This document shows, in pieces, positions 1 through 64,000 of a stretch of DNA of 64,000 bases (the stretch's first letter is position 1; every line of letters starts with the position of its first letter). This DNA is from Acidiferrobacteraceae bacterium. Its GTDB lineage: Bacteria > Pseudomonadota > Gammaproteobacteria > Arenicellales > UBA868. The translations under genes were made by a program, and so were the position numbers. The notes below the pieces were generated by a model. The model made no database searches. It saw nothing but the letters and a program-made list of their open reading frames with translations, and was not told the DNA's origin. The stretch covers positions 1 to 64,000 of the forward strand of contig PBOB01000045.1 in the NCBI GenBank assembly GCA_002724185.1. The letters are read 5' to 3'.

Positions 1-160
1 CAGATCATTAAAAGAGTAAGTGGCAAGCATCCGAAGGTGTGGCCGAGTCAATTGCCACGAACATCATCCATATTACCTTGACAGGCGCCAGCGACCGCCT
101 CCTTTTTTGCTTGTGCGCGCTTAGAATGGCATCTATTATCAGCTAAGACTAGTGTAATGT

Positions 161-450
161 ACTTCATAGTAGTATATATTAACTAAATCAATCATGGCCC
201 CACCCCGAAAAACTCCTCCGCCCTGGTGGTTATTGGGCTACCTAACACAGTATCAGAGGCGCGCCCTCTTGGTCGAGTTGGAGAAAATTGGCATTGATAG
301 CGATCAACTCTACGCTGCCGCAAATTCTGCTGCTAAAAGTCTGTCTGTTTCGGATTATAGGCGCCTATCAAAAGCCTGGGCAGTCCGGCAGCTCAGGGTC
401 AGAAGCAGTAAAATGGGGGGTGTGGATACCTTATAGTACTACTATGTAGT
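161..450. repeat. Imperfect inverted repeat flanking a small ORF
   Basis: The arms lie at 161-174 and 437-450. The left arm reads ACTTCATAGTAGTA, and the right arm is its reverse complement with one mismatch (13 of 14 match). The right arm starts one base after the stop codon of the enclosed 80-codon ORF. The arrangement resembles the terminal repeats of a miniature element, but no target-site duplication was identified and the arms are AT-rich, so chance is possible. Confidence 0.3.
194..436 (+). CDS. Hypothetical 80-residue basic protein
   Basis: This open frame runs from an ATG and faces mnmE. The product is Pro- and Trp-rich at its start (KTPPPWWLLGY), then appears helical and basic, with no signal peptide or membrane segment. 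I do not recognise a family. There is no clear ribosome-binding site (the region before the ATG is an A/T run), but the residue composition is plausible for a real protein. The ORF sits exactly between the arms of an inverted repeat, so it could belong to a small mobile element. Existence as a gene is uncertain. Confidence 0.35.
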   Translation: MAPPRKTPPPWWLLGYLTQYQRRALLVELEKIGIDSDQLYAAANSAAKSLSVSDYRRLSKAWAVRQLRVRSSKMGGVDTL

Positions 451-497
451 CCTTTTGTATTGATGCGCCTGTGCTCTTCTGGCAGCGATTTTGCTCT

Positions 498-1880
498 CTA
501 CTTCCCAATGCAAAAAGTAGAAAATATCTGACCGAGTAATTCCTCGTTAGAAACCGTTCCCAAAATTTCTGCGAGGGCTTGTTGTGCAATCCTGACGTCT
601 TCGGCCACAAGCTCTATACCACGCCGATCTTTCGCGTTTGCTGCTGCGTGGGCGAGGTTTACTTTGGCGCTCTCGAGAGCGCGAAGATGTCTATGGCGGG
701 CCATGAATGGCTCTTCATTGCTCATTATGGAGTAGCCGAGCTGCTGCTTTATTGCTTCCAAAAGGCTGTTAAGCCCTAACTGCTTGGTAGCGCTTGTTGC
801 AACCGTCACCTCCCCAAAAAAATCGGGTATGACGCCATATGGACGATTTGTAATATCACACTTATTCAGGATTACGATGGTGCTTTTTCTGCTGGGAACA
901 CCCTTGAGCCACTCATGGTAATTCGTACCATCATTAGTGTCGTCTAGCACCAACAATACAAGGTCCGCACCCCGAATAGCATTGCCTGCGCGCCTCACGC
1001 CCTCGGTTTCAACCTCGTCGTTGCTTTGTCGCAACCCAGCTGTGTCTGTTAGTCGAAGCAAAAGACCGTCAATATCGATTTCTGACTCGATGACGTCGCG
1101 CGTCGTTCCAGGGCTATTATGAACTATCGAGCGTTCTTCTGCTAAAAGTGCGTTCATGAGGCTAGACTTACCGGCGTTCGCTGGACCGGCCAATACAACC
1201 TTGGCGCCGCCGCCCAGTAGCGCCCCCCTCTTAGCTCTGCACAATAGACTTTCTAGCGCCTCGGCGGCCTCGTCGAGCCCTGCTCGCAACTTATCGTCAT
1301 CTAGCACGCCTACGGGCTCGTCCGAAAAGTCAATTTCTGCCTCAATCTGCACTCTAAGTTCCCTTAAATTCTTCGAAAATGAGGTTATCTCCTTTGAAAA
1401 TGCGCCTTCTAGGGATTTCTTAGCAGCTCGGGCTGCAGCGTGTGTTCGGCTTCCAATTAGGTCTGCAACCGACTCAGCCTGGGCGAGGTCTAATTTTCCA
1501 TTCAAAAAAGCTCGTTCTGTAAACTCCCCTGGGCGTGCGAGACGGACTGTGCCTAGCTCAAGTATCCGGGTCATCAACATATCGAGAGCTGCGGGAGAGC
1601 CGTGCCCGTGTAGTTCAAGAACATCCTCCCCGGTGTATGAATGGGGGTTGTTGAAAAAGATCGCTAATCCTTGATCGATGGGCGATTTGTTTTGATCTAG
1701 AAATTCATAGACCCTGGCAGTGCGGGGTTCCGGCTCCTCCCCTAATACCCAATATGCAACGCGCTTAACTGCCGGGCCAGATACCCTTATTATCCCAATA
1801 CCCCCATGGCCGGGCGGAGTTGCTATCGCTGCAATACTCTCTTCGCAGCGGGTGCTGGCGCGCCCCGCCTGTGACCCCAA
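498..1880 (-). CDS. mnmE: tRNA uridine-5-carboxymethylaminomethyl GTPase MnmE
   Basis: MnmE works with MnmG in the cytoplasm to add the carboxymethylaminomethyl group to U34 of certain tRNAs. The product starts with the formate/folate-binding domain (IAAIATPPGHGGIGIIRVSG). It continues with the helical region, an embedded G domain (Walker A GPANAGKSS, switch PGTTRD, DTAG, NKCD) and ends in the invariant FCIGK. The start is a choice: the open frame extends back through yidC in another frame without an ATG. TTG at 1880 gives about 460 residues, matching the family (about 454), but the GGAGG upstream is very close; GTG at 1931 is the alternative. It follows yidC, as in many gammaproteobacteria. 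mnmG is not adjacent within the window. Confidence 0.95.
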   Translation of the reverse strand: MGSQAGRASTRCEESIAAIATPPGHGGIGIIRVSGPAVKRVAYWVLGEEPEPRTARVYEFLDQNKSPIDQGLAIFFNNPHSYTGEDVLELHGHGSPAALDMLMTRILELGTVRLARPGEFTERAFLNGKLDLAQAESVADLIGSRTHAAARAAKKSLEGAFSKEITSFSKNLRELRVQIEAEIDFSDEPVGVLDDDKLRAGLDEAAEALESLLCRAKRGALLGGGAKVVLAGPANAGKSSLMNALLAEERSIVHNSPGTTRDVIESEIDIDGLLLRLTDTAGLRQSNDEVETEGVRRAGNAIRGADLVLLVLDDTNDGTNYHEWLKGVPSRKSTIVILNKCDITNRPYGVIPDFFGEVTVATSATKQLGLNSLLEAIKQQLGYSIMSNEEPFMARHRHLRALESAKVNLAHAAANAKDRRGIELVAEDVRIAQQALAEILGTVSNEELLGQIFSTFCIGK

Positions 1881-1891
1881 AGCCTCCGCGC

Positions 1892-3619
1892 CTAGGTCTT
1901 CGCGGACTCGATCTTCCGGGTTATAAACCACTGTTGTGTGATAGACAGAACATTGTTCGCAAGCCAGTAGAGCACCAAACCGGCTGGAAACCAGAGAAAA
2001 AAGAAAGTAAAGACCACTGGCAAAGCCATCATAATCTTCTGCTGAATCGGGTCTGGAGGGGTTGGATTTAAAAACTGTTGGGCGAACATTGACGCCCCCA
2101 TAAGTATCGGCAAAACATAGTAGGGGTCTTGGATGGAAAGATCCTTGATCCATAAAGCGAACGGCGCCTGTCTTAGCTCCACACTCTCCAAGAGCACCCA
2201 GTAGAGCGCAATAAAGACGGGGATTTGAATTAGAATTGGTAAGCAGCCCCCCAGGGGGTTCACTTTTTCTTTTTTGTAGATAGCCATCATTTCTTGCTGA
2301 AATTTTTGCTTATCGTCGCTATATCTCTCCTTGAGGGTCTTCATCCTTGGGCCAAGCTTTTTCATCCTCGCCATCGACTTGTAGCTGGCCGCGGAAAGCG
2401 GATAAAACGCAAGCTTAACGAGGAGGGTCAGCAGCAAGATGGACACGCCCCAATTATGAAAAACTTTATTGATATAGGTCATTAACCAGAAAAGGGGTGA
2501 AGAAAGGGGCGTCAACCACCCGTAGTCGACTGTCAGTTCTAGCTTCTGCTCAGCCTTCACCATGCGCTTTTGCTCCTTGGGACCAACATAAAGCCTAGCT
2601 CCAACCGATCCAGTGCTTCCAGACTCAATCAAAGTGGGCTCTTGGCGCGTGAACCCTAGGTTGTACTGGTTATATTCGGGCCCGTTGGGGCTCTTAATTA
2701 CCTGCGAGTACAGCTCATAGTTCGAGCTATCCGATAACAAGATTGCACCTACAAAGTAGTGCTGTAGCATCGCTATCCACCCGCCGGAGGTTTTCTTCGC
2801 CAGGCGTCCATCCAACATATCACCAAACTTAATCTTGTCGTACTTATCTTCAGCCGTATATATTGCCCCTCCACTGTAGCTAGGCAAGCGGCCAAAAAAA
2901 CCCATCTTTCCCTCCGCTGGCGGCTCGGTTCGCTTAATTTGACCATAAAGAAAGCCAGCCCACTGTCTGCTACTCCCATTCTCTATTTCGAATGTAAGAT
3001 CAAAAAAGTAGCTATCTCTATAAAAAGTGTATAGCTTGCGATAAATAACTCCATCCGGCCCATTCCAAACTAGTGTTGCTGTTACATTGTCGCTCGATTC
3101 GATCCTAAGAGTTGGTGAAATTGAACTGAACAGCGTTTCTTGGTGATTAGGAAACCCAAGGGGTGTGGCGCCCAACAGGCCGCTCTGTATAATGAATTTC
3201 TCCTCGGGCGTGTCTTTCAATAATCGGAAGGGGTTATCTAGTTCCTCAAGGCTTACCGGATAAGTCAGAAGATCTAAAACACGCAGGTCGCCTCCTTTTG
3301 TATTAATAACGGCTCGCAACACGTCTGTTTCTACCACAACCTGCTCACCTTCTTGTGAGATTACTGCTCCATCCTCAAACACCTCTTTGTCGACTACTGA
3401 TTGGCTGGTAGTGGCGGTTTTTGGCAGCTTTGGTAGATCTTGGCTTGCATTATTGACGGTAGTGCTAGCTGCTTTATCTGTAGGACGAGGCGTTTCGCTA
3501 GCATTGTTTTCCGAATAGATGGTGGGGTTATTCTCCGTGTCGTATTGGATCCAAGATTGCCAAAGAAGCATTAGGACCATAGCCAGACCAGCAAATAAAA
3601 ACACGCGCTGGAAATCCAT
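1892..3619 (-). CDS. yidC: Membrane protein insertase YidC
   Basis: YidC inserts and folds inner-membrane proteins, alone or with SecYEG. The ATG at 3619 begins [11 protein letters not shown], giving 575 residues with an N-terminal membrane anchor. A large periplasmic beta-sandwich domain follows (about residues 60-340), then the conserved five-helix core. That core includes SILLLTLLVKLAFYPLS, the cytoplasmic coiled-coil hairpin rich in Lys/Met, and the GCLPILIQIPVFIALY segment. The start codon overlaps the yidD stop by one base (TAATG), which implies translational coupling. Length and order are typical of gammaproteobacteria. Confidence 0.97.
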   Translation of the reverse strand: MDFQRVFLFAGLAMVLMLLWQSWIQYDTENNPTIYSENNASETPRPTDKAASTTVNNASQDLPKLPKTATTSQSVVDKEVFEDGAVISQEGEQVVVETDVLRAVINTKGGDLRVLDLLTYPVSLEELDNPFRLLKDTPEEKFIIQSGLLGATPLGFPNHQETLFSSISPTLRIESSDNVTATLVWNGPDGVIYRKLYTFYRDSYFFDLTFEIENGSSRQWAGFLYGQIKRTEPPAEGKMGFFGRLPSYSGGAIYTAEDKYDKIKFGDMLDGRLAKKTSGGWIAMLQHYFVGAILLSDSSNYELYSQVIKSPNGPEYNQYNLGFTRQEPTLIESGSTGSVGARLYVGPKEQKRMVKAEQKLELTVDYGWLTPLSSPLFWLMTYINKVFHNWGVSILLLTLLVKLAFYPLSAASYKSMARMKKLGPRMKTLKERYSDDKQKFQQEMMAIYKKEKVNPLGGCLPILIQIPVFIALYWVLLESVELRQAPFALWIKDLSIQDPYYVLPILMGASMFAQQFLNPTPPDPIQQKIMMALPVVFTFFFLWFPAGLVLYWLANNVLSITQQWFITRKIESAKT

Positions 3620-3858
3620 TACGTTTTCTCGCCTTCGGCTGGCTCGGAATTTGGCACCATATCCACTCCGCCGGGGTGCCAAGGGTGGCAACGCCCTACG
3701 CGCCTCACCCCAAGAAAAAGCCCTCTGGCAACCCCATGCTTTTCTACTGCTTCGATAGCGTAGGTAGAGCAGCTTGGCCAAAACCGGCAGCTTGCTGGCA
3801 GCATCGGGCTTATACAAAACCTGTAACCCTTGATTAGCTTTATCACTGCTTGGCGCAT
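3619..3858 (-). CDS. yidD: Membrane protein insertion efficiency factor YidD
   Basis: This is a small (79-residue) inner-membrane-associated protein that helps YidC-dependent insertion. It shows the family pattern: [12 protein letters not shown] near the N-terminus, then [19 protein letters not shown] and [10 protein letters not shown] with the conserved Cys and His-Pro residues. It overlaps rnpA at its start (by 16 bases) and yidC at its end (by one base), forming the compact rpmH-rnpA-yidD-yidC-mnmE unit. Confidence 0.96.
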
Positions 3859-4217
3859 GTCTCGTCTTTGCTTAAGTTGTGCCAGTGCTGTTCCAGACTG
3901 CTGCGCAGCTGGTGTTGGTTTGCGTTTTTTGCAGGCCGCTTTGCAATCGCCACAACATCTAGTTCTGTAAGGTGAGGTCTGTGTAGCCGAAATGATTCCC
4001 TTACTACCCGCTTAATTCTGTTCCTATCAACAGCTTTAGCAGAGACACGCCGGGACACGGTAACACCTAGCCTACTATCTGTTTGTTGAGTTCTTTTAAA
4101 ACACACAACAAAGAACCGGTCACTAAGGGACCGCTTGCTGCTTGTGACGACCCCATATTCTGCCGAGCGCCGGATGCGCAGAGCTTTCGGAAGCCGAAAT
4201 GACTGTTCGGCGGCCAT
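3843..4217 (-). CDS. rnpA: Ribonuclease P protein component
   Basis: RnpA binds the RNase P RNA and helps it remove tRNA 5' leaders. The product has the central cleft pattern [39 protein letters not shown] (the RNR motif region) and [12 protein letters not shown] at 4217 gives 124 residues, close to the usual 115-125; GTG at 4229 is an alternative with an equally weak ribosome-binding site. It lies 31 bases downstream of rpmH and overlaps yidD. Confidence 0.95.
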
Positions 4218-4248
4218 CAGACCGGACACGAAATAAGCCCAGCCTAAA

Positions 4249-4383
4249 TTATGCGCTAAGACGGGCCCGGCCTCGGGCTCGTCGCGCGTTGATAACGCTG
4301 CGTCCACCCCGGGTGCGCATCCGCGCTCGAAAGCCGTGCGTTCGCTTGCGTTTAACCTCGCTGGGCTGAAAAGTTCGTTTCAT
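4249..4383 (-). CDS. rpmH: 50S ribosomal protein L34
   Basis: The reverse strand from the ATG at 4383 encodes 44 residues starting [18 protein letters not shown] and continuing [21 protein letters not shown]. This is the L34 signature, with the conserved KRTxQPS start and the Arg-rich tail. Length matches the family. It is the first gene of the minus-strand arm diverging from dnaA, and the intervening region carries DnaA boxes. Confidence 0.98.
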
Positions 4384-4592
4384 TACTGATAGTTTCGTGC
4401 GCTGGTTGCAAAAAGGGGACGCTGACTGTACGTTCTATTGGGCGATTTTGTCAAGAAAATCGGCGGCTTTGTGGCTTTTGTGGATAACTTTTTTTATTTT
4501 TTTTCTGTGGATAATTATTGCGATTGGCCTTATACTAGGGCCATTATTGGTGTGGCGCTTTTTATTCTATTGATTTTGGGGGGGTTGCTTTG
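4384..4592. promoter_or_regulatory. rpmH-dnaA divergent region with two DnaA boxes
   Basis: Two perfect DnaA boxes (TGTGGATAA, the reverse complement of TTATCCACA) lie at 4480-4488 and 4506-4514, 26 bases apart in the same orientation and separated by a T-rich tract. They sit just upstream of dnaA, where they could serve dnaA autoregulation and, as in pseudomonads, part of origin function. The run of G at 4577-4584 probably serves as the dnaA ribosome-binding site. No convincing -35/-10 pair was identified. Confidence 0.75.
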
Positions 4593-5912
4593 GTGCCGAC
4601 TGCTTCGCTGTGGGGGTTATGTCTTAGAAGGCTGGAGAATGAGCTTCCTCCTCGACAGTTCAACACTTGGATAAGGCCGCTTCAGGCCACCACCAACAAG
4701 GATCACCTAACCCTCTTTGCACCAAACAGATTTGTTAGAGACCGGATCGAAAAAGATTACCTTAAAACGATTAATCGCCTTGCTGGTTCCCTCTCGCCAA
4801 ACAGCGTGGTCGTCTCTGTTGACATTGGCGGGGCGAGCCCTCCAGCATCAACAAAAGAGAAGGCTGGCGCTAGTGACCCCCTTTCCCGTTTTGAGGGTAG
4901 GCTAAATCCTGCTTTTACCTTTGACTCACACGTTGAAGGGAAATCAAATCAGCTGGCTAGGGCCGCTGCCAAGCAGGTCGGAGAAAATCCAGGCCAGGCC
5001 TACAACCCTTTATTTTTGTATGGTGGGGTTGGCCTTGGCAAAACCCACTTGATGCAAGCTGCGGGCAACTTGATACGCGCACAGCAGCGTGAAGCAGCCG
5101 TGGTTTATGTGCACTCCGAGCGATTCGTGGCCGACATGGTTAAGGCGCTGCAACACAATGCGATAAACGACTTTAAGCGGTACTATCGGTCCCTAGACGC
5201 ACTCCTCATCGACGATATACAGTTCTTTGCTGGGAAAAGCCACTCACAAGAAGAGTTCTTTCACACCTTTAACGCTCTTCTAGATGGCCAAAGGCAGGTT
5301 GTTATTACGAGCGACCGGTTCCCAAGGGAAATAACGGGCGTTCAGGAAAGGCTAATTTCTCGGTTTGGCAGCGGCCTTACTGTTCCCATCGACCCCCCCG
5401 AACTTGAAACCCGTGTGGCTATCCTTAATAACAAAGCCGAGCAAAAAGGGGTGCTGTTGCCGGAGGAGGTGGCGTTTTTTGTCGCTCGTCAAATTCGCTC
5501 TAATGTTAGAGAGCTTGAGGGGGCCTTGCATCGGGTTGTTGCTAGCTCAGGATTCACCGGCCGGCCTATTGACCTCGCTTTAACTCGCGAGGCGCTGCGT
5601 GATTTGCTTGTTTTTCAAGAGCGGCAAATTACCATCCAAAACATTCAAAAGCTTGTGGCTGAGTACTACAAGATTAGGGTTTCCGACCTTCATTCTCGCC
5701 AAAGAACACGTCGGATTGTTAGGCCCAGGCAAATTGCGATGGCTTTAGCTAAAGAGATGACGACCATGAGCCTTCCGGAAATAGGTGATGCTTTTGGCGG
5801 CCGGGACCACACCACAGTTATCCATGCGCAGCGTAAGGTGGAGGAGCTAATTCAGCATGATAGTAAAATCAAGGAAGACTATGTAAATTTACAGCGTCTT
5901 TTGGGTGGATGA
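4593..5912 (+). CDS. dnaA: Chromosomal replication initiator DnaA
   Basis: DnaA is an AAA+ ATPase that binds DnaA boxes and opens oriC. The product shows domain I ([26 protein letters not shown]), a short linker, and the AAA+ core with Walker [10 protein letters not shown] and Walker [10 protein letters not shown]. The C-terminal domain IV carries the signature [14 protein letters not shown]. No ATG is available: GTG at 4593 (or TTG at 4590) follows a G-rich ribosome-binding site and matches the conserved N-terminus. About 439 residues, slightly shorter than E. coli DnaA (467) because domain II is short. Confidence 0.97.
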
Positions 5913-6097
5913 TTTGTGGATAAAATGCCACTATTAGAATTTATAATGAGCCTTAGCGGGTTGCTAATGCTTTGCGAGTCGCAAGCCAACAGTTTATACA
6001 CAGGCTGCGTGTGAGCTAAAACCATGATATTTATGCAAAAAAATGCTTGTATTTAATTATCCACCACCCTAATTAACACTATATTTCCTTAAATAAA
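5913..6097. other. oriC: Probable oriC (dnaA-dnaN intergenic)
   Basis: This gap contains a perfect DnaA box TGTGGATAA at 5915-5923, a perfect box TTATACACA (TTATNCACA) at 5994-6002, and a near-match TTATCCACC at 6057-6065. An AT-rich stretch at about 6024-6060 could be the unwinding element. Together with the neighbouring genes this is the best origin candidate, although the two boxes upstream of dnaA mean the origin could be bipartite. Cumulative GC skew of the genome would decide. Confidence 0.6.
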
Positions 6098-7201
6098 ATG
6101 AAATTTGAACTACAACGTGATGAAGCGCTTCCACTCCTAACTCTAGTGACAAGCGTTGTCGAACGAAGACAAACACTACCAATTTTGTCAAACGTGCGTC
6201 TCGAGTTAAACGGCGGACAACTCGTAATGACAGGCACTGATCTCGAGGTTGAAGTAGAGATGGGTGTGGCAGCCAAAGGTGACTCAAGCGGCGCCACGAC
6301 CGTGAGCGCCAGAAAATTTCTTGATATCTGTAGGGCGTTGCCAGAAGGCGCAACATTAAAGATTGATCAAAGCGAAGACCGACTAAAAATTCGATCTGGA
6401 AGAAGCAGGTTTAGCCTGCAAACCTTGCCCGCCGAGGATTTTCCCCGGCTTGATGAGGGCAGTCATTGGGAGGAGAGGATCAAAATCAGTCAAGGGTCCC
6501 TAAAGGCGCTACTAGAAAAAACTTCCTTTTCAATGGCGCAGCAAGATGTGCGGTATTTCCTTAACGGGGTGCTTCTGGAAATAGATCAGTCAACCCTTGT
6601 AGCTGTTGCGACCGACGGCCACAGGCTTGCCCGCAGCGCCACCAACTTAACATCGGGCGTAGAGGACACCAAGCAAGCGATAGTGCCAAGGAAGGCGGTC
6701 CAGGAGCTCACAAGGTTCCTCGAAGACGCCGACACTAGCGTAACAATGGAAATGAACCCAAACCAGCTTCGCTTTAACCGACCGGGCGCGACACTCATAA
6801 CAAAAGTTATAGATGGCAAATTTCCGGACTACCGCACCGTCATGGGCCAAAATCTAACCCAACGGCTGTTGGCCAACAGAACCGACCTCTACGAGGTCTT
6901 AGCCAGGACAGCGGTACTAACAAATGAAAAATATCGGGGCGTCAGATTAGAGCTAGATAAAGGGTCAGCCAGGGTTGTCGCCCACAACCCTGATCAAGAG
7001 GAGGCGTCCGATGAGGTAGCAGTGGATTATGATGGCGACAGTGTCCAGATAGGCTTCAACGTTTCCTACCTCATGGATGCGCTTAGAGCTCTAACAGAAG
7101 AAAGGGTCGAGGTGCTCCTGGCAGACGGCAACAGCGGTTGCCTGTTGCAAACACCGGAAGACGAGAGCACCCAATACCTAATCATGCCTATGAGGTTATA
7201 G
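6098..7201 (+). CDS. dnaN: DNA polymerase III beta sliding clamp
   Basis: The beta clamp is a ring-shaped dimer that tethers polymerase III and other repair factors to DNA. The product starts MKFELQRDEALPLLTLVTSVVERRQTLPILSNV, the canonical N-terminus, and ends QYLIMPMRL, the conserved C-terminus that forms the protein-binding pocket. At 367 residues it is normal length (E. coli 366). In most gammaproteobacteria it would be followed by recF; here parS sites and gyrB follow instead. Confidence 0.98.
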   Translation: MKFELQRDEALPLLTLVTSVVERRQTLPILSNVRLELNGGQLVMTGTDLEVEVEMGVAAKGDSSGATTVSARKFLDICRALPEGATLKIDQSEDRLKIRSGRSRFSLQTLPAEDFPRLDEGSHWEERIKISQGSLKALLEKTSFSMAQQDVRYFLNGVLLEIDQSTLVAVATDGHRLARSATNLTSGVEDTKQAIVPRKAVQELTRFLEDADTSVTMEMNPNQLRFNRPGATLITKVIDGKFPDYRTVMGQNLTQRLLANRTDLYEVLARTAVLTNEKYRGVRLELDKGSARVVAHNPDQEEASDEVAVDYDGDSVQIGFNVSYLMDALRALTEERVEVLLADGNSGCLLQTPEDESTQYLIMPMRL

Positions 7202-7222
7202 CGGTTGCAGAAAGTGGGCAAA

Positions 7223-7238
7223 GGTTTCACGTGAAACA
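7223..7238. promoter_or_regulatory. parS site (one mismatch)
   Basis: The 16 bases match the ParB-binding palindrome TGTTTCACGTGAAACA except for the first base (G for T); the inner 14-base palindrome is intact. It lies 22 bases after the dnaN stop and 29 bases upstream of a perfect copy. ParB spreads from such sites to load SMC and segregate the origin. Confidence 0.85.
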
Positions 7239-7247
7239 TCCCCATAA

Positions 7248-9737
<2,490 letters not shown>

Positions 9738-9760
9738 TATTTATATTTAATTTGAATAAC

Positions 9761-10147
9761 TTAATGCAAGGTTCTTGGGGCAGACAACACAAATTGAGGT
9801 ATGGTTGCATTAAATTCATGCCCATCCTCTGCAACCATTTGATAGGTTCCATGCATCGTGCCAACAGGGGTTTCAATCACTGCCCCACTCTGATAACGAA
9901 AACCTTCGCCGGGTTTTAGCACGGGTTGCTCACCCACTACACCCTCACCTCGGACTTCTTCTACCTGGCTATCGGAGTCTGTAATGATCCAGTGCCGAGA
10001 AAGCAGCTGCGCAGAAACAGAACCACGGTTAACCAGGGTGATAGTGTAAGCAAACACAAATCGGTCTTCCTCAGGCTCGGAATGCTCAGCAACGTATGTC
10101 GTTTCGACGGATACATCAATGTTGTACTGATCGGTTACCTCAGTCAC
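9761..10147 (-). CDS. apaG: ApaG domain protein
   Basis: ApaG is a small single-domain beta-sandwich protein (fibronectin-III-like fold) long linked to CorD-type divalent cation phenotypes; its biochemical role is not settled. The product shows the family pattern [46 protein letters not shown] and [11 protein letters not shown]. At 128 residues it is normal length (E. coli 125). Translation starts at GTG (10147) behind a strong GGAGGAG. It is separated from its usual rsmA/apaH partners (rsmA is at about 25.4 kb). It is convergent with gyrB. Confidence 0.95.
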
Positions 10148-10263
10148 TGGTTCGGCTCCTCCAAGGCGCTTTTCGGGTCGTCAATATTTAGGGTTACAGC
10201 GAGCTTGTTATCAAGAACCTGATTAGACCACGTTGGGGCTTTAAGTAGCAACCAGTGAAACAC
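10144..10263 (-). CDS. Possible 39-residue leader ORF between mlaA and apaG
   Basis: A GTG-initiated frame of 40 codons fills the gap between mlaA and apaG, and its TGA stop overlaps the apaG GTG (GTGA). The predicted product starts [12 protein letters not shown] and ends [12 protein letters not shown]; no family is recognised. The tight stop-start overlap suggests translational coupling, and the apaG ribosome-binding site lies inside it. There is no ATG and no obvious ribosome-binding site of its own, so it may simply be an accidental open frame. Confidence 0.2.
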
Positions 10264-10281
10264 CAGCTGCGAAAGCCCTCA

Positions 10282-11097
10282 CTAGTTACCAAAAAGCAAG
10301 CTCTTAGTTAAATCGTCAAGCTCTTCATTGGGCGGGCTACCATCTTGCACATCCAGTTGGCGTTTTTGAAAATAGGTTTCCCGCACGAACACATACGGGT
10401 CAAGTTGTATTTCCAGGAAAGGGTCAGCGGCCAATAATTGTGCTCTCAGGTCGACCGCATGTAGCGTTCGAAAACCGGCATGAAGCAAGCCGTACCGACC
10501 CTCGCCCAAATACGGCTCATCGCCAATAAGTAAAAGTGGGTCAGATAACATTAGGGCTGGAAGCTTCCCAACAGCATCGCGCAAATTGCTGGGACCAAAA
10601 ATAGGTAGAACGAGATATGGTCCATCAGGGATACCCCACCGGGCTAATGTTTGGCCATAATCTTCTTTATGGTGTGCCAGGCCCAAGGAGGAGGCAATGT
10701 CAAACAAACCAAAAACGCCAAGAGTGGTGTTTATGGAAAAGCGAGCCGAATCGTTTACTGCTTGTTTGCCCTTGCCTTGCAGGACATCGTTTAAAACTGT
10801 CGTTGGTTCAGCTAGATTTCTGAAAAAGTTGCTTATCGCAGTTCGCAGTGGTTGGGGCAGGTGGACTAAATATATTTGAGCCGTTGGTTTGAAAAGGATT
10901 TTATCTACCTGATTGTTGAATCCATGAATGGCCCTGTTTGTCTTTTCGAGGGGGTCGACGTTAACATTTTGTTCAATGCTAGCAGCATGTTTTCCTCCAC
11001 AACCAACCAAGGCCAGGCAGATACAAACCGCTACACCCCCCGCAAGAAAGCGGAGATTAGCAGGGATAGTTTTAATGGCGCCTATTTGATAAGACAT
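10282..11097 (-). CDS. mlaA: Outer-membrane lipoprotein MlaA (VacJ)
   Basis: MlaA sits in the outer membrane next to a porin and removes misplaced phospholipids from the outer leaflet, passing them to the MlaC/MlaFEDB retrograde path. The N-terminus ends in a lipobox (LVGC, Cys33). The mature part has the family signature DPLEKTNRAIHGFN, FRNLAEPTTVLNDVLQGK, RFSINTTLGVFGLFDIAS and the EDYGQTLARWGIPDGPYLVLPIFGPS block. Length 271 is normal. The other mla genes are not in the window. Confidence 0.95.
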   Translation of the reverse strand: MSYQIGAIKTIPANLRFLAGGVAVCICLALVGCGGKHAASIEQNVNVDPLEKTNRAIHGFNNQVDKILFKPTAQIYLVHLPQPLRTAISNFFRNLAEPTTVLNDVLQGKGKQAVNDSARFSINTTLGVFGLFDIASSLGLAHHKEDYGQTLARWGIPDGPYLVLPIFGPSNLRDAVGKLPALMLSDPLLLIGDEPYLGEGRYGLLHAGFRTLHAVDLRAQLLAADPFLEIQLDPYVFVRETYFQKRQLDVQDGSPPNEELDDLTKSLLFGN

Positions 11098-11276
11098 GTT
11101 ATTTAGTTGGTGCCAAGTCCAAACCTCAAAGAAGCTTCAGTTACGCACTGAGCAAGAATATAGTCAATTTAATCAATAACTTATAATAGCATTCTTTTGC
11201 TAGCCGCACACGCTCGGCCCCCGCAAGCGTGGGATTAAGGCTGCCTAGAGGGTCGAAGACTGTTGACGGCGTAGTT

Positions 11277-12857
11277 TTAGTAAAGCCAGCTATTGACTTT
11301 GCTTACGTCATCAGCCTGAAGGTCTCCCACGAGCGCCTCCAGCTGCAGAAGCTCAAGAACATAGTCGTATCTTTCTTTCAAGTAATTGCGCTGAGCACTA
11401 AACAGGTCACGCTGACCATCGAGAACTTCGATATTTGTATTAAGCCCCGCTTCATAGCCCTCCTCTTTGGCTCTGAGCGCTCCCTGGCTTGCTCGCACAG
11501 CTTCATCAAGCGCTTCTATGCGACGAAGCCGACTGCTGATTGCCAGAAAAGCGCGACGGGTTTCAGTTTGCGTGACGAGCCGACTAGACTCATATTCTCG
11601 AGTCGCGGCAGCGAGTGTTAGCGACGCCTGCTTTATTTCCGAGCGGGTAAGGCCGCCTCGCAAAAGCGGAACAGAGAGGCGAACAGAAAAAGTAGTTCGA
11701 GTCGTGTCTGTTTTTTCTGCGTCAGTAAGGGAGCTGCCGAAGCTTGTGGTAACGGTTGGGAGTCGCGCGGCACGCTTCTTTTGCTCGTCGAGCCTGATTA
11801 CGGCGAGTTGGTGTTTTTCCGCAATAAGCTTGTTGTTATTTCTTAGGGCAGCATCGATCCAGACCGACGGCTCATTGGGGTCCGGAGATACCAGCCGCGC
11901 GTTGTCGCTGATTCCTCGGAGAACCCCGGCATCGCGACCTATAAGCAGCAATAAGTTTTGCTTGGCATCATCAAGCAGTTTTGCTGCTTCAATACCGTCG
12001 GCGACAGCGCTTTCGTATCGGGCTTCGGCATCAAACAAGTCAGTTCGAGTGCCGAGCCCGGCGTTTAGCCTTTCCATAGCTAATTCTAGTTGTCGGCCGA
12101 TAGCCTTCTGGTTCTTTTCTGAGAGCTCTAGGTTATCTGTCATGGCCAGCACCCCGAAGTAAGCCTTAGCGGTACGAAGGACTAATTCTTGCTCCGCGTG
12201 TCGATAATCGGCTCTCGCGGCCGCGATACGGAGCCTCGCTTGCTCGACAGCTATAGCGCTAGGCCGGTTGTAAAGGGTCTGGCTCAAAGATATAGAGGTT
12301 TGCAGGGTGTCGGAATGCTCGAAATCATCATCGTAAGACCTGCTTAAGCTGCTATCAAAGGTAAGCTGAGGTCGCAAAGCAGCCCGCGCCTGGGGTAGGG
12401 CCTGCTTGGCGGAGTCCCGGCGAGTGCTTTGGGCAGCGAAGATAGGGTCATGGTCGCGAGCAAGCAAATAGACCGACCATAGGTCCATTTTTATCTGCGC
12501 CGATTGATCGTTACTTTTTTTGATGGATGCCACTTCCCCCCTTTTGTCTTCTGGCTCCTCCGCAGTTGAGTCATTATTGCTCGGCTTTTCAAGAGGGGCG
12601 TCTTCGTCGGGCCCAGAAACCGCTTGTGACGGACTTTTTACTGGGATAGACAATATCTGTCCAACGTAAATCAATCCGTCTTCGCCGATTCGGTTAGCCG
12701 AGATTAAACTGGCGCAGGAGACAGAGAACGCCTCAGCAATTTCACATACCGTATCACCAGGCTGTACAACGTGGGTGGTGTCAGCCCGAACTGTCGATAC
12801 AAACATCAAGCAGGCCAACGCAACCACAAGAGAGTTTCTGTGCTCTATAACAAACAT
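11277..12857 (-). CDS. TolC-family outer-membrane channel with N-terminal LysM domain
   Basis: TolC-type proteins form the outer-membrane exit duct of type I secretion and tripartite efflux systems. The product (526 residues) has a signal peptide ending near ADT. A LysM domain follows at about residues 28-73 (THVVQPGDTVCEIAEAFSV, ANRIGEDGLIYVGQILSIP), then a Ser/Asp-rich linker (about 75-120) and a full TolC repeat pair. The TolC part starts DLWSVYLLARDHDPIFAA and ends in the GLNTNIEVLDGQRDLFSAQRNY pattern. LysM binds peptidoglycan, and its fusion to TolC is unusual. No adaptor or inner-membrane pump gene is adjacent; the neighbour is a PCMT-like gene, as commonly seen for tolC. Confidence 0.9.
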   Translation of the reverse strand: MFVIEHRNSLVVALACLMFVSTVRADTTHVVQPGDTVCEIAEAFSVSCASLISANRIGEDGLIYVGQILSIPVKSPSQAVSGPDEDAPLEKPSNNDSTAEEPEDKRGEVASIKKSNDQSAQIKMDLWSVYLLARDHDPIFAAQSTRRDSAKQALPQARAALRPQLTFDSSLSRSYDDDFEHSDTLQTSISLSQTLYNRPSAIAVEQARLRIAAARADYRHAEQELVLRTAKAYFGVLAMTDNLELSEKNQKAIGRQLELAMERLNAGLGTRTDLFDAEARYESAVADGIEAAKLLDDAKQNLLLLIGRDAGVLRGISDNARLVSPDPNEPSVWIDAALRNNNKLIAEKHQLAVIRLDEQKKRAARLPTVTTSFGSSLTDAEKTDTTRTTFSVRLSVPLLRGGLTRSEIKQASLTLAAATREYESSRLVTQTETRRAFLAISSRLRRIEALDEAVRASQGALRAKEEGYEAGLNTNIEVLDGQRDLFSAQRNYLKERYDYVLELLQLEALVGDLQADDVSKVNSWLY

Positions 12858-12876
12858 TTTTCTTTAGGCTCCTGAT

Positions 12877-13527
12877 CTAAAATATAAATTCCTTGTTTGG
12901 GCCGGCATTAGCGAGCGGCTGCAACATCGTTTCAAAGAGAGACGTTTCTACCCAGCCCCCCTCTTCCCGCGAAAATAAGACAGCCTCCATAATGGGCGGC
13001 CTGCCAATTATTGCAACCAAGCGCCCACCGACCGACAGCATGTTTTGGTAAGAGTGGGGCAAGGCCGGGACAGAGCCTGTTAGAACAATAATGTCCCAGG
13101 CGTCAGAAGACTGCCAGCCATGGGCTCCATCTCGTTTTGTTAGGCTCACATTGTTAATGTTCTCCGCTGATAATCGCTGCTTAGCTGCGCTAATGAAGTC
13201 AGCGTAAATGTCAATGCTTGTTACGTGTTTTGAGCAAGATGCGAGCAGTGCCGTAAGATAGCCGCTGCCAGTTCCAACCTCAAGAACACGGCTTTCGCTG
13301 TCCGGCCTAAGGGCTTGCAAGATCCGGGCCTCTATCTTAGGTTGCCACATTGTTTCGCCACGACCAATAGGGAGATTTAGATCAGCAAAAGCAAGCAAGC
13401 GCTGTGATTCCGACACGAACTTTTCCCTCGGCACTTTACGCATCAGGTCGAGCACCGCCGAATCTGTTACGTCCCACGGCCGGATTTGTTGCTCAATCAT
13501 ATTGAAGCGGGCCGTTTCAAAATCCAT
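12877..13527 (-). CDS. Protein-L-isoaspartate O-methyltransferase-like protein
   Basis: The 216-residue product has the PCMT layout: N-terminal NMIEQQIRPWDV, PREKFV, the substrate-side PIGRGETMWQPKIEARILQAL and the SAM-binding motif VLEVGTGSGYLTALLAS. It belongs to the subgroup often located beside tolC in proteobacteria, which may not repair isoaspartate. The motif 'PIGxGxTiSqP' of Pcm is altered to PIGRGETMWQP, so substrate is uncertain. It is encoded 20 bases upstream of the LysM-TolC gene on the same strand and is probably cotranscribed with it. Confidence 0.85.
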   Translation of the reverse strand: MDFETARFNMIEQQIRPWDVTDSAVLDLMRKVPREKFVSESQRLLAFADLNLPIGRGETMWQPKIEARILQALRPDSESRVLEVGTGSGYLTALLASCSKHVTSIDIYADFISAAKQRLSAENINNVSLTKRDGAHGWQSSDAWDIIVLTGSVPALPHSYQNMLSVGGRLVAIIGRPPIMEAVLFSREEGGWVETSLFETMLQPLANAGPNKEFIF

Positions 13528-13842
13528 CTCTGTGATACCAAGCCTATAGAACTATGAACCCCCAGTTTAGCACGCAACGATAGCGGCTCGGCTAGGCTTA
13601 GGAAATGTTTTAGCTATAGTGCCGCCCCAAGCATGGCCAAGCTGGAGCTGAAAGGCGATTCCTAATATATGGCCACAGGCAAATTAGAGCCCCGACATTG
13701 ACCGCTTTCAGGGCCTATCCTATACTGCCCAACCGTTAGTGCAGCGTGCGAGCCCAGGACTGATGTTTGCTAGCGCTGGTTTTTCATCGCGCTAGGCGTC
13801 ACAATACCCATCCTATTTTAGAGCGCGGGCATACAAGGTTTA
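13528..13842. promoter_or_regulatory. Divergent region and atp operon promoter
   Basis: This 315-base gap separates the minus-strand PCMT-like gene from atpI. A good sigma70-type promoter reads TTGACC (13698-13703), a 17-base spacer, and TATACT (13721-13726), pointing toward atpI, with a leader of about 110 bases. No other gene, repeat or RNA was recognised. In many gammaproteobacteria rsmG-parA-parB precede atpI; they are absent here. Confidence 0.7.
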
Positions 13843-15098
<1,256 letters not shown>

Positions 15099-15152
15099 GA
15101 GAGATCGCAAACGCCAAAGTTTTAAGTGACGTCTTTGAAATAGGAGAATGTT

Positions 15153-15392
15153 ATGGAAATGGGAGATGCATTGTTGTATGTCGCTGGAGCTGCACTGCTT
15201 GGCTTGGCCGGTGTTGGTGTGGGGGTAGGTGTAGGGGTTCTGGGGGCCCGTTTTTTAGAGGGGATAGCCCGACAGCCAGAATTACTACCAATGCTGAGAA
15301 CTCAGTTTTTTATAGTTATGGGGCTAGTAGACGCGATCCCCATCATTGGCGTGGCCATCGCCCTCTACATCATTTTCGCAGTTGGTGGCTAA
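15153..15392 (+). CDS. atpE: ATP synthase Fo subunit c
   Basis: This is the c-ring monomer (79 residues). The first helix has the packing motif GVGVGVGVG, the polar loop is ARQPEL, and the second helix [16 protein letters not shown] carries the ion-binding Asp60. The absence of the extra Gln/Glu and Ser/Thr residues of Na+-binding c subunits suggests proton coupling. A GGAG ribosome-binding site precedes the ATG. Confidence 0.98.
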
Positions 15393-15417
15393 CAGCATTT
15401 TGGGAAGGTAAGGAACG

Positions 15418-15888
15418 ATGAACATCAACGCAACACTGATCGGACAGACGATCGCCTTCGCTGTTTTTGTATGGTTCTGTATGAAGTTTATTTGGCCTCC
15501 CATCGTCGGGGCTCTTAATGAGAGGAAGACGCAAATTGCCGATGGTTTGGCAGCTGCTGAGGAGGGCAGGCGAGACAAGGCCAAGGCAGAAGGCGATGTT
15601 GCCGAAATGCTAAATGAGGCCAAAGACCAGGCGCAAGAGATAATTCGAAGGGCTGAGCGCAGAGAAACAGAGATGGTAGAGGAGGCCAAGGCCAACGCTC
15701 GAACCGAAGGAGAGAGGATACTTTTAGCAGCGCGCGGCGAGATCGATAAAGAGATGAATCTCGCTCGCGAAGAATTGCGCAAGGATGTGGCGCAATTAGC
15801 TGTTGCGGGTGCCAGCCAGATTTTGAGCAGAGAGGTGGATTCTAGCGCCCATTCAAGATTGTTGGATGAACTTGCGAAAGAGCTCTAG
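15418..15888 (+). CDS. atpF: ATP synthase Fo subunit b
   Basis: Subunit b is the peripheral stalk dimer linking Fo to F1. The 156-residue product has one N-terminal membrane helix (IGQTIAFAVFVWFCMKFIWPPI, with the usual WPP) followed by a long charged helix of Ala/Glu/Arg. Length equals that of E. coli. Confidence 0.97.
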   Translation: MNINATLIGQTIAFAVFVWFCMKFIWPPIVGALNERKTQIADGLAAAEEGRRDKAKAEGDVAEMLNEAKDQAQEIIRRAERRETEMVEEAKANARTEGERILLAARGEIDKEMNLAREELRKDVAQLAVAGASQILSREVDSSAHSRLLDELAKEL

Positions 15889-15912
15889 TGGGCCAATTCA
15901 ATAGCAGAAACA

Positions 15913-16449
15913 ATGTCAGAAAATAACAACATAGCAAGGCCATACGCGCAGGCGATATTTGAAATTGCGGAATCTAGCGGCAACTTCAGCGCTTGGTCTG
16001 AAGCGTTGGGTGTAATGGCAATGGTGGCTGTAAATCAGGACATGGCATCATTGCTGATAAACCCGCGAGTTTCACGCAAGGATATTGGGGGGGTGTTCAT
16101 TGAAGTCTGCGGCGATCAAATTGATGACCTTGGCCAAAATCTGTTGCGCCTCTTGTCGCAGAACCGTCGCCTTCATATCTTGCCTGAGATTGCACAGCGA
16201 TATGAGTTGTTGCGTGCAGAGGCTGAGAGGAGCGTACGAGCAGAGCTTGAGTCGGCATTGCCTGTTTCAGAAGAGGAGCAGCAACAAATTGCCAAAGCGC
16301 TCAAAGCGCGCCTGGGAAGGGATGTAGACCTTGTGTGCAAGATCAATGAAAAACTTATTGGAGGAGCAGTGATTCGGGCGGGCGATCTCGTGATCGATGG
16401 CTCAGTAAGAGCCCGCCTCGAAAATCTCGCGACCGCTGTAGGCGCATAG
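15913..16449 (+). CDS. atpH: ATP synthase F1 subunit delta
   Basis: Subunit delta joins the peripheral stalk to the top of the alpha3beta3 head. The 178-residue product shows the N-terminal ARPYAQAIFEIAESSG motif and the C-terminal IGGAVIRAGDLVIDGSVRARL pattern. It sits in the normal operon position between atpF and atpA. Confidence 0.97.
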   Translation: MSENNNIARPYAQAIFEIAESSGNFSAWSEALGVMAMVAVNQDMASLLINPRVSRKDIGGVFIEVCGDQIDDLGQNLLRLLSQNRRLHILPEIAQRYELLRAEAERSVRAELESALPVSEEEQQQIAKALKARLGRDVDLVCKINEKLIGGAVIRAGDLVIDGSVRARLENLATAVGA

Positions 16450-16487
16450 TTCTCCATGAACATAGCAGCAACAAAGAGGATTGAGAT

Positions 16488-18035
16488 ATGTCTATGCAGT
16501 TAAAGCCGTCTGAAATCAGTGAGCTGATCAAGGAGCGTATAAAAGATTTCGACGCGAGCACTGAGGCTCGTACGGAAGGCACAGTAGTTAGTTTAACCGA
16601 TGGTATTTCCCGTATTCACGGTCTTGCTGATGCGATGCAGGGCGAAATGCTGGAGTTTCCTGGAGACACCTTTGGTTTGGCGCTTAACCTAGAGCAAGAC
16701 TCAGTTGGTGCCGTAGTGCTTGGGGACTATGAGCATATAGTTGAAGGCGACACAGTAAAATGCACCGGCAGAATTCTGGAGGTCCCCGTAGGCGATGGGC
16801 TGCTTGGTCGCGTTGTCGATTCTTTGGGCAACCCTATTGACGGAAAAGGAGCGGTTAAAACGGAAAGCACGTCTCCCATTGAAAAGGTGGCTCCTGGCGT
16901 AATCAGTCGGCAGTCTGTATCGGAGCCCGTACAAACCGGTCTTAAAGCTATCGACTCAATGGTACCAATAGGCCGAGGCCAGCGGGAGTTAATAATAGGG
17001 GATCGCCAAACCGGAAAGACAGCGGTTGCGATCGACACGATTATTAATCAAAAAGGCACGGGCATTAAGTGCATTTACGTTGCCATTGGACAAAAAGCAT
17101 CTTCTGTGGCGAATGTTGTCGCCAAGCTTGAAGAGCACGGCGCAATGGAGCACACGATCGTTGTCGCTGCTTCCGCGTCTGAGTCGGCAGCGATGCAGTA
17201 CATCGCTCCATATTCTGGCTGTAGCATGGGAGAATATTTCCGGGACAAAGGGGAAGACGCTCTAATTATTTACGACGACCTTACGAAACAGGCATGGGCA
17301 TATCGCCAGGTTAGCCTTTTGTTGCGTCGCCCGCCTGGAAGGGAGGCCTACCCAGGAGACGTGTTTTATCTACATTCGAGACTGCTGGAGCGCGCTGCCC
17401 GAATTAACGCGGATGAGGTCGAAAAGATTACGGGCGGAGCTGTAACCGGGAAAACGGGCTCTTTAACGGCGCTGCCAATAATTGAAACTCAGGCTGGCGA
17501 TGTTTCCGCCTTCGTTCCCACCAACGTCATTTCAATTACCGATGGTCAAATATTCCTCGAGACTGATCTCTTTAACGCGGGAATAAGGCCGGCTATTAAT
17601 GCGGGGCTGTCAGTTTCTCGGGTTGGTGGTGCAGCGCAAACTGGGCTTATCAAGAAACTTGGTGGGGGGATACGTTTGGCGCTTGCCCAATTTAGAGAGC
17701 TAGCGGCATTTTCCCAGTTCGCCTCAGATCTTGATGAGGCTACTCGCAAGCAGCTTGAAAGGGGAGAGCGCAGCACTGAAATGATGAAACAAAAACAATA
17801 TGCTCCGATGTCTGTCGGTGCGATGGCTGTGAGCCTGTTCGCTACTAACGAGGGCTATTTGGATGATGTGGAGTCAAACAAGGTGGTTGATTTCGAGCAG
17901 GCGCTCCAGAGCCATATTAAAAGTCATAATAGCGCCCTACTGGACGAGCTCAACAGCAACCAGGCTTATGATGAAGCCGTTGCTGATAAGTTGCATGCAG
18001 CGCTGAAGGACTTTAAACAAAATGGCGCATGGTAA
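16488..18035 (+). CDS. atpA: ATP synthase F1 subunit alpha
   Basis: This is the non-catalytic nucleotide-binding subunit of the F1 head. The 515-residue product has a P-loop GDRQTGKTA, the [14 protein letters not shown] segment, [16 protein letters not shown] and the Arg-finger region [11 protein letters not shown]...ISRVGGAAQ-type block (here [12 protein letters not shown]). Length and order are standard. Confidence 0.98.
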
Positions 18036-18075
18036 GTGCATGTTCAACAAAGAACTGATTAAGGAAAGTTAGCAT

Positions 18076-18939
18076 ATGGCAGGCGGCAAAGAGATTCGCA
18101 CCAAGATCAGGAGCATTCAAAATACTCAGAAGATCACAAAGGCAATGGAAATGGTTGCTGCGAGCAAGATGCGTCGCGCCCAAGACCGTATGAGGCAAGC
18201 CCGGCCTTATGCTGAGAAGATGAGAGGTGTGGTCGCCCATCTTTCACAAGCAAGCCTCGAATACAAACACGCTTTCACAGAGGCGCGTGAAATAAGAAGG
18301 GTTGGATTTATTATTGTTTCAACTGATCGGGGACTATGCGGGGGCCTTAACATCAATCTGTTTCGCGAAACCGTTAATGCGCTATCTGAGTGGAACGATA
18401 AGAGCATCGAGATTGATGTCACAACATTTGGAAGCAAGGGGCTGTCTTTTTTTAAGCGCATTGGTACCAATATTGTTTCAGAGGCGACAAAACTTGGAGA
18501 TGCTCCACAACTGACATCCCTTATTGGCGCGATAAAGATAATGCTAGACGCTTATGTTGAGGGGAGAATTGATCGTCTCTATATAGCGAACAATAGATTT
18601 GTATCAGCAATGTCCCAAACCCCCACTGTAGAGCAGCTTCTTCCAATTCACGCAGATGTTCCAGATGACAAGCTGAAAAACCATTGGGATTATCTTTATG
18701 AGCCAGATGCTCGTGAGGTGGTTGACGCCTTAATGACTCGTTACATCGAGTCACTCATATACCAAAGCGTAACAGAGAACATTGCTTGTGAGATGGCGGC
18801 TAGAATGGTGGCCATGAAATCAGCGTCGGATAATGCGGGCACCTTAATCGATGAACTACAGCTTGTATATAACAAAGCTAGACAGGCCGCTATCACCCAA
18901 GAGATAGCAGAAATTGTGGGAGGAGCAGCTGCGGTCTAG
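18076..18939 (+). CDS. atpG: ATP synthase F1 subunit gamma
   Basis: Subunit gamma is the rotating central shaft. The 287-residue product begins [20 protein letters not shown] (the N-terminal helix) and has the conserved [15 protein letters not shown] segment. It ends with the C-terminal helix [24 protein letters not shown]. Located between atpA and atpD as usual. Confidence 0.98.
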
Positions 18940-18976
18940 CCCCCAAATAAAAAAGCCAGATGAAGAGGAACTATAA

Positions 18977-20359
<1,383 letters not shown>

Positions 20360-20376
20360 TGGGTAGTTGAATAATC

Positions 20377-20805
20377 ATGGCCGGAACAATACAGGTTGAT
20401 ATCGTTAGCGCAGAAGAGGAAATCTGGTCAGGTCAGGGAACCATGATTTTTGCTCCAGCGGAAATGGGGGAGATCGGCATTGCGCCGCAGCATGCGCCGT
20501 TACTTACCCGCTTGAAGGCTGGCGAGATTAGGGTGCAGCAGGAGTCTGGGGAAGAGCAGTTTTTCTATGTTTCAGGTGGCATGCTAGAGGTTCAGGGCCA
20601 CCTCGTAACTGTTTTGTCAGATACGGCTCTGAGGGCAGATGATCTTGATGAAGCTGCAGCACTCGAAGCCCAGCGACGCGCAGAACAAGCGCTCTCGGAC
20701 CAAACTAGCGACCTCGAGCTTGCTAAAGCTAAAGCTGAGCTGATTCAGGCCGCCGCTCAAATTCGGGCAATACAAAAACTGCGCGCCAAGGGAGGGCGTG
20801 CGTAG
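20377..20805 (+). CDS. atpC: ATP synthase F1 subunit epsilon
   Basis: Epsilon couples the rotor to the c-ring and inhibits ATP hydrolysis. The 142-residue product has an N-terminal beta-sandwich (QVDIVSAEEEIWSG, MGEIGIAPQHAPLLTRLK, FFYVSGGMLEVQ) and a C-terminal helical hairpin ending IQKLRAKGGRA. It closes the atp operon. Confidence 0.97.
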   Translation: MAGTIQVDIVSAEEEIWSGQGTMIFAPAEMGEIGIAPQHAPLLTRLKAGEIRVQQESGEEQFFYVSGGMLEVQGHLVTVLSDTALRADDLDEAAALEAQRRAEQALSDQTSDLELAKAKAELIQAAAQIRAIQKLRAKGGRA

Positions 20806-20866
20806 AGAGCCGCATGCCACTAATAATGGCTAGAGCGATTTTGCATCCATATAGGCCAGTTTAAGT

Positions 20867-20895
20867 TTGAGTTTGCTTAAAGAATAAATTATGCT
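20867..20895 (+). promoter_or_regulatory. Candidate promoter of glmU-glmS
   Basis: TTGAGT (20867-20872) and TATGCT (20890-20895) are separated by exactly 17 bases in the 157-base gap between atpC and glmU. They leave a leader of about 60 bases. Read by eye only; no clear atp terminator was seen before it. Confidence 0.45.
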
Positions 20896-20962
20896 CAGGC
20901 CCGCACTTAGATCTTAGGCAAAAGGCGCCCATAGCATAGCGTCTTACCTGGCTATTTACTCC

Positions 20963-22336
20963 ATGAAAAGAACGGAAGTAATTGTTCTTGCCGCTGGCAA
21001 AGGCACCAGAATGCACTCGGATGCACCAAAAGTGCTACAAACACTGGGTGGCTTATCTCTAATTGACCACGTACTTGGTTCTGTTCGAGCATTACAACCC
21101 TCGAGGATTCACGTTGTTTATGGTTACGGCGGTGGAGCTGTGAAAGATGTTACTGAAGGAGATGATCTAAATTGGGTAGAGCAGACAGAACAGTTGGGCA
21201 CAGGCCATGCTGTCAGTCAGGCGATACCATTTGTTGATCAAGATTCAGATGTTCTGGTGGTTTATGGCGATGTGCCGTTGGTGGGTGCTGATACAATGAA
21301 CCGTTTGATCGGCGCCTCGAAATCAAGATGTCTCGCTCTCTTGACTGCGGTTTTGCCTGACCCCGTGGGTTATGGCCGGGTAGTTCGCTCAAGCGACGGG
21401 AACGTAGCCGAGATAGTTGAAGAAGTGGATGCTACTGATGAGCAAAAGGCGATCTGTGAAATCAATGTAGGCTTTCTTTCCAGCCCCGCGAAGCTGCTGT
21501 CGGACTGGTTAAGACGGATTGATGATGTAAATTCGCAGCGCGAGCACTACTTGACAGATATTGTTGGGCTCGTAGTTGCTGACGGCGGATGTGTCGTTGC
21601 ATGTCGGACGGCAGATGCTGTGGAAGCGGTTGGTGTCAATAGTGTCGCCGAGCTAGCTGATGCAGAGCGAGCTTTTCAGAATCGGCAGGCATATCTACTG
21701 ATGGATAACGGATTAACCCTGAGGGACCCAAATCGATTTGATTTGAGAGGGTCGCTAACGTTCGGGCCAGGAGCCGCCATTGATGTGAACACCATAATCG
21801 AAGGCAGAGTGCAATTGGGCAGCAGAGTAACAATCGGCCCAAACTGCTATGTTAGAGATTGCACAATAGGCGATGATACGGTTGTTGAGGCAAATTGTGT
21901 GCTTGATGGAGCGACTATTGGGCTTAGTTGTATGATTGGGCCGTTTGCTCGATTGCGTCCGCAAACGGAACTGGGAGACGGTACAAGGGTTGGTAACTTC
22001 GTTGAAATCAAAAAGAGCCGAATAGGCAGCGGCACCAAAGCGAATCATTTGGCTTACCTAGGTGATGCAGAGGTTGGCAGCAATGTAAATATTGGGGCCG
22101 GTGTCATTACTTGTAATTACGATGGCACGTATAAACACAAGACTACGATAGAAAATGATGCGTTCATTGGTTCTGACACTCAACTTATCGCGCCTGTTAC
22201 TATTGGTCGGGGAGCGACTATTGGTGCGGGATCAACAATAAGGCGAGACGCCCCCCCCGAAAAACTAACGCTAACTACCGAAGAGACAAAAACACTTGGC
22301 CGTTGGCGACCAAGCAAGAAATCTGAGACCGAATAA
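20963..22336 (+). CDS. glmU: Bifunctional GlmU (GlcN-1-P acetyltransferase / UDP-GlcNAc pyrophosphorylase)
   Basis: GlmU makes UDP-GlcNAc for peptidoglycan and lipopolysaccharide. The N-terminal uridylyltransferase domain starts VIVLAAGKGTRMHSDAPKVL and has YGDVPL. The C-terminal left-handed beta-helix contains hexapeptide repeats (from about residue 250) and the acetyltransferase block NFVEIKKSRIGSGTKANHLAYLGD...GAGVITCNYDG. At 457 residues it matches E. coli (456). It is followed 13 bases later by glmS, the previous step but one in the pathway. Confidence 0.97.
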   Translation: MKRTEVIVLAAGKGTRMHSDAPKVLQTLGGLSLIDHVLGSVRALQPSRIHVVYGYGGGAVKDVTEGDDLNWVEQTEQLGTGHAVSQAIPFVDQDSDVLVVYGDVPLVGADTMNRLIGASKSRCLALLTAVLPDPVGYGRVVRSSDGNVAEIVEEVDATDEQKAICEINVGFLSSPAKLLSDWLRRIDDVNSQREHYLTDIVGLVVADGGCVVACRTADAVEAVGVNSVAELADAERAFQNRQAYLLMDNGLTLRDPNRFDLRGSLTFGPGAAIDVNTIIEGRVQLGSRVTIGPNCYVRDCTIGDDTVVEANCVLDGATIGLSCMIGPFARLRPQTELGDGTRVGNFVEIKKSRIGSGTKANHLAYLGDAEVGSNVNIGAGVITCNYDGTYKHKTTIENDAFIGSDTQLIAPVTIGRGATIGAGSTIRRDAPPEKLTLTTEETKTLGRWRPSKKSETE

Positions 22337-22349
22337 CATAACTAGAGAT

Positions 22350-24215
22350 ATGTGTGGAATAGTAGGAGCCATTGCAAAAGATAACATTGCCACTTACCTT
22401 GTGGACGGGCTTCGTCGACTTGAATACAGGGGTTACGATTCAGCTGGCATAGCGGTTATAGAGGACAATGGCGGTTTAAAGCGGTCACGCGCCGTCGGGC
22501 GCGTTGAAGCGCTAGAAAAAATCTTAGTGGATCGGCCTCTACAAGGCAAGGTTGGTCTTGCGCATACACGCTGGGCGACACATGGTGGAGTGACAGAGCC
22601 CAACGCCCACCCCCATATTTGCCGAGACGCCTTGGCTTTGGTTTGCAATGGTATTGTGGAGAATCATAGCAGCCTTCGGCGGGCACAGCACGATGCTGGT
22701 TTACCATTTACTTCTGACACCGACACCGAGGTAGTAGTTCATCAAGTATATCTACATAAGGTAGCCGGCCTTGATCTAGCGGAAGCAGTACGCCACACCT
22801 TAGGAGAATTACGTGGAAGTTTTGCCTTTGCTGTTATGAATGTAGATGAGCCTGATAGATTGGTCGTAGCTCGCCAAGGACCGCCGCTGTTAATTGGCAT
22901 TACTGATGAAGGGTTTTATGTGGCCTCAGATATCGCAGCATTGCTTCCTGTAACAAGAGAGTACATAGTGCTAGAAAATGGCGACGTTGCAGACTTGCGA
23001 AGGAGTAGTTTTACGATTACGAATCCTAACGGTCAGCTTGTGAAGCGTAAAACACTTCACAGTCGCCAAGCGGGCGACGCCGCAGAGCTGGGCGAATACC
23101 GGCATTACATGCAAAAAGAGATTCACGAACAACCCCGTGCTGTCGCCGATACACTTGAAGGGAGGATAAGCAGAGATCGCGTGCTAGAAGAGTCTTTCGG
23201 CCATCGCGCACAAGAACTCTTTAGCAAAACACAGGCCGTTCAAATAATGGCATGTGGAACTAGTTTTCACGCGGGGTTGGTTGCTAAACATTGGTTAGAA
23301 TATGTAGGCATCCCCTGTAACGTGGAAATTGCAAGTGAGTACCGCTATCGCCGACATCCAATCCAGCCTGGAACCCTAGCCATTACGATTTCTCAATCAG
23401 GTGAAACTGCAGATACATTATCGGCACTTGAAGAGGCAAAACGACAAGGCGTTCTTGGTTCGCTCACGATTTGTAATGTTCCAGAATCTTCCCTTGTTCG
23501 GGAATCGGACCTGCAGTTTATGACCCACGCTGGCCCAGAAGTTGGGGTAGCCTCAACAAAAACGTTTACAACGGCCATGACTGGGCTGATGTTATTGGCG
23601 CTCATTCTAGCAAGGCGACACGGTTATGATGAAGGGTTTGAGTCACATGTGATCCGACAGTTGAGGGCGCTACCTTCTGCTCTCGAGGATGCGTTGGCGA
23701 TGGAGCCAGAAATTGCGATAGTGTCACGCCATCTTGGCGATAAGCAACATGCATTGTTTTTAGGACGAGGCGCCCATTACCCTACAGCTCTAGAAGGCGC
23801 TCTCAAGCTAAAAGAAATTTCGTATGTGCACGCCGAAGCTTATCCGGCAGGTGAGCTTAAGCATGGTCCGTTGGCGTTGGTAGACGAAGATATGCCGGTC
23901 ATTGTAGTTGCTCCAAACGACCTTCTGCTTGAAAAGCTAAAATCAAATATGGAAGAAGTAAGGGCCCGTGGTGGCAGGCTCTATGTTTTTTCCGACCCCG
24001 AAACAGAATTTGAACCTCAAGACGGTGTAGAAATTATACGCGTTACACAATCCGATAACTCAGCTAATCATGGACTAAATCGTGCGGTTGATAGTGCGAT
24101 AGCTCCTATTTTGTATACTGTGCCACTGCAACTGCTGGCCTATCATGTTGCTCTTATTAAGGGTACCGACGTCGACAAGCCAAGGAATTTAGCGAAGTCT
24201 GTTACTGTGGAGTAG
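22350..24215 (+). CDS. glmS: Glutamine-fructose-6-phosphate aminotransferase (isomerizing)
   Basis: GlmS makes glucosamine-6-P from fructose-6-P and glutamine. ATG at 22350 exposes the catalytic Cys2 (MCGIVGAI) after Met removal; the open frame extends further upstream but would bury this Cys. The glutaminase domain (RLEYRGYDSAGIA, HTRWATHG, CNGIVENH) is followed by two SIS isomerase domains (ACGTSFHAGL, ISQSGETADT, STKTFT). The C-terminus ends PRNLAKSVTVE. 621 residues, normal length. Confidence 0.98.
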   Translation: MCGIVGAIAKDNIATYLVDGLRRLEYRGYDSAGIAVIEDNGGLKRSRAVGRVEALEKILVDRPLQGKVGLAHTRWATHGGVTEPNAHPHICRDALALVCNGIVENHSSLRRAQHDAGLPFTSDTDTEVVVHQVYLHKVAGLDLAEAVRHTLGELRGSFAFAVMNVDEPDRLVVARQGPPLLIGITDEGFYVASDIAALLPVTREYIVLENGDVADLRRSSFTITNPNGQLVKRKTLHSRQAGDAAELGEYRHYMQKEIHEQPRAVADTLEGRISRDRVLEESFGHRAQELFSKTQAVQIMACGTSFHAGLVAKHWLEYVGIPCNVEIASEYRYRRHPIQPGTLAITISQSGETADTLSALEEAKRQGVLGSLTICNVPESSLVRESDLQFMTHAGPEVGVASTKTFTTAMTGLMLLALILARRHGYDEGFESHVIRQLRALPSALEDALAMEPEIAIVSRHLGDKQHALFLGRGAHYPTALEGALKLKEISYVHAEAYPAGELKHGPLALVDEDMPVIVVAPNDLLLEKLKSNMEEVRARGGRLYVFSDPETEFEPQDGVEIIRVTQSDNSANHGLNRAVDSAIAPILYTVPLQLLAYHVALIKGTDVDKPRNLAKSVTVE

Positions 24216-24399
24216 TTTGTCAGGGGGTAATCAACCCCTCTGAATACGAAGATTTTCCTGGCTTTTGCTCTATCTTTCTATGCTATTCATTGCTAGATCG
24301 CGGCCGAGTCGTAGCTTCAGCAGCTCCTACACGACCCCATCTCACGCTCAAAGTAGTAATATCGTCACTAGCGAGGCCGCCCGTCGAAACTATAAAAAG

Positions 24400-25383
24400 A
24401 TGAAACAAGAATTGCAAAACAGAGCCCCGATTCTCATCACTACTGGAGAGCCCGCTGGCATTGGTCCGGACTTAGTTGTGCAATTGCTCCAGCAGCCCTG
24501 TGATGCTCCTTTAGCAATAGTTGGGGATGCAGAGCTTCTGCTAGAGCGCGCCAAGATGTTGGGAGTCAAGCTGGTTCGTACTGAGGAAGGACTAATGGGC
24601 AAAAAAGCGACGGCCATTTTGGAGCAGACTCCGCTACGTGTCCCAAGCGTGCCTGGGAAGCTTGACCAGAGAAACGTTGACTATGTAATGTCAACACTGA
24701 AGAAAGCAGTTGCCAGTTGTATGTCTGGTAAATCATCAGCGATGATTACAGGTCCTGTCCAAAAGAGTGTAATTCTTGAGGCGGGCTACGAGTTTTCCGG
24801 CCATACCGAATTCTTGGCGAAGCGAGCCGGGGTTAGTACACCAGTAATGATGCTCGTTAACGATACGCTTCGTGTCGCGCTTGCGACCGTTCACATGCCC
24901 CTGTCTGAAGTGGCTTTGGCGCTAACCGCTGATCGCTTAGAAAGAGTTCTATGTGTCGTAAATGAAGCCCTAATAAAGAGATTTAATATAAACAAACCTG
25001 TAATCGGAGTTTGTGGATTGAATCCTCATGCAGGGGAATCAGGCCATTTAGGCGAAGAAGAAACGGAGACGATGGCACCGGTTTTGCGGAAATTAAATGA
25101 TTCTGGATTGGTTGTAGAAGGACCCCTCCCAGCTGACACAGTGTTTGCGCCTTCGGTAGCAGCTCGCTTTGACGCTATCGTTGCTATGTATCATGACCAA
25201 GGATTGCCCGTGATAAAGCGAAATGGTATTGGTTTTGCGACCAACATCACGCTAGGGCTGCCCTTTATTCGTACTTCTGTAGATCACGGAACGGCCCTGA
25301 GCATTGCCGGTACAGGCACAGCAGAAACCAGAGGCCTTATATCTGCACTAGGGGTGACACAGCAATTGATTGATGCCAAATAG
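24400..25383 (+). CDS. pdxA: 4-hydroxythreonine-4-phosphate dehydrogenase PdxA
   Basis: PdxA oxidises 4-phosphohydroxy-L-threonine in the DXP-dependent vitamin B6 pathway. The product has ITTGEPAGIGPDL at the N-terminus and metal-ligand His residues in FSGHTEFLA, GLNPHAGESGHLG and AMYHDQGLPVIK, then TSVDHGTALSIAGTG. ATG at 24400 gives 327 residues (E. coli 329); the frame stays open back to 24265, but that extra part is not conserved. It overlaps rsmA by 11 bases. The usual upstream partner surA is missing here. Confidence 0.95.
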   Translation: MKQELQNRAPILITTGEPAGIGPDLVVQLLQQPCDAPLAIVGDAELLLERAKMLGVKLVRTEEGLMGKKATAILEQTPLRVPSVPGKLDQRNVDYVMSTLKKAVASCMSGKSSAMITGPVQKSVILEAGYEFSGHTEFLAKRAGVSTPVMMLVNDTLRVALATVHMPLSEVALALTADRLERVLCVVNEALIKRFNINKPVIGVCGLNPHAGESGHLGEEETETMAPVLRKLNDSGLVVEGPLPADTVFAPSVAARFDAIVAMYHDQGLPVIKRNGIGFATNITLGLPFIRTSVDHGTALSIAGTGTAETRGLISALGVTQQLIDAK

Positions 25384-26185
25384 CACACAACCCGCTCCGC
25401 ACCCTAGAAAACGTTTTGGGCAGCATTTCCTTCGGGACAAAAATATAATTCGGAGAATAGTTGATAGCGTTATTTTAGAGCGTGGTCAAGCTCTGGTAGA
25501 AATTGGGCCTGGGCGGGGCGCTCTTACCAGTCTACTCGCCGAGAAATCCAGTCGCCTCCATGCCATAGAGGTCGACAGAGATCTTGCCTGTGCTCTCAGC
25601 GAACAACACAAAAATAGCGATCATGTAACAGTCCATGCGGCAGACGCCCTCAAATTTGACTACCGATCAATAGCCCAAGGCGAAAGACAAAAGATCGTCA
25701 TTGTAGGAAACTTACCCTACAACATCTCCACTCCATTGTTTTTTGTTTTTAATGCAAATATTGATATTGTTGCGGAAATGGTCTTTATGGTGCAGCGGGA
25801 GATCGCTAGCAGGCTCACAGCCGCACCTTGTGACAAGAACTACGGTCGGCTAACGGTAACAGTCGGCCGGTGCTTTGAGGTACAACACTTGTTTGATGTA
25901 GGGCCAGCAGCCTTTTCGCCCGCACCTAAAGTCAAGTCGACCGTAATTCGTTTTGTACCCCGAACAATTCCGATCGGGTCCGAAGTTTCACCGCCTTTAT
26001 TTGAAAAAGTAGTGCGGGACGTCTTTTCACAGCGTCGCAAGACATTGAGGAACGCCCTAAAAAATTACGAGGCAGAACCGATATTGGCAGAATTAGGCAT
26101 AGACCCAATGATTCGGGGTGAGCGCTTGTCAATAGAGCAGTTTACTAAAATTGTTGCCAATATAGAGGCTAACTTGTCTAATTAA
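25373..26185 (+). CDS. rsmA: 16S rRNA dimethyladenosine transferase RsmA (KsgA)
   Basis: RsmA dimethylates A1518 and A1519 of 16S rRNA during 30S maturation. The product has the N-terminal RKRFGQHFLRD motif, SAM motif VEIGPGRGALTSLL, and the catalytic NLPYNIS. The C-terminal domain has SPAPKVKSTVIRF and QRRKTLRNALK. ATG at 25373 gives 270 residues and overlaps the pdxA stop. It is convergent with, and overlaps by 8 bases, the acyltransferase gene on the other strand. Confidence 0.97.
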   Translation: MPNSTQPAPHPRKRFGQHFLRDKNIIRRIVDSVILERGQALVEIGPGRGALTSLLAEKSSRLHAIEVDRDLACALSEQHKNSDHVTVHAADALKFDYRSIAQGERQKIVIVGNLPYNISTPLFFVFNANIDIVAEMVFMVQREIASRLTAAPCDKNYGRLTVTVGRCFEVQHLFDVGPAAFSPAPKVKSTVIRFVPRTIPIGSEVSPPLFEKVVRDVFSQRRKTLRNALKNYEAEPILAELGIDPMIRGERLSIEQFTKIVANIEANLSN

Positions 26186-26882
26186 GCACCTTCATTTTCT
26201 CTTCAATCCAGTCTTCGGCCTCTTTGATTAGTGCGCGTGGTTTGCGATCAGTGGTGTTAATTGCAGGCCCAACCCAAACCTGTATAGTTCCAGGGCGTTT
26301 AAGAAACTGGCGTCGTCCCCAAAAGGAACCTGCATTATGAGCTACCGGAATAATTGGCACGTTGCAATTAATAGCCAACATCGCACCGCCTGGAGAATAG
26401 TGGCCACGTAGACCGGGAGCCATCCTCGTGCCTTCTGGGAAAATTACCACCCAACGGCCTTCTTGCAGCCTTTGCGTGCCTTGCTCAATAAGCTGGTCTA
26501 GAGCCCGGACTTTGGCACGACGGTTGATTGCAATGGGTCTGGTGGCCGCAAGACCCCATCCGAAAAACGGAATCCACAATACTTCTCTTTTTAGGGCCCA
26601 AGTTTGTGTGGGGAATATCAATTGAAAAGCTATAGTCTCCCAAGCTGATTGGTGTTTAGACAGTATTACCGCAGGACCGTTGCCCCAGTCGAGCTCGCCA
26701 CGCACCTTATAGACAATTTTGCATGTAACGCGTAGCCAAAAGTTTATAAATAGGGCCCATAGGCTTATTACACGTGTGCACACCAAGGCTGGCAGTAATC
26801 CGCTGAAAATGGCTATCGGGCTAAATAAAATAGCTGATAAAACCATACCTACAAGAAAGACCGTTGAGCGAATCCAGAGCAC
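26178..26882 (-). CDS. 1-acyl-sn-glycerol-3-phosphate acyltransferase family protein
   Basis: Members transfer an acyl chain to lysophosphatidic acid or related lysolipids at the inner membrane. The 234-residue product has N-terminal hydrophobic segments (about residues 5-55), the acyltransferase block SKHQSAWET (the HX4D-type motif carries Glu for Asp), WIPFFGWGL and the substrate motif FPEGTRMAPG. Translation starts at GTG (26882). It lies downstream of gmhB, an arrangement common in gammaproteobacteria, pointing to envelope lipid synthesis. Whether it is the main PlsC is unknown. Confidence 0.88.
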   Translation of the reverse strand: MLWIRSTVFLVGMVLSAILFSPIAIFSGLLPALVCTRVISLWALFINFWLRVTCKIVYKVRGELDWGNGPAVILSKHQSAWETIAFQLIFPTQTWALKREVLWIPFFGWGLAATRPIAINRRAKVRALDQLIEQGTQRLQEGRWVVIFPEGTRMAPGLRGHYSPGGAMLAINCNVPIIPVAHNAGSFWGRRQFLKRPGTIQVWVGPAINTTDRKPRALIKEAEDWIEEKMKVLN

Positions 26883-26925
26883 CGACAGAACCCCCTTAAG
26901 AGTATTGGTAACCGTCGTACATCAA

Positions 26926-27516
26926 CTAGACACCTTTAGATGAGTAACGACTATCCAAGAGCGCCGCAACAAAAGCTGCGAGGTCTTGATATATATGGTG
27001 CACGTCAAAAATTTCTTTACCATTATCTGCTGTGAAGTAGCGCTTAGTATTATCCCCATTACCGGTTTCAACTAGTATAGGTTGAGCACCAACGGCCTTA
27101 GCGGCATACATGTCACTAACTGAATCACCGACGAAAGGCACTCCAAAGAGAGATACGCCTAGCCGTTCGCCAATCTCAAGCAGCAACCCTGGCTTAGGCT
27201 TTCGACAATTACAGCAATCTTCGGGAGAGTGTGGGCATAGAAAAATCGCGTCTATACGACCACCCTTTTCTTGTACCTCAGATAGCATCTTATTATTGAT
27301 TCTATTTAAGGTTTCCATATCGAGCAGCCCCCTACTAATACCCGATTGATTTGTTGCAACAACAACCCGAAAATCGGCGCGACAAAGTCGAGCTATTGCT
27401 TCAAGGCTGCCGGGGATAGGCACCCATTCTTCTGGTGTTTTGATATATTGGTCAGAATTAAGATTGATTACTCCATCTCTATCTAGTATTACAACATTGC
27501 TTGTTATTCTGAGCAC
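26926..27516 (-). CDS. gmhB: D-glycero-beta-D-manno-heptose-1,7-bisphosphate 7-phosphatase
   Basis: GmhB removes the 7-phosphate in ADP-heptose synthesis for the lipopolysaccharide core. It is a HAD-family enzyme: catalytic DRDGVIN at about residue 12, ATNQSGISRG, and the zinc loop CPHSPEDCCNCRKPKPG with its Cys/His ligands. The acidic FVGDSVSDMYAA motif follows. 196 residues (E. coli 191). Starts at GTG and lies 9 bases after the glyS stop. Confidence 0.93.
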   Translation of the reverse strand: MLRITSNVVILDRDGVINLNSDQYIKTPEEWVPIPGSLEAIARLCRADFRVVVATNQSGISRGLLDMETLNRINNKMLSEVQEKGGRIDAIFLCPHSPEDCCNCRKPKPGLLLEIGERLGVSLFGVPFVGDSVSDMYAAKAVGAQPILVETGNGDNTKRYFTADNGKEIFDVHHIYQDLAAFVAALLDSRYSSKGV

Positions 27517-27525
27517 GGAAGCTAT

Positions 27526-29637
27526 TTATTCATTCGCCGGCTGTAGTTTCGATATGTCAGCTACTACGCCGAAGAGATTCGCGACTTGATTCAGAAGCGC
27601 CAACCGATTTGTACGCAATCTATCATCATCTACTAATACCATGACATCGGCAAAAAAAGAGTCGACAGGGCCTCGCAGATGAGCAATTTGTTTTAGAGCT
27701 CCGAGGTAATCACCACGACCAACTAGGGGGCTGACTACCGCAGAAATTTCTAGTAACGATTCCGCCAAGTATTTCTCAGCATCGTGTTCAAAAAGTGAGT
27801 TATCAATTTCTAATGGCGCCTGACCGCTTGCCCTGCGGAGAATATTACGAATTCTCTTATTAGTAGCTACTAGGCTTGCAGCAGCTTCTGTTTTTCGAAA
27901 CCTAGAAATTGCTTTTATTCGGCGATCGAATGCTACAGGATTTGTTTCGCCAGTTTGTTTGACCGAGCTAATCTCATCACTAGAAAAGTTTGCATCAGAA
28001 TAGTAAGCACGATATCTATCCATAATAAAGCGAATGACCCGATCTTTGTTTTGTTCACTAACAAAATGGTCTTGGCTCGCATAAGCTGAGACGGCAAGAT
28101 CGACTAAATAAGCAAGATCAAGGCTTATTTTCTGCTCAACCAGGATACGAATGATACCGAGGGCTGCCCTCCTCAGGCCATAGGGATCCTTTTCACCCGT
28201 TGGTTCTTCGCCTGTAGAAAATATCCCCGTCAGAGTATCAACCCGATCAGCAATTGCTAGAATTTTTCCTGCTCTCGAGGAAGGTAGTTCGTCACCAGCG
28301 TGCCGCGGCAAGTAATGCTCTTTGATTGCAATAGCAACATTTTTCCGTTCGCTCTTTTGGAGAGCGTAGTGATAACCCATGATTCCCTGCAGCTCGGGGA
28401 ATTCCCCAACCATTTGACTGGCTAAGTCGACTTTGCAAAGCTCCGCGGCGCGCAGGGCAAACTCTTTTTTCCATCCGAGCTTTTTAGCAATTAATCCAGC
28501 AATAAACCTAATACGACAACTCTTGTCGTGGATGCTACCAAGTGTTCCTTGAAACGTAATAGCTTGCAAGTTTTCTATCCAGCCCTCAATTGGTTGTTTA
28601 CAGTCCTCTTCCCAGAAAAACTGAGCGTCAGCTAGACGTGCTCGTAGTACTCGTTCGTTGCCTGATCGTACTCGTTGCATACGCCGATTTTGAATATTGG
28701 TTACAGTAATGAATTTAGATAGAAGCGCGGAACTTTCGTCTACAATGTGAAAATATTTTTGATGATCACGCATCGAGGAAACGAGTACTTCAGATGGCAT
28801 ATCTAGAAAAGACGGCTCAAAAGTTCCTAATAAAGTCCGGGGCCATTCAACTAGACCGGTGACAGTATTTAGTAGATTTTCATCAATGATCGCTTTGCCG
28901 CCAGCCTTTCGACCCAAAGCTTCAATTTGTTTGCGAATTATCTTTTTTCGTTCGTTAAAGTCGACGACAACGCACCCATGTTCTTTGAGAGTCTTGGGAT
29001 AGCTAATAGGGCTGGAAATACGAATTGGCTTATTGGCAAGAAATCTATGCCCATAGCTGTTCCGGCCCGATTGGATGCCAAAGAGCTTGCATGGCACAAC
29101 CGATTTGCCATGGATAACAGTCAACCAATGAACAGGCCGAACGAATTCTGCTGAGCCGCTTCCCCAGCGCATATACTTTGGTACGGGAAGCCCCGAAAGC
29201 GCTAGCTCAATGCATTCTGGTATCAAATTCCTTGCTAGCCTACCTTTCTGGCGGGAGCGAAAAACGAGCCACGCCCCAGCATCAGTTTGCAAATGTTGAA
29301 GTTTATCAACCGTAACCCCGCAAGCCTTGGCGAAGCCAAGGGCTGCAGCGGTAGGATGATTATTAGCATCAAAGGACGCTGAAAGAGCTGGCCCACGCTT
29401 CTCCTGAATGTTGTCTGGTTGTTGGAGGGCGACTTGGGGGGCTAGTACAGACAGCCGCCTTGGTGTAGCGAACCACTCACAGGGATGCTCCGCTAGCTTA
29501 TAGTTTGTCAAAGCCTCGCCTAATTGTGAGGCGAATGCTTGGGAAAGCTTGCGCAATGAGGCGGGTGGAAGTTCTTCGGTGCCAATTTCTACTAGCAAAC
29601 TTGCTTTTGTTCGTGCGACAGGAGGTTTTCGGGCCAT
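27526..29637 (-). CDS. glyS: Glycyl-tRNA synthetase beta subunit
   Basis: This is the large subunit of the alpha2beta2 bacterial GlyRS, needed for tRNA binding and for editing-like functions. The product starts SLLVEIGTEELPPASL, with conserved FATPRRL, RWGSGSAEFVRPVHWL and the HD-like DRVDTLTGIFSTGEEPTGEKDPYGLRRAALG block. It has 703 residues (E. coli 689). It starts 2 bases after glyQ ends. Confidence 0.97.
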   Translation of the reverse strand: MARKPPVARTKASLLVEIGTEELPPASLRKLSQAFASQLGEALTNYKLAEHPCEWFATPRRLSVLAPQVALQQPDNIQEKRGPALSASFDANNHPTAAALGFAKACGVTVDKLQHLQTDAGAWLVFRSRQKGRLARNLIPECIELALSGLPVPKYMRWGSGSAEFVRPVHWLTVIHGKSVVPCKLFGIQSGRNSYGHRFLANKPIRISSPISYPKTLKEHGCVVVDFNERKKIIRKQIEALGRKAGGKAIIDENLLNTVTGLVEWPRTLLGTFEPSFLDMPSEVLVSSMRDHQKYFHIVDESSALLSKFITVTNIQNRRMQRVRSGNERVLRARLADAQFFWEEDCKQPIEGWIENLQAITFQGTLGSIHDKSCRIRFIAGLIAKKLGWKKEFALRAAELCKVDLASQMVGEFPELQGIMGYHYALQKSERKNVAIAIKEHYLPRHAGDELPSSRAGKILAIADRVDTLTGIFSTGEEPTGEKDPYGLRRAALGIIRILVEQKISLDLAYLVDLAVSAYASQDHFVSEQNKDRVIRFIMDRYRAYYSDANFSSDEISSVKQTGETNPVAFDRRIKAISRFRKTEAAASLVATNKRIRNILRRASGQAPLEIDNSLFEHDAEKYLAESLLEISAVVSPLVGRGDYLGALKQIAHLRGPVDSFFADVMVLVDDDRLRTNRLALLNQVANLFGVVADISKLQPANE

Positions 29638-29639
29638 CT

Positions 29640-30515
29640 CTATGCCCCCGCCCGCCCACGTGGGAATCCCTTTTGCTCGCGACTCGCATAATAAGCCTGA
29701 GCTACACTTCGAGCTAGGGCACGAACGCGTCCAATATAGCGCGCTCTTTCAGTAACGCTGATAGCATGACGTGCATCTAGAAGATTAAATGTGTGAGAAG
29801 CCTTCAGAACTTGTTCATAGGCTGGCAATGGAAGAGCGTGCTCAATAAGTCTATTGGCGGTTACTTCAAACTCGTTAAATTGCCGAAATAGTTCGTCGAC
29901 GTTTGCATGCTGAAAATTGTAAGCCGATTGTTCAACCTCGTTATCTCTATATAAATCTCCGTAACTATATTCTGAGTTCCAGCTAAGATCGAAAACATTG
30001 TCGACACTTTGCAAATAGAGAGCTATCCGCTCCAAGCCATAAGTGATTTCCCCCATAATAGGTTTACAGTCTATACCTCCCACCTGCTGAAAATAGGTAA
30101 ATTGGGATATTTCCATACCATTTAACCAGATCTCCCATCCAAGCCCCCAAGCCCCCAGTGTTGGTGATTCCCAGTTGTCTTCAACAAATCGGATATCGTC
30201 AAGACGACCATCTATTCCGAGCGCCTCAAGCGACCCTAAATAGAGATCTTGAAAATCAGGTGGAGAGGGTTTTAGGACTACTTGGTACTGAAAGTAGTGC
30301 TGTAGCCGGTTAGGATTTTCTGCATAACGTCCGTCAGTTGGCCTACGAGACGGCTGTACATAGCATGCTTTGATTGGTTCTGGGCCAATAGCACCCAGAA
30401 AGGTGGCAGGATGAAAAGTTCCAGCGCCCACCTCCATATCATACGGCTGTAAGATCAAGCAGCCTTGATCAGCCCAGTATTGTTGCAGCCGAAGAATTAC
30501 CCCTTGAAAGTGCAA
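29640..30515 (-). CDS. glyQ: Glycyl-tRNA synthetase alpha subunit
   Basis: This is the catalytic class II subunit. The product has [54 protein letters not shown]-type motif (here RYAENPNR) and GGIDCKPI. The start appears to be TTG at 30515 because an in-frame stop lies just upstream and no ATG or GTG is available. 291 residues, normal for the family (about 300). Confidence 0.96.
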
Positions 30516-30633
30516 GGCAAGGTTTTAAGTTAGGTCGATGACGGCATTGCATTATAACGGTTTAGCGTTCTTGCTAGAATGCTAACTTACTCAATATTAA
30601 TATCCTTAGGGCCACATCGTCGATTTAAGAGCC

Positions 30634-31680
30634 ATGAATACAGCAAATAAGCCAATTAGAGCAGTTGCTTTGCTTTCGGGGGGGTTGGATTCTATGCTTG
30701 CCGCAAGAATTGTAAAGGACCAAGGAATATATGTAGAAGGTCTAAATTTCTTTACCGGCTTTTGCGTGGAAGGGCACACTAATTCAATTCGAAATCATAG
30801 GCCGGCCAAGCGAAACAATGCTCTTTGGGTGGCTGAGCAACTTGATATCCGTCTTAACATTATCGACGTAATTGAGGAATACAAGGATGTCGTGATCAAT
30901 CCAAAACATGGGTATGGAGCTAATTTGAATCCATGTCTTGACTGCAAGTCTTTCATGGTTGGCAAGGCGCGGCAATGGATGGAGGCAAATAGTTTTGACT
31001 TTATTGTCACCGGTGAGGTCCTCGGGCAAAGACCCATGTCTCAGCGTAGGGATACTTTTCCTATTGTTCAGCGTGAATCTGGAGCAAATGACTTATTACT
31101 TCGACCATTGTGCGCCAAGTTATTGCACCCGACTTTGCCTGAGCGAAAAGCATGGGTTGACCGCAAACAACTACACGATTTTTCTGGTAGGGGCCGACGA
31201 CCCCAAATTGAACTAGCAAAAACGCTGAACATCAAGGATTATGCGCAACCGGCGGGTGGTTGTTGTTTTTTGACAGACCCTAACTACACTGCGAAGCTGA
31301 AAGACATGTGGTCGGCTCGACGGGAGAAAAGCTACGATTTGGATGATGTTATGCTGCTGAAGGTTGGTCGCCATCTGCGCCCTGCCCAGCACTACAAAAT
31401 GATCATTGCTCGAGATTCCGGAGAAACCAACTACCTTCAAGGATACCGGCATAGATACGACCATCTTGTTATGATAAGTCATAGAGGCCCTATTACCTTG
31501 TTAGATGGCGATGTTACGAGCGACGATGTGTTTTTTGCTGCACGAATTGCTGCACGATTTGGACAGGGTCGTAAGGCACCAAGAGTTACTTTCATCTCGG
31601 TTAAGCCAGATGGCACAGAGCGACGGATCAGTGTCGCGCCTCTTAGTCCATCAGAGATTATGGATTCTTGGTATCTATGA
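30634..31680 (+). CDS. PP-loop tRNA sulfurtransferase-like protein (ThiI/MnmA-related)
   Basis: The 348-residue product has the adenylating PP-loop LLSGGLDSMLAARIV near residues 13-25. A Cys-x2-Cys pair (PCLDCKSFM, Cys101/Cys104) follows, then FIVTGEVLGQRPMSQ, and a double Cys in QPAGGCCFLTD (about residue 215). This pattern fits thiolating enzymes that use an ATP-activated uridine, often annotated as ThiI- or MnmA-like, but it is not orthodox MnmA or ThiI. Its stop overlaps the start of a TusA-family gene (ATGA), so TusA is the likely sulfur donor. The substrate is not established. Confidence 0.75.
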   Translation: MNTANKPIRAVALLSGGLDSMLAARIVKDQGIYVEGLNFFTGFCVEGHTNSIRNHRPAKRNNALWVAEQLDIRLNIIDVIEEYKDVVINPKHGYGANLNPCLDCKSFMVGKARQWMEANSFDFIVTGEVLGQRPMSQRRDTFPIVQRESGANDLLLRPLCAKLLHPTLPERKAWVDRKQLHDFSGRGRRPQIELAKTLNIKDYAQPAGGCCFLTDPNYTAKLKDMWSARREKSYDLDDVMLLKVGRHLRPAQHYKMIIARDSGETNYLQGYRHRYDHLVMISHRGPITLLDGDVTSDDVFFAARIAARFGQGRKAPRVTFISVKPDGTERRISVAPLSPSEIMDSWYL

Positions 31681-31919
31681 GCTCATATCAATTAGATGCG
31701 CGTAATCTATTGTGTCCAATGCCAGTAATACGTACCCAAAATCGTGTTGCAGAACTAGAAGTTGGGGACGAGCTGGAGATACTCTGCACGGATCCGGGTG
31801 CCCTGACCGACATACCGACATGGTGCAGGATTGAGGGTCACGAAATACTCGAATTGGTCGAGAACGGTAACACGCTGACCATACGGCTTAGGGTTGCGCC
31901 CAAGAGAGTTTTCGACTAA
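31677..31919 (+). CDS. TusA-family sulfurtransferase
   Basis: TusA proteins carry sulfane sulfur as a persulfide to tRNA thiolation, molybdenum cofactor synthesis or dissimilatory sulfur oxidation. The 80-residue product has the signature LDARNLLCPMPVIRTQ with the catalytic Cys in CPxP. ATG at 31677 overlaps the PP-loop gene stop by four bases, implying coupling. A second tusA lies at 41977 in the sulfur block. Confidence 0.9.
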   Translation: MSSYQLDARNLLCPMPVIRTQNRVAELEVGDELEILCTDPGALTDIPTWCRIEGHEILELVENGNTLTIRLRVAPKRVFD

Positions 31920-31923
31920 TATT

Positions 31924-31957
31924 GCACTAAGTTAGTGCATATGCACTATTTTTGTGC
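31924..31957. promoter_or_regulatory. Tandem NtrC-binding sites upstream of glnA
   Basis: Two copies of the NtrC core GCAC-N7-GTGC lie at 31924-31938 and 31943-31957, 19 bases apart. They are arranged like an enhancer and sit about 125-155 bases before the glnA start. No GG-N10-GC sigma54 promoter was seen between them and glnA. Confidence 0.8.
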
Positions 31958-32080
31958 ATAAAGTGGGGTTGATCCTGGACATGGTCCCGACCCGACCATG
32001 TTTATCCGAACTGTGAACTCTAGCACTACTAGCATCCAATTGGGCTTGTTCCAAAACCAAATAATGGGGGTACATCACCT

Positions 32081-33490
32081 ATGTCAGCAGCAGACGTCCT
32101 GAAGCTAATTCAGGAGAAAAAAGCGCAATTTGTAGATTTTCGATTTACCGATAGCCGTGGGAAGGAACAACATGTTTCTGTGCCATCGGATGCCATCTCG
32201 GTGGAAACTTTCGAGGAAGGAAAAATGTTTGACGGCTCGTCAATCGCTGGATGGAAAGGAATTAATGAATCTGACATGATTCTCATGCCTGATTCATCCT
32301 CAGCAGTGATAGATCCATTTATGCAAGATCTCACATTGCAACTTCGTTGCGATGTAGTTGAGCCAGATACAATGCAGGGATACGATAGAGACCCGCGGTC
32401 AATTGCTAAGCGAGCAGAGGCGTATTTGAGATCAACCGGGATTGGCGACGCTGCTTACTTTGGCCCAGAGGCCGAATTTTTTGTTTTTGACTCTGTTAGA
32501 TGGGCGAACGATATAAGTGGTGCGTCATATAAGATTGAATCTACTGAGGCTGCTTGGAGCTCTGATCGCGAGTATGAAGATGGCAATATGGGGCATAGGC
32601 CACGCATCAAGGGCGGCTACTTTCCGGTTCCTCCAGTAGATTCTTTGCAGGACGTCCGATCCGCAATGTGTTTAGCGATGGCAGATATGGATTTATCGGT
32701 AGAAGTACATCACCATGAAGTTGGGACTGCTGGGCAGGGTGAAATTGGTACGCGATTCGATACACTAGTGGCAAAGGCAGATCAACTACAAATATATAAA
32801 TATTGTGTGCATAACGTGGCACACAACTACGGATTGACAGCTACATTTATGCCAAAGCCGCTGGTCGGTGATAATGGCAGTGGAATGCATGTCCATCAGT
32901 CGGTTTTTAAAGGTGACAACAATAAATTCGCTGGCGACGAATATGGTGGTTTATCGACCGAAGCTCTTTACTATATAGGTGGAATTTTTAAGCATGCTCG
33001 CTCCCTTAATGCTTTCACGAATGCGAGCACCAATAGTTACAAGCGCCTCGTGCCCGGATTTGAAGCGCCTGTTCTTTTGGCATATTCAGCGAGAAATCGT
33101 TCGGCCTCTTGTCGTATACCACATGTCTCAAATCCAAAAGGACGAAGGGTAGAGGTGCGTTTTCCAGACGCTACCGCCAATCCATATCTTGCGTTTACCG
33201 CTATGCTCATGGCTGGGTTAGATGGCATTCAGAATAAGATTAACCCAGGGGACCCGCTGGACAAAGATCTCTACGATTTGCCTCCTGAGGAGGAAACAGA
33301 GGTTGCCACGGTTTGCCATTCGCTGGACCAGGCACTAGAAGCTTTAGATAGCGATCGAGATTATCTTAAAGCTGGAGGGGTAATGACCGATGACATGATT
33401 GATGCATACATTGGTTTAAAGATGGAAGAGGTGCAAGCCATGAGGCTGGCAACCCATCCACTTGAATTTGATATGTATTACAGCTCTTGA
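32081..33490 (+). CDS. glnA: Type I glutamine synthetase
   Basis: GlnA assimilates ammonium into glutamine. The 469-residue product has [13 protein letters not shown], the metal-site [15 protein letters not shown], the ATP-site [10 protein letters not shown], and NRSASCRIP. The adenylylation Tyr lies in [10 protein letters not shown], so control by GlnE is expected. It precedes ntrB-ntrC as in other gammaproteobacteria. Ammonia released by the thiocyanate hydrolase encoded nearby is a plausible feed for it. Confidence 0.98.
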
Positions 33491-33543
33491 AACGTAGATA
33501 ATCGCTAGCCATGAGTAGCGCCAATTTTGCAGGATAACAATCT

Positions 33544-34644
33544 ATGGCGTTCTCGGAAATTGAATCCAGGCTAGAGTACTACTCTGGATCGAGTCTTTTA
33601 AATTCACTGACAACAGCGGTGTTGTTGATTGATCAACAACGGCGAGTGCATTATCTGAACGGCGCGGCCGAGACGCTGTTATCGGTCAGCTCAAGTCGCG
33701 CTATTGGTCGATCAGCAGATGAGCTTCTCGGAATTGGAGCTTTATTGCAGGGCGCAATTTCTGCGGCCTCGGATGGCCATACGACAACGTTCCGATCGGT
33801 CGACATTTTCTCGTGTTCGGTTACATATAAGCATGGAGGTGGAGCAAGAGTTGATTGCACTGTCTCGCCGTTTGCCGTGGGCGCGACCGAGTCGTGGGCT
33901 TTGACCGAATTAGTCGTTACCGAACCGTCAGTGCAACCGGCTCCTGACATTGATTTGCATGAGAGCCATGCTGCTACTAGTGAAGTAATACAGACCCTCG
34001 CCCATGAGATTAAGAATCCGCTGGGAGGGTTGCGCGGCGCAGCTCAGCTTCTTCATAGAAACAATTCGGAAAATAACGAGCAGCTCAATTACATTGAAAT
34101 CATCATCCGGGAAGCTGATAGATTAGCAGAGCTCGTCGATAGAATGACTGGTCCTTACAAGCAGGAGGTACGGGGCCTGTGTAATTTGCACGAGGTCCTC
34201 GAACATGTCCGACATTTGATTGAGGCTGAGTTTACAAACGCAATGTCAATTAAGCGTGATTATGATCCAAGCATTCCAATGATTATGATTCAAAGGGAGT
34301 ATCTGATTCAGGCTTTGCTCAATATTGCTCGAAATGCCGCGCAGGCAATAGGCGGCATTGGAGATATTGTATTTCAAACCAGAATTAGGCGACAGGTAAC
34401 CATTGGTCGACGCCGACACCGGCATGTTGTGGAAGTATCAATTTGTGATAAAGGGCCAGGTATAGCAGTGGAGTTACAGCAGAAGATGTTCTTGCCAATG
34501 ATAACGGGTAAGACTGGAGGCACCGGACTAGGTCTAACAATAGCTAGAGATTTGATAGATCGACAAGGCGGTGCTATTGAGTTTGTTAGTTCTCCGGGGA
34601 ATACTCGCTTTAGTATCTTTTTGCCAGCAGGACATGAGGCATGA
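33544..34644 (+). CDS. glnL: Nitrogen regulation sensor kinase NtrB
   Basis: NtrB phosphorylates NtrC when nitrogen is limiting and acts as its phosphatase with GlnB. The 366-residue soluble product has an N-terminal PAS domain (TAVLLIDQQRRVHYLNGAAETLL), the H-box TLAHEIKNPLGGLRGAAQLL, N-box NIARNAAQAIG, and the G-boxes CDKGPGI and GGTGLGLTIARDL. All catalytic motifs are intact. It overlaps ntrC by ATGA. Confidence 0.95.
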   Translation: MAFSEIESRLEYYSGSSLLNSLTTAVLLIDQQRRVHYLNGAAETLLSVSSSRAIGRSADELLGIGALLQGAISAASDGHTTTFRSVDIFSCSVTYKHGGGARVDCTVSPFAVGATESWALTELVVTEPSVQPAPDIDLHESHAATSEVIQTLAHEIKNPLGGLRGAAQLLHRNNSENNEQLNYIEIIIREADRLAELVDRMTGPYKQEVRGLCNLHEVLEHVRHLIEAEFTNAMSIKRDYDPSIPMIMIQREYLIQALLNIARNAAQAIGGIGDIVFQTRIRRQVTIGRRRHRHVVEVSICDKGPGIAVELQQKMFLPMITGKTGGTGLGLTIARDLIDRQGGAIEFVSSPGNTRFSIFLPAGHEA

Positions 34645-35222
34645 CCAATAAGAATCAAGTGTGGATCGTAGATGATGATGTTTCGATTCGCTGGGTTTTA
34701 GAGCGAGCGTTAGTTGATGCGGGATATATAGTACGTCAGTTTGGAAATGCCGATGAAGCTACCGAGATGTTGGGTTATGAGCGGCCTCACGTAGTTATTA
34801 CGGATATCCGTATGCCTGGACGCACTGGTCTCGAGTTTCTAGATCTATTGGCATTACGTTTTCCCGAGATACCTGTTGTGCTAATGACCGCATATACTTC
34901 ATTAGATCAGGCAGTAGCTGCATATCGCGGCGGCGCATTTGAGTATTTGGCCAAACCTTTCGATTTGGATGAAGCTATAGCATTAGTACGTCGTGCGCTT
35001 ATCAAACGAACTGATTGGCAAGTAGCACTGCGCATTTCTGTGGATGAACATCTTGCCTCGAATGGTTCGGATTTGCTGCAGAGATTTGGCGGTGAATTTG
35101 AAAAAGTACTTCTTCAAGCCACCCTTGCATTTACTGGAGGCAGGAAACAGGAAGCAGCTCGCCGAATTGGATGGAGTAGAAATACGCTCGCCAGAAAGTT
35201 AAAGGAACACAAAATCGAATAA
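34641..35222 (+). CDS. NtrC-like response regulator lacking the AAA+ domain
   Basis: At 193 residues this is far shorter than NtrC (about 470). The receiver is complete: acidic pair Asp11/Asp12, phospho-acceptor Asp55 in VVITDIRMPG, Thr83 and Lys105 in EYLAKPFDLDE. A linker of about 20 residues leads directly to the NtrC-type Fis DNA-binding end (LQATLAFTGGRKQEAARRIGWSRNTLARKLKEHKIE region, about 158-193). Both ends look like NtrC, but the central sigma54-activating AAA+ module (no Walker A, no GAFTGA) is gone. The reading frame is continuous, so it is a domain loss rather than a frameshift. It probably acts on sigma70 promoters or as a repressor. Confidence 0.9.
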   Translation: MTNKNQVWIVDDDVSIRWVLERALVDAGYIVRQFGNADEATEMLGYERPHVVITDIRMPGRTGLEFLDLLALRFPEIPVVLMTAYTSLDQAVAAYRGGAFEYLAKPFDLDEAIALVRRALIKRTDWQVALRISVDEHLASNGSDLLQRFGGEFEKVLLQATLAFTGGRKQEAARRIGWSRNTLARKLKEHKIE

Positions 35223-35287
35223 ATCCCCTTTTAATAGGTAATAACTAAGCTACTCTAAAGCGTGACTGATATTATTTTTTTAGAAAC

Positions 35288-36199
35288 ATGATGACTGCTA
35301 AAAAGACGATAAAAGGTAATCTAACAACAGTCGATTGGCGGCCTGCCTCTGGCGTGTCCGTGCTTCCGGCGATACCACCACCAGAATACGAAGCGTCTGC
35401 TAAAGACATAGAACTTTTTAAGAGAGACGGAGTTGTATTGCAACCATCTGCATTTAAGAGTTGGGTTAACACACTTCAAATGGGCCTAGAAAAACATTTA
35501 GGCAATCCCCAAGATTATGCTTTTCCTTGTGAGAGTGTGGAAGAAGGTCAACCTGGTCGTTTCTTCGACAGTTATTGTAATTGGCATCGAATTCAAGAGT
35601 ATCGTGATTATATTTTTCAGTCATGTGCTGCATCCATGGCTGGACAGTTTATGCGAGCGAACACCGCACAGTTGTTTCATGAACATGTTTTTTGTAAAGA
35701 GTCTGGAACGCAGATTCCAACACCTTGGCACCACGACTTACCATATTATTCCGTCGATGGTTTTCAAACTGTAAGCATTTATATTGCGCTAGACAAAATA
35801 CCTGAGAAAACAGCGATTCGATTTATTAAAGGTTCGCACAAGTGGGGTAAGCTTTTCTCACCCCGACACTTTCTCGACGGCTCGAACTACAAACATAGCG
35901 ACCCCACACTCCACCCAATCCCTGATGTTGAGGAAGAATTAGAGAAATATGAAATTTTAGTTTGGGAATTAGAACCAGGAGATGCTGTATTATTTGATTT
36001 TCGTACGTTACATGGAACGACTGGCGCAAAAAACTCTTCTAGAAGAAGAGCTTTCTCAACCCGTTGGTTGGGGGATGACATTACTTATCATGAGCGCGCC
36101 AGCGAGACGTCTCCACCCATCAGTTTAACTAATATACATTCCGGTGAGCGTTTACCAGAGGATTGTTTTCCTATCCTATGGCGACGCTTGACTGAATGA
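35288..36199 (+). CDS. Phytanoyl-CoA dioxygenase (PhyH) family protein
   Basis: The 303-residue product has the Fe(II)/2-oxoglutarate facial triad: His-x-Asp in TPWHHDLPYY at about residue 148, and a distal His in RTLHGTTG. An Arg follows (AFSTRW). Such enzymes hydroxylate lipids or small amines and acids; the substrate cannot be read from the sequence. It stands alone between ntrC and a minus-strand methyltransferase. Confidence 0.85.
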   Translation: MMTAKKTIKGNLTTVDWRPASGVSVLPAIPPPEYEASAKDIELFKRDGVVLQPSAFKSWVNTLQMGLEKHLGNPQDYAFPCESVEEGQPGRFFDSYCNWHRIQEYRDYIFQSCAASMAGQFMRANTAQLFHEHVFCKESGTQIPTPWHHDLPYYSVDGFQTVSIYIALDKIPEKTAIRFIKGSHKWGKLFSPRHFLDGSNYKHSDPTLHPIPDVEEELEKYEILVWELEPGDAVLFDFRTLHGTTGAKNSSRRRAFSTRWLGDDITYHERASETSPPISLTNIHSGERLPEDCFPILWRRLTE

Positions 36200-36336
36200 G
36201 CATCTAAAGCTGCTAGGATAAAACTAATTGTCCGGAATTTCGCCCGTCGGATTTCCCCAGCGATTGTCTTAGGTAAGTTTGCCAAGAATTTTAGTTGAGG
36301 GACAGGCTCGCCTAGAAATTTCATGACAATTTACTA

Positions 36337-36984
36337 TTAATGATGTTTCTTAATAAACCAGAAATATGAGAAGAGTTGCGTAGTGTCGAATGGTGTTTTA
36401 TGCAGTTCTTGTATGGTTTCTTGCAAATAGAAACCATCTCCTAGTTCTTTAGAGATTCGCACAGCGTCATATTGAACAGTAGCGAGTCCGCTGCATTTTT
36501 TTGGTCCGCCAACTGCGAAGGTGGCTAGAATGAAATGCCCACCCGGCAGTAAGCTTTGTTTTAAGTTTGATATATACGCGCTCCGATCTTCGCTGGTGGT
36601 CAGGAAATGAAAGGTAGCACGATCATGCCACAGGTGATACCGACGCCTAAACGAGTACTTGGTAATGTCTCCTTCATGCCATTCGATCTTAGCTGAGTCA
36701 CTCGGACCAAGCCGTGCTTTTATTAGATCAAGAGCGTGGGCAGATATATCTAATACCGAAAGATCTTTGAAGCCTTCAGCCAGTAATTTATCAACAAAGA
36801 CAGAGGCTCCACAGCCAATATCCAATATTGCAGCTTTTTGTGATATACCAGTTTTTGTGACTAGCGTTAGGGAATGGTCCGGCGAGTTCTGGTACCAACT
36901 TACTGAAGAAGGGGATTTTTCAAGATAGACTTGTTGCCAGTGGTTGTTTTTCTGATTAACGACTTGGCCTGGTTTCTTGCTCAT
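36337..36984 (-). CDS. Class I SAM-dependent methyltransferase
   Basis: The 215-residue product has the SAM motif AILDIGCGASVFVDKLL, VLDIS for the ribose-binding acid, and the catalytic-region WHDRATFHFL. LLPGGHFILATF follows. The WHDRATFHF pattern is shared with a group of small methyltransferases related to thiol and thiopurine methyltransferases. The neighbouring thiocyanate genes suggest the acceptor could be a sulfur anion, but this is inference. Confidence 0.8.
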   Translation of the reverse strand: MSKKPGQVVNQKNNHWQQVYLEKSPSSVSWYQNSPDHSLTLVTKTGISQKAAILDIGCGASVFVDKLLAEGFKDLSVLDISAHALDLIKARLGPSDSAKIEWHEGDITKYSFRRRYHLWHDRATFHFLTTSEDRSAYISNLKQSLLPGGHFILATFAVGGPKKCSGLATVQYDAVRISKELGDGFYLQETIQELHKTPFDTTQLFSYFWFIKKHH

Positions 36985-37460
36985 AGTGTTTTATCTTATC
37001 TGATCTGTGAATTTCTGGCTAAATCATAACGCTATCACTGGCATCCACAACCAAACACATTTGGAAATAGCACCATATACGGTATAGCAGGAGTCAGAAC
37101 TCCATTGAGTCGGTGCTTGATCGTCTTGAGCAAGATTATGTAGAGCGAGCGAGGGCGACTATTTTCATCCGACATCCACATCAGCAGCGATATAGTAAAC
37201 TAGCCAATTAAACAGCTATTTATTAGTTATATGTCAAGCTAATTGACAAGTCTGATATGTGCGTCATCGGCCGCAAGAAAAATTATCCAAGACTACAATA
37301 GATAATTCCTATAAGATTCATTAGGAAAACATTCTTGTAACTTGTGCAAGACGCGAGCACTATAGGAATGCTTAAGAACGACTTGCTGTGGTTTTCGGAC
37401 TTGGATTACTGGAAATCTTTTTCGATAACCGGCAATGAGATTAAAGGAGAACGAAAGGCT
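36985..37460. promoter_or_regulatory. Upstream region of the scn cluster
   Basis: This 476-base gap precedes scnB. TGTCAA-N5-TTGACA, a perfect 6-base inverted repeat, lies at 37232-37248; it also fits the LysR T-N11-A pattern. A short open frame without ATG (37071-37211, in-frame GTG at 37113) has a coding-like product tail (LDRLEQDYVERARA), possibly a gene remnant. A weak in-frame GTG at 37344 extends scnB but is not favoured. Nothing else was recognised. Confidence 0.4.
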
Positions 37461-37910
37461 ATGTCATCCCGTGACACTATTATGCGGCATCTTAATATCG
37501 TCGGTCAGCTGCAACCCTCGTTGCACCAGCCACAGCATGCCCCTTATCCGGACCTTGTAGATAACGCCCATTATCGAGCATATACCCGCGCCTCTCACGA
37601 TGTTGGAGGTGAAGCGGACGTTCCTATTACTTGGGAAGAGAAGGAGGAAGAGATTTGGGAGCACAACACGTTTGTTACCTGTGAGGTATTAGCCTGGCGC
37701 GGTGTTTGGAACGCGGAAGAACGAAGACGGCGTCAGAACGTGGACCCCGGACAGACTATATATCTTGGCTTGCCGTATTACGGCAGGTGGCTTATGACAA
37801 TAGCCCTGATTTTAGTAGACAAGCAACACGTTAAACTGACTGAGCTTATAGACAAGATAGAAGACGTTAAGCAGCGGGCTAAGGCTAATGGAGGCAAGGT
37901 TTATGAGTAA
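37461..37910 (+). CDS. scnB: Thiocyanate hydrolase beta subunit (ScnB)
   Basis: Thiocyanate hydrolase converts SCN- and water to carbonyl sulfide and ammonia. ScnB corresponds to the N-terminal half of the nitrile hydratase beta subunit. The 149-residue product has PQHAPYPDLVDNAHYRAYTR, WRGVWNAEERRRR and GLPYYGRWLM. The Arg cluster at 88-91 lies where the family's beta-Arg pair contacts the oxidised Cys ligands (T. thioparus Arg90/Arg91). ATG at 37461 has AAAGGAG upstream and matches the family length (about 157). It overlaps scnA. Confidence 0.9.
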   Translation: MSSRDTIMRHLNIVGQLQPSLHQPQHAPYPDLVDNAHYRAYTRASHDVGGEADVPITWEEKEEEIWEHNTFVTCEVLAWRGVWNAEERRRRQNVDPGQTIYLGLPYYGRWLMTIALILVDKQHVKLTELIDKIEDVKQRAKANGGKVYE

Positions 37911-38256
37911 GAGTCATCATGTTGAAAAAGCAACTGGAATCGGCGATCCGCAATGCTTCAAAGGAGAGGCGGGCAAGCCGAAATTTGGCGTTGGTGACAA
38001 AGTTCGGATTCGGAACCTGCCGGATATTTTTTATACGCGATCTCAGATGTATCTGAGAGAAGCGGAAGCGACTGTGGTCAAATTGGTTTATGAAAGCCCT
38101 CCTGCAGAAGATGAGGCATGGGATAATACCGACAGCCCCGAGTGGTTTTACAGCGTACTTTTTAGACAAACGGATTTATGGCCAGATTATCCGCAAAAGT
38201 TTGCTGGTGATACACTGGAGACGGAGTTGTCGGAACGATGGCTCGAGCCACTTTGA
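37903..38256 (+). CDS. scnA: Thiocyanate hydrolase alpha subunit (ScnA)
   Basis: ScnA corresponds to the C-terminal half of the nitrile hydratase beta subunit, with the SH3-like barrel. The 117-residue product contains PKFGVGDKVRIRNLPDI, YTRSQMYLREAEATVV and WFYSVLFRQTDLWP. ATG at 37903 has GGAGG upstream and overlaps the scnB stop; ATG at 37888 is an alternative. Family length is about 126 residues. It follows scnB and precedes scnC as in Thiobacillus. Confidence 0.9.
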   Translation: MSKSHHVEKATGIGDPQCFKGEAGKPKFGVGDKVRIRNLPDIFYTRSQMYLREAEATVVKLVYESPPAEDEAWDNTDSPEWFYSVLFRQTDLWPDYPQKFAGDTLETELSERWLEPL

Positions 38257-38298
38257 GTGGATGAGTAGACTCAGAATATAAATAGAGGAACGAGGAGA

Positions 38299-39006
38299 AT
38301 GTCAAAGTCAGATAAGCACGATCATAATGCTGCCCCAATGGTTGACGAAATTAGTGATTTCGAGGTGCTGGAGGTAGCCGTCCGAGAGCTCTGCATCGAG
38401 AAGGGTTTGTTTACCCAAGAAGACCATAATGAGTGGACGGAATACATGCACACCTTGGGCCCCCTTCCCGCAGGTCGCTTGGTAGCGAAGGCCTGGCTGG
38501 ATCCAGAGTACAAACAACTTTGTATTGATGATCCAGTAAAGGCGAGTCTCGAGGTAGGTATAGATTGGATTAATAGTATGCCATCAAAATTTGGGACTCC
38601 GAGTGATTATTGTAATCCTAGAATCTTGGTGGATACTCCAACACTAAAACACGTGGTGGTATGCACGTTGTGCTCTTGTTATCCAAGGCCCATATTGGGA
38701 CAGTCGCCCGAATGGTATCGGACTCCAAACTACCGACGCCGAATGGTCCGGTGGCCTCGCCAGGTTCTGTCTGAGTTTGGATTGCAGTTACCAGAGGACG
38801 TTGAGATAAGGGTTGCGGACTCCAATCAAAAAACGAGATATGTTGTAATGCCAATTCGACCCGATGGTACGGAAGGATGGACGGAGGACCAATTAACGGA
38901 AATCGTCACTCGGGACTGTTTGATCGGAGTAGCATTACCGCGGGCAGATCGCAAAGCGGACGACAAGCGGCCGATCCACAAGGCGGTTCATCCTTACGGT
39001 CATTAA
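38299..39006 (+). CDS. scnC: Thiocyanate hydrolase gamma subunit (ScnC), cobalt site
   Basis: ScnC corresponds to the nitrile hydratase alpha subunit and carries the active metal. The 235-residue product has VVCTLCSCYPRPILG: Cys122-x2-Cys125-Ser126-Cys127, offset six from T. thioparus Cys128/131/133, where two Cys are oxidised to sulfinate and sulfenate. The Thr in the CTLC motif (not Ser) is the cobalt-type signature. Conserved WYRTPNYRRRMVRWPR and VLSEFGLQLP follow. A GGAGAATG-type ribosome-binding site precedes it. No deletion or frameshift is seen. Confidence 0.95.
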   Translation: MSKSDKHDHNAAPMVDEISDFEVLEVAVRELCIEKGLFTQEDHNEWTEYMHTLGPLPAGRLVAKAWLDPEYKQLCIDDPVKASLEVGIDWINSMPSKFGTPSDYCNPRILVDTPTLKHVVVCTLCSCYPRPILGQSPEWYRTPNYRRRMVRWPRQVLSEFGLQLPEDVEIRVADSNQKTRYVVMPIRPDGTEGWTEDQLTEIVTRDCLIGVALPRADRKADDKRPIHKAVHPYGH

Positions 39007-39040
39007 TCGCAAGCCCATCATTTTTTAATGCACTTAACTT

Positions 39041-39403
39041 ATGCCTAAAAAAAACCTAAATAAACTCAGAGAGAAGATCCCTTTGTTGGAAGATATAGGT
39101 AAAGATGGGCGGGTGTGGTCTGATCTTTGTAAGCAGTATGGAGTGGAAAATCCCGATCCGCCTTGGCGAATTACCCTCGAGAGTACTTGCGAAGTGTTAA
39201 ACGAGGGTGCCTGCGCCTTGCCAGTTCTTGAACGGCGTGATGAAGAAGACAAGCTGAGTGAGGAAATTTACAAGGATGTACCTTATCCGGAACGTCAGCT
39301 CTTAGCATTGGCACATTCGATGATTAAAAAAGGTTTTTTCCGTGAGGAAGAGCTGGGCGTTCAAATGGAGAAGGTATATAAGCGTCTTAGCGCTGGCACC
39401 TAA
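39041..39403 (+). CDS. P15K-like activator of thiocyanate hydrolase
   Basis: P15K is a known helper for maturing recombinant T. thioparus thiocyanate hydrolase and resembles the nitrile hydratase beta subunit N-terminus and NHase activators. The 120-residue product has no signal, a RVWSDLCKQYG segment, and a helical C-terminal part (YPERQLLALAHSMIKKGFF, REEELGVQMEKVYKRL) like the NHase activator tail. It follows scnC by 34 bases. The assignment rests on size, position and this tail pattern. Confidence 0.65.
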   Translation: MPKKNLNKLREKIPLLEDIGKDGRVWSDLCKQYGVENPDPPWRITLESTCEVLNEGACALPVLERRDEEDKLSEEIYKDVPYPERQLLALAHSMIKKGFFREEELGVQMEKVYKRLSAGT

Positions 39404-39504
39404 TATAGCTAGACTAGGAAAAGAAGAAAAATCTAAATACTTGGTTCGTTATCACGATATAAATCAAGCCGGGACGCCGGCTACCCAAAAGAGGAGAGAG
39501 CGAC

Positions 39505-40920
39505 ATGAAGAAACACCGAAGTGATGACTTTGTTGCAGCAGCGGCCGCAAGTCGGGCTAAGGCGATAAAAGAAGATAGGATCGATGATGAGGATTTTGTT
39601 GCTGGTGCGCCTGTTGATGGCGACGGTTTGCCGCTTGAAGCAAAAAAATATGGAGATGGAATCAATGATCCAGACTTGACCTTGGACTTTGATCCGCTCT
39701 TCTCAAATGTTTTGGGCACCGGAGTCAGCAGGCGTGGTCTTCTTCAAGCCGGGGGTCTCGCGGCTTTTGGTGGCGCAGGAATGCTTAGTCGCGCAGCCTG
39801 GGCAAAAAAGAAGTTCGATCCGGTTATAAATATTTGTTACATCCCAATCACCGATGCCGCTGCCTTGCTGGTTGCGCATGAACTGGGATATTTCAAAGAA
39901 GAGGGAATCGACTCCGTGCGACCCACGCTTATTCGAGGGTGGTCACCGTTAGTTGAGGCTTTTCAGGCGCATAAGTTCAACCTTACGCATATGCTGATCC
40001 CAATCCCCATTTGGATGCGTTACAACAATGGCTATCCAGTGAAGATTACGGCTTGGGATCACAGTAATGGCTCAGCGATTGTTGTTAAGCCCGGCATGAA
40101 TAGACCGGAGGACTTTGGGGGCAAGCAGTTTGCGGTTCCCTACTGGTATTCTATTCACAACATTGTTTCGCAGAAAATTATGAAAGACGCAGGCATCAAG
40201 CCAGTGATCCGGCCGCAGGATGCAGCTTTGGCTGCTGATGAGTGTAATTTCTTAGTTTTGGCTCCGCCAGATATGCCGCCTGCTCTGGCCGCGAATAAGA
40301 TAGATGGCTATTGTGTTGCGGAACCATTTAATGCTCTAGGTGAAATTAAGGCTGGTGGCCGAGTAATGCGTTTCACCGGTGACGTTTGGAAGGGACATCC
40401 GTGCTGTGTCGTTGTTATGCATGAAGATGATGTAATGGATCCGGAGCACGCGGCATGGTCGCAAGGTGTCCATAATGCGATCATCCAAGCACAATTGCAC
40501 CTTGGCGCGAACAGAAAAGAGATGGCTCAAATGTTGTCACGTGATGGACAGAAGTATTTACCATTTCCAGCTGAAGTTATTGAGCGGGCGATGATGTTTT
40601 ATGATCCCGCATATTACGCTAACCCACTGGGCTCTAAGTATGATGCGATTAAGCATCTGGATTGGGGTCAGGATCGCATTAACTTTCAAGCTTGGCCATA
40701 TCCATCTGCAACAGAGCTTGTTGTAAATGATCTTAAGAATACAGTTGTTACAGGCGATGCTACATTCCTGGACACGTTGACCCCAGAGCACGTCATTAAA
40801 GATCTAGTCAATTACGATTTTGTCAGAAATGCTCTTGAGGCTAACCCGTCATGGAGAAACGACCCGAGCGTGCCTTCTGAGGGCAACCCGTACGAGAGAA
40901 CGGAGATTGTCAAGATTTGA
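39505..40920 (+). CDS. Tat-exported NrtA/SsuA-type ABC substrate-binding protein
   Basis: The binding protein of an ABC importer of nitrate, sulfonate or cyanate type: NICYIPITDAAALLVAHELGYFKEEGI is the usual start of the mature domain (about residue 107), with PVKITAWDHSNGSAIVV and DGYCVAEPFNALGEIKAGG. At residues 75-97 a twin-arginine signal reads SRRGLLQAGGLAAFGGA. An acidic, Ala-rich extension of about 74 residues precedes it, which is unusual. The ATPase and permeases lie 6.7-9 kb downstream. In this context thiocyanate is the likely ligand, by inference. Confidence 0.85.
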   Translation: MKKHRSDDFVAAAAASRAKAIKEDRIDDEDFVAGAPVDGDGLPLEAKKYGDGINDPDLTLDFDPLFSNVLGTGVSRRGLLQAGGLAAFGGAGMLSRAAWAKKKFDPVINICYIPITDAAALLVAHELGYFKEEGIDSVRPTLIRGWSPLVEAFQAHKFNLTHMLIPIPIWMRYNNGYPVKITAWDHSNGSAIVVKPGMNRPEDFGGKQFAVPYWYSIHNIVSQKIMKDAGIKPVIRPQDAALAADECNFLVLAPPDMPPALAANKIDGYCVAEPFNALGEIKAGGRVMRFTGDVWKGHPCCVVVMHEDDVMDPEHAAWSQGVHNAIIQAQLHLGANRKEMAQMLSRDGQKYLPFPAEVIERAMMFYDPAYYANPLGSKYDAIKHLDWGQDRINFQAWPYPSATELVVNDLKNTVVTGDATFLDTLTPEHVIKDLVNYDFVRNALEANPSWRNDPSVPSEGNPYERTEIVKI

Positions 40921-41005
40921 TTACTGGCCAGACGGGGGGTATTTGTCGAATCTCCCATCGATTGCCCCAAACATTTTGATGCTTTAATTATTGGAGGATG
41001 TAAAT

Positions 41006-41191
41006 ATGCAAAATCAAACTACGGTTGCTGTAAGCAAGCCACGTGCTGTTAGCACATCGAAAGGATTTCAGCTAGTGGCAGCACTATTATTAGGAACTAT
41101 TATCCTATTTGGTGTGGGTTTTTCTGGCTCTTCAGCGATGCATAACGCGGCGCATGACACGCGTCACGCTGTGGCATTTCCTTGCCACTAA
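41006..41191 (+). CDS. cbtB: Cobalt transporter subunit CbtB
   Basis: CbtB is a one-helix membrane protein that works with CbtA to take up cobalt. The 61-residue product has a single hydrophobic segment (FQLVAALLLGTIILFGVGF) and the family's C-terminal His-rich end MHNAAHDTRHAVAFPCH with His46, 50, 54, 61 and Cys60. ATG at 41006 has GGAGG upstream. It is separated from cbtA by about 9 kb. Cobalt is needed by the ScnC metal site. Confidence 0.92.
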   Translation: MQNQTTVAVSKPRAVSTSKGFQLVAALLLGTIILFGVGFSGSSAMHNAAHDTRHAVAFPCH

Positions 41192-41283
41192 GTGGATTTT
41201 TACCAATAGCTATCAGCTCATAATTGTTGCTTACAACATCTGCGGTCTGTCTAAGAGGCCTTGCGGATCTGGCGCAACAGGTA

Positions 41284-41310
41284 AAAGAGGCTCCGTCAAG
41301 GAGCCTCTTT
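41284..41310 (+). terminator. Hairpin terminator after cbtB
   Basis: An 11-base perfect stem (AAAGAGGCTCC / GGAGCCTCTTT) encloses a 5-base loop (GTCAA). The stem ends in TTT but a longer U run is missing. It lies 92 bases after the cbtB stop and would separate the scn-cbtB unit from the dsrE unit. The symmetric stem could work in both directions. Confidence 0.7.
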
Positions 41311-41551
41311 CGGCCTTAATAGTTACGAGTTATGGTGTTTGCGTTTTCTTAAGGACAAGGACTCCGGTGTTTGTTGTTGGTATAAGCAATCCCTCCCAGA
41401 GTTTCTCGCAGGTGTCATTCCATATCTGGCAAGGCGAGTTTTTTGGACGCTCCTTGGCGATGTGATTTAGGAGCTATGAACATTGTAGGGTTAAAGGAGT
41501 ATTGGCGGTCTAATTCGCAGAAATTTCACTCAAGCAAGAGTTAATCTAATT
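41311..41551. other. Region without recognised genes before dsrE
   Basis: Between the terminator and the DsrE gene no convincing coding sequence or RNA was identified (the whole cbtB-dsrE gap is 360 bases). An open frame spanning 41109-41465 is a shadow that begins inside cbtB. The promoter of the dsrE-tusA-SQR unit probably lies here, but no clear -35/-10 was seen. Confidence 0.3.
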
Positions 41552-41938
41552 ATGCCTAAGATCAGCATAGTCTGTGTTTCTGGTAGTCACGAGAAGTTGC
41601 AAATGGCAGCTATGATTGCATCAGTAGCATCGGCAACCGGTAGCAAGGTGTCGGTATTCTTCTCAATGAACTCGATGGCGTATTTTGTTAAAGGCAAGGA
41701 TGAATGCCCACCATCAGAGGGAGAGTTTGGTCCGCTTTTATCTCAACAAGGCGTGCCACCATTTAAGCAACTTTTCCAGCAGTCGGTAGAGTTTGGCGAT
41801 GCAAAACTGTTGCCGTGTTCCATGGTGATGGATCTGTTGAAAATTTCAGAAGACGATTTGGAGCCAGGATTTGGTCCACCTACAGGGTTAGCTAGCTTCT
41901 TAAGTGAGGCAGAAGATGGGCAACTGATTACCTTATAA
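41552..41938 (+). CDS. DsrE-family sulfur carrier protein
   Basis: DsrE-type proteins bind sulfane sulfur on a Cys and pass it within the cytoplasm. The 128-residue product starts KISIVCVSGSHEKLQMAAMIASVA, typical of the DsrE/F fold, and has FFSMNSMAYFVKG. A candidate active Cys89 lies in KLLPCSMVMDLL. It lies 38 bases before a tusA gene, a pairing seen in sulfur oxidisers. It could be DsrE2-like, but the N-terminal membrane segment of that group is absent. Confidence 0.82.
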   Translation: MPKISIVCVSGSHEKLQMAAMIASVASATGSKVSVFFSMNSMAYFVKGKDECPPSEGEFGPLLSQQGVPPFKQLFQQSVEFGDAKLLPCSMVMDLLKISEDDLEPGFGPPTGLASFLSEAEDGQLITL

Positions 41939-41976
41939 TTAAACTACGGAATCAAGACAAGAGCGAGAAAGCGCAA

Positions 41977-42207
41977 ATGAGTGAAACCACAGTAATTGAT
42001 GCATGCAATACTTTTTGTCCTGGGCCACTGATGGAGTTAATTGGCTTTATGAAACGTGCGGACGTCGGTGACGAGCTTGAATTGCTCTCGACTGACCAAG
42101 GTTCCGCCACTGATGTACCAGCTTGGATAGCAAAAGTTGGCCATGAGATGATTAGCAGCGAGAAAGTTGGAGACATATGGCATTTAAAGGTTCGCAAAAT
42201 GAAATAG
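41977..42207 (+). CDS. TusA-family sulfurtransferase (second copy)
   Basis: The 76-residue product has IDACNTFCPGPLMELIGFM with the CPxP-type Cys (CPGP) and the C-terminal HEMISSEKVGDIWHLKVRK. It differs from the copy at 31677 and is placed between dsrE and an SQR-like gene. This suggests a role in oxidative sulfur transfer rather than tRNA thiolation. Confidence 0.9.
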   Translation: MSETTVIDACNTFCPGPLMELIGFMKRADVGDELELLSTDQGSATDVPAWIAKVGHEMISSEKVGDIWHLKVRKMK

Positions 42208-42248
42208 TATTGCTAGACACTTGGTTGAACTAGACAGAGGAGAAAGCA

Positions 42249-43382
42249 GTGAGAATTTTAGTTGTTGGTGGTGGCATGGGCGGTACCATTGTTGCTAATA
42301 ATGTAGCGCGCAGAATGTCTAAAGAGATTCGACAAGGCAAGGTAGAACTCACAATGCTTTCCGCTACTGACCAGCATTGGTATCAGCCAGGGCTTCTCTA
42401 CGTTGCTTTCGGTAAGATGGCGCTAAATGACATTTGTCGAGACCAGTCAACCTTGTTGGAGCCAGGCATCAAGTTTTTCGTTGATCCAGTTGAGGAGTTC
42501 GAACTCAATGAGAATCGCGTCCGGACCAAGTCGGGAGTAGTGCACGATTTTGATTTATTGGTAATAGCCACTGGATGTGAAGCAATTTATGATGAGGTGC
42601 CTGGCCTTGAAAAAGCCTCCGAAACTCCTTATACCAAACATGGTGCTGTCAAAATGTTTAAACGTTTGCGCGAGTTTGAGGGTGGAAAAGTCGCCATAGT
42701 GGTTGGGGTTCCCCATAAGTGCCCAATTGCTCCAATTGAAATAACATTTATGTTGCATGAATTCTTTGAAAAACGTGGCATAAGAGATAAAGTGCAGTTG
42801 CAATATACCTATCCTATTGCTCGCATACACAATATAGAGAATATAGCAAAGTGGGCAGTGCCTGAATTCGAGCGCATGCAAATCGATTATGAAACCTTCT
42901 TCAATATCAAGGAGGTGGATATTGATAATAAGGTCGTCCATAGTGAGGAAGGCACCGAGAAAGAATACGATCTACTAGTTGCTGTTCCTCCACATCGTGG
43001 AATGCCTGTTATAGAAGAAAATGGGATGGGTGATGATGGGTGGATTCCAACTGATCGTTATAAACTCACAATGGATGGTCATGATAACGTTTTTGTTTTA
43101 GGCGACACAACAAATCTGCCAATCAGCAAAACTGGCTCGACGGCTCATTTCGAGAGTGAAGTCATAGGGGAGAACATCGCATCTATATTTCGCACAGGCT
43201 CGGCAACACGCGAATATGACGGTAAGGTATATTGTTTCATCGAAGCCGACCAGGATCGTGCAACCAATGCATGCTTTAACTATATAGACCCGCCTGAAAT
43301 TAAAGCACCAACAAAATCCATGCATATGCTCAAGATGTCCTATAACCAATGGTATTGGTCCTCAGCGCGCGGCCTTCTTTGA
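42249..43382 (+). CDS. SQR-like FAD-dependent oxidoreductase
   Basis: Sulfide:quinone oxidoreductases pass electrons from sulfide to quinones at the inner membrane. The 377-residue product starts with the FAD motif RILVVGGGMGGTIVAN. It has SATDQHWYQPGLLYVAFG, LLVIATGC, and FVLGDTTNLPISKTGSTAHFE. Cys110, Cys158 (VPHKCPIAPIE) and Cys342 are candidates for the redox Cys set. It starts at GTG behind AGGAGAAAG. Sulfide or a sulfane-carrier thiol may be the donor. Subtype unclear. Confidence 0.82.
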   Translation: MRILVVGGGMGGTIVANNVARRMSKEIRQGKVELTMLSATDQHWYQPGLLYVAFGKMALNDICRDQSTLLEPGIKFFVDPVEEFELNENRVRTKSGVVHDFDLLVIATGCEAIYDEVPGLEKASETPYTKHGAVKMFKRLREFEGGKVAIVVGVPHKCPIAPIEITFMLHEFFEKRGIRDKVQLQYTYPIARIHNIENIAKWAVPEFERMQIDYETFFNIKEVDIDNKVVHSEEGTEKEYDLLVAVPPHRGMPVIEENGMGDDGWIPTDRYKLTMDGHDNVFVLGDTTNLPISKTGSTAHFESEVIGENIASIFRTGSATREYDGKVYCFIEADQDRATNACFNYIDPPEIKAPTKSMHMLKMSYNQWYWSSARGLL

Positions 43383-43400
43383 TTTTTGCCGAGTGCCGAA

Positions 43401-43844
43401 ATGTCTAGCGAAGAAAAATCCGGAAATCAACCAGCAGATACTAGACTTGATGTGCCTGGCCAAGATCTAAGTAAGTTGATCGAACTTGCCACCGCTATAT
43501 CTTCGGCGCAGGATGCGATGACGGATGATATCGTGACGAGACTCGCCTCTACTATAGGCGAAGGAATGATTCTCATGGATCGCTTGACTCGCAATGATGG
43601 ACTGATGCATCTTCTTCGGGCATTAAATGATCCATTCGTTCAAGAAAGACTGGATGATTTTGCAACGGCCTTAACAGATATTTCTGCAGAGAACGCCACA
43701 TCAACACAATCATCAGCACAAATTGGTGGGTATTTAGGATTAATGCGCGTGTTGCGTGACCGAGATGTTCAGGCGGCTATACTCTCTTTAGCTGATTTGT
43801 TAAAAAGGGCTAATACGATGAGGCAGGAAAAATCCAGTAGCTAA
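43401..43844 (+). CDS. DUF1641 protein linked to SQR
   Basis: DUF1641 proteins are small soluble proteins of unknown role often encoded beside SQR or formate dehydrogenase genes. The 147-residue product has a disordered N-terminus and a helical core (LMHLLRALNDPFVQERLDD, IGGYLGLMRVLRDRDVQAAI) typical of the family. ATG at 43401 is preferred over a TTG at 43386. It lies 18 bases after the SQR gene and is probably cotranscribed. Confidence 0.82.
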   Translation: MSSEEKSGNQPADTRLDVPGQDLSKLIELATAISSAQDAMTDDIVTRLASTIGEGMILMDRLTRNDGLMHLLRALNDPFVQERLDDFATALTDISAENATSTQSSAQIGGYLGLMRVLRDRDVQAAILSLADLLKRANTMRQEKSSS

Positions 43845-44012
43845 TTCCCAAGAAGTTGTTGTCAGGTAGTGCCGACAGGTACTTAAAGGCCCCTTTCTTC
43901 TGCTATATGCAAAGTATTTATATATGCTGTAGAGCATTTTCAATGTATTTATTGAATTGTGCTGGCATCTAAAACAGTGTGATTTTATGTTGAGAGTGAG
44001 GAGGATATAACA

Positions 44013-44783
44013 ATGGAATTTGGTGGTGATACAGGTTTATGGCAACGAAAAATTGCTGAGAGTAAGGAGGGCGTTGCACGTCGTCTAGTTACAATCGAAG
44101 CGCTTACACTTCTAACTGGCCAATCAATTCTGGATGTTGGGTGCGGAGGCGGTCATCTTGTAAAAGAAATTGGTTTAGCAGTTGGTGAGACTGGCAAGGT
44201 TGTTGGTGTGGATTCAAGTCCAGAGCAGTTAGAGTCTGCAACTCTTCTTTGCGAAGGTTTTCCTCAAATTGAATTGGTTAATGGCAGTGCCACAGATCTC
44301 TCGATTGGAAGTGGCAGCTTTGATAGCGTTGCATCGATCCAAGTACTGGACTATGTGCCTGATGTAGATACGGCAATCGGTGAAATGCGCCGAGTTCTTA
44401 GGCCAGGCGGCAAAGTTGCTCTTATATCAGTGCTTTGGGATCATTGGAGGTTTCATGGTGCTGATCCGATTCTTAACGAGCGAATATTTGAAGTGTGGCG
44501 GGATCATTGTAAACATCAGATGCTACCGCTCGAGATGCCAATGAAGCTTTCCAAGGTGGGTTTTCAGGGCATTGTGCAGAAGCCGATCGGATTCATAAAT
44601 AGTCATATGCACTCAAATGCGTTCGCATATTTCGCATCTAAACTAGTCGCAGCATTTGCAGTGAGCAAAGGTATTGCGCAAGAAGATGCACTGCTATGGT
44701 TGCGGCAGCTCGCCGATGCAGATAAATCTGGCGATTTTGGCTTTGTTAGTATGCCTGTTCTCACATCCGCTGTGGCTAGCTAA
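44013..44783 (+). CDS. Class I SAM-dependent methyltransferase (ArsM/UbiE-like)
   Basis: The 256-residue product carries the SAM motif ILDVGCGGGHLVKEIG, VGVDSSPEQL, NGSATDLSIGSGSFD and MRRVLRPGGKVAL. No Cys pattern typical of ArsM is seen. A strong GGAGG lies upstream. It sits between the SQR block and the ClC gene; the substrate is unknown. Confidence 0.78.
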   Translation: MEFGGDTGLWQRKIAESKEGVARRLVTIEALTLLTGQSILDVGCGGGHLVKEIGLAVGETGKVVGVDSSPEQLESATLLCEGFPQIELVNGSATDLSIGSGSFDSVASIQVLDYVPDVDTAIGEMRRVLRPGGKVALISVLWDHWRFHGADPILNERIFEVWRDHCKHQMLPLEMPMKLSKVGFQGIVQKPIGFINSHMHSNAFAYFASKLVAAFAVSKGIAQEDALLWLRQLADADKSGDFGFVSMPVLTSAVAS

Positions 44784-44880
44784 CAGAGCATGGGAATGTA
44801 TTTCTATAAGAGTTATTTTGGGTAAATCTCATGTGTAATGATCAATCATTTATTATCAATTACAGCGAGGTCACACAAAA

Positions 44881-44976
44881 ATGAAAAAATCAGAGATGAG
44901 GGAGTTAATCCTTGATGCTAAAGAAAATTCTGGTATGAAGTTCTTCCACAATATTACGTGGAAAATGGTCAATTAA
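44881..44976 (+). pseudogene. Possible cyanase N-terminal remnant
   Basis: A 31-codon frame with GAGG ahead of its ATG encodes MKKSEMRELILDAKENSGMK, which resembles the N-terminal helix of cyanase (pattern K-S-E-M-x-E-x-I-L-x-A-K-x-x-x-G). Everything after that is unlike cyanase and a stop follows. The resemblance is short, so this is a weak call, but a cyanase gene next to a CynR-like regulator and thiocyanate genes would make sense. The relic lies just before the ClC gene. Confidence 0.3.
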
Positions 44977-45017
44977 GACATCACAATAAGACTAATCTAT
45001 TTTTTGGGATAGCCTCA

Positions 45018-46313
45018 ATGAAGAGCAGAAGTGGCTTACTAAAATCTTCAAGATCATTGATATTTTTGTTGTCGATTGGACTGCTTATGGGATTACTCAT
45101 GGCACTGGTTTCAAACTGTTTTGTACTTGGCGTTGAGTGGTTTACGTCCCAGAGGGAGCAGATTGGCTTAAGAAGTATGTCCTTTTCTAATTTTAATGTA
45201 TCGTTTGCGCCTCTCATATTTTTGTTAGGTGCAGCTTGTTTGGTGTTGCTAATTAAGCGTGTATTTGGTATCGGGCGCTATCATGGGCCGGCGGATAGTA
45301 TTCATGCAGCACATGTTTCTACAAATGAATTGGAACTAAAAAAGGGGTTTGGCTCAACTCTAGCAGCATTTGTTTCAGCTAGTGGAGGCGCTTCTGTTGG
45401 TCAATATGGGCCACTTGTTCACTTCGGGACCGTTGTCGGATGTTTTATCCAGCGTTACAGTAGCGGGCCTGTCTCAAACGATATATTTATTGGGTGCGGT
45501 GTTGCTGGTGCTATATCGGCCGGATTTAATGCTCCTTTAGCTGGTATCTTATTTGCGCATGAAGTTATATTGCGCCGACTATCGCTTCGCGCGATAGCAC
45601 CCATTGCGATGTCGAGTATTGTTGCTGCTGCTGCGAGCCGCTGGGCTATAGGAGATCGCCTTTTGTTCGAATTGAAATTTCCAGATTTCTCTCTTCTCGA
45701 TCTATTACCAGGAATACTATTGACTGCACCAGTGTTTGCGTTAGTAGCTATCTTGTTTATGCTTGTAGTGTTGGGTACCGCAAGATTTGCAGCAGAAACT
45801 AGGATACGGCCAGCTTACTTAATTCTGATCGCTGCTTTGATTTGTGGAGCAACGGGCATTTTTTTCCCAGAAATTCTTGGACTTGGAACGGATACGATTA
45901 ATAGTATGATTTCTGGCGAATTTGCTGTGACTTACTTGTGCATACTGTTTTTCGCGAAAGCGGTAATGACAGCTATTTGTGTTGGTTTTGGCTTATTTGG
46001 CGGAGTTGTTTTGCCTGCCCTGTTTATAGGAACAGCAGCTGGTGTTTTAGGCTCTCACGCCCTTGCAGCAATCGGTTTGGCTGCGGGATCAGCAGTTAGC
46101 GTAGCTGGTATGGCCGCAGTGGCAGCAGCCGTTATTGGTGCGCCGCTATCGACGATTATTCTACTTCTTGAAATCACGAAGTCTTACGAATTTGCAGTGG
46201 CAGCGATGCTGGCAGTAGTCACATGTACATTAATAACCAATGAATTCTTCGGTGCTTCACTTTTTGACAGACAACTACGCGAGAGAGGCATAGATCTTGA
46301 CCGAGCAAGATAA
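45018..46313 (+). CDS. ClC-type anion channel/transporter with altered gate
   Basis: ClC proteins pass chloride and other anions. The 431-residue product has about ten hydrophobic helices and no CBS domains. Family positions: GPADSIHAAH in place of GSGIP, SVGQYGPLVHFG at the GREGP gate, and GLFGGVVLPALFIG in place of GxFxP. The gating Glu is replaced by Tyr130. The ATG at 45018 is preferred over an upstream start. ClC pores pass thiocyanate well in known cases, so a role in SCN- passage is possible. It is convergent with the LysR gene. Confidence 0.8.
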   Translation: MKSRSGLLKSSRSLIFLLSIGLLMGLLMALVSNCFVLGVEWFTSQREQIGLRSMSFSNFNVSFAPLIFLLGAACLVLLIKRVFGIGRYHGPADSIHAAHVSTNELELKKGFGSTLAAFVSASGGASVGQYGPLVHFGTVVGCFIQRYSSGPVSNDIFIGCGVAGAISAGFNAPLAGILFAHEVILRRLSLRAIAPIAMSSIVAAAASRWAIGDRLLFELKFPDFSLLDLLPGILLTAPVFALVAILFMLVVLGTARFAAETRIRPAYLILIAALICGATGIFFPEILGLGTDTINSMISGEFAVTYLCILFFAKAVMTAICVGFGLFGGVVLPALFIGTAAGVLGSHALAAIGLAAGSAVSVAGMAAVAAAVIGAPLSTIILLLEITKSYEFAVAAMLAVVTCTLITNEFFGASLFDRQLRERGIDLDRAR

Positions 46314-46360
46314 TATCAGGACAGCTAGACAACTAATTTACATAGATATAAAGCGCATCT

Positions 46361-47269
46361 TCAAACAGATGGTTTCCAGTTTTTCGACGACTGTATAAAA
46401 GCGTTGCATGCTGTGCTTTTATACACTTCTTTCCGCGAGATTAATGTTACTGTATGCTGAAACAGCTCGGAGTCACTTGGCAGTGCCGATATACCTGATT
46501 GCGAAGCAATTATAGATTGTGGAAGTATAGTGACGAGTCTGCCTATCCGTACCATCTCTATAATTACCCCCAAAGAATTTGCTTCTATTGAGATTGTTGG
46601 CGTGATGTTGTTTTCATGAAAATATCTGTCGGCATGTCGTCGCAATTCAAAGTTCTTATTCAGCATTACCAAAGACTCAGACGCCAATGTAGGCAGTATT
46701 TCAGCGCTTTTATTGTTGGCTAGAGGGTGTTGGTTTCCGACGGCGATACTAATTGAATCAGAAAGCAGCATCTGTGCATCAAGGTCATCCGATTTAGTAC
46801 TAAGAATGTTGTCGCTAAAGCCAATGCCAATGTCGAGCTCATCATTCGTGAGTGCTGATTCAATATTATCCTGCGCCATTTCTAAAGCGGTTATTACAAT
46901 GTTTGGATATTTTTTGTTAAACGTGTCTAGCAAAGAGCTAATCATGAAATCAGTAATTGGTGTCATCCCCAGACGGATGGTGCCGCGCCGCAACTCAGAG
47001 AGCTCATCGATGGCGCGTGTAGCTGCGTCTAGTTCAACTAACGCTGTTCTTGCGTAGGATAGATATACTTCACCCGCATCGGTTAATTTGATGGATCGCC
47101 TCGTGCGATCCAAGAGTAGAACTTCTAAAGAATCTTCTAAGCGTTTGATTTGTTGGGACAGAGTGGGTTGTGAAATATATAGAGCGTCCGCGGCTTTGGT
47201 AAAGCTCTTGTGTTCAGCTACCGCCACGAGATACTTGAGCGCCTTAGGAAAGACTACATTTCTATCCAT
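46361..47269 (-). CDS. LysR-family regulator, CynR-like
   Basis: The 302-residue product has an N-terminal winged helix (LVAVAEHKSFTKAADALYISQPTLSQQIKRLE), LLLDRTRRSIKLTDAGEVYL, and a ligand domain (RGTIRLGMTPITDFM, ELDIGIGF). Its closest recognised resemblance is CynR, the cyanate-responsive activator. It is divergent from the ABC ATPase gene, so it may control the importer. The inducer (cyanate or thiocyanate) is inferred. Confidence 0.85.
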   Translation of the reverse strand: MDRNVVFPKALKYLVAVAEHKSFTKAADALYISQPTLSQQIKRLEDSLEVLLLDRTRRSIKLTDAGEVYLSYARTALVELDAATRAIDELSELRRGTIRLGMTPITDFMISSLLDTFNKKYPNIVITALEMAQDNIESALTNDELDIGIGFSDNILSTKSDDLDAQMLLSDSISIAVGNQHPLANNKSAEILPTLASESLVMLNKNFELRRHADRYFHENNITPTISIEANSLGVIIEMVRIGRLVTILPQSIIASQSGISALPSDSELFQHTVTLISRKEVYKSTACNAFIQSSKNWKPSV

Positions 47270-47580
47270 AGATAATATCTATCATAATTATTGTATAAAA
47301 ATCAGGTAACTTATACTGGACGCATTATATAGTTTGGTGCAGTATAAGGCTGCACGCAATTGGTTAGGGGCCGATATAACTTTGCGTGATGGTTAGACCA
47401 ATATGTTTATTGAAAGGCTTATGCATATTCGTGTCGGTAAATCGTTTCTCTGGTTGCTGGCGATGAACTTTGAAGAAACTAATGTTCTTGTTGTGCATGA
47501 TGCGCTTAGGACAGCCAAAGGGATTAATGTTGCTGTAGCAATTTATTGCTACCTTAAACTAGAGAGGAGAAGTTGGGGCG
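47270..47580. promoter_or_regulatory. lysR-ABC divergent region with inverted repeat
   Basis: A perfect 9-base inverted repeat, CTTATACTG (47310-47318) and CAGTATAAG (47340-47348), with a 21-base spacer, lies in this 311-base gap. It is a candidate operator of the LysR protein. The left arm contains TATACT and may also be a -10. An open frame at 47403-47633 overlaps the ATPase start and looks non-coding. Confidence 0.5.
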
Positions 47581-48366
47581 ATGACGGAACGTGGCGTAAA
47601 TATCAAGGTTCAGAATCTTACACATCGTTATAGTGCCAGAGGCCCTATTACTTTTGAAAATGTCCAGTTAGCTTCAAATAGTGGCGAGGTGCTTGCTATC
47701 ATTGGCCGATCTGGTTGTGGTAAGTCAACACTGCTACATATTTTAGCTGGGCTCCTGCGGCCAACTTCGGGGACTGTACACCTTGATGATACCTTGGTAG
47801 TAGAGCCGTCGCCTCGCTGGGTGATGATGTTTCAGGCGCCTCATCTTTTTCCATGGATGTTGGTGTCGCAAAATGTCGGTATTGGTTTACGTTTTGCACG
47901 GTGGGGAAAACAGAAAATTCATAAGAGAGTCTCAGAAACGCTACAGCTTGTTGATTTAGAGGATTACACTGATTCTAACGTGCAGGATCTTTCTGGTGGT
48001 CAGCAGCAACGAGTAGCGTTGGCCCGTTCGTTGGTTATGGAGCCTGAACTGCTAATGCTTGATGAGCCGTTTTCTGCCCTTGATGCGTTCACTCGCTCTG
48101 CCTTGCAGCACGATGTTCGGTCTATTTCTAAGCGTCTGGGGATCAATCTAGTGATTGTCACCCATAATATTGATGAAGCAGTTATTATGGCTGATCGGGC
48201 GGTAATTATGGCTGGGTCGCCAGGTAAGATAGTGCATGAAATGCCCATCAATCTTGAGGACCCACGAGATAGTCAGGATCCTAAGATGCAAGAAATGCGC
48301 ACCAAACTTATGGAGGCATTTCGTGAGGCTACCCACGCGCCAAATTATGAGTCAAACTCTGGCTAA
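47581..48366 (+). CDS. ABC importer ATPase (SsuB/NrtD-type)
   Basis: The 261-residue product has Walker A IIGRSGCGKST, Q-loop MMFQAPHLFPWM, signature LSGGQQQRVALARSL, Walker B LLMLDEPF and the switch His (VTHNIDEA). This is the energiser subunit for nitrate, sulfonate or taurine-type importers. It has a strong AGAGGAG. The permease genes follow 140 bases later. Confidence 0.93.
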   Translation: MTERGVNIKVQNLTHRYSARGPITFENVQLASNSGEVLAIIGRSGCGKSTLLHILAGLLRPTSGTVHLDDTLVVEPSPRWVMMFQAPHLFPWMLVSQNVGIGLRFARWGKQKIHKRVSETLQLVDLEDYTDSNVQDLSGGQQQRVALARSLVMEPELLMLDEPFSALDAFTRSALQHDVRSISKRLGINLVIVTHNIDEAVIMADRAVIMAGSPGKIVHEMPINLEDPRDSQDPKMQEMRTKLMEAFREATHAPNYESNSG

Positions 48367-48506
48367 TTGCTAATTCTCGCCAATATCTAAGTTTCTGGGA
48401 AGCGCACAAACGAGCACTTATTGAAATCTATTAGCCTAGGCAGGAGCCAAAGTAATTATCTTTTCTTCCAGAACACAAACGAATATATGCAAGGCGAGAA
48501 ACTGTT

Positions 48507-49325
48507 GTGAGTAATGCTGTAACCTCCGATACAGGTGGTCGATTCCTAGCTATTTTGACCATAATAGTTAAGCGTGTCCTTTATGCGGCTATTGGTTTGG
48601 GCGTCTTATACTTTTTTTGGTGGCTTGGTGGTTGGTTGCTCTATAACGACCCTGCAACGAGAAGTTTTGCTACGTTCGGCCCTATGTCAGCTTTTGATGA
48701 GGTTCCGTATCTTATCGAAGATGGCACTATTTCTAGAGCAATCAACGCCAGCAGCTATCGTCTCGGCATGGGTCTTCTGGTAGCTATTCTCACTGGAGTC
48801 CCCGTTGGAATTCTTATGGGTCGTAGCCGTGTGTTCAAGCAGTTAAGTAATACTCCATTTCAATTTCTACGCATGGTGAGTCCATTATCTTGGGAGCCTA
48901 TTGCAGTAATCGCTTTCCCAACATGGGATTCTGCAATTATTTTTCTAATCGCGATGGCGGCAGTTTGGCCGGTCGCCTTTGCTACCGCTGCTGGTTTGGC
49001 TAAGCTGGATCCGGCATGGTTTAAGGTTTCAAGGAATCTAGGAGCCAAGCCATGGCATATGCTTACACAGATTATTCTCCCAGCCATTGCGTTTGATGTT
49101 CTCACGGGTGTTCGATTAGCAGTAGGGGTAGCATGGATTGTTATAGTGCCAGCGGAGTTTCTTGGCGTTACGTCGGGTCTCGGCTACTCGATACAAGATG
49201 CTCGAGAGAATCTGATGTATGAACATTTAGCAGTTCTAATTCTTGTGATAGGTGCCATAGGTTTTGTACTCGATGGGATTTGTACCGCTCTAATTAAACG
49301 ATATAGCTGGCATCGTCAGGTATGA
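48507..49325 (+). CDS. ABC importer permease (first of two)
   Basis: The 272-residue product belongs to the SsuC/NrtB group: six hydrophobic segments and the EAA loop VSRNLGAKPWHMLTQIILPAI that docks the ATPase. GTG start. It overlaps the next permease by ATGA. It shares an 84-base identical stretch with that paralogue at the EAA loop, unlike the rest of the gene. Confidence 0.9.
   Translation: MSNAVTSDTGGRFLAILTIIVKRVLYAAIGLGVLYFFWWLGGWLLYNDPATRSFATFGPMSAFDEVPYLIEDGTISRAINASSYRLGMGLLVAILTGVPVGILMGRSRVFKQLSNTPFQFLRMVSPLSWEPIAVIAFPTWDSAIIFLIAMAAVWPVAFATAAGLAKLDPAWFKVSRNLGAKPWHMLTQIILPAIAFDVLTGVRLAVGVAWIVIVPAEFLGVTSGLGYSIQDARENLMYEHLAVLILVIGAIGFVLDGICTALIKRYSWHRQV
49014..49097 (+). repeat. 84-base direct repeat, copy 1 (permease EAA loop)
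   Basis: These 84 bases, beginning GCATGGTTTAAGG, are identical to 49844-49927 in the tandem permease gene, 830 bases downstream. Neighbouring codons differ at many synonymous sites. Identity at all third positions indicates recent gene conversion. Confidence 0.95.
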
Positions 49326-50152
49326 AAGGCTCCAATACTCAAACTGTCGTTCGCCATCAGGGCATGACATTTTACACAGTGATGAGATCAGAGTGGCTAC
49401 ATAGAATTCTGTATACACTAGCTGGGTTTTTAATACTAATTCTTCTTTGGTGGGTCGGCGGTTGGGCGCTTTCGACTTCTCCCAAAACTGAGCATTTCAT
49501 AAAATTTGGTCCAATACCAACATTTCAAGCCTTTCCTATGTTGCTCTCCACGGGTTATATCGCTGAGCAGGTATGGGCGAGCGGATATCGTTTGGGTGTA
49601 GGCCTTCTTATGGCGATTATCTTCGGTGTCCCAATTGGAATACTAATTGGCCGCAGTCGAGTTTTCCTTGAGATTAGTAATGAGCCGTTCCAGTTGCTAA
49701 GAATGATAAGTCCGTTATCTTGGATGCCTATAGTCGTATTTCTATTTCCAAAATGGGACCAAGCTATTATATTCTTGATAGCCATAGCGGCAGTTTGGCC
49801 AGTTGTATATGCAACGGCTGCTGGGCTAGCTAAAGTCGACCCAGCATGGTTTAAGGTTTCAAGGAATCTAGGAGCCAAGCCATGGCATATGCTTACACAG
49901 ATTATTCTCCCAGCCATTGCGTTTGATATTTTGACGGGCACGCGTCTAGCTCTTGGTGTAGCCTGGGTGGTTCTTGTGCCAGCTGAATTTCTTGGGGTGA
50001 GCTCAGGTCTTGGCTATTCTATCAAGGATGCACGCGAAACACTCTCTTATGATCATCTTTCAGCTATGGTACTTGTAATCGGGATTATGGGATTTATTCT
50101 TGATATTATTATTGCTTGGTTGATAAAACGTTATAGCTGGCATAGAGGATGA
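49322..50152 (+). CDS. ABC importer permease (second of two)
   Basis: This 276-residue paralogue of the preceding permease has the same helices and EAA loop. The two probably form a heterodimeric channel with the single ATPase. It overlaps its neighbour by ATGA and precedes cbtA by 27 bases. Confidence 0.9.
   Translation: MKGSNTQTVVRHQGMTFYTVMRSEWLHRILYTLAGFLILILLWWVGGWALSTSPKTEHFIKFGPIPTFQAFPMLLSTGYIAEQVWASGYRLGVGLLMAIIFGVPIGILIGRSRVFLEISNEPFQLLRMISPLSWMPIVVFLFPKWDQAIIFLIAIAAVWPVVYATAAGLAKVDPAWFKVSRNLGAKPWHMLTQIILPAIAFDILTGTRLALGVAWVVLVPAEFLGVSSGLGYSIKDARETLSYDHLSAMVLVIGIMGFILDIIIAWLIKRYSWHRG
49844..49927 (+). repeat. 84-base direct repeat, copy 2 (permease EAA loop)
   Basis: Second copy of the 84-base sequence at 49014-49097, identical at every base. 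It covers the ATPase-docking loop only; sequence on both sides diverges (for example GTT/ATT directly after the repeat). Confidence 0.95.
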
Positions 50153-50179
50153 TGAAAGCTATTATGAGGAGATGTAACG

Positions 50180-50905
50180 ATGAAATTATTTAATAGTATA
50201 GTAATTACCACGTTGCTTGCAGGTTTGTTAGCGGGGCTGGTTACAGCGGGTAGTCAATATCTCACTACAACGCCCCTTATCATTCAGGCTGAGACGTATG
50301 AAGGTGGTGGACATGATCATAGTTCACATGCCACGGAAGAAGATACAGAATCACACGAAGGACATGATCACGATCATTCTGAAACTGCATGGTCCCCCGG
50401 AGAAGGATTTGAAAGGTTTTTTTACACGTCAGTTACAACGATAGCTACAGCTTTTGGTTTTGCCGTAGTGATGCTCGTTGCTATGATCTTCACAAAGGAA
50501 AACATAACCACAAGGCGCGGTCTGGCCTGGGGGGCTGCTGGTTTTGTTGCTACTGGATTAGCACCTGCGCTTGGCCTTAGCCCGGAGCTACCTGGTTCCG
50601 CAGCGGCAGCGATAGAAGCAAGACAGATTTGGTGGACAGGTACAGTAGTTGCGACATCCATTGGTCTCTGGTTGTCGATTAAGATATCTTCACCACTTGC
50701 ACTTATTGGTGGCATCCTTTTAATTCTGCTTCCACACATCATTGGTGCACCGCAACCTCAGCAGCTAACAAGCCTAGTTCCCGGAGAATTAACAGCTCAT
50801 TTTGTCTCCGCTTCTCTTGTTACCCATGCAGTGATGTGGTCACTGGTCGGAACTCTTACTGGCTATTTTTGGACCCGCTTTGGAATCTCTAAGGACGTTG
50901 TATGA
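50180..50905 (+). CDS. cbtA: Cobalt transporter subunit CbtA
   Basis: CbtA is the main membrane subunit of the CbtAB cobalt uptake system. The 241-residue product has an N-terminal helix, a His/Asp/Glu-rich loop (His45, 47, 50, 59, 62, 64 and 66, GHDHDH pattern) and further hydrophobic segments. It follows the permease genes and overlaps a DUF1636 gene (ATGA). Its position suggests that cobalt for the ScnC site is provided with thiocyanate import. Confidence 0.9.
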   Translation: MKLFNSIVITTLLAGLLAGLVTAGSQYLTTTPLIIQAETYEGGGHDHSSHATEEDTESHEGHDHDHSETAWSPGEGFERFFYTSVTTIATAFGFAVVMLVAMIFTKENITTRRGLAWGAAGFVATGLAPALGLSPELPGSAAAAIEARQIWWTGTVVATSIGLWLSIKISSPLALIGGILLILLPHIIGAPQPQQLTSLVPGELTAHFVSASLVTHAVMWSLVGTLTGYFWTRFGISKDVV

Positions 50906-51312
50906 GCAACAACAATAATCCAGTTCATGGTGGGGGGGTGCGCATCTATATATGTACTGCATGCGATTACGGCAATGTAGCTCATATCGAATGTAAGACT
51001 ACTGGCCAACATTTGTTTGACCAAGTAGTTGCAGTCTGTGGACTACAAGCTGATGTAGAAGTTGTGCCCGTCGAGTGTTTGGCTGTTTGTGATAGGCCTG
51101 TAACTGTCGCCTACCAGGCCCCGAAAAAGTGGAGCTACGTTTTGGGTGGTGTTGATCCAACGAGAGATGCTGACGATGTGCTAGCAGCAGCTAAAGCAAT
51201 CGCGAATTCGGTTTCTGGTATACCTTCAATGTCTGAACGACCTTCATTCTTCTTGAGTGGCGTTATCAGCCGTTTGCCTCCAACTAATTTTTCTCTACCA
51301 AGTAATGATTAG
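50902..51312 (+). CDS. DUF1636 metal-binding protein
   Basis: DUF1636 proteins resemble thioredoxin-fold [2Fe-2S] ferredoxins and often accompany cobalamin and cobalt genes. The 136-residue product has YICTACDYG (Cys18, Cys21) and VECLAVCDRPVTVAY (Cys59, Cys63). It overlaps cbtA by ATGA. It may act as a metal carrier or redox helper for cobalt insertion, which is inference. Confidence 0.82.
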   Translation: MSNNNNPVHGGGVRIYICTACDYGNVAHIECKTTGQHLFDQVVAVCGLQADVEVVPVECLAVCDRPVTVAYQAPKKWSYVLGGVDPTRDADDVLAAAKAIANSVSGIPSMSERPSFFLSGVISRLPPTNFSLPSND

Positions 51313-51570
51313 TACAATATTAAAGTTGTGATTTTATGGTTCCTTATTTAGAGTTTATTAATTGGGTAGGAGTATTTTCAATAGTCTTCTCGTAGTAGTA
51401 GCAGTCAATATTAGATCAATGTTATGTGAAGAGGTGATCTTTATAAATTTACCCTTGAATACCCAGCAAAGAATTAGCGAACCAATGATTAGCGTGACAA
51501 CACGCTCTATCAGGTTCAGAATGTCCACCTATTTATTTAGTTAGGGGTAGAATGCTAATGGGAAAAGGTT

Positions 51571-53427
51571 GTGTTTGACTGGTTCGAGTCTAGGCTTAAT
51601 CCTTATCCCACAGAAGAGCCCGGACCACCTCCCTCGGGCTTAGTTGCGTTTTGCTGGCATTACACTAAGCCAGCTTGGCGATGGCTAGTAGTAATGTCAT
51701 GTGCAACTGCGTTGATTGCTGCGGGTGAAGTGTATCTATTTGGATTTCTTGGAAGTATCGTGGACTGGCTGGTTATCAGTGATCGGGAGGGGTTTTTCGG
51801 CAGAGAGAGTGAAGATTTGGTATGGATGGGCGCCGTATTGCTCGTGCTTTTGCCTCTAGTCACACTATTCCATTCACTTTTAGTGCACCAAACTTTATTG
51901 GGAAACTATCCTATGATTGCGCGATGGCAGATGCATCGTTATCTGCTAAAGCAAAGTATGCGCTTTTTTGCTGATGAATTTGCTGGGCGTGTTGTTACAA
52001 AGGTAATGCAAACTTCGCTAGCAGTTCGCGAAAGTGTAATGAAACTTCTTGATGTTTTTGTCTTTGTTGGTGTCTTTTTTATATCTATGGTTATTCTCAT
52101 CGGATCAGCCGACTGGCGGCTAATAGTGCCTCTAGTTATCTGGGTTATAGTCTATAGCTCTTTGATTGTTATTTTCGTCCCTAAGCTAAAGAATCTGTCG
52201 AGAAGACAGGCAGATGCACGTTCTGCAATGACCGGCCGAGTCGTTGATAGTTATACTAATATAACAACGGTTAAACTATTTTCACATGCTGGAAGGGAGG
52301 CTATATATGCTAGAGAAAGCATGGATTCCTTCTTGGTTACTGTTCATCAGCAAATGAGGCTGGTCACCGTATTTAACGCGAGTGTCTATTTTATTAACTG
52401 CCTGGTGGTTTTTGCTGTGGCTGCGATTGCAATGTTGTTATGGTTTAACGCGAATATTTCGGTTGGTGCAATAGCTGTTGCAATTGCTCTATGTTTGAGA
52501 ATTAATGGGATGTCTCAGTGGGTGATGTGGGAGGTGTCTAGCCTGTTTGAAAACATAGGTGTGGTGCATGATGGTATGGCAATGATGATAAAACCACACA
52601 CCGTTAGGGATACTGCAGATTCTGGAGAAATAGTTCTAGGTCCAGGAGAAATAATTTTCAGTAGGATAGGTTTTAGTTACGAAAGAGGCAACAAGGTTAT
52701 AGATGATTTTTATTTAAAGATTAATCCAGGAGAAAAGATCGGAGTGGTTGGTCGCTCTGGAGCAGGGAAGACCACCTTAATTAACTTACTGCTTAGATTT
52801 TATGATGTACAGTCAGGAAAAATCCTTATAGATGGCCAAGATATATCTTTAGTTACTCAAGACAGTCTCCGGTCAATGATTGGAGTGGTTACTCAAGATA
52901 CATCATTGTTACATCGCTCGATTAGAGAAAACATCGCATACTCCGCTCCCGAGGCGTCTGATGCTGATATTGTTGATGCGGCAAAAAGTGCTAGCGCCTG
53001 GGAGTTTATTCAGGATTTGAAGGATGCGCGTGGTCGCAAGGGTCTGGACGCTCATGTTGGCGAGAGAGGCGTCAAGCTGTCGGGTGGTCAGCGGCAAAGG
53101 ATTGCTTTGGCTCGGGTATTTCTCAAAGACGCGCCAATTTTAGTGCTAGATGAAGCGACATCCGCGCTTGATTCAGAGGTTGAAGCAGCCATTCAAGACA
53201 ATTTGTTCAAGTTGATGCAAGGCAAAACTGTGATCGCTATCGCTCATCGTCTATCGACCATCGCACAGATGAGTCGGTTAGTTGTAATAGATAAGGGGGT
53301 CATAGTTGAATCTGGTACTCATGATGAACTGGTAGACAATTCTTCGATCTATGCCGATTTGTGGTTTAGACAGTCGGGTGGATTCTTGGCACCCGACGAG
53401 TATGTTGGAAAACCTGAGGCCGCATGA
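51571..53427 (+). CDS. ABC exporter (fused permease-ATPase)
   Basis: The 618-residue product has six membrane helices in residues 30-330 and a C-terminal ATPase: Walker A VVGRSGAGKTT, signature LSGGQRQRIALARV, Walker B ILVLDEATSALDSE and the switch IAHRLSTIA. It starts at GTG. The substrate cannot be read from the sequence; the group includes lipid and drug exporters. It follows a 258-base gap without genes and stands apart from the thiocyanate block. Confidence 0.88.
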   Translation: MFDWFESRLNPYPTEEPGPPPSGLVAFCWHYTKPAWRWLVVMSCATALIAAGEVYLFGFLGSIVDWLVISDREGFFGRESEDLVWMGAVLLVLLPLVTLFHSLLVHQTLLGNYPMIARWQMHRYLLKQSMRFFADEFAGRVVTKVMQTSLAVRESVMKLLDVFVFVGVFFISMVILIGSADWRLIVPLVIWVIVYSSLIVIFVPKLKNLSRRQADARSAMTGRVVDSYTNITTVKLFSHAGREAIYARESMDSFLVTVHQQMRLVTVFNASVYFINCLVVFAVAAIAMLLWFNANISVGAIAVAIALCLRINGMSQWVMWEVSSLFENIGVVHDGMAMMIKPHTVRDTADSGEIVLGPGEIIFSRIGFSYERGNKVIDDFYLKINPGEKIGVVGRSGAGKTTLINLLLRFYDVQSGKILIDGQDISLVTQDSLRSMIGVVTQDTSLLHRSIRENIAYSAPEASDADIVDAAKSASAWEFIQDLKDARGRKGLDAHVGERGVKLSGGQRQRIALARVFLKDAPILVLDEATSALDSEVEAAIQDNLFKLMQGKTVIAIAHRLSTIAQMSRLVVIDKGVIVESGTHDELVDNSSIYADLWFRQSGGFLAPDEYVGKPEAA

Positions 53428-53480
53428 ATCATGTTAGCTCCCATGCTGATATAAGGACTACAATCGGAGGCTAAGATAGT

Positions 53481-54170
53481 ATGTGTGGTAGATTCGCTAG
53501 ACACAGTGACCCAAGAGATTTTCGCCAGTTCCATGATTTCATGGGACTGTCTGAATTGGCAGATCTAGCTCCGAGCTACAATGTTGCACCTTCAGATAAA
53601 GCTTTAGTTGTTCGCATCATGAATTCGGAGCAGCCTATAGCCTCTATACTAGTCTGGGGATTAAAGCCCAACTGGTTTGGGGCGTCTAAAAAGACTCCGC
53701 CAATTAATGCTAGAAGTGAGACGATAGACAGTCGACCGATGTTCCGTGAAGCGTTTGCAAAAAGGCGGTGTTTGGTGCTTTGTGATGGTTATTATGAGTG
53801 GCAGAGAAGGTCTTCTGGCCCTAAGCAGCCATATTACATATATGCTCCCACTATGAAGCCATTTGCTCTTGCCGGTCTTTGGGAATGTAATGAACATGTT
53901 GAAATCAAACCATTCGACACTTTTTGTATATTGACTGTGCCGGCCAATAAAGATATTGGCCATATTCATGAGAGAATGCCACTGAGGCTGCCCTACAATT
54001 ATTACAGCGACTGGCTAGATTCGACAGTATCTGGCAGCGAGCTCCTAGATGAACTAATGCAATCCGAACATAGCGATTGGGAATCGTATCCAGTAAGTAG
54101 GTACGTTAATAAGCCTATGAATAATTCTAAACGTTGTACAGAACCGCTTCTTGTAGCAGATAAGATTTGA
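53481..54170 (+). CDS. SRAP-domain protein (YedK/HMCES-type)
   Basis: SRAP proteins form a crosslink to abasic sites in single-stranded DNA to protect them. The 229-residue product exposes Cys2 (MCGRFARHSD), and has YNVAPSD, GYYEWQR and HERMPL, which carry the catalytic Asn, Glu and His. Length is usual. Confidence 0.92.
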   Translation: MCGRFARHSDPRDFRQFHDFMGLSELADLAPSYNVAPSDKALVVRIMNSEQPIASILVWGLKPNWFGASKKTPPINARSETIDSRPMFREAFAKRRCLVLCDGYYEWQRRSSGPKQPYYIYAPTMKPFALAGLWECNEHVEIKPFDTFCILTVPANKDIGHIHERMPLRLPYNYYSDWLDSTVSGSELLDELMQSEHSDWESYPVSRYVNKPMNNSKRCTEPLLVADKI

Positions 54171-54316
54171 AGAGCAAGTAGCCTGCTTATCTTTTAAGGT
54201 TGGCAGTGTCTCTGATGCTAATAGCTTCAATAATGTTGGCATTAAACCGATATCTCTCGATCCAATAATCTAATTCCTATTAAGCGAATATTAAATGATT
54301 TGAACCCCGAAAACAG

Positions 54317-55330
54317 TTACGCAGTTTCTGAGATAGCTTCTCTACTGAGCAGTGTTTGGACCGCTGTTAGGGGGTCAAGATTCTCGAATAATATACGATA
54401 CACTTGCTCTGTAATAGGCATCTTAATATCCATGTTTTTACTTTTATTATGAATAGCGCGCGCACTATGTAGACCTTCTGTTTCTTGCCCGATTTCGTTG
54501 AGTACATCCGGCAGGCGCCCCCCTTGACCAATTCCAATTCCTAGCCTTCTGTTCCGTGAACTATCGTCAGTGCAAGTTAGAACTAAATCGCCAATTCCTG
54601 TTAAGCCAACGAAAGTTTGGGCTTGAGCACCTAGTGCAACGCCCAATCTAATCATTTCTGCTAAACCACGCGTGATAAGGGCAGCTCGAGCATTTGAACC
54701 GAAGCCGAGTCCGTCGCTGACACCCGATGCTATTGCCATTACATTTTTTACTGCGCCTCCGATCTGAACACCTATAAGATCCTCACTTGTATATATTCTA
54801 GTCCGGTCGTTACGAAACCAGACAGCGAACGATTCTGTTTCGACTGATCTATTGGACGCGACAGTCATAGCTGTAGGTAGCCCAGCTGCCACTTCTTGTG
54901 CAAAACTAGGTCCTGATAGAATGGCTTTATGCATATCTTGGCCAATCACATCATCAAAAACTTCACTCATAAGAGCTCCGCTAGATGCTTCCAATCCCTT
55001 CGTTCCCCAACAGAAGTGGTACTCTGATTGTGCCGAGATATTTTCTCTGAGTTGAAGTAATGTGCTTCGAAAGGCGGTACTTGGTACAGCGATAACTATC
55101 TTCTTGGTCTGGTTTAATACAGAAGATAAACGACTGGTAGGTACTACATTTTCGGGTAGCATGAAATCAGGCAAATAGCGGACATTACATCGCTGACTCT
55201 GGAGATATTCTATATGTTTATCGGAGTGATCCCAAAGCAGTACCTTTCGTGCTTGTCTTGCTGTAAGCAGGGCAAGAGCGGTACCCCAAGAGCCAGCTCC
55301 GAGTACAGCTAATGTTTCTAGGTTCGACAA
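54317..55330 (-). CDS. gpsA: Glycerol-3-phosphate dehydrogenase [NAD(P)+]
   Basis: GpsA makes sn-glycerol-3-phosphate for phospholipids. The 337-residue product has the NAD motif AVLGAGSWGTALA, KGLE, the catalytic GAVKNVMAIASG and GLTGIGDLVLTCTDDSSRNRR. Start appears to be TTG at 55330. It lies 26 bases after secB, the standard gamma arrangement. Confidence 0.96.
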   Translation of the reverse strand: MSNLETLAVLGAGSWGTALALLTARQARKVLLWDHSDKHIEYLQSQRCNVRYLPDFMLPENVVPTSRLSSVLNQTKKIVIAVPSTAFRSTLLQLRENISAQSEYHFCWGTKGLEASSGALMSEVFDDVIGQDMHKAILSGPSFAQEVAAGLPTAMTVASNRSVETESFAVWFRNDRTRIYTSEDLIGVQIGGAVKNVMAIASGVSDGLGFGSNARAALITRGLAEMIRLGVALGAQAQTFVGLTGIGDLVLTCTDDSSRNRRLGIGIGQGGRLPDVLNEIGQETEGLHSARAIHNKSKNMDIKMPITEQVYRILFENLDPLTAVQTLLSREAISETA

Positions 55331-55356
55331 TATGCTAGAAAAAGACCGACGGTTGA

Positions 55357-55830
55357 TTAGTGCGAGACGATATTATCGCCCAGACTATCCGTTTCCGAAT
55401 TTTGCTTTTGTTCATACATCGCTTCAAAATTAACTGGTTGGAGCAGCAATGATGGAAACCCCCCTTCGGTAACAAATCTATTGATATTTTCCCTGAGAAA
55501 TGGGAATAGAGCATTTGGAGCCGCCGCTTCCAAGGCCCTTTCATGCTGTTTTGGCTCGAAGCCTCTAATAGTGAACACACCGGCTTGCTGTAGCTCTACT
55601 AAGAAAGCAGTTTTCTTGTTGCTCGTTGCTGTTATCGTAACATTGATAATGACTTCATACTGACCGACTTCTGTGTCGAGACATTGATGAGAGATTTGTA
55701 GCTGAACATCAACTTTAGGTTCATAATTGGAGTCCGCAAAGACTTCTGGGCATCGCGGAGACTCAAAAGAAGCATCTTTTATATAAACCCGATCAAAATT
55801 AAAAACTACGCTTTGTGTGTCGGCAACCAT
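55357..55830 (-). CDS. secB: Protein-export chaperone SecB
   Basis: SecB holds precursor proteins unfolded for SecA. The 157-residue product has FNFDRVYIKDASFESPRCPEVF, VELQQAGVFTIRGF and NALFPFLRENINRFVTEGGFPSLLLQPVNFEAMY. Length matches E. coli (155). The grxC gene often between rhodanese and secB is missing here. Confidence 0.97.
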   Translation of the reverse strand: MVADTQSVVFNFDRVYIKDASFESPRCPEVFADSNYEPKVDVQLQISHQCLDTEVGQYEVIINVTITATSNKKTAFLVELQQAGVFTIRGFEPKQHERALEAAAPNALFPFLRENINRFVTEGGFPSLLLQPVNFEAMYEQKQNSETDSLGDNIVSH

Positions 55831-55863
55831 TTTGCTGATCTACCTTAATGATGTATCGTTTGT

Positions 55864-56286
55864 TCAGCGTTCAAGGGGGAGGTTTTCTTTCTCCCAAGAA
55901 GCAAGACCACCGCTTAGAGTATATATGTTAGGAAAATTATTTTTCTTCAGTATCGAGGCAGCTTTGTTGCAGCGTTGATTATTTCTACTTGAGAGCACTA
56001 TGGGTATCCCCTTCGATCGATACTTATCTAACCGACCAATATCTTTTGCAAATTGACTGATTGGCATATTTATGGCTTGTGGGATATGACCTTTTTTAAA
56101 TTCAGCCGGCTCCCCCACGTCTAGGATAATTGCATTATCGTGATTGACTAATTGTGGAAGCTGGACGGCCGTTACAAGCTTTATTCCGCTACCTCGGCGA
56201 CGAAGTGGTTCAAGAGCAAGTAAAGCGAGAATTACTAGCAATGCCGCAAAAAGGTGCCAATTTTGTTTAAGAAATTCAAATTCCAT
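55864..56286 (-). CDS. YibN-like membrane-anchored rhodanese domain protein
   Basis: The 140-residue product has an N-terminal membrane helix (LFAALLVILALLAL) and a rhodanese domain (IILDVGEPAEFKKGHIPQAIN, YTLSGGLASWEKENLPL). The usual rhodanese Cys loop is replaced by SSRNNQRC, as in E. coli YibN (DGSGMQC), so standard thiosulfate transferase activity is unlikely. It precedes secB-gpsA as in E. coli. Confidence 0.88.
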   Translation of the reverse strand: MEFEFLKQNWHLFAALLVILALLALEPLRRRGSGIKLVTAVQLPQLVNHDNAIILDVGEPAEFKKGHIPQAINMPISQFAKDIGRLDKYRSKGIPIVLSSRNNQRCNKAASILKKNNFPNIYTLSGGLASWEKENLPLER

Positions 56287-57005
56287 TATTGATATGCATC
56301 TGTGTTTTCGACGGTTTAGCGCAACAAATCATTATTAAGACCAGACCGATCAGAAACTTGATTTGGTGAGTTATTAGGGTTTCGATGAAGCAAAACATCG
56401 CGCGCGCCCAACATGAGCCGGCGAATTTTTGGCTCTCGATTCTATGGTAAACCTTGTTAGCATCCTTTCGTGATGTGAAAATCCTTTTGTTTCGCAGTAT
56501 TGGGATATATTACTCTGCGACATACCTACTTGGTCAACGAGATCTATAAGGTTAAATTCCTATGTTAGAGCAACTATGTATAAAATCTTTGGTTGGAGTG
56601 AATGGCCTATTTTGAGCTTGCCTAAAGCGATATCAACTTACGCTTCAATAACGTCAATATTGGCTGGGATGTTTCAGGTATAGCCACAAGATTTCCGTTA
56701 TTAAATCCAGAAAAAGCGTTTAATTACATGTATATTATACAATAATATTCGAATCATCTTCAAGTTTAGCGATGCTTTAAATTATGACTCCATGGGTCGA
56801 CAATTGGAGAGGGAAAAGTTCTTAAAAGATAGAATGTTTCATTAATTTGATGCGATATAGTTTGGTTAACACCATGAGCGCGACTGATTGAACGTTAGAG
56901 CTATACTGGGCTACAAGGATCTTTAGCTCGGTGGCATTTGATTGAACAGGTAGCTTGTGAAGATAGTGTGATTGATTAAGCAACAATGACTAATTCATTA
57001 TTCTG
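56287..57005. other. 719-base stretch without recognisable genes
   Basis: No open frame with family-like motifs was seen in this AT-rich gap between the divergent rhodanese and ctpA genes. In related bacteria gpmI and envC-like genes occur here, so it may hold decayed gene debris, but no trace was recognisable by eye. Promoters of both flanking genes must be here. Confidence 0.35.
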
Positions 57006-58337
57006 ATGATATTCTCTTTACGCAAAAGTTGTTTATGCATTTTGCTTCTCCCGGTATTTGCCTGGACCATAGTCAATAGTTCCTATGTTCTTGGCGACTC
57101 AAGCCCTCCGGATGTTCCAATTTTGGAACTGCAACTTTTTGCAGAAATATTCGCCCGAATTAAGAGCCACTACGTCGAAGATGTGTCTGATCAACAGCTT
57201 CTCAATGACGCTATCGAAGGTATGTTAAGGGGATTAGATCCGCATTCCACTTTCCTGGATCGAGAAAGCTATAAGGAGTTGGATGTTGAGACTTACGGGC
57301 GATTTGGCGGGCTTGGTCTTGAAGTAGTTATTGAGAACGATTTTATCCGGGTTGTAGCGCCAATCGAAGGGTCTCCCGCCGACCTAGGTGGAATCAAACC
57401 AGGGGATAAGATCTTGAGGATAGAGGCTATCTTGGTAAATGGGATGTCTTTGGATGAAGTAGTAGAGCGGATGCGCGGACGTCCTGGCACAAAAATACAG
57501 CTATTAATCTCTAGGGATGATGGCAATGAGCCGTTCGAAATTACTCTTCAACGAGCCGTGATCCGTTTAGATAGTGTGCATAGCCAATTACTCGATGAGC
57601 GTTTTGGTTATATAAAGATCGTCCAATTTCAACCAGATACTGTCAAGGAGCTCCGCCAGCAAATTAGACTACTCGAAAGATCATCTCTAACGGGATTGTC
57701 AGGACTGATTCTTGATTTGCGCAACAATCCCGGTGGAATTTTTGATAGTGCAATAGCTGTGAGTGATCTTTTTCTAAAGGAAGGAGTTATAGTGACCACA
57801 CGCGGGCGCGCTAGCGGAACAGAGCTTAGTTATCGTGCCACTGAAAACAATGTTCTTGATGGGGTGCCAATTGTGGTTATGGTTAACCGAGGCTCTGCTT
57901 CAGCATCAGAAATTTTCGCGGCAGCTTTACAGGATCATAAGAGGGCACTGATTTTTGGCGAGAGAACCTTCGGCAAGGGCTCGGTGCAGACTATATTACC
58001 TATGGATAATGGCGCTGCACTCAAGCTGACCACGGCTCGTTATTACAGCCCCAATAACAGTTCAATTCAAGCAAGTGGAATCTTGCCAGATGTCGCACAT
58101 GATGGATTAAAGTTTTCTGAGAATAATCGGATTGTTGACTCCGGTTTACGCGAGTCAGACTTGACGGGTCATCTATATAATGACGCAAGAGAAGAGATTG
58201 ATAGTGATGTTAAAGGTAATTATGGAAGCCATAACTTAAAACATCAAGATTACCAAGTACAACAAGCCATCAATCTGCTAAGGGCTATGGTTCTTGCTCT
58301 GGAAGCGAATGAAGCCCCTAATTTACAGGCAAACTGA
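57006..58337 (+). CDS. ctpA: C-terminal processing peptidase (S41, CtpA type)
   Basis: This is a periplasmic serine protease. The 443-residue product has a signal sequence (about residues 1-30) and a PDZ domain with GRFGGLGLEVVIENDFIRVVAPIEGSPA. The S41 core has ILDLRNNPGG, GSASASEIFAAALQ with the nucleophile Ser, and FGERTFGKGSVQTI with the catalytic Lys. It is typical of the CtpA group. Confidence 0.93.
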   Translation: MIFSLRKSCLCILLLPVFAWTIVNSSYVLGDSSPPDVPILELQLFAEIFARIKSHYVEDVSDQQLLNDAIEGMLRGLDPHSTFLDRESYKELDVETYGRFGGLGLEVVIENDFIRVVAPIEGSPADLGGIKPGDKILRIEAILVNGMSLDEVVERMRGRPGTKIQLLISRDDGNEPFEITLQRAVIRLDSVHSQLLDERFGYIKIVQFQPDTVKELRQQIRLLERSSLTGLSGLILDLRNNPGGIFDSAIAVSDLFLKEGVIVTTRGRASGTELSYRATENNVLDGVPIVVMVNRGSASASEIFAAALQDHKRALIFGERTFGKGSVQTILPMDNGAALKLTTARYYSPNNSSIQASGILPDVAHDGLKFSENNRIVDSGLRESDLTGHLYNDAREEIDSDVKGNYGSHNLKHQDYQVQQAINLLRAMVLALEANEAPNLQAN

Positions 58338-58367
58338 TTAGCGTTAATTCATTCTTCCAAGGCGTGC

Positions 58368-58796
58368 TTATTCCTGCTTATGGCAGTGCCATGAACCAAC
58401 TGTCTCGATCGAATTGTGCGCAAATAACCATGCCGATCCAGGTGTAATTCTAGTTGTGGGTTGCAATTCTCTCTTGGTTTGCAAAGTTCCTGACCATATT
58501 AATATATGCTCGGTGCCTAATGGACACCCCTGTGCTTCGTAGACTTCGCAAAATGAAAATCCGAATTGCGCTACTCTATAAACATTACGAGCAACTAGCA
58601 GATCATTGCACCCAGTTCGGCTAGCATTTAGAACAAATACTATCTGATTTTGTTGTGCTCTGCTGTTTAGAGTGTAAAACCGAATTTCGGACTCCTTATT
58701 CGTCATTGTTAGTGGCCCTTTTTGCCCGCAGCCACTTGCTATAAGTAACAGAAATAAAAGACCTAAGCAACGAATCTCCGGAATATTCTTTTTCAT
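58368..58796 (-). CDS. LptM-like lipoprotein with long C-terminal extension
   Basis: The 142-residue product has a signal and lipobox ending at Cys23 (IASGC), followed by the LptM (YifL) start motif CGQKGPL. Known LptM proteins are only about 60 residues and help LptD maturation. Here about 115 extra residues follow, with five Cys (NCTD-type spacing: TGCND, SFCEV, QGCPLG, WHC). ATG at 58796 is preferred over TTG at 58802. It lies downstream of argH, which is near lptM in other gammaproteobacteria. Function of the extension is unknown. Confidence 0.65.
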   Translation of the reverse strand: MKKNIPEIRCLGLLFLLLIASGCGQKGPLTMTNKESEIRFYTLNSRAQQNQIVFVLNASRTGCNDLLVARNVYRVAQFGFSFCEVYEAQGCPLGTEHILIWSGTLQTKRELQPTTRITPGSAWLFAHNSIETVGSWHCHKQE

Positions 58797-58839
58797 AAAC
58801 AAGTACTTATTAACTTCGATTATGATTATATGTTGAGGC

Positions 58840-60240
58840 TCATGGCATGTTTTTACGTCGAGCTTCTATTTGGTTACGCGCATTTTGAATTTGGAGTAAT
58901 ACTTGTTCGGGTGCTGTGCCACCAAAATGATTTCTTGATTTAACCGATCCCTCGATATCCAAGATATCGAATACATCTTCTTCAATTTTATCGCAAAAAC
59001 CTTGGAGAGTTTTGAGCGGTAGATTCGACAATTCAACATTTTGATGAGCTGCGTGTGCGACAGCTTGACCGACTGCGGAATGGGCATCACGAAAAGGTAT
59101 CTCTTTGTTCACTAGGTAATCTGCCAGATCTGTAGCTGTTGTATATCCATCAATCGCAGCTAATCGCATTTTTTCTCGGTTAAAAATAATTCCAGGAAGC
59201 ATTTGGCATAACATATCGATGCAAGAATCGATTGTTTCTATTGTGTCAAACAAGGGTTCTTTGTCTTCCTGATTATCTCTGTTGTATCCAAGAGCCTGTC
59301 CTTTCATAAGCACAAAAATGGCAGTTAAATTGCCAACAACACGCGCACTCTTACCACGAATCAATTCAACCACATCAGGATTTTTCTTCTGAGGCATTAT
59401 GCTAGATCCAGTGCAGAAGTCATCACCAATTTGAATAAAGTCGAAACGTTGCGATGCCCATAGAGAAAGATCCTCGCAAATACGAGACAGGTGGACAGCA
59501 GTTAGAGCAGCCACCGATTGAAATTCCATAATGAAATCTCTGTCAGAAACTGAGTCGAGCGAGTTATTTGATAATTCTTCAAAACCTAGTTCATCCGCTG
59601 TCATCCTTCGATCAATAGCAAAGCTTGTACCCGCCAAAGCTGCTGATCCAAGTGGTGAAACATTTACACGCTTACGACAATCCGAAAATCGTTGTACGTC
59701 ACGCTCGAGCATCTCTAGCCAAGCCATCAAATGATGGCCGCAACTTATAGGCTGTGCCGTTTGGAGATGTGTTAGCCCCGGCATAATCGTATGGATTTCA
59801 CGTTCTGCTAAATCGATAATGACACTTTCCAGTCGATCGATATTACGGATTATATGGTCAATATATTTTCGTACATAAAGCCTCAAATCTGTTGCGACTT
59901 GGTCATTTCTTGATCTCGCAGTGTGTAGTTTTTTACCGGTATCGCCAATTAGCTCGGTTAATCGTGCTTCAATATTCATATGGACATCTTCATGACGATC
60001 TGACCACACGAACGACTCCGACTCAATCTCTTTGTTAATTTTATGAAGGCCAGAAACAATCATATCTCGTTCGTTTTCCGATAAGACACCACACTTGCAT
60101 AGCATTCGAGCATGAGCTATTGAGCCAACTATGTCTTGCTCCGCCAAGAGACGATCGAACAGTTGAGATGATGTAAAAAGCTCTACGCTGGCATTGGTCT
60201 GATTACCGAATCTGCCGCCCCATAGTTTATTGCTTTTCAT
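58840..60240 (-). CDS. argH: Argininosuccinate lyase
   Basis: ArgH catalyses the last step of arginine synthesis. The 466-residue product starts KLWGGRFGNQTNASVELFTSS, and has HTARSRNDQVATDLR, MPGLTHLQTAQPISCGHHL and the signature GSSIMPQKKNPD with the catalytic Ser. Normal length. Confidence 0.97.
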   Translation of the reverse strand: MKSNKLWGGRFGNQTNASVELFTSSQLFDRLLAEQDIVGSIAHARMLCKCGVLSENERDMIVSGLHKINKEIESESFVWSDRHEDVHMNIEARLTELIGDTGKKLHTARSRNDQVATDLRLYVRKYIDHIIRNIDRLESVIIDLAEREIHTIMPGLTHLQTAQPISCGHHLMAWLEMLERDVQRFSDCRKRVNVSPLGSAALAGTSFAIDRRMTADELGFEELSNNSLDSVSDRDFIMEFQSVAALTAVHLSRICEDLSLWASQRFDFIQIGDDFCTGSSIMPQKKNPDVVELIRGKSARVVGNLTAIFVLMKGQALGYNRDNQEDKEPLFDTIETIDSCIDMLCQMLPGIIFNREKMRLAAIDGYTTATDLADYLVNKEIPFRDAHSAVGQAVAHAAHQNVELSNLPLKTLQGFCDKIEEDVFDILDIEGSVKSRNHFGGTAPEQVLLQIQNARNQIEARRKNMP

Positions 60241-60288
60241 AGATTGATATTACGAAGCTCATTTCTCGTTCTTAGTCGATTTCGCGTC

Positions 60289-60876
60289 TTAATGAAGTCC
60301 TGATAAGTAGATAGCTATCGCCCGGATTTGTTTGGGCGAAAGGCCGGCTGCTATGGGTGTCATTATCGGATTCAGCCGTTGTTCCGACTTGAACAAAAGA
60401 AGTTGTGCTTCCGTGTACTTGCTATGTTGACCCGCAAGGCGGGGAAAGTTTGGTGGGATGCCACCACCAGCAGGTCCATGACAACCCATACATGCACTGC
60501 CTTGATAAAGCTTTTCACCTAGTTGTGCATTCTCTAATTGATCGTCACTAATTGTGTGCACCTTAGCTGTTTGTGACGCATACCACGCATCTAGATTACT
60601 CATATCTTCAGGTGTCAGCATCTGTGCCATACCAATCATAATCGTGTTGGTTCTATTTCCTGACTTAAAATTAGCTAGCTGTTGTTCGATATACCCCGGT
60701 ACTTGCCCAGCTAGTGATGGATATTCTGGATTATCGCTATTACCGTCAGCGCCGTGGCAAGCTGCGCACACCACGGATTTAATTTGGCCTGCCTCAGGAT
60801 CCCCACCCGCTGCGAAGCCAGTGCTTGTTATTGCACCCAAGGATAAAATCGAGATGATAATTATTAATTGTTTCAT
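60289..60876 (-). CDS. Diheme cytochrome c4
   Basis: This periplasmic cytochrome passes electrons to terminal oxidases. The ATG at 60876 gives 195 residues with a signal peptide (MKQLIIIISIL to about GFAAG) and two heme motifs, CAACH and CMGCH. Each domain has its Met ligand region (MIGMAQML, PIMTPIAAGL). It is divergent from engB, an arrangement shared with other gammaproteobacteria. Confidence 0.93.
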   Translation of the reverse strand: MKQLIIIISILSLGAITSTGFAAGGDPEAGQIKSVVCAACHGADGNSDNPEYPSLAGQVPGYIEQQLANFKSGNRTNTIMIGMAQMLTPEDMSNLDAWYASQTAKVHTISDDQLENAQLGEKLYQGSACMGCHGPAGGGIPPNFPRLAGQHSKYTEAQLLLFKSEQRLNPIMTPIAAGLSPKQIRAIAIYLSGLH

Positions 60877-61018
60877 TAAGCTATACCTTAGTTCCAGTAT
60901 GGTAGTCAGGTTAAAGAAAGAGCCTAGCATTGATGTTATGTGCAGTGCCAACGTACACACAAGCCTGGTTTCCGTACTTTTTGAGATTATTTGATTAAAC
61001 TAGCGTAGATTATAACTC

Positions 61019-61627
61019 GTGATGGAAAAACTTAGCGATCCGCGATACCTCAGAGAAGCACATTTTATATGCAGCGCTCATGTTGAACGAGAGTGGCCCC
61101 AGGATCAGGGTAGAGAGGTCGCTTTCGCTGGCCGATCTAATGTTGGGAAATCAAGCGCTATTAATGCTATTACAGGCCACACACGCTTAGCTCGTACTAG
61201 CAAGACCCCTGGTCGGACGCAGCAAATAGTTTTCTTTGAAGTTGATTCTGAAAGGCGTATCGTAGATTTGCCAGGATATGGTTATGCCAAAGTCCCAAAA
61301 CACCTACAGCGTCATTGGAAGAAACTTGTCCAGCGTTACCTGGAATGCAGGGCATCCCTCCGCGGTCTCATTTTGCCCATTGATATAAGGCGAGGCCCGG
61401 GCGATCTTGATTATGTTTTATTCAAGTGGTGTGATTTAAATCAGCTGCCTATTCATATTCTTTTTACTAAATGCGATAAATTAAGTCACGGCGCTGCTCG
61501 CACTGCCTTGATAAAATTTAATCAAGAAATCGATTTTGAATGTGTTACAACGCAACTATTCTCCGCTCACCGTAAAGTTGGAGTAGAGATAGCTATTCAT
61601 AAAGTTTTAGCCTTATTACGAGATTAA
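61019..61627 (+). CDS. engB: Ribosome biogenesis GTP-binding protein EngB (YsxC/YihA)
   Basis: EngB is an essential GTPase needed for 50S assembly. The 202-residue product has Walker A AGRSNVGKSS, the G2 TSKTPGRTQQI, G3 DLPGYGYAKV and G4 TKCDK. GTG at 61019 or ATG at 61022 begins it. The stop is two bases from the convergent polA stop. Confidence 0.95.
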   Translation: MMEKLSDPRYLREAHFICSAHVEREWPQDQGREVAFAGRSNVGKSSAINAITGHTRLARTSKTPGRTQQIVFFEVDSERRIVDLPGYGYAKVPKHLQRHWKKLVQRYLECRASLRGLILPIDIRRGPGDLDYVLFKWCDLNQLPIHILFTKCDKLSHGAARTALIKFNQEIDFECVTTQLFSAHRKVGVEIAIHKVLALLRD

Positions 61628-61629
61628 CA

Positions 61630-64000
61630 TTAGCTATGAGCGGCAGCCCAGCTCTTGCCAATACCAACATCAATGCTCAGTGGTACTTGCAGTTTCGCAA
61701 CACTACTCATTATTTGATTTACGCTTTTGACCGCTGCATCTAGTTCTGAGGAAGGAACCTCTATGACTAGCTCGTCATGGACCTGTAGAATGATTCGGCT
61801 TCCGAGTTTTTCTTCACTGATCCATTTGTCAATGTCAAGCATTGCTAATTTGATTAAGTCAGCGGCGGTCCCTTGCATTGGTCCATTTATCGCAGCTCGC
61901 TCTGCAGCTTGTCTACGAGCGTGATTGCTAGAATTAATTTCGTTTAGATATAAGCGACGGCCAAACACAGTTTGCACATATTTTTTGTTTCTCGCTAACT
62001 CCCTTGTTTGCTCCATAAAAATTTTTACACCAGGATAGCGATTGAAATATAGATCTATGTACTCTTGTGCCTCCGCTCGTACAATGCCCAGCTGGCGTGC
62101 TAATCCAAACGCTGACATACCATAAATTAAACCAAAATTTATTGCCTTCGCACTTCGCCTTTGATCACTTGTGACTTCATCCAGGCTCACCCCAAAAACC
62201 TCCGAAGCTGTAGCAAGATGGACATCTTGCTCGTTGGAAAACGCGGCCATAAGTCCTTCGTCTTGAGATAGATGAGCCATGATGCGGAGTTCAATTTGCG
62301 AGTAGTCAGCAGACAAGAGCACATGATCTGATTTTGGAATAAATGCCTCTCGAATTTTTCGACCCTCAGGAGTTCGGATAGGAATGTTTTGCAGATTTGG
62401 GTCCGTCGAGGAAAGACGCCCTGTACCGACAGCGGCCTGATGATATGATGTATGAACACGGCCAGTTTTTTCGTGGACAAGTTCAGGTAGTTTTTCGGTG
62501 TAGGTTGATCTGAGTTTGCTGAAACTCCTATGCTTGAGAATTAGCTGAGGCAATTCATGCTCTAATGCTAGTTCTTGGAGAGCGCTCTCTGCGGTAGACG
62601 GTTGGCCCTTAGGTGTTTTGCTCCTAACAGGCAACTGAAGTTTTTCGAATAACACTTCTTGTATTTGACGTGGGGAAGCTAAATTGAATGCAGTATCTGC
62701 AATAGAATATGCTTTCTCCTCAATCTCTTGTACAAGCTTGAGTAGTTCAGAACCTTGAGTAGCTAACATTTCTGCGTCGACCTTTACCCCAGTTCGTTCA
62801 ATCGTTGACAACACCGGAATAAGAGGGATTTCTATGTTTTCAAATAGTTGCAAGAGTTCTCTTTTTGCTTGCAGCTTTATGTACAGCGTCTCATGTAATT
62901 TGAGGGCTATCTCGGCGTCTTCAGCAGCATACGGGCCAGCTCGAGCGAGATCAATCTCATTGAACTTTAGTTGTGATTTTCCTTTGCCAGCAATATCACT
63001 AAAAGACGTGGTGCCATGACCGAGATATTTGAGAGCTAACGAATCGATGTCGTGTCGGGAGGCGGTACTATTGAGGACATAGGATTCAAGCATTGTGTCA
63101 AATCTTATGCCCTGTAGGCATATGCCGTGATTTAGTAAGACGCTACGGTCATATTTTAAGTTTTGACCAATCTTATGAATCTTCTCGTTTTCAAATAATG
63201 GCCTCAGCTTCTCAAGAGCGAGCTCTCTATTCAGTTGATGAGGTGCGCCTTCATAGTTATGGGCAAGGGGCAGGTATGCTGCCACTCCAATTTTGTCAGT
63301 AAAGGATAAACCCACAATTTCAGCTTGCATTACATCTAGTGAAGTTGTTTCAGTGTCAAGGGAAAAGTAAGGTGAGTTCTCCAGCCTATGTATCCAACTA
63401 TCCAGCATCGACTCACTAAGAATAATTTCATAATTCTCTTGGATGTTGGATTTACGAGATACATCATCTTCATTTTTGCCCAATTCTGATAGCCATGTCT
63501 TAAACTCGAGTTCAGTATACAGCTTTCTAAGCAGCTCGATATTGGGAGGCGCTGGACGAAGTTTATCGATTGATTGTTCTATTGGTACATCTAATTTAAT
63601 AGTAGCAAGTTTCCTGGTGAGCGGTAGTTGATCTAGAGATAATCCTAAATTCTCACCTGCTTTTCCAGAAATTGATCCAGCGTTCTTAATAATCTCATCA
63701 AGAGATCCGAATTGAGTTAACCATTTGGCGGCTGTTTTAGGTCCGACTCCGGGAACACCAGGTATGTTGTCTGACGTGTCCCCTACAAGTGCGAGATAAT
63801 CTATGATTTGATTTGGAGATACTCCAAACTTTTTTTCGACTTCTAGCTTGGTGTATCTAAGATCCTTCATTGTATCAATTAACGCTATTTTTTCATCAAC
63901 CAACTGGGCCAAATCTTTATCGCCACTAATAATTATTACATCCATTTCAGTTTTTGATGCTTGAATAGCTAGTGTCCCTATTACATCATCTGCTTCGACC
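61630..64000 (-). CDS. polA: DNA polymerase I (5' part beyond the window)
   Basis: Pol I fills gaps and removes RNA primers. The frame is open to the window edge (64000), where EADDVIGTLA of the 5'-3' exonuclease domain is read. The protein then shows IISGDKDLAQLVD and the H3TH GVPGVGPKTAAKWL. The 3'-5' exonuclease follows, with FSLDTETTSL and AAEDAEIAL (proofreading acids present). The polymerase motifs A (LSADYSQIELRI), B (RRSAKAINFGLIYGMS) and C (LQVHDELVIEV) complete it. At least 790 residues are visible. Confidence 0.97.
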   Translation of the reverse strand, partial: VEADDVIGTLAIQASKTEMDVIIISGDKDLAQLVDEKIALIDTMKDLRYTKLEVEKKFGVSPNQIIDYLALVGDTSDNIPGVPGVGPKTAAKWLTQFGSLDEIIKNAGSISGKAGENLGLSLDQLPLTRKLATIKLDVPIEQSIDKLRPAPPNIELLRKLYTELEFKTWLSELGKNEDDVSRKSNIQENYEIILSESMLDSWIHRLENSPYFSLDTETTSLDVMQAEIVGLSFTDKIGVAAYLPLAHNYEGAPHQLNRELALEKLRPLFENEKIHKIGQNLKYDRSVLLNHGICLQGIRFDTMLESYVLNSTASRHDIDSLALKYLGHGTTSFSDIAGKGKSQLKFNEIDLARAGPYAAEDAEIALKLHETLYIKLQAKRELLQLFENIEIPLIPVLSTIERTGVKVDAEMLATQGSELLKLVQEIEEKAYSIADTAFNLASPRQIQEVLFEKLQLPVRSKTPKGQPSTAESALQELALEHELPQLILKHRSFSKLRSTYTEKLPELVHEKTGRVHTSYHQAAVGTGRLSSTDPNLQNIPIRTPEGRKIREAFIPKSDHVLLSADYSQIELRIMAHLSQDEGLMAAFSNEQDVHLATASEVFGVSLDEVTSDQRRSAKAINFGLIYGMSAFGLARQLGIVRAEAQEYIDLYFNRYPGVKIFMEQTRELARNKKYVQTVFGRRLYLNEINSSNHARRQAAERAAINGPMQGTAADLIKLAMLDIDKWISEEKLGSRIILQVHDELVIEVPSSELDAAVKSVNQIMSSVAKLQVPLSIDVGIGKSWAAAHS

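Follow-up and report, generated by a model that had tools for sequence, protein, structure and literature searches.

An NtrC without Its AAA+ Domain at a glnA-ntrB-ntrC Locus, Its Recurrence in Related Genomes, and the Loss of Sigma54

NtrC and Its Described Sigma54-Independent Variants

The textbook example of enhancer-driven transcription in bacteria is NtrC with sigma54. Phosphorylated NtrC oligomerizes through its AAA+ domain and remodels the sigma54 polymerase, and the Fis-type domain of NtrC is by itself able to dimerize and to bind DNA. The locus considered here shares with the enterobacterial NtrC (NR-I) system the receiver, the Fis-type domain, the glnA-ntrB-ntrC operon, and the paired GCAC-N7-GTGC boxes at glnA, but it has neither the AAA+ domain, nor sigma54, nor the −24/−12 promoter of glnA.

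NtrC proteins that do without sigma54 are already known, yet these retain the AAA+ domain. The GAFTGA-less NtrC proteins of Rhodobacter capsulatus and Caulobacter, which are likewise uncoupled from sigma54, have been reported to act at sigma70 promoters, and a Caulobacter allele with the AAA+ domain deleted is non-functional (PMC10274813). Both proteins thus keep and need the domain (in R. capsulatus, ATP binding), whereas the short NtrC is without the whole of it. TyrR, HupR, DhaR, and VpsR are relatives of the sigma54 activators that do not interact with sigma54 (PMC3162934); there the loss came about through changes of the GAFTGA loop, and not through excision of a domain as in the short NtrC. 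The regulators of the ActR/PrrA/RegA type consist, like the short protein, of a receiver and a Fis-type domain only (ca. 180–200 residues), but the sequence of the short protein is that of NtrC and its partner is NtrB. In the open-access literature searched, a natural and recurrent excision of the whole AAA+ domain, accompanied by loss of rpoN and of the −24/−12 element with the boxes kept, is unreported, and no experimental precedent was found there for an AAA+-less NtrC that works.

The Short ntrC Gene and Its Counterparts in Relatives

In the window, a stretch of 64,000 nucleotides from an Acidiferrobacteraceae genome, glnA, ntrB, and the short ntrC follow one another on the + strand (Table 1). 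The short gene begins with ATG, and its open frame codes for 193 residues. An earlier note on this DNA had described an intact receiver joined in a continuous frame to an NtrC-type Fis end, with no AAA+ module between them and with an intact ntrB next door, and the open reading frame, Pfam, NCBIfam, and PDB matches bear out this description in full. Pfam places Response_reg at residues 7–116 (1.9e-26) and the Fis-type HTH_8 at residues 152–189 (1.3e-14), and its scan finds no Sigma54_activat (PF00158) in the 193-residue protein. In the family alignment, residues 124 and 125 form the join, at which the relatives have ca. 270 residues with the AAA+ domain, and the gap spans this entire domain. 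The AAA+ module with Walker motifs and GAFTGA loop that characterizes a sigma54 activator is therefore missing.

What is left is recognizably NtrC. The best NCBIfam model is TIGR01818 (ntrC), matched in two stretches with 201.9 bits, which falls below the curated cut-off of 558.6 bits set for the full-length protein. The closest PDB chains of the two halves are both from NtrC, namely the receiver 1dc7 and the DNA-binding domain 1ntc, the latter over profile positions 122–189. The receiver has kept the phosphoacceptor D55, the acidic D11/D12, T83, and K105, and it is followed by a Fis-type DNA-binding domain of the NtrC kind. In an AlphaFold model (pLDDT 81), the receiver is complete and the C-terminal domain has four helices, in line with expectation; a fold search with this model added nothing on function. 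On sequence grounds, the short gene derives from an ntrC that has lost its sigma54-activating AAA+ domain by in-frame excision at the domain borders. A second full-length NtrC that could pair with NtrB, a possibility raised in the earlier note, was not found in the genome of the window (a metagenome-assembled genome, MAG, 93% complete), where other receiver matches are far weaker.

Table 1. Coordinates of the features discussed (positions in the window unless a contig is given)
Feature	Position	Strand	Basis
NtrC box 1, TGCACTAAGTTAGTGCA	31923..31939	.	TGCAC-N7-GTGCA pattern, upstream of glnA
Weak sigma70-like candidate, GTGCAT-N18-TAAAGT, overlapping the boxes	31935..31964	+	PWM scan, inference only
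NtrC box 2, TGCACTATTTTTGTGCA	31942..31958	.	TGCAC-N7-GTGCA pattern, upstream of glnA
glnA, glutamine synthetase type I	32081..33490	+	TIGR00653, 658 bits (cut-off 429)
ntrB, intact sensor kinase	33544..34644	+	NF008293, 291.2 bits (cut-off 240)
AAA+-less NtrC, 193 aa (receiver + Fis-type DNA-binding domain)	34641..35222	+	ORF, Pfam, NCBIfam
NtrC receiver domain, residues 1–123, acceptor D55	34641..35009	+	PF00072 7–116; TIGR01818 7–123; PDB 1dc7, 8.3e-51
NtrC DNA-binding/dimerization domain, residues 126–193	35016..35219	+	PF02954; family alignment; PDB 1ntc, 3.2e-16
rpoN remnant of G006	contig C1 (L186) 1731–2222	minus	open frame, 164 codons

The same short form is present in other genomes, all of them MAGs. 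Besides the genome of the window (G000), it was found directly behind ntrB in a member of the same genus (G001, 72% identity) and in a member of another genus of the same family (G006, 55% identity). Among 369 genomes searched within the class, one further short NtrC turned up, in a genome of another family (G371), and among the best 80 matches in the named collection, complete short forms occur only in G001 and G006. The genome G010 was considered as one without NtrC, but it is uninformative, its assembly being also without glnA. When the short forms are aligned with 18 full-length NtrCs from the family, one of the checks proposed in the earlier note, the excised segment is seen to start where the receiver ends and to reach as far as the tryptophan at the head of the DNA-binding domain. 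In the trees of GlnA and NtrB, G000 pairs with G001, G006 is nested in a clade with the full-length genomes G013 and G016, and G371 is distant. The trees show three origins of the short NtrC, and their well-supported branches require no fewer than two. Each time it is precisely the motor domain that is lost, and the sensor side and the DNA sites stay.

Directly upstream of glnA (window 30634–31919) lie genes for an MnmA/ThiI-like protein with an NFACT-R_2 domain and then for a TusA-like protein, an order that is kept in G001 and G006.

Fate of Sigma54 and of the glnA Promoter

A search for rpoN, which the earlier note had also proposed, shows that the gene is deleted from its native site in G000. 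On contig C10, kdsD-lptC-lptA-lptB is followed after ca. 50 bp by ptsN and then by HPr and ptsI; rpoN, hpf, and rapZ are missing between lptB and ptsN, where G001 has all three. The sole rpoN match of the genome is an intact gene on contig C6, and no Sigma54 domain was found elsewhere in this 93% complete MAG. Contig C6 is a contaminant. Its tetranucleotide correlation with the genome is 0.31, vs 0.74–0.89 for pieces of the window and ca. 0.8 for contigs C10 and C83, and it bears a second lptB that is 55–58% identical to those of the family, compared to ca. 71% for the native lptB. The RpoN encoded on it is ca. 28–32% identical to the RpoN of the relatives and 45% identical over the short conserved remnant of G006. 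It was first suspected from this gene that sigma54 had been kept without its activator, a reading that was rejected on account of the foreign origin of the contig. A plain rpoN search in this MAG would hence mislead, because the only match is a false positive from contamination. The contig (L194) carries genes of another organism, namely lptB, rpoN, a glycosyltransferase, and a UDP-GlcNAc epimerase.

The closed native locus, together with the 93% completeness, indicates that sigma54 has been lost in the lineage of G000 along with the AAA+ domain of NtrC. In G001, rpoN is a pseudogene: ahead of the RpoN box its frame is broken by two in-frame stops and a frameshift, and the contig itself starts inside the gene. 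In G006, just the DNA-binding C-terminal end is left, between lptB and ptsN (Table 1). The relatives with full-length NtrC have an open rpoN frame, save a few incomplete genomes without a match and one in which a contig end truncates the gene. Living relatives thus display a stepwise break-up of the pair, from the intact pair through a truncated rpoN and an rpoN with stops to a deleted one. G371 retains rpoN and several sigma54 activators, and therefore loss of sigma54 is no prerequisite for loss of the AAA+ domain; the two losses are coupled in two of the three origins of the short NtrC.

We have also considered NtrX, the only other sigma54-activator-like AAA+ protein of G000, G001, and G006, as a substitute activator. 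This candidate was rejected, since GAFTGA is absent from NtrX in every family member read. The sigma54-contact loop of NtrX is degenerate in all of these (L063–L066, L069–L071, L086), even where rpoN is intact.

The −24/−12 promoter of glnA has been lost as well. In all 17 full-length-NtrC genomes with a complete glnA upstream region, the −24/−12 element (TGGCAC...TTGCT) is near-perfect, with 0.93–1.00 of the maximum score, and upstream of it lie two NtrC boxes, one of which deviates at a single position in some genomes. The element is lost in the four short-NtrC genomes, where the best scores are 0.61 (G000), 0.70 (G001), 0.79 (G006), and 0.65 (G371), although this contrast of 17/17 vs 0/4 corresponds to only three independent events. 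The boxes, in turn, have stayed: perfect palindromes are found at glnA in all four, two each in G000, G001, and G006 and one in G371, and those of the window are the two that the earlier note had placed upstream of glnA. Judged from these sequences, the circuit has retained its operators where its sigma54 components have decayed. The pattern TGCAC-N7-GTGCA has five matches in G000 and none when read backwards. By the open reading frames read, only the glnA pair is intergenic, and a wider NtrC regulon in this genome was accordingly rejected. An Rfam scan around the glnA-ntrBC locus gave no match.

Proposed Mechanism and Alternative Readings

Observed, then, are the loss of the AAA+ domain and its recurrence, the loss of rpoN and of the −24/−12 element, and the retention of ntrB, the acceptor site, and the boxes. 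We consider it likely that NtrC has here become a two-domain regulator of the PrrA/RegA kind, which uses the old boxes to modulate glnA-ntrBC transcription from a sigma70 promoter. NtrB would phosphorylate Asp55 of the short receiver, and the Fis-type domain, with the dimerization and recognition helices of NtrC, would bind the paired boxes upstream of glnA. Since sigma54 and the −24/−12 element are lost, transcription of glnA-ntrB-ntrC would have to start at a housekeeping-sigma promoter, presumably near the boxes. The phosphorylated short NtrC would probably modulate this promoter directly, by analogy with PrrA/RegA or OmpR-type regulators. As to the mode, activation from a position beside or over the −35 region appears most likely, and repression as at E. 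coli glnAp1 less so. The more specific reading, that repeated AAA+ excision and sigma54 loss have made NtrC a phosphorylation-dependent sigma70 activator of glnA, with the ancestral enhancer boxes serving as proximal operators, is put forward tentatively, at somewhat less than an even chance. Activation is favored over repression, which is a close rival, and the sign of the control is a guess. The earlier note had suggested a rewired nitrogen circuit that uses sigma70 or repression. That the circuit is off sigma54 holds, given the loss of rpoN and of the −24/−12 element; either of the other two terms may apply, the boxes overlapping or abutting weak sigma70-like elements.

According to the closest alternative, which is possible if on the doubtful side, the short NtrC is a pure repressor or autoregulator that sits on boxes over a sigma70 promoter and lowers glnA-ntrBC, the positive nitrogen control having been lost. 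E. coli NtrC does repress the sigma70 promoter glnAp1 (PMC3870243), and a repressor need not evolve a new contact with RNA polymerase. In the PWM scan, the best sigma70-like elements overlap or abut the boxes in G000, in G006, and in the full-length G013 and G016, the candidate TATAAT being strong in G006 and its full-length sisters and weak in the window, where a stricter consensus scanner gave no sigma70 promoter upstream of glnA. On the other hand, a phosphorylated NtrC that lowers glutamine synthetase in nitrogen limitation would alone make little physiological sense. Moreover, the distance between the two boxes is 19 bp in the window vs 29–32 bp in the relatives, and both palindromes are still perfect, which hints at a new promoter geometry. 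In G371 (L185), a TTGGCA-N16-TACAAT lies near glnA, in which the old −24 may be reused as a −35.

Because rpoN has gone from G000 and is in decay in both G001 and G006, one may ask whether the short ntrC is itself a functionless relic, decaying after its purpose went with sigma54. This is unlikely. The frame, the active-site residues of the receiver, and the greater part of the recognition helix are kept in two species that have reached saturation at synonymous sites (dN 0.24), ntrB and the palindromic boxes are kept in three lineages, and the rpoN of G001 shows what a real relic looks like.

It is very improbable that the short protein belongs to the ActR/PrrA/RegA receiver-Fis family and merely adjoins ntrB. 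The order of the two domains and the size are alike, and the ActR/PrrA model NF033791 does match; however, its 65.2 bits are far under the equivalog cut-off of 250, both domains match NtrC best by HMM and PDB comparison, and the gene occupies the ntrC position of the glnA-ntrB-ntrC order. An assembly or sequencing artefact that dropped an internal segment of ntrC, which the earlier note had also raised and which would be a natural suspicion for a single locus in one MAG, is a negligible prospect, because independent assemblies of G001 and G006 have the same short form at the orthologous glnA-ntrB loci, with linkers whose lengths differ between the lineages.

If the more specific reading of a phosphorylation-dependent sigma70 activator is true, NtrC illustrates how an enhancer-binding protein of the sigma54 system can naturally turn into a regulator like PrrA. 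The stepwise break-up seen in living relatives opens to direct test in what way a circuit outlives its sigma factor, whether distal enhancers turn into proximal operators, and whether two-domain receiver-Fis regulators can be born by domain loss.

A thiocyanate hydrolase cluster (window 37344–39006) lies ca. 2 kb downstream of glnA-ntrBC. Its gamma subunit scores 369 bits against a curated cut-off of 291 and is preceded by two nitrile-hydratase-beta-like subunits; thiocyanate is a possible source of ammonia.
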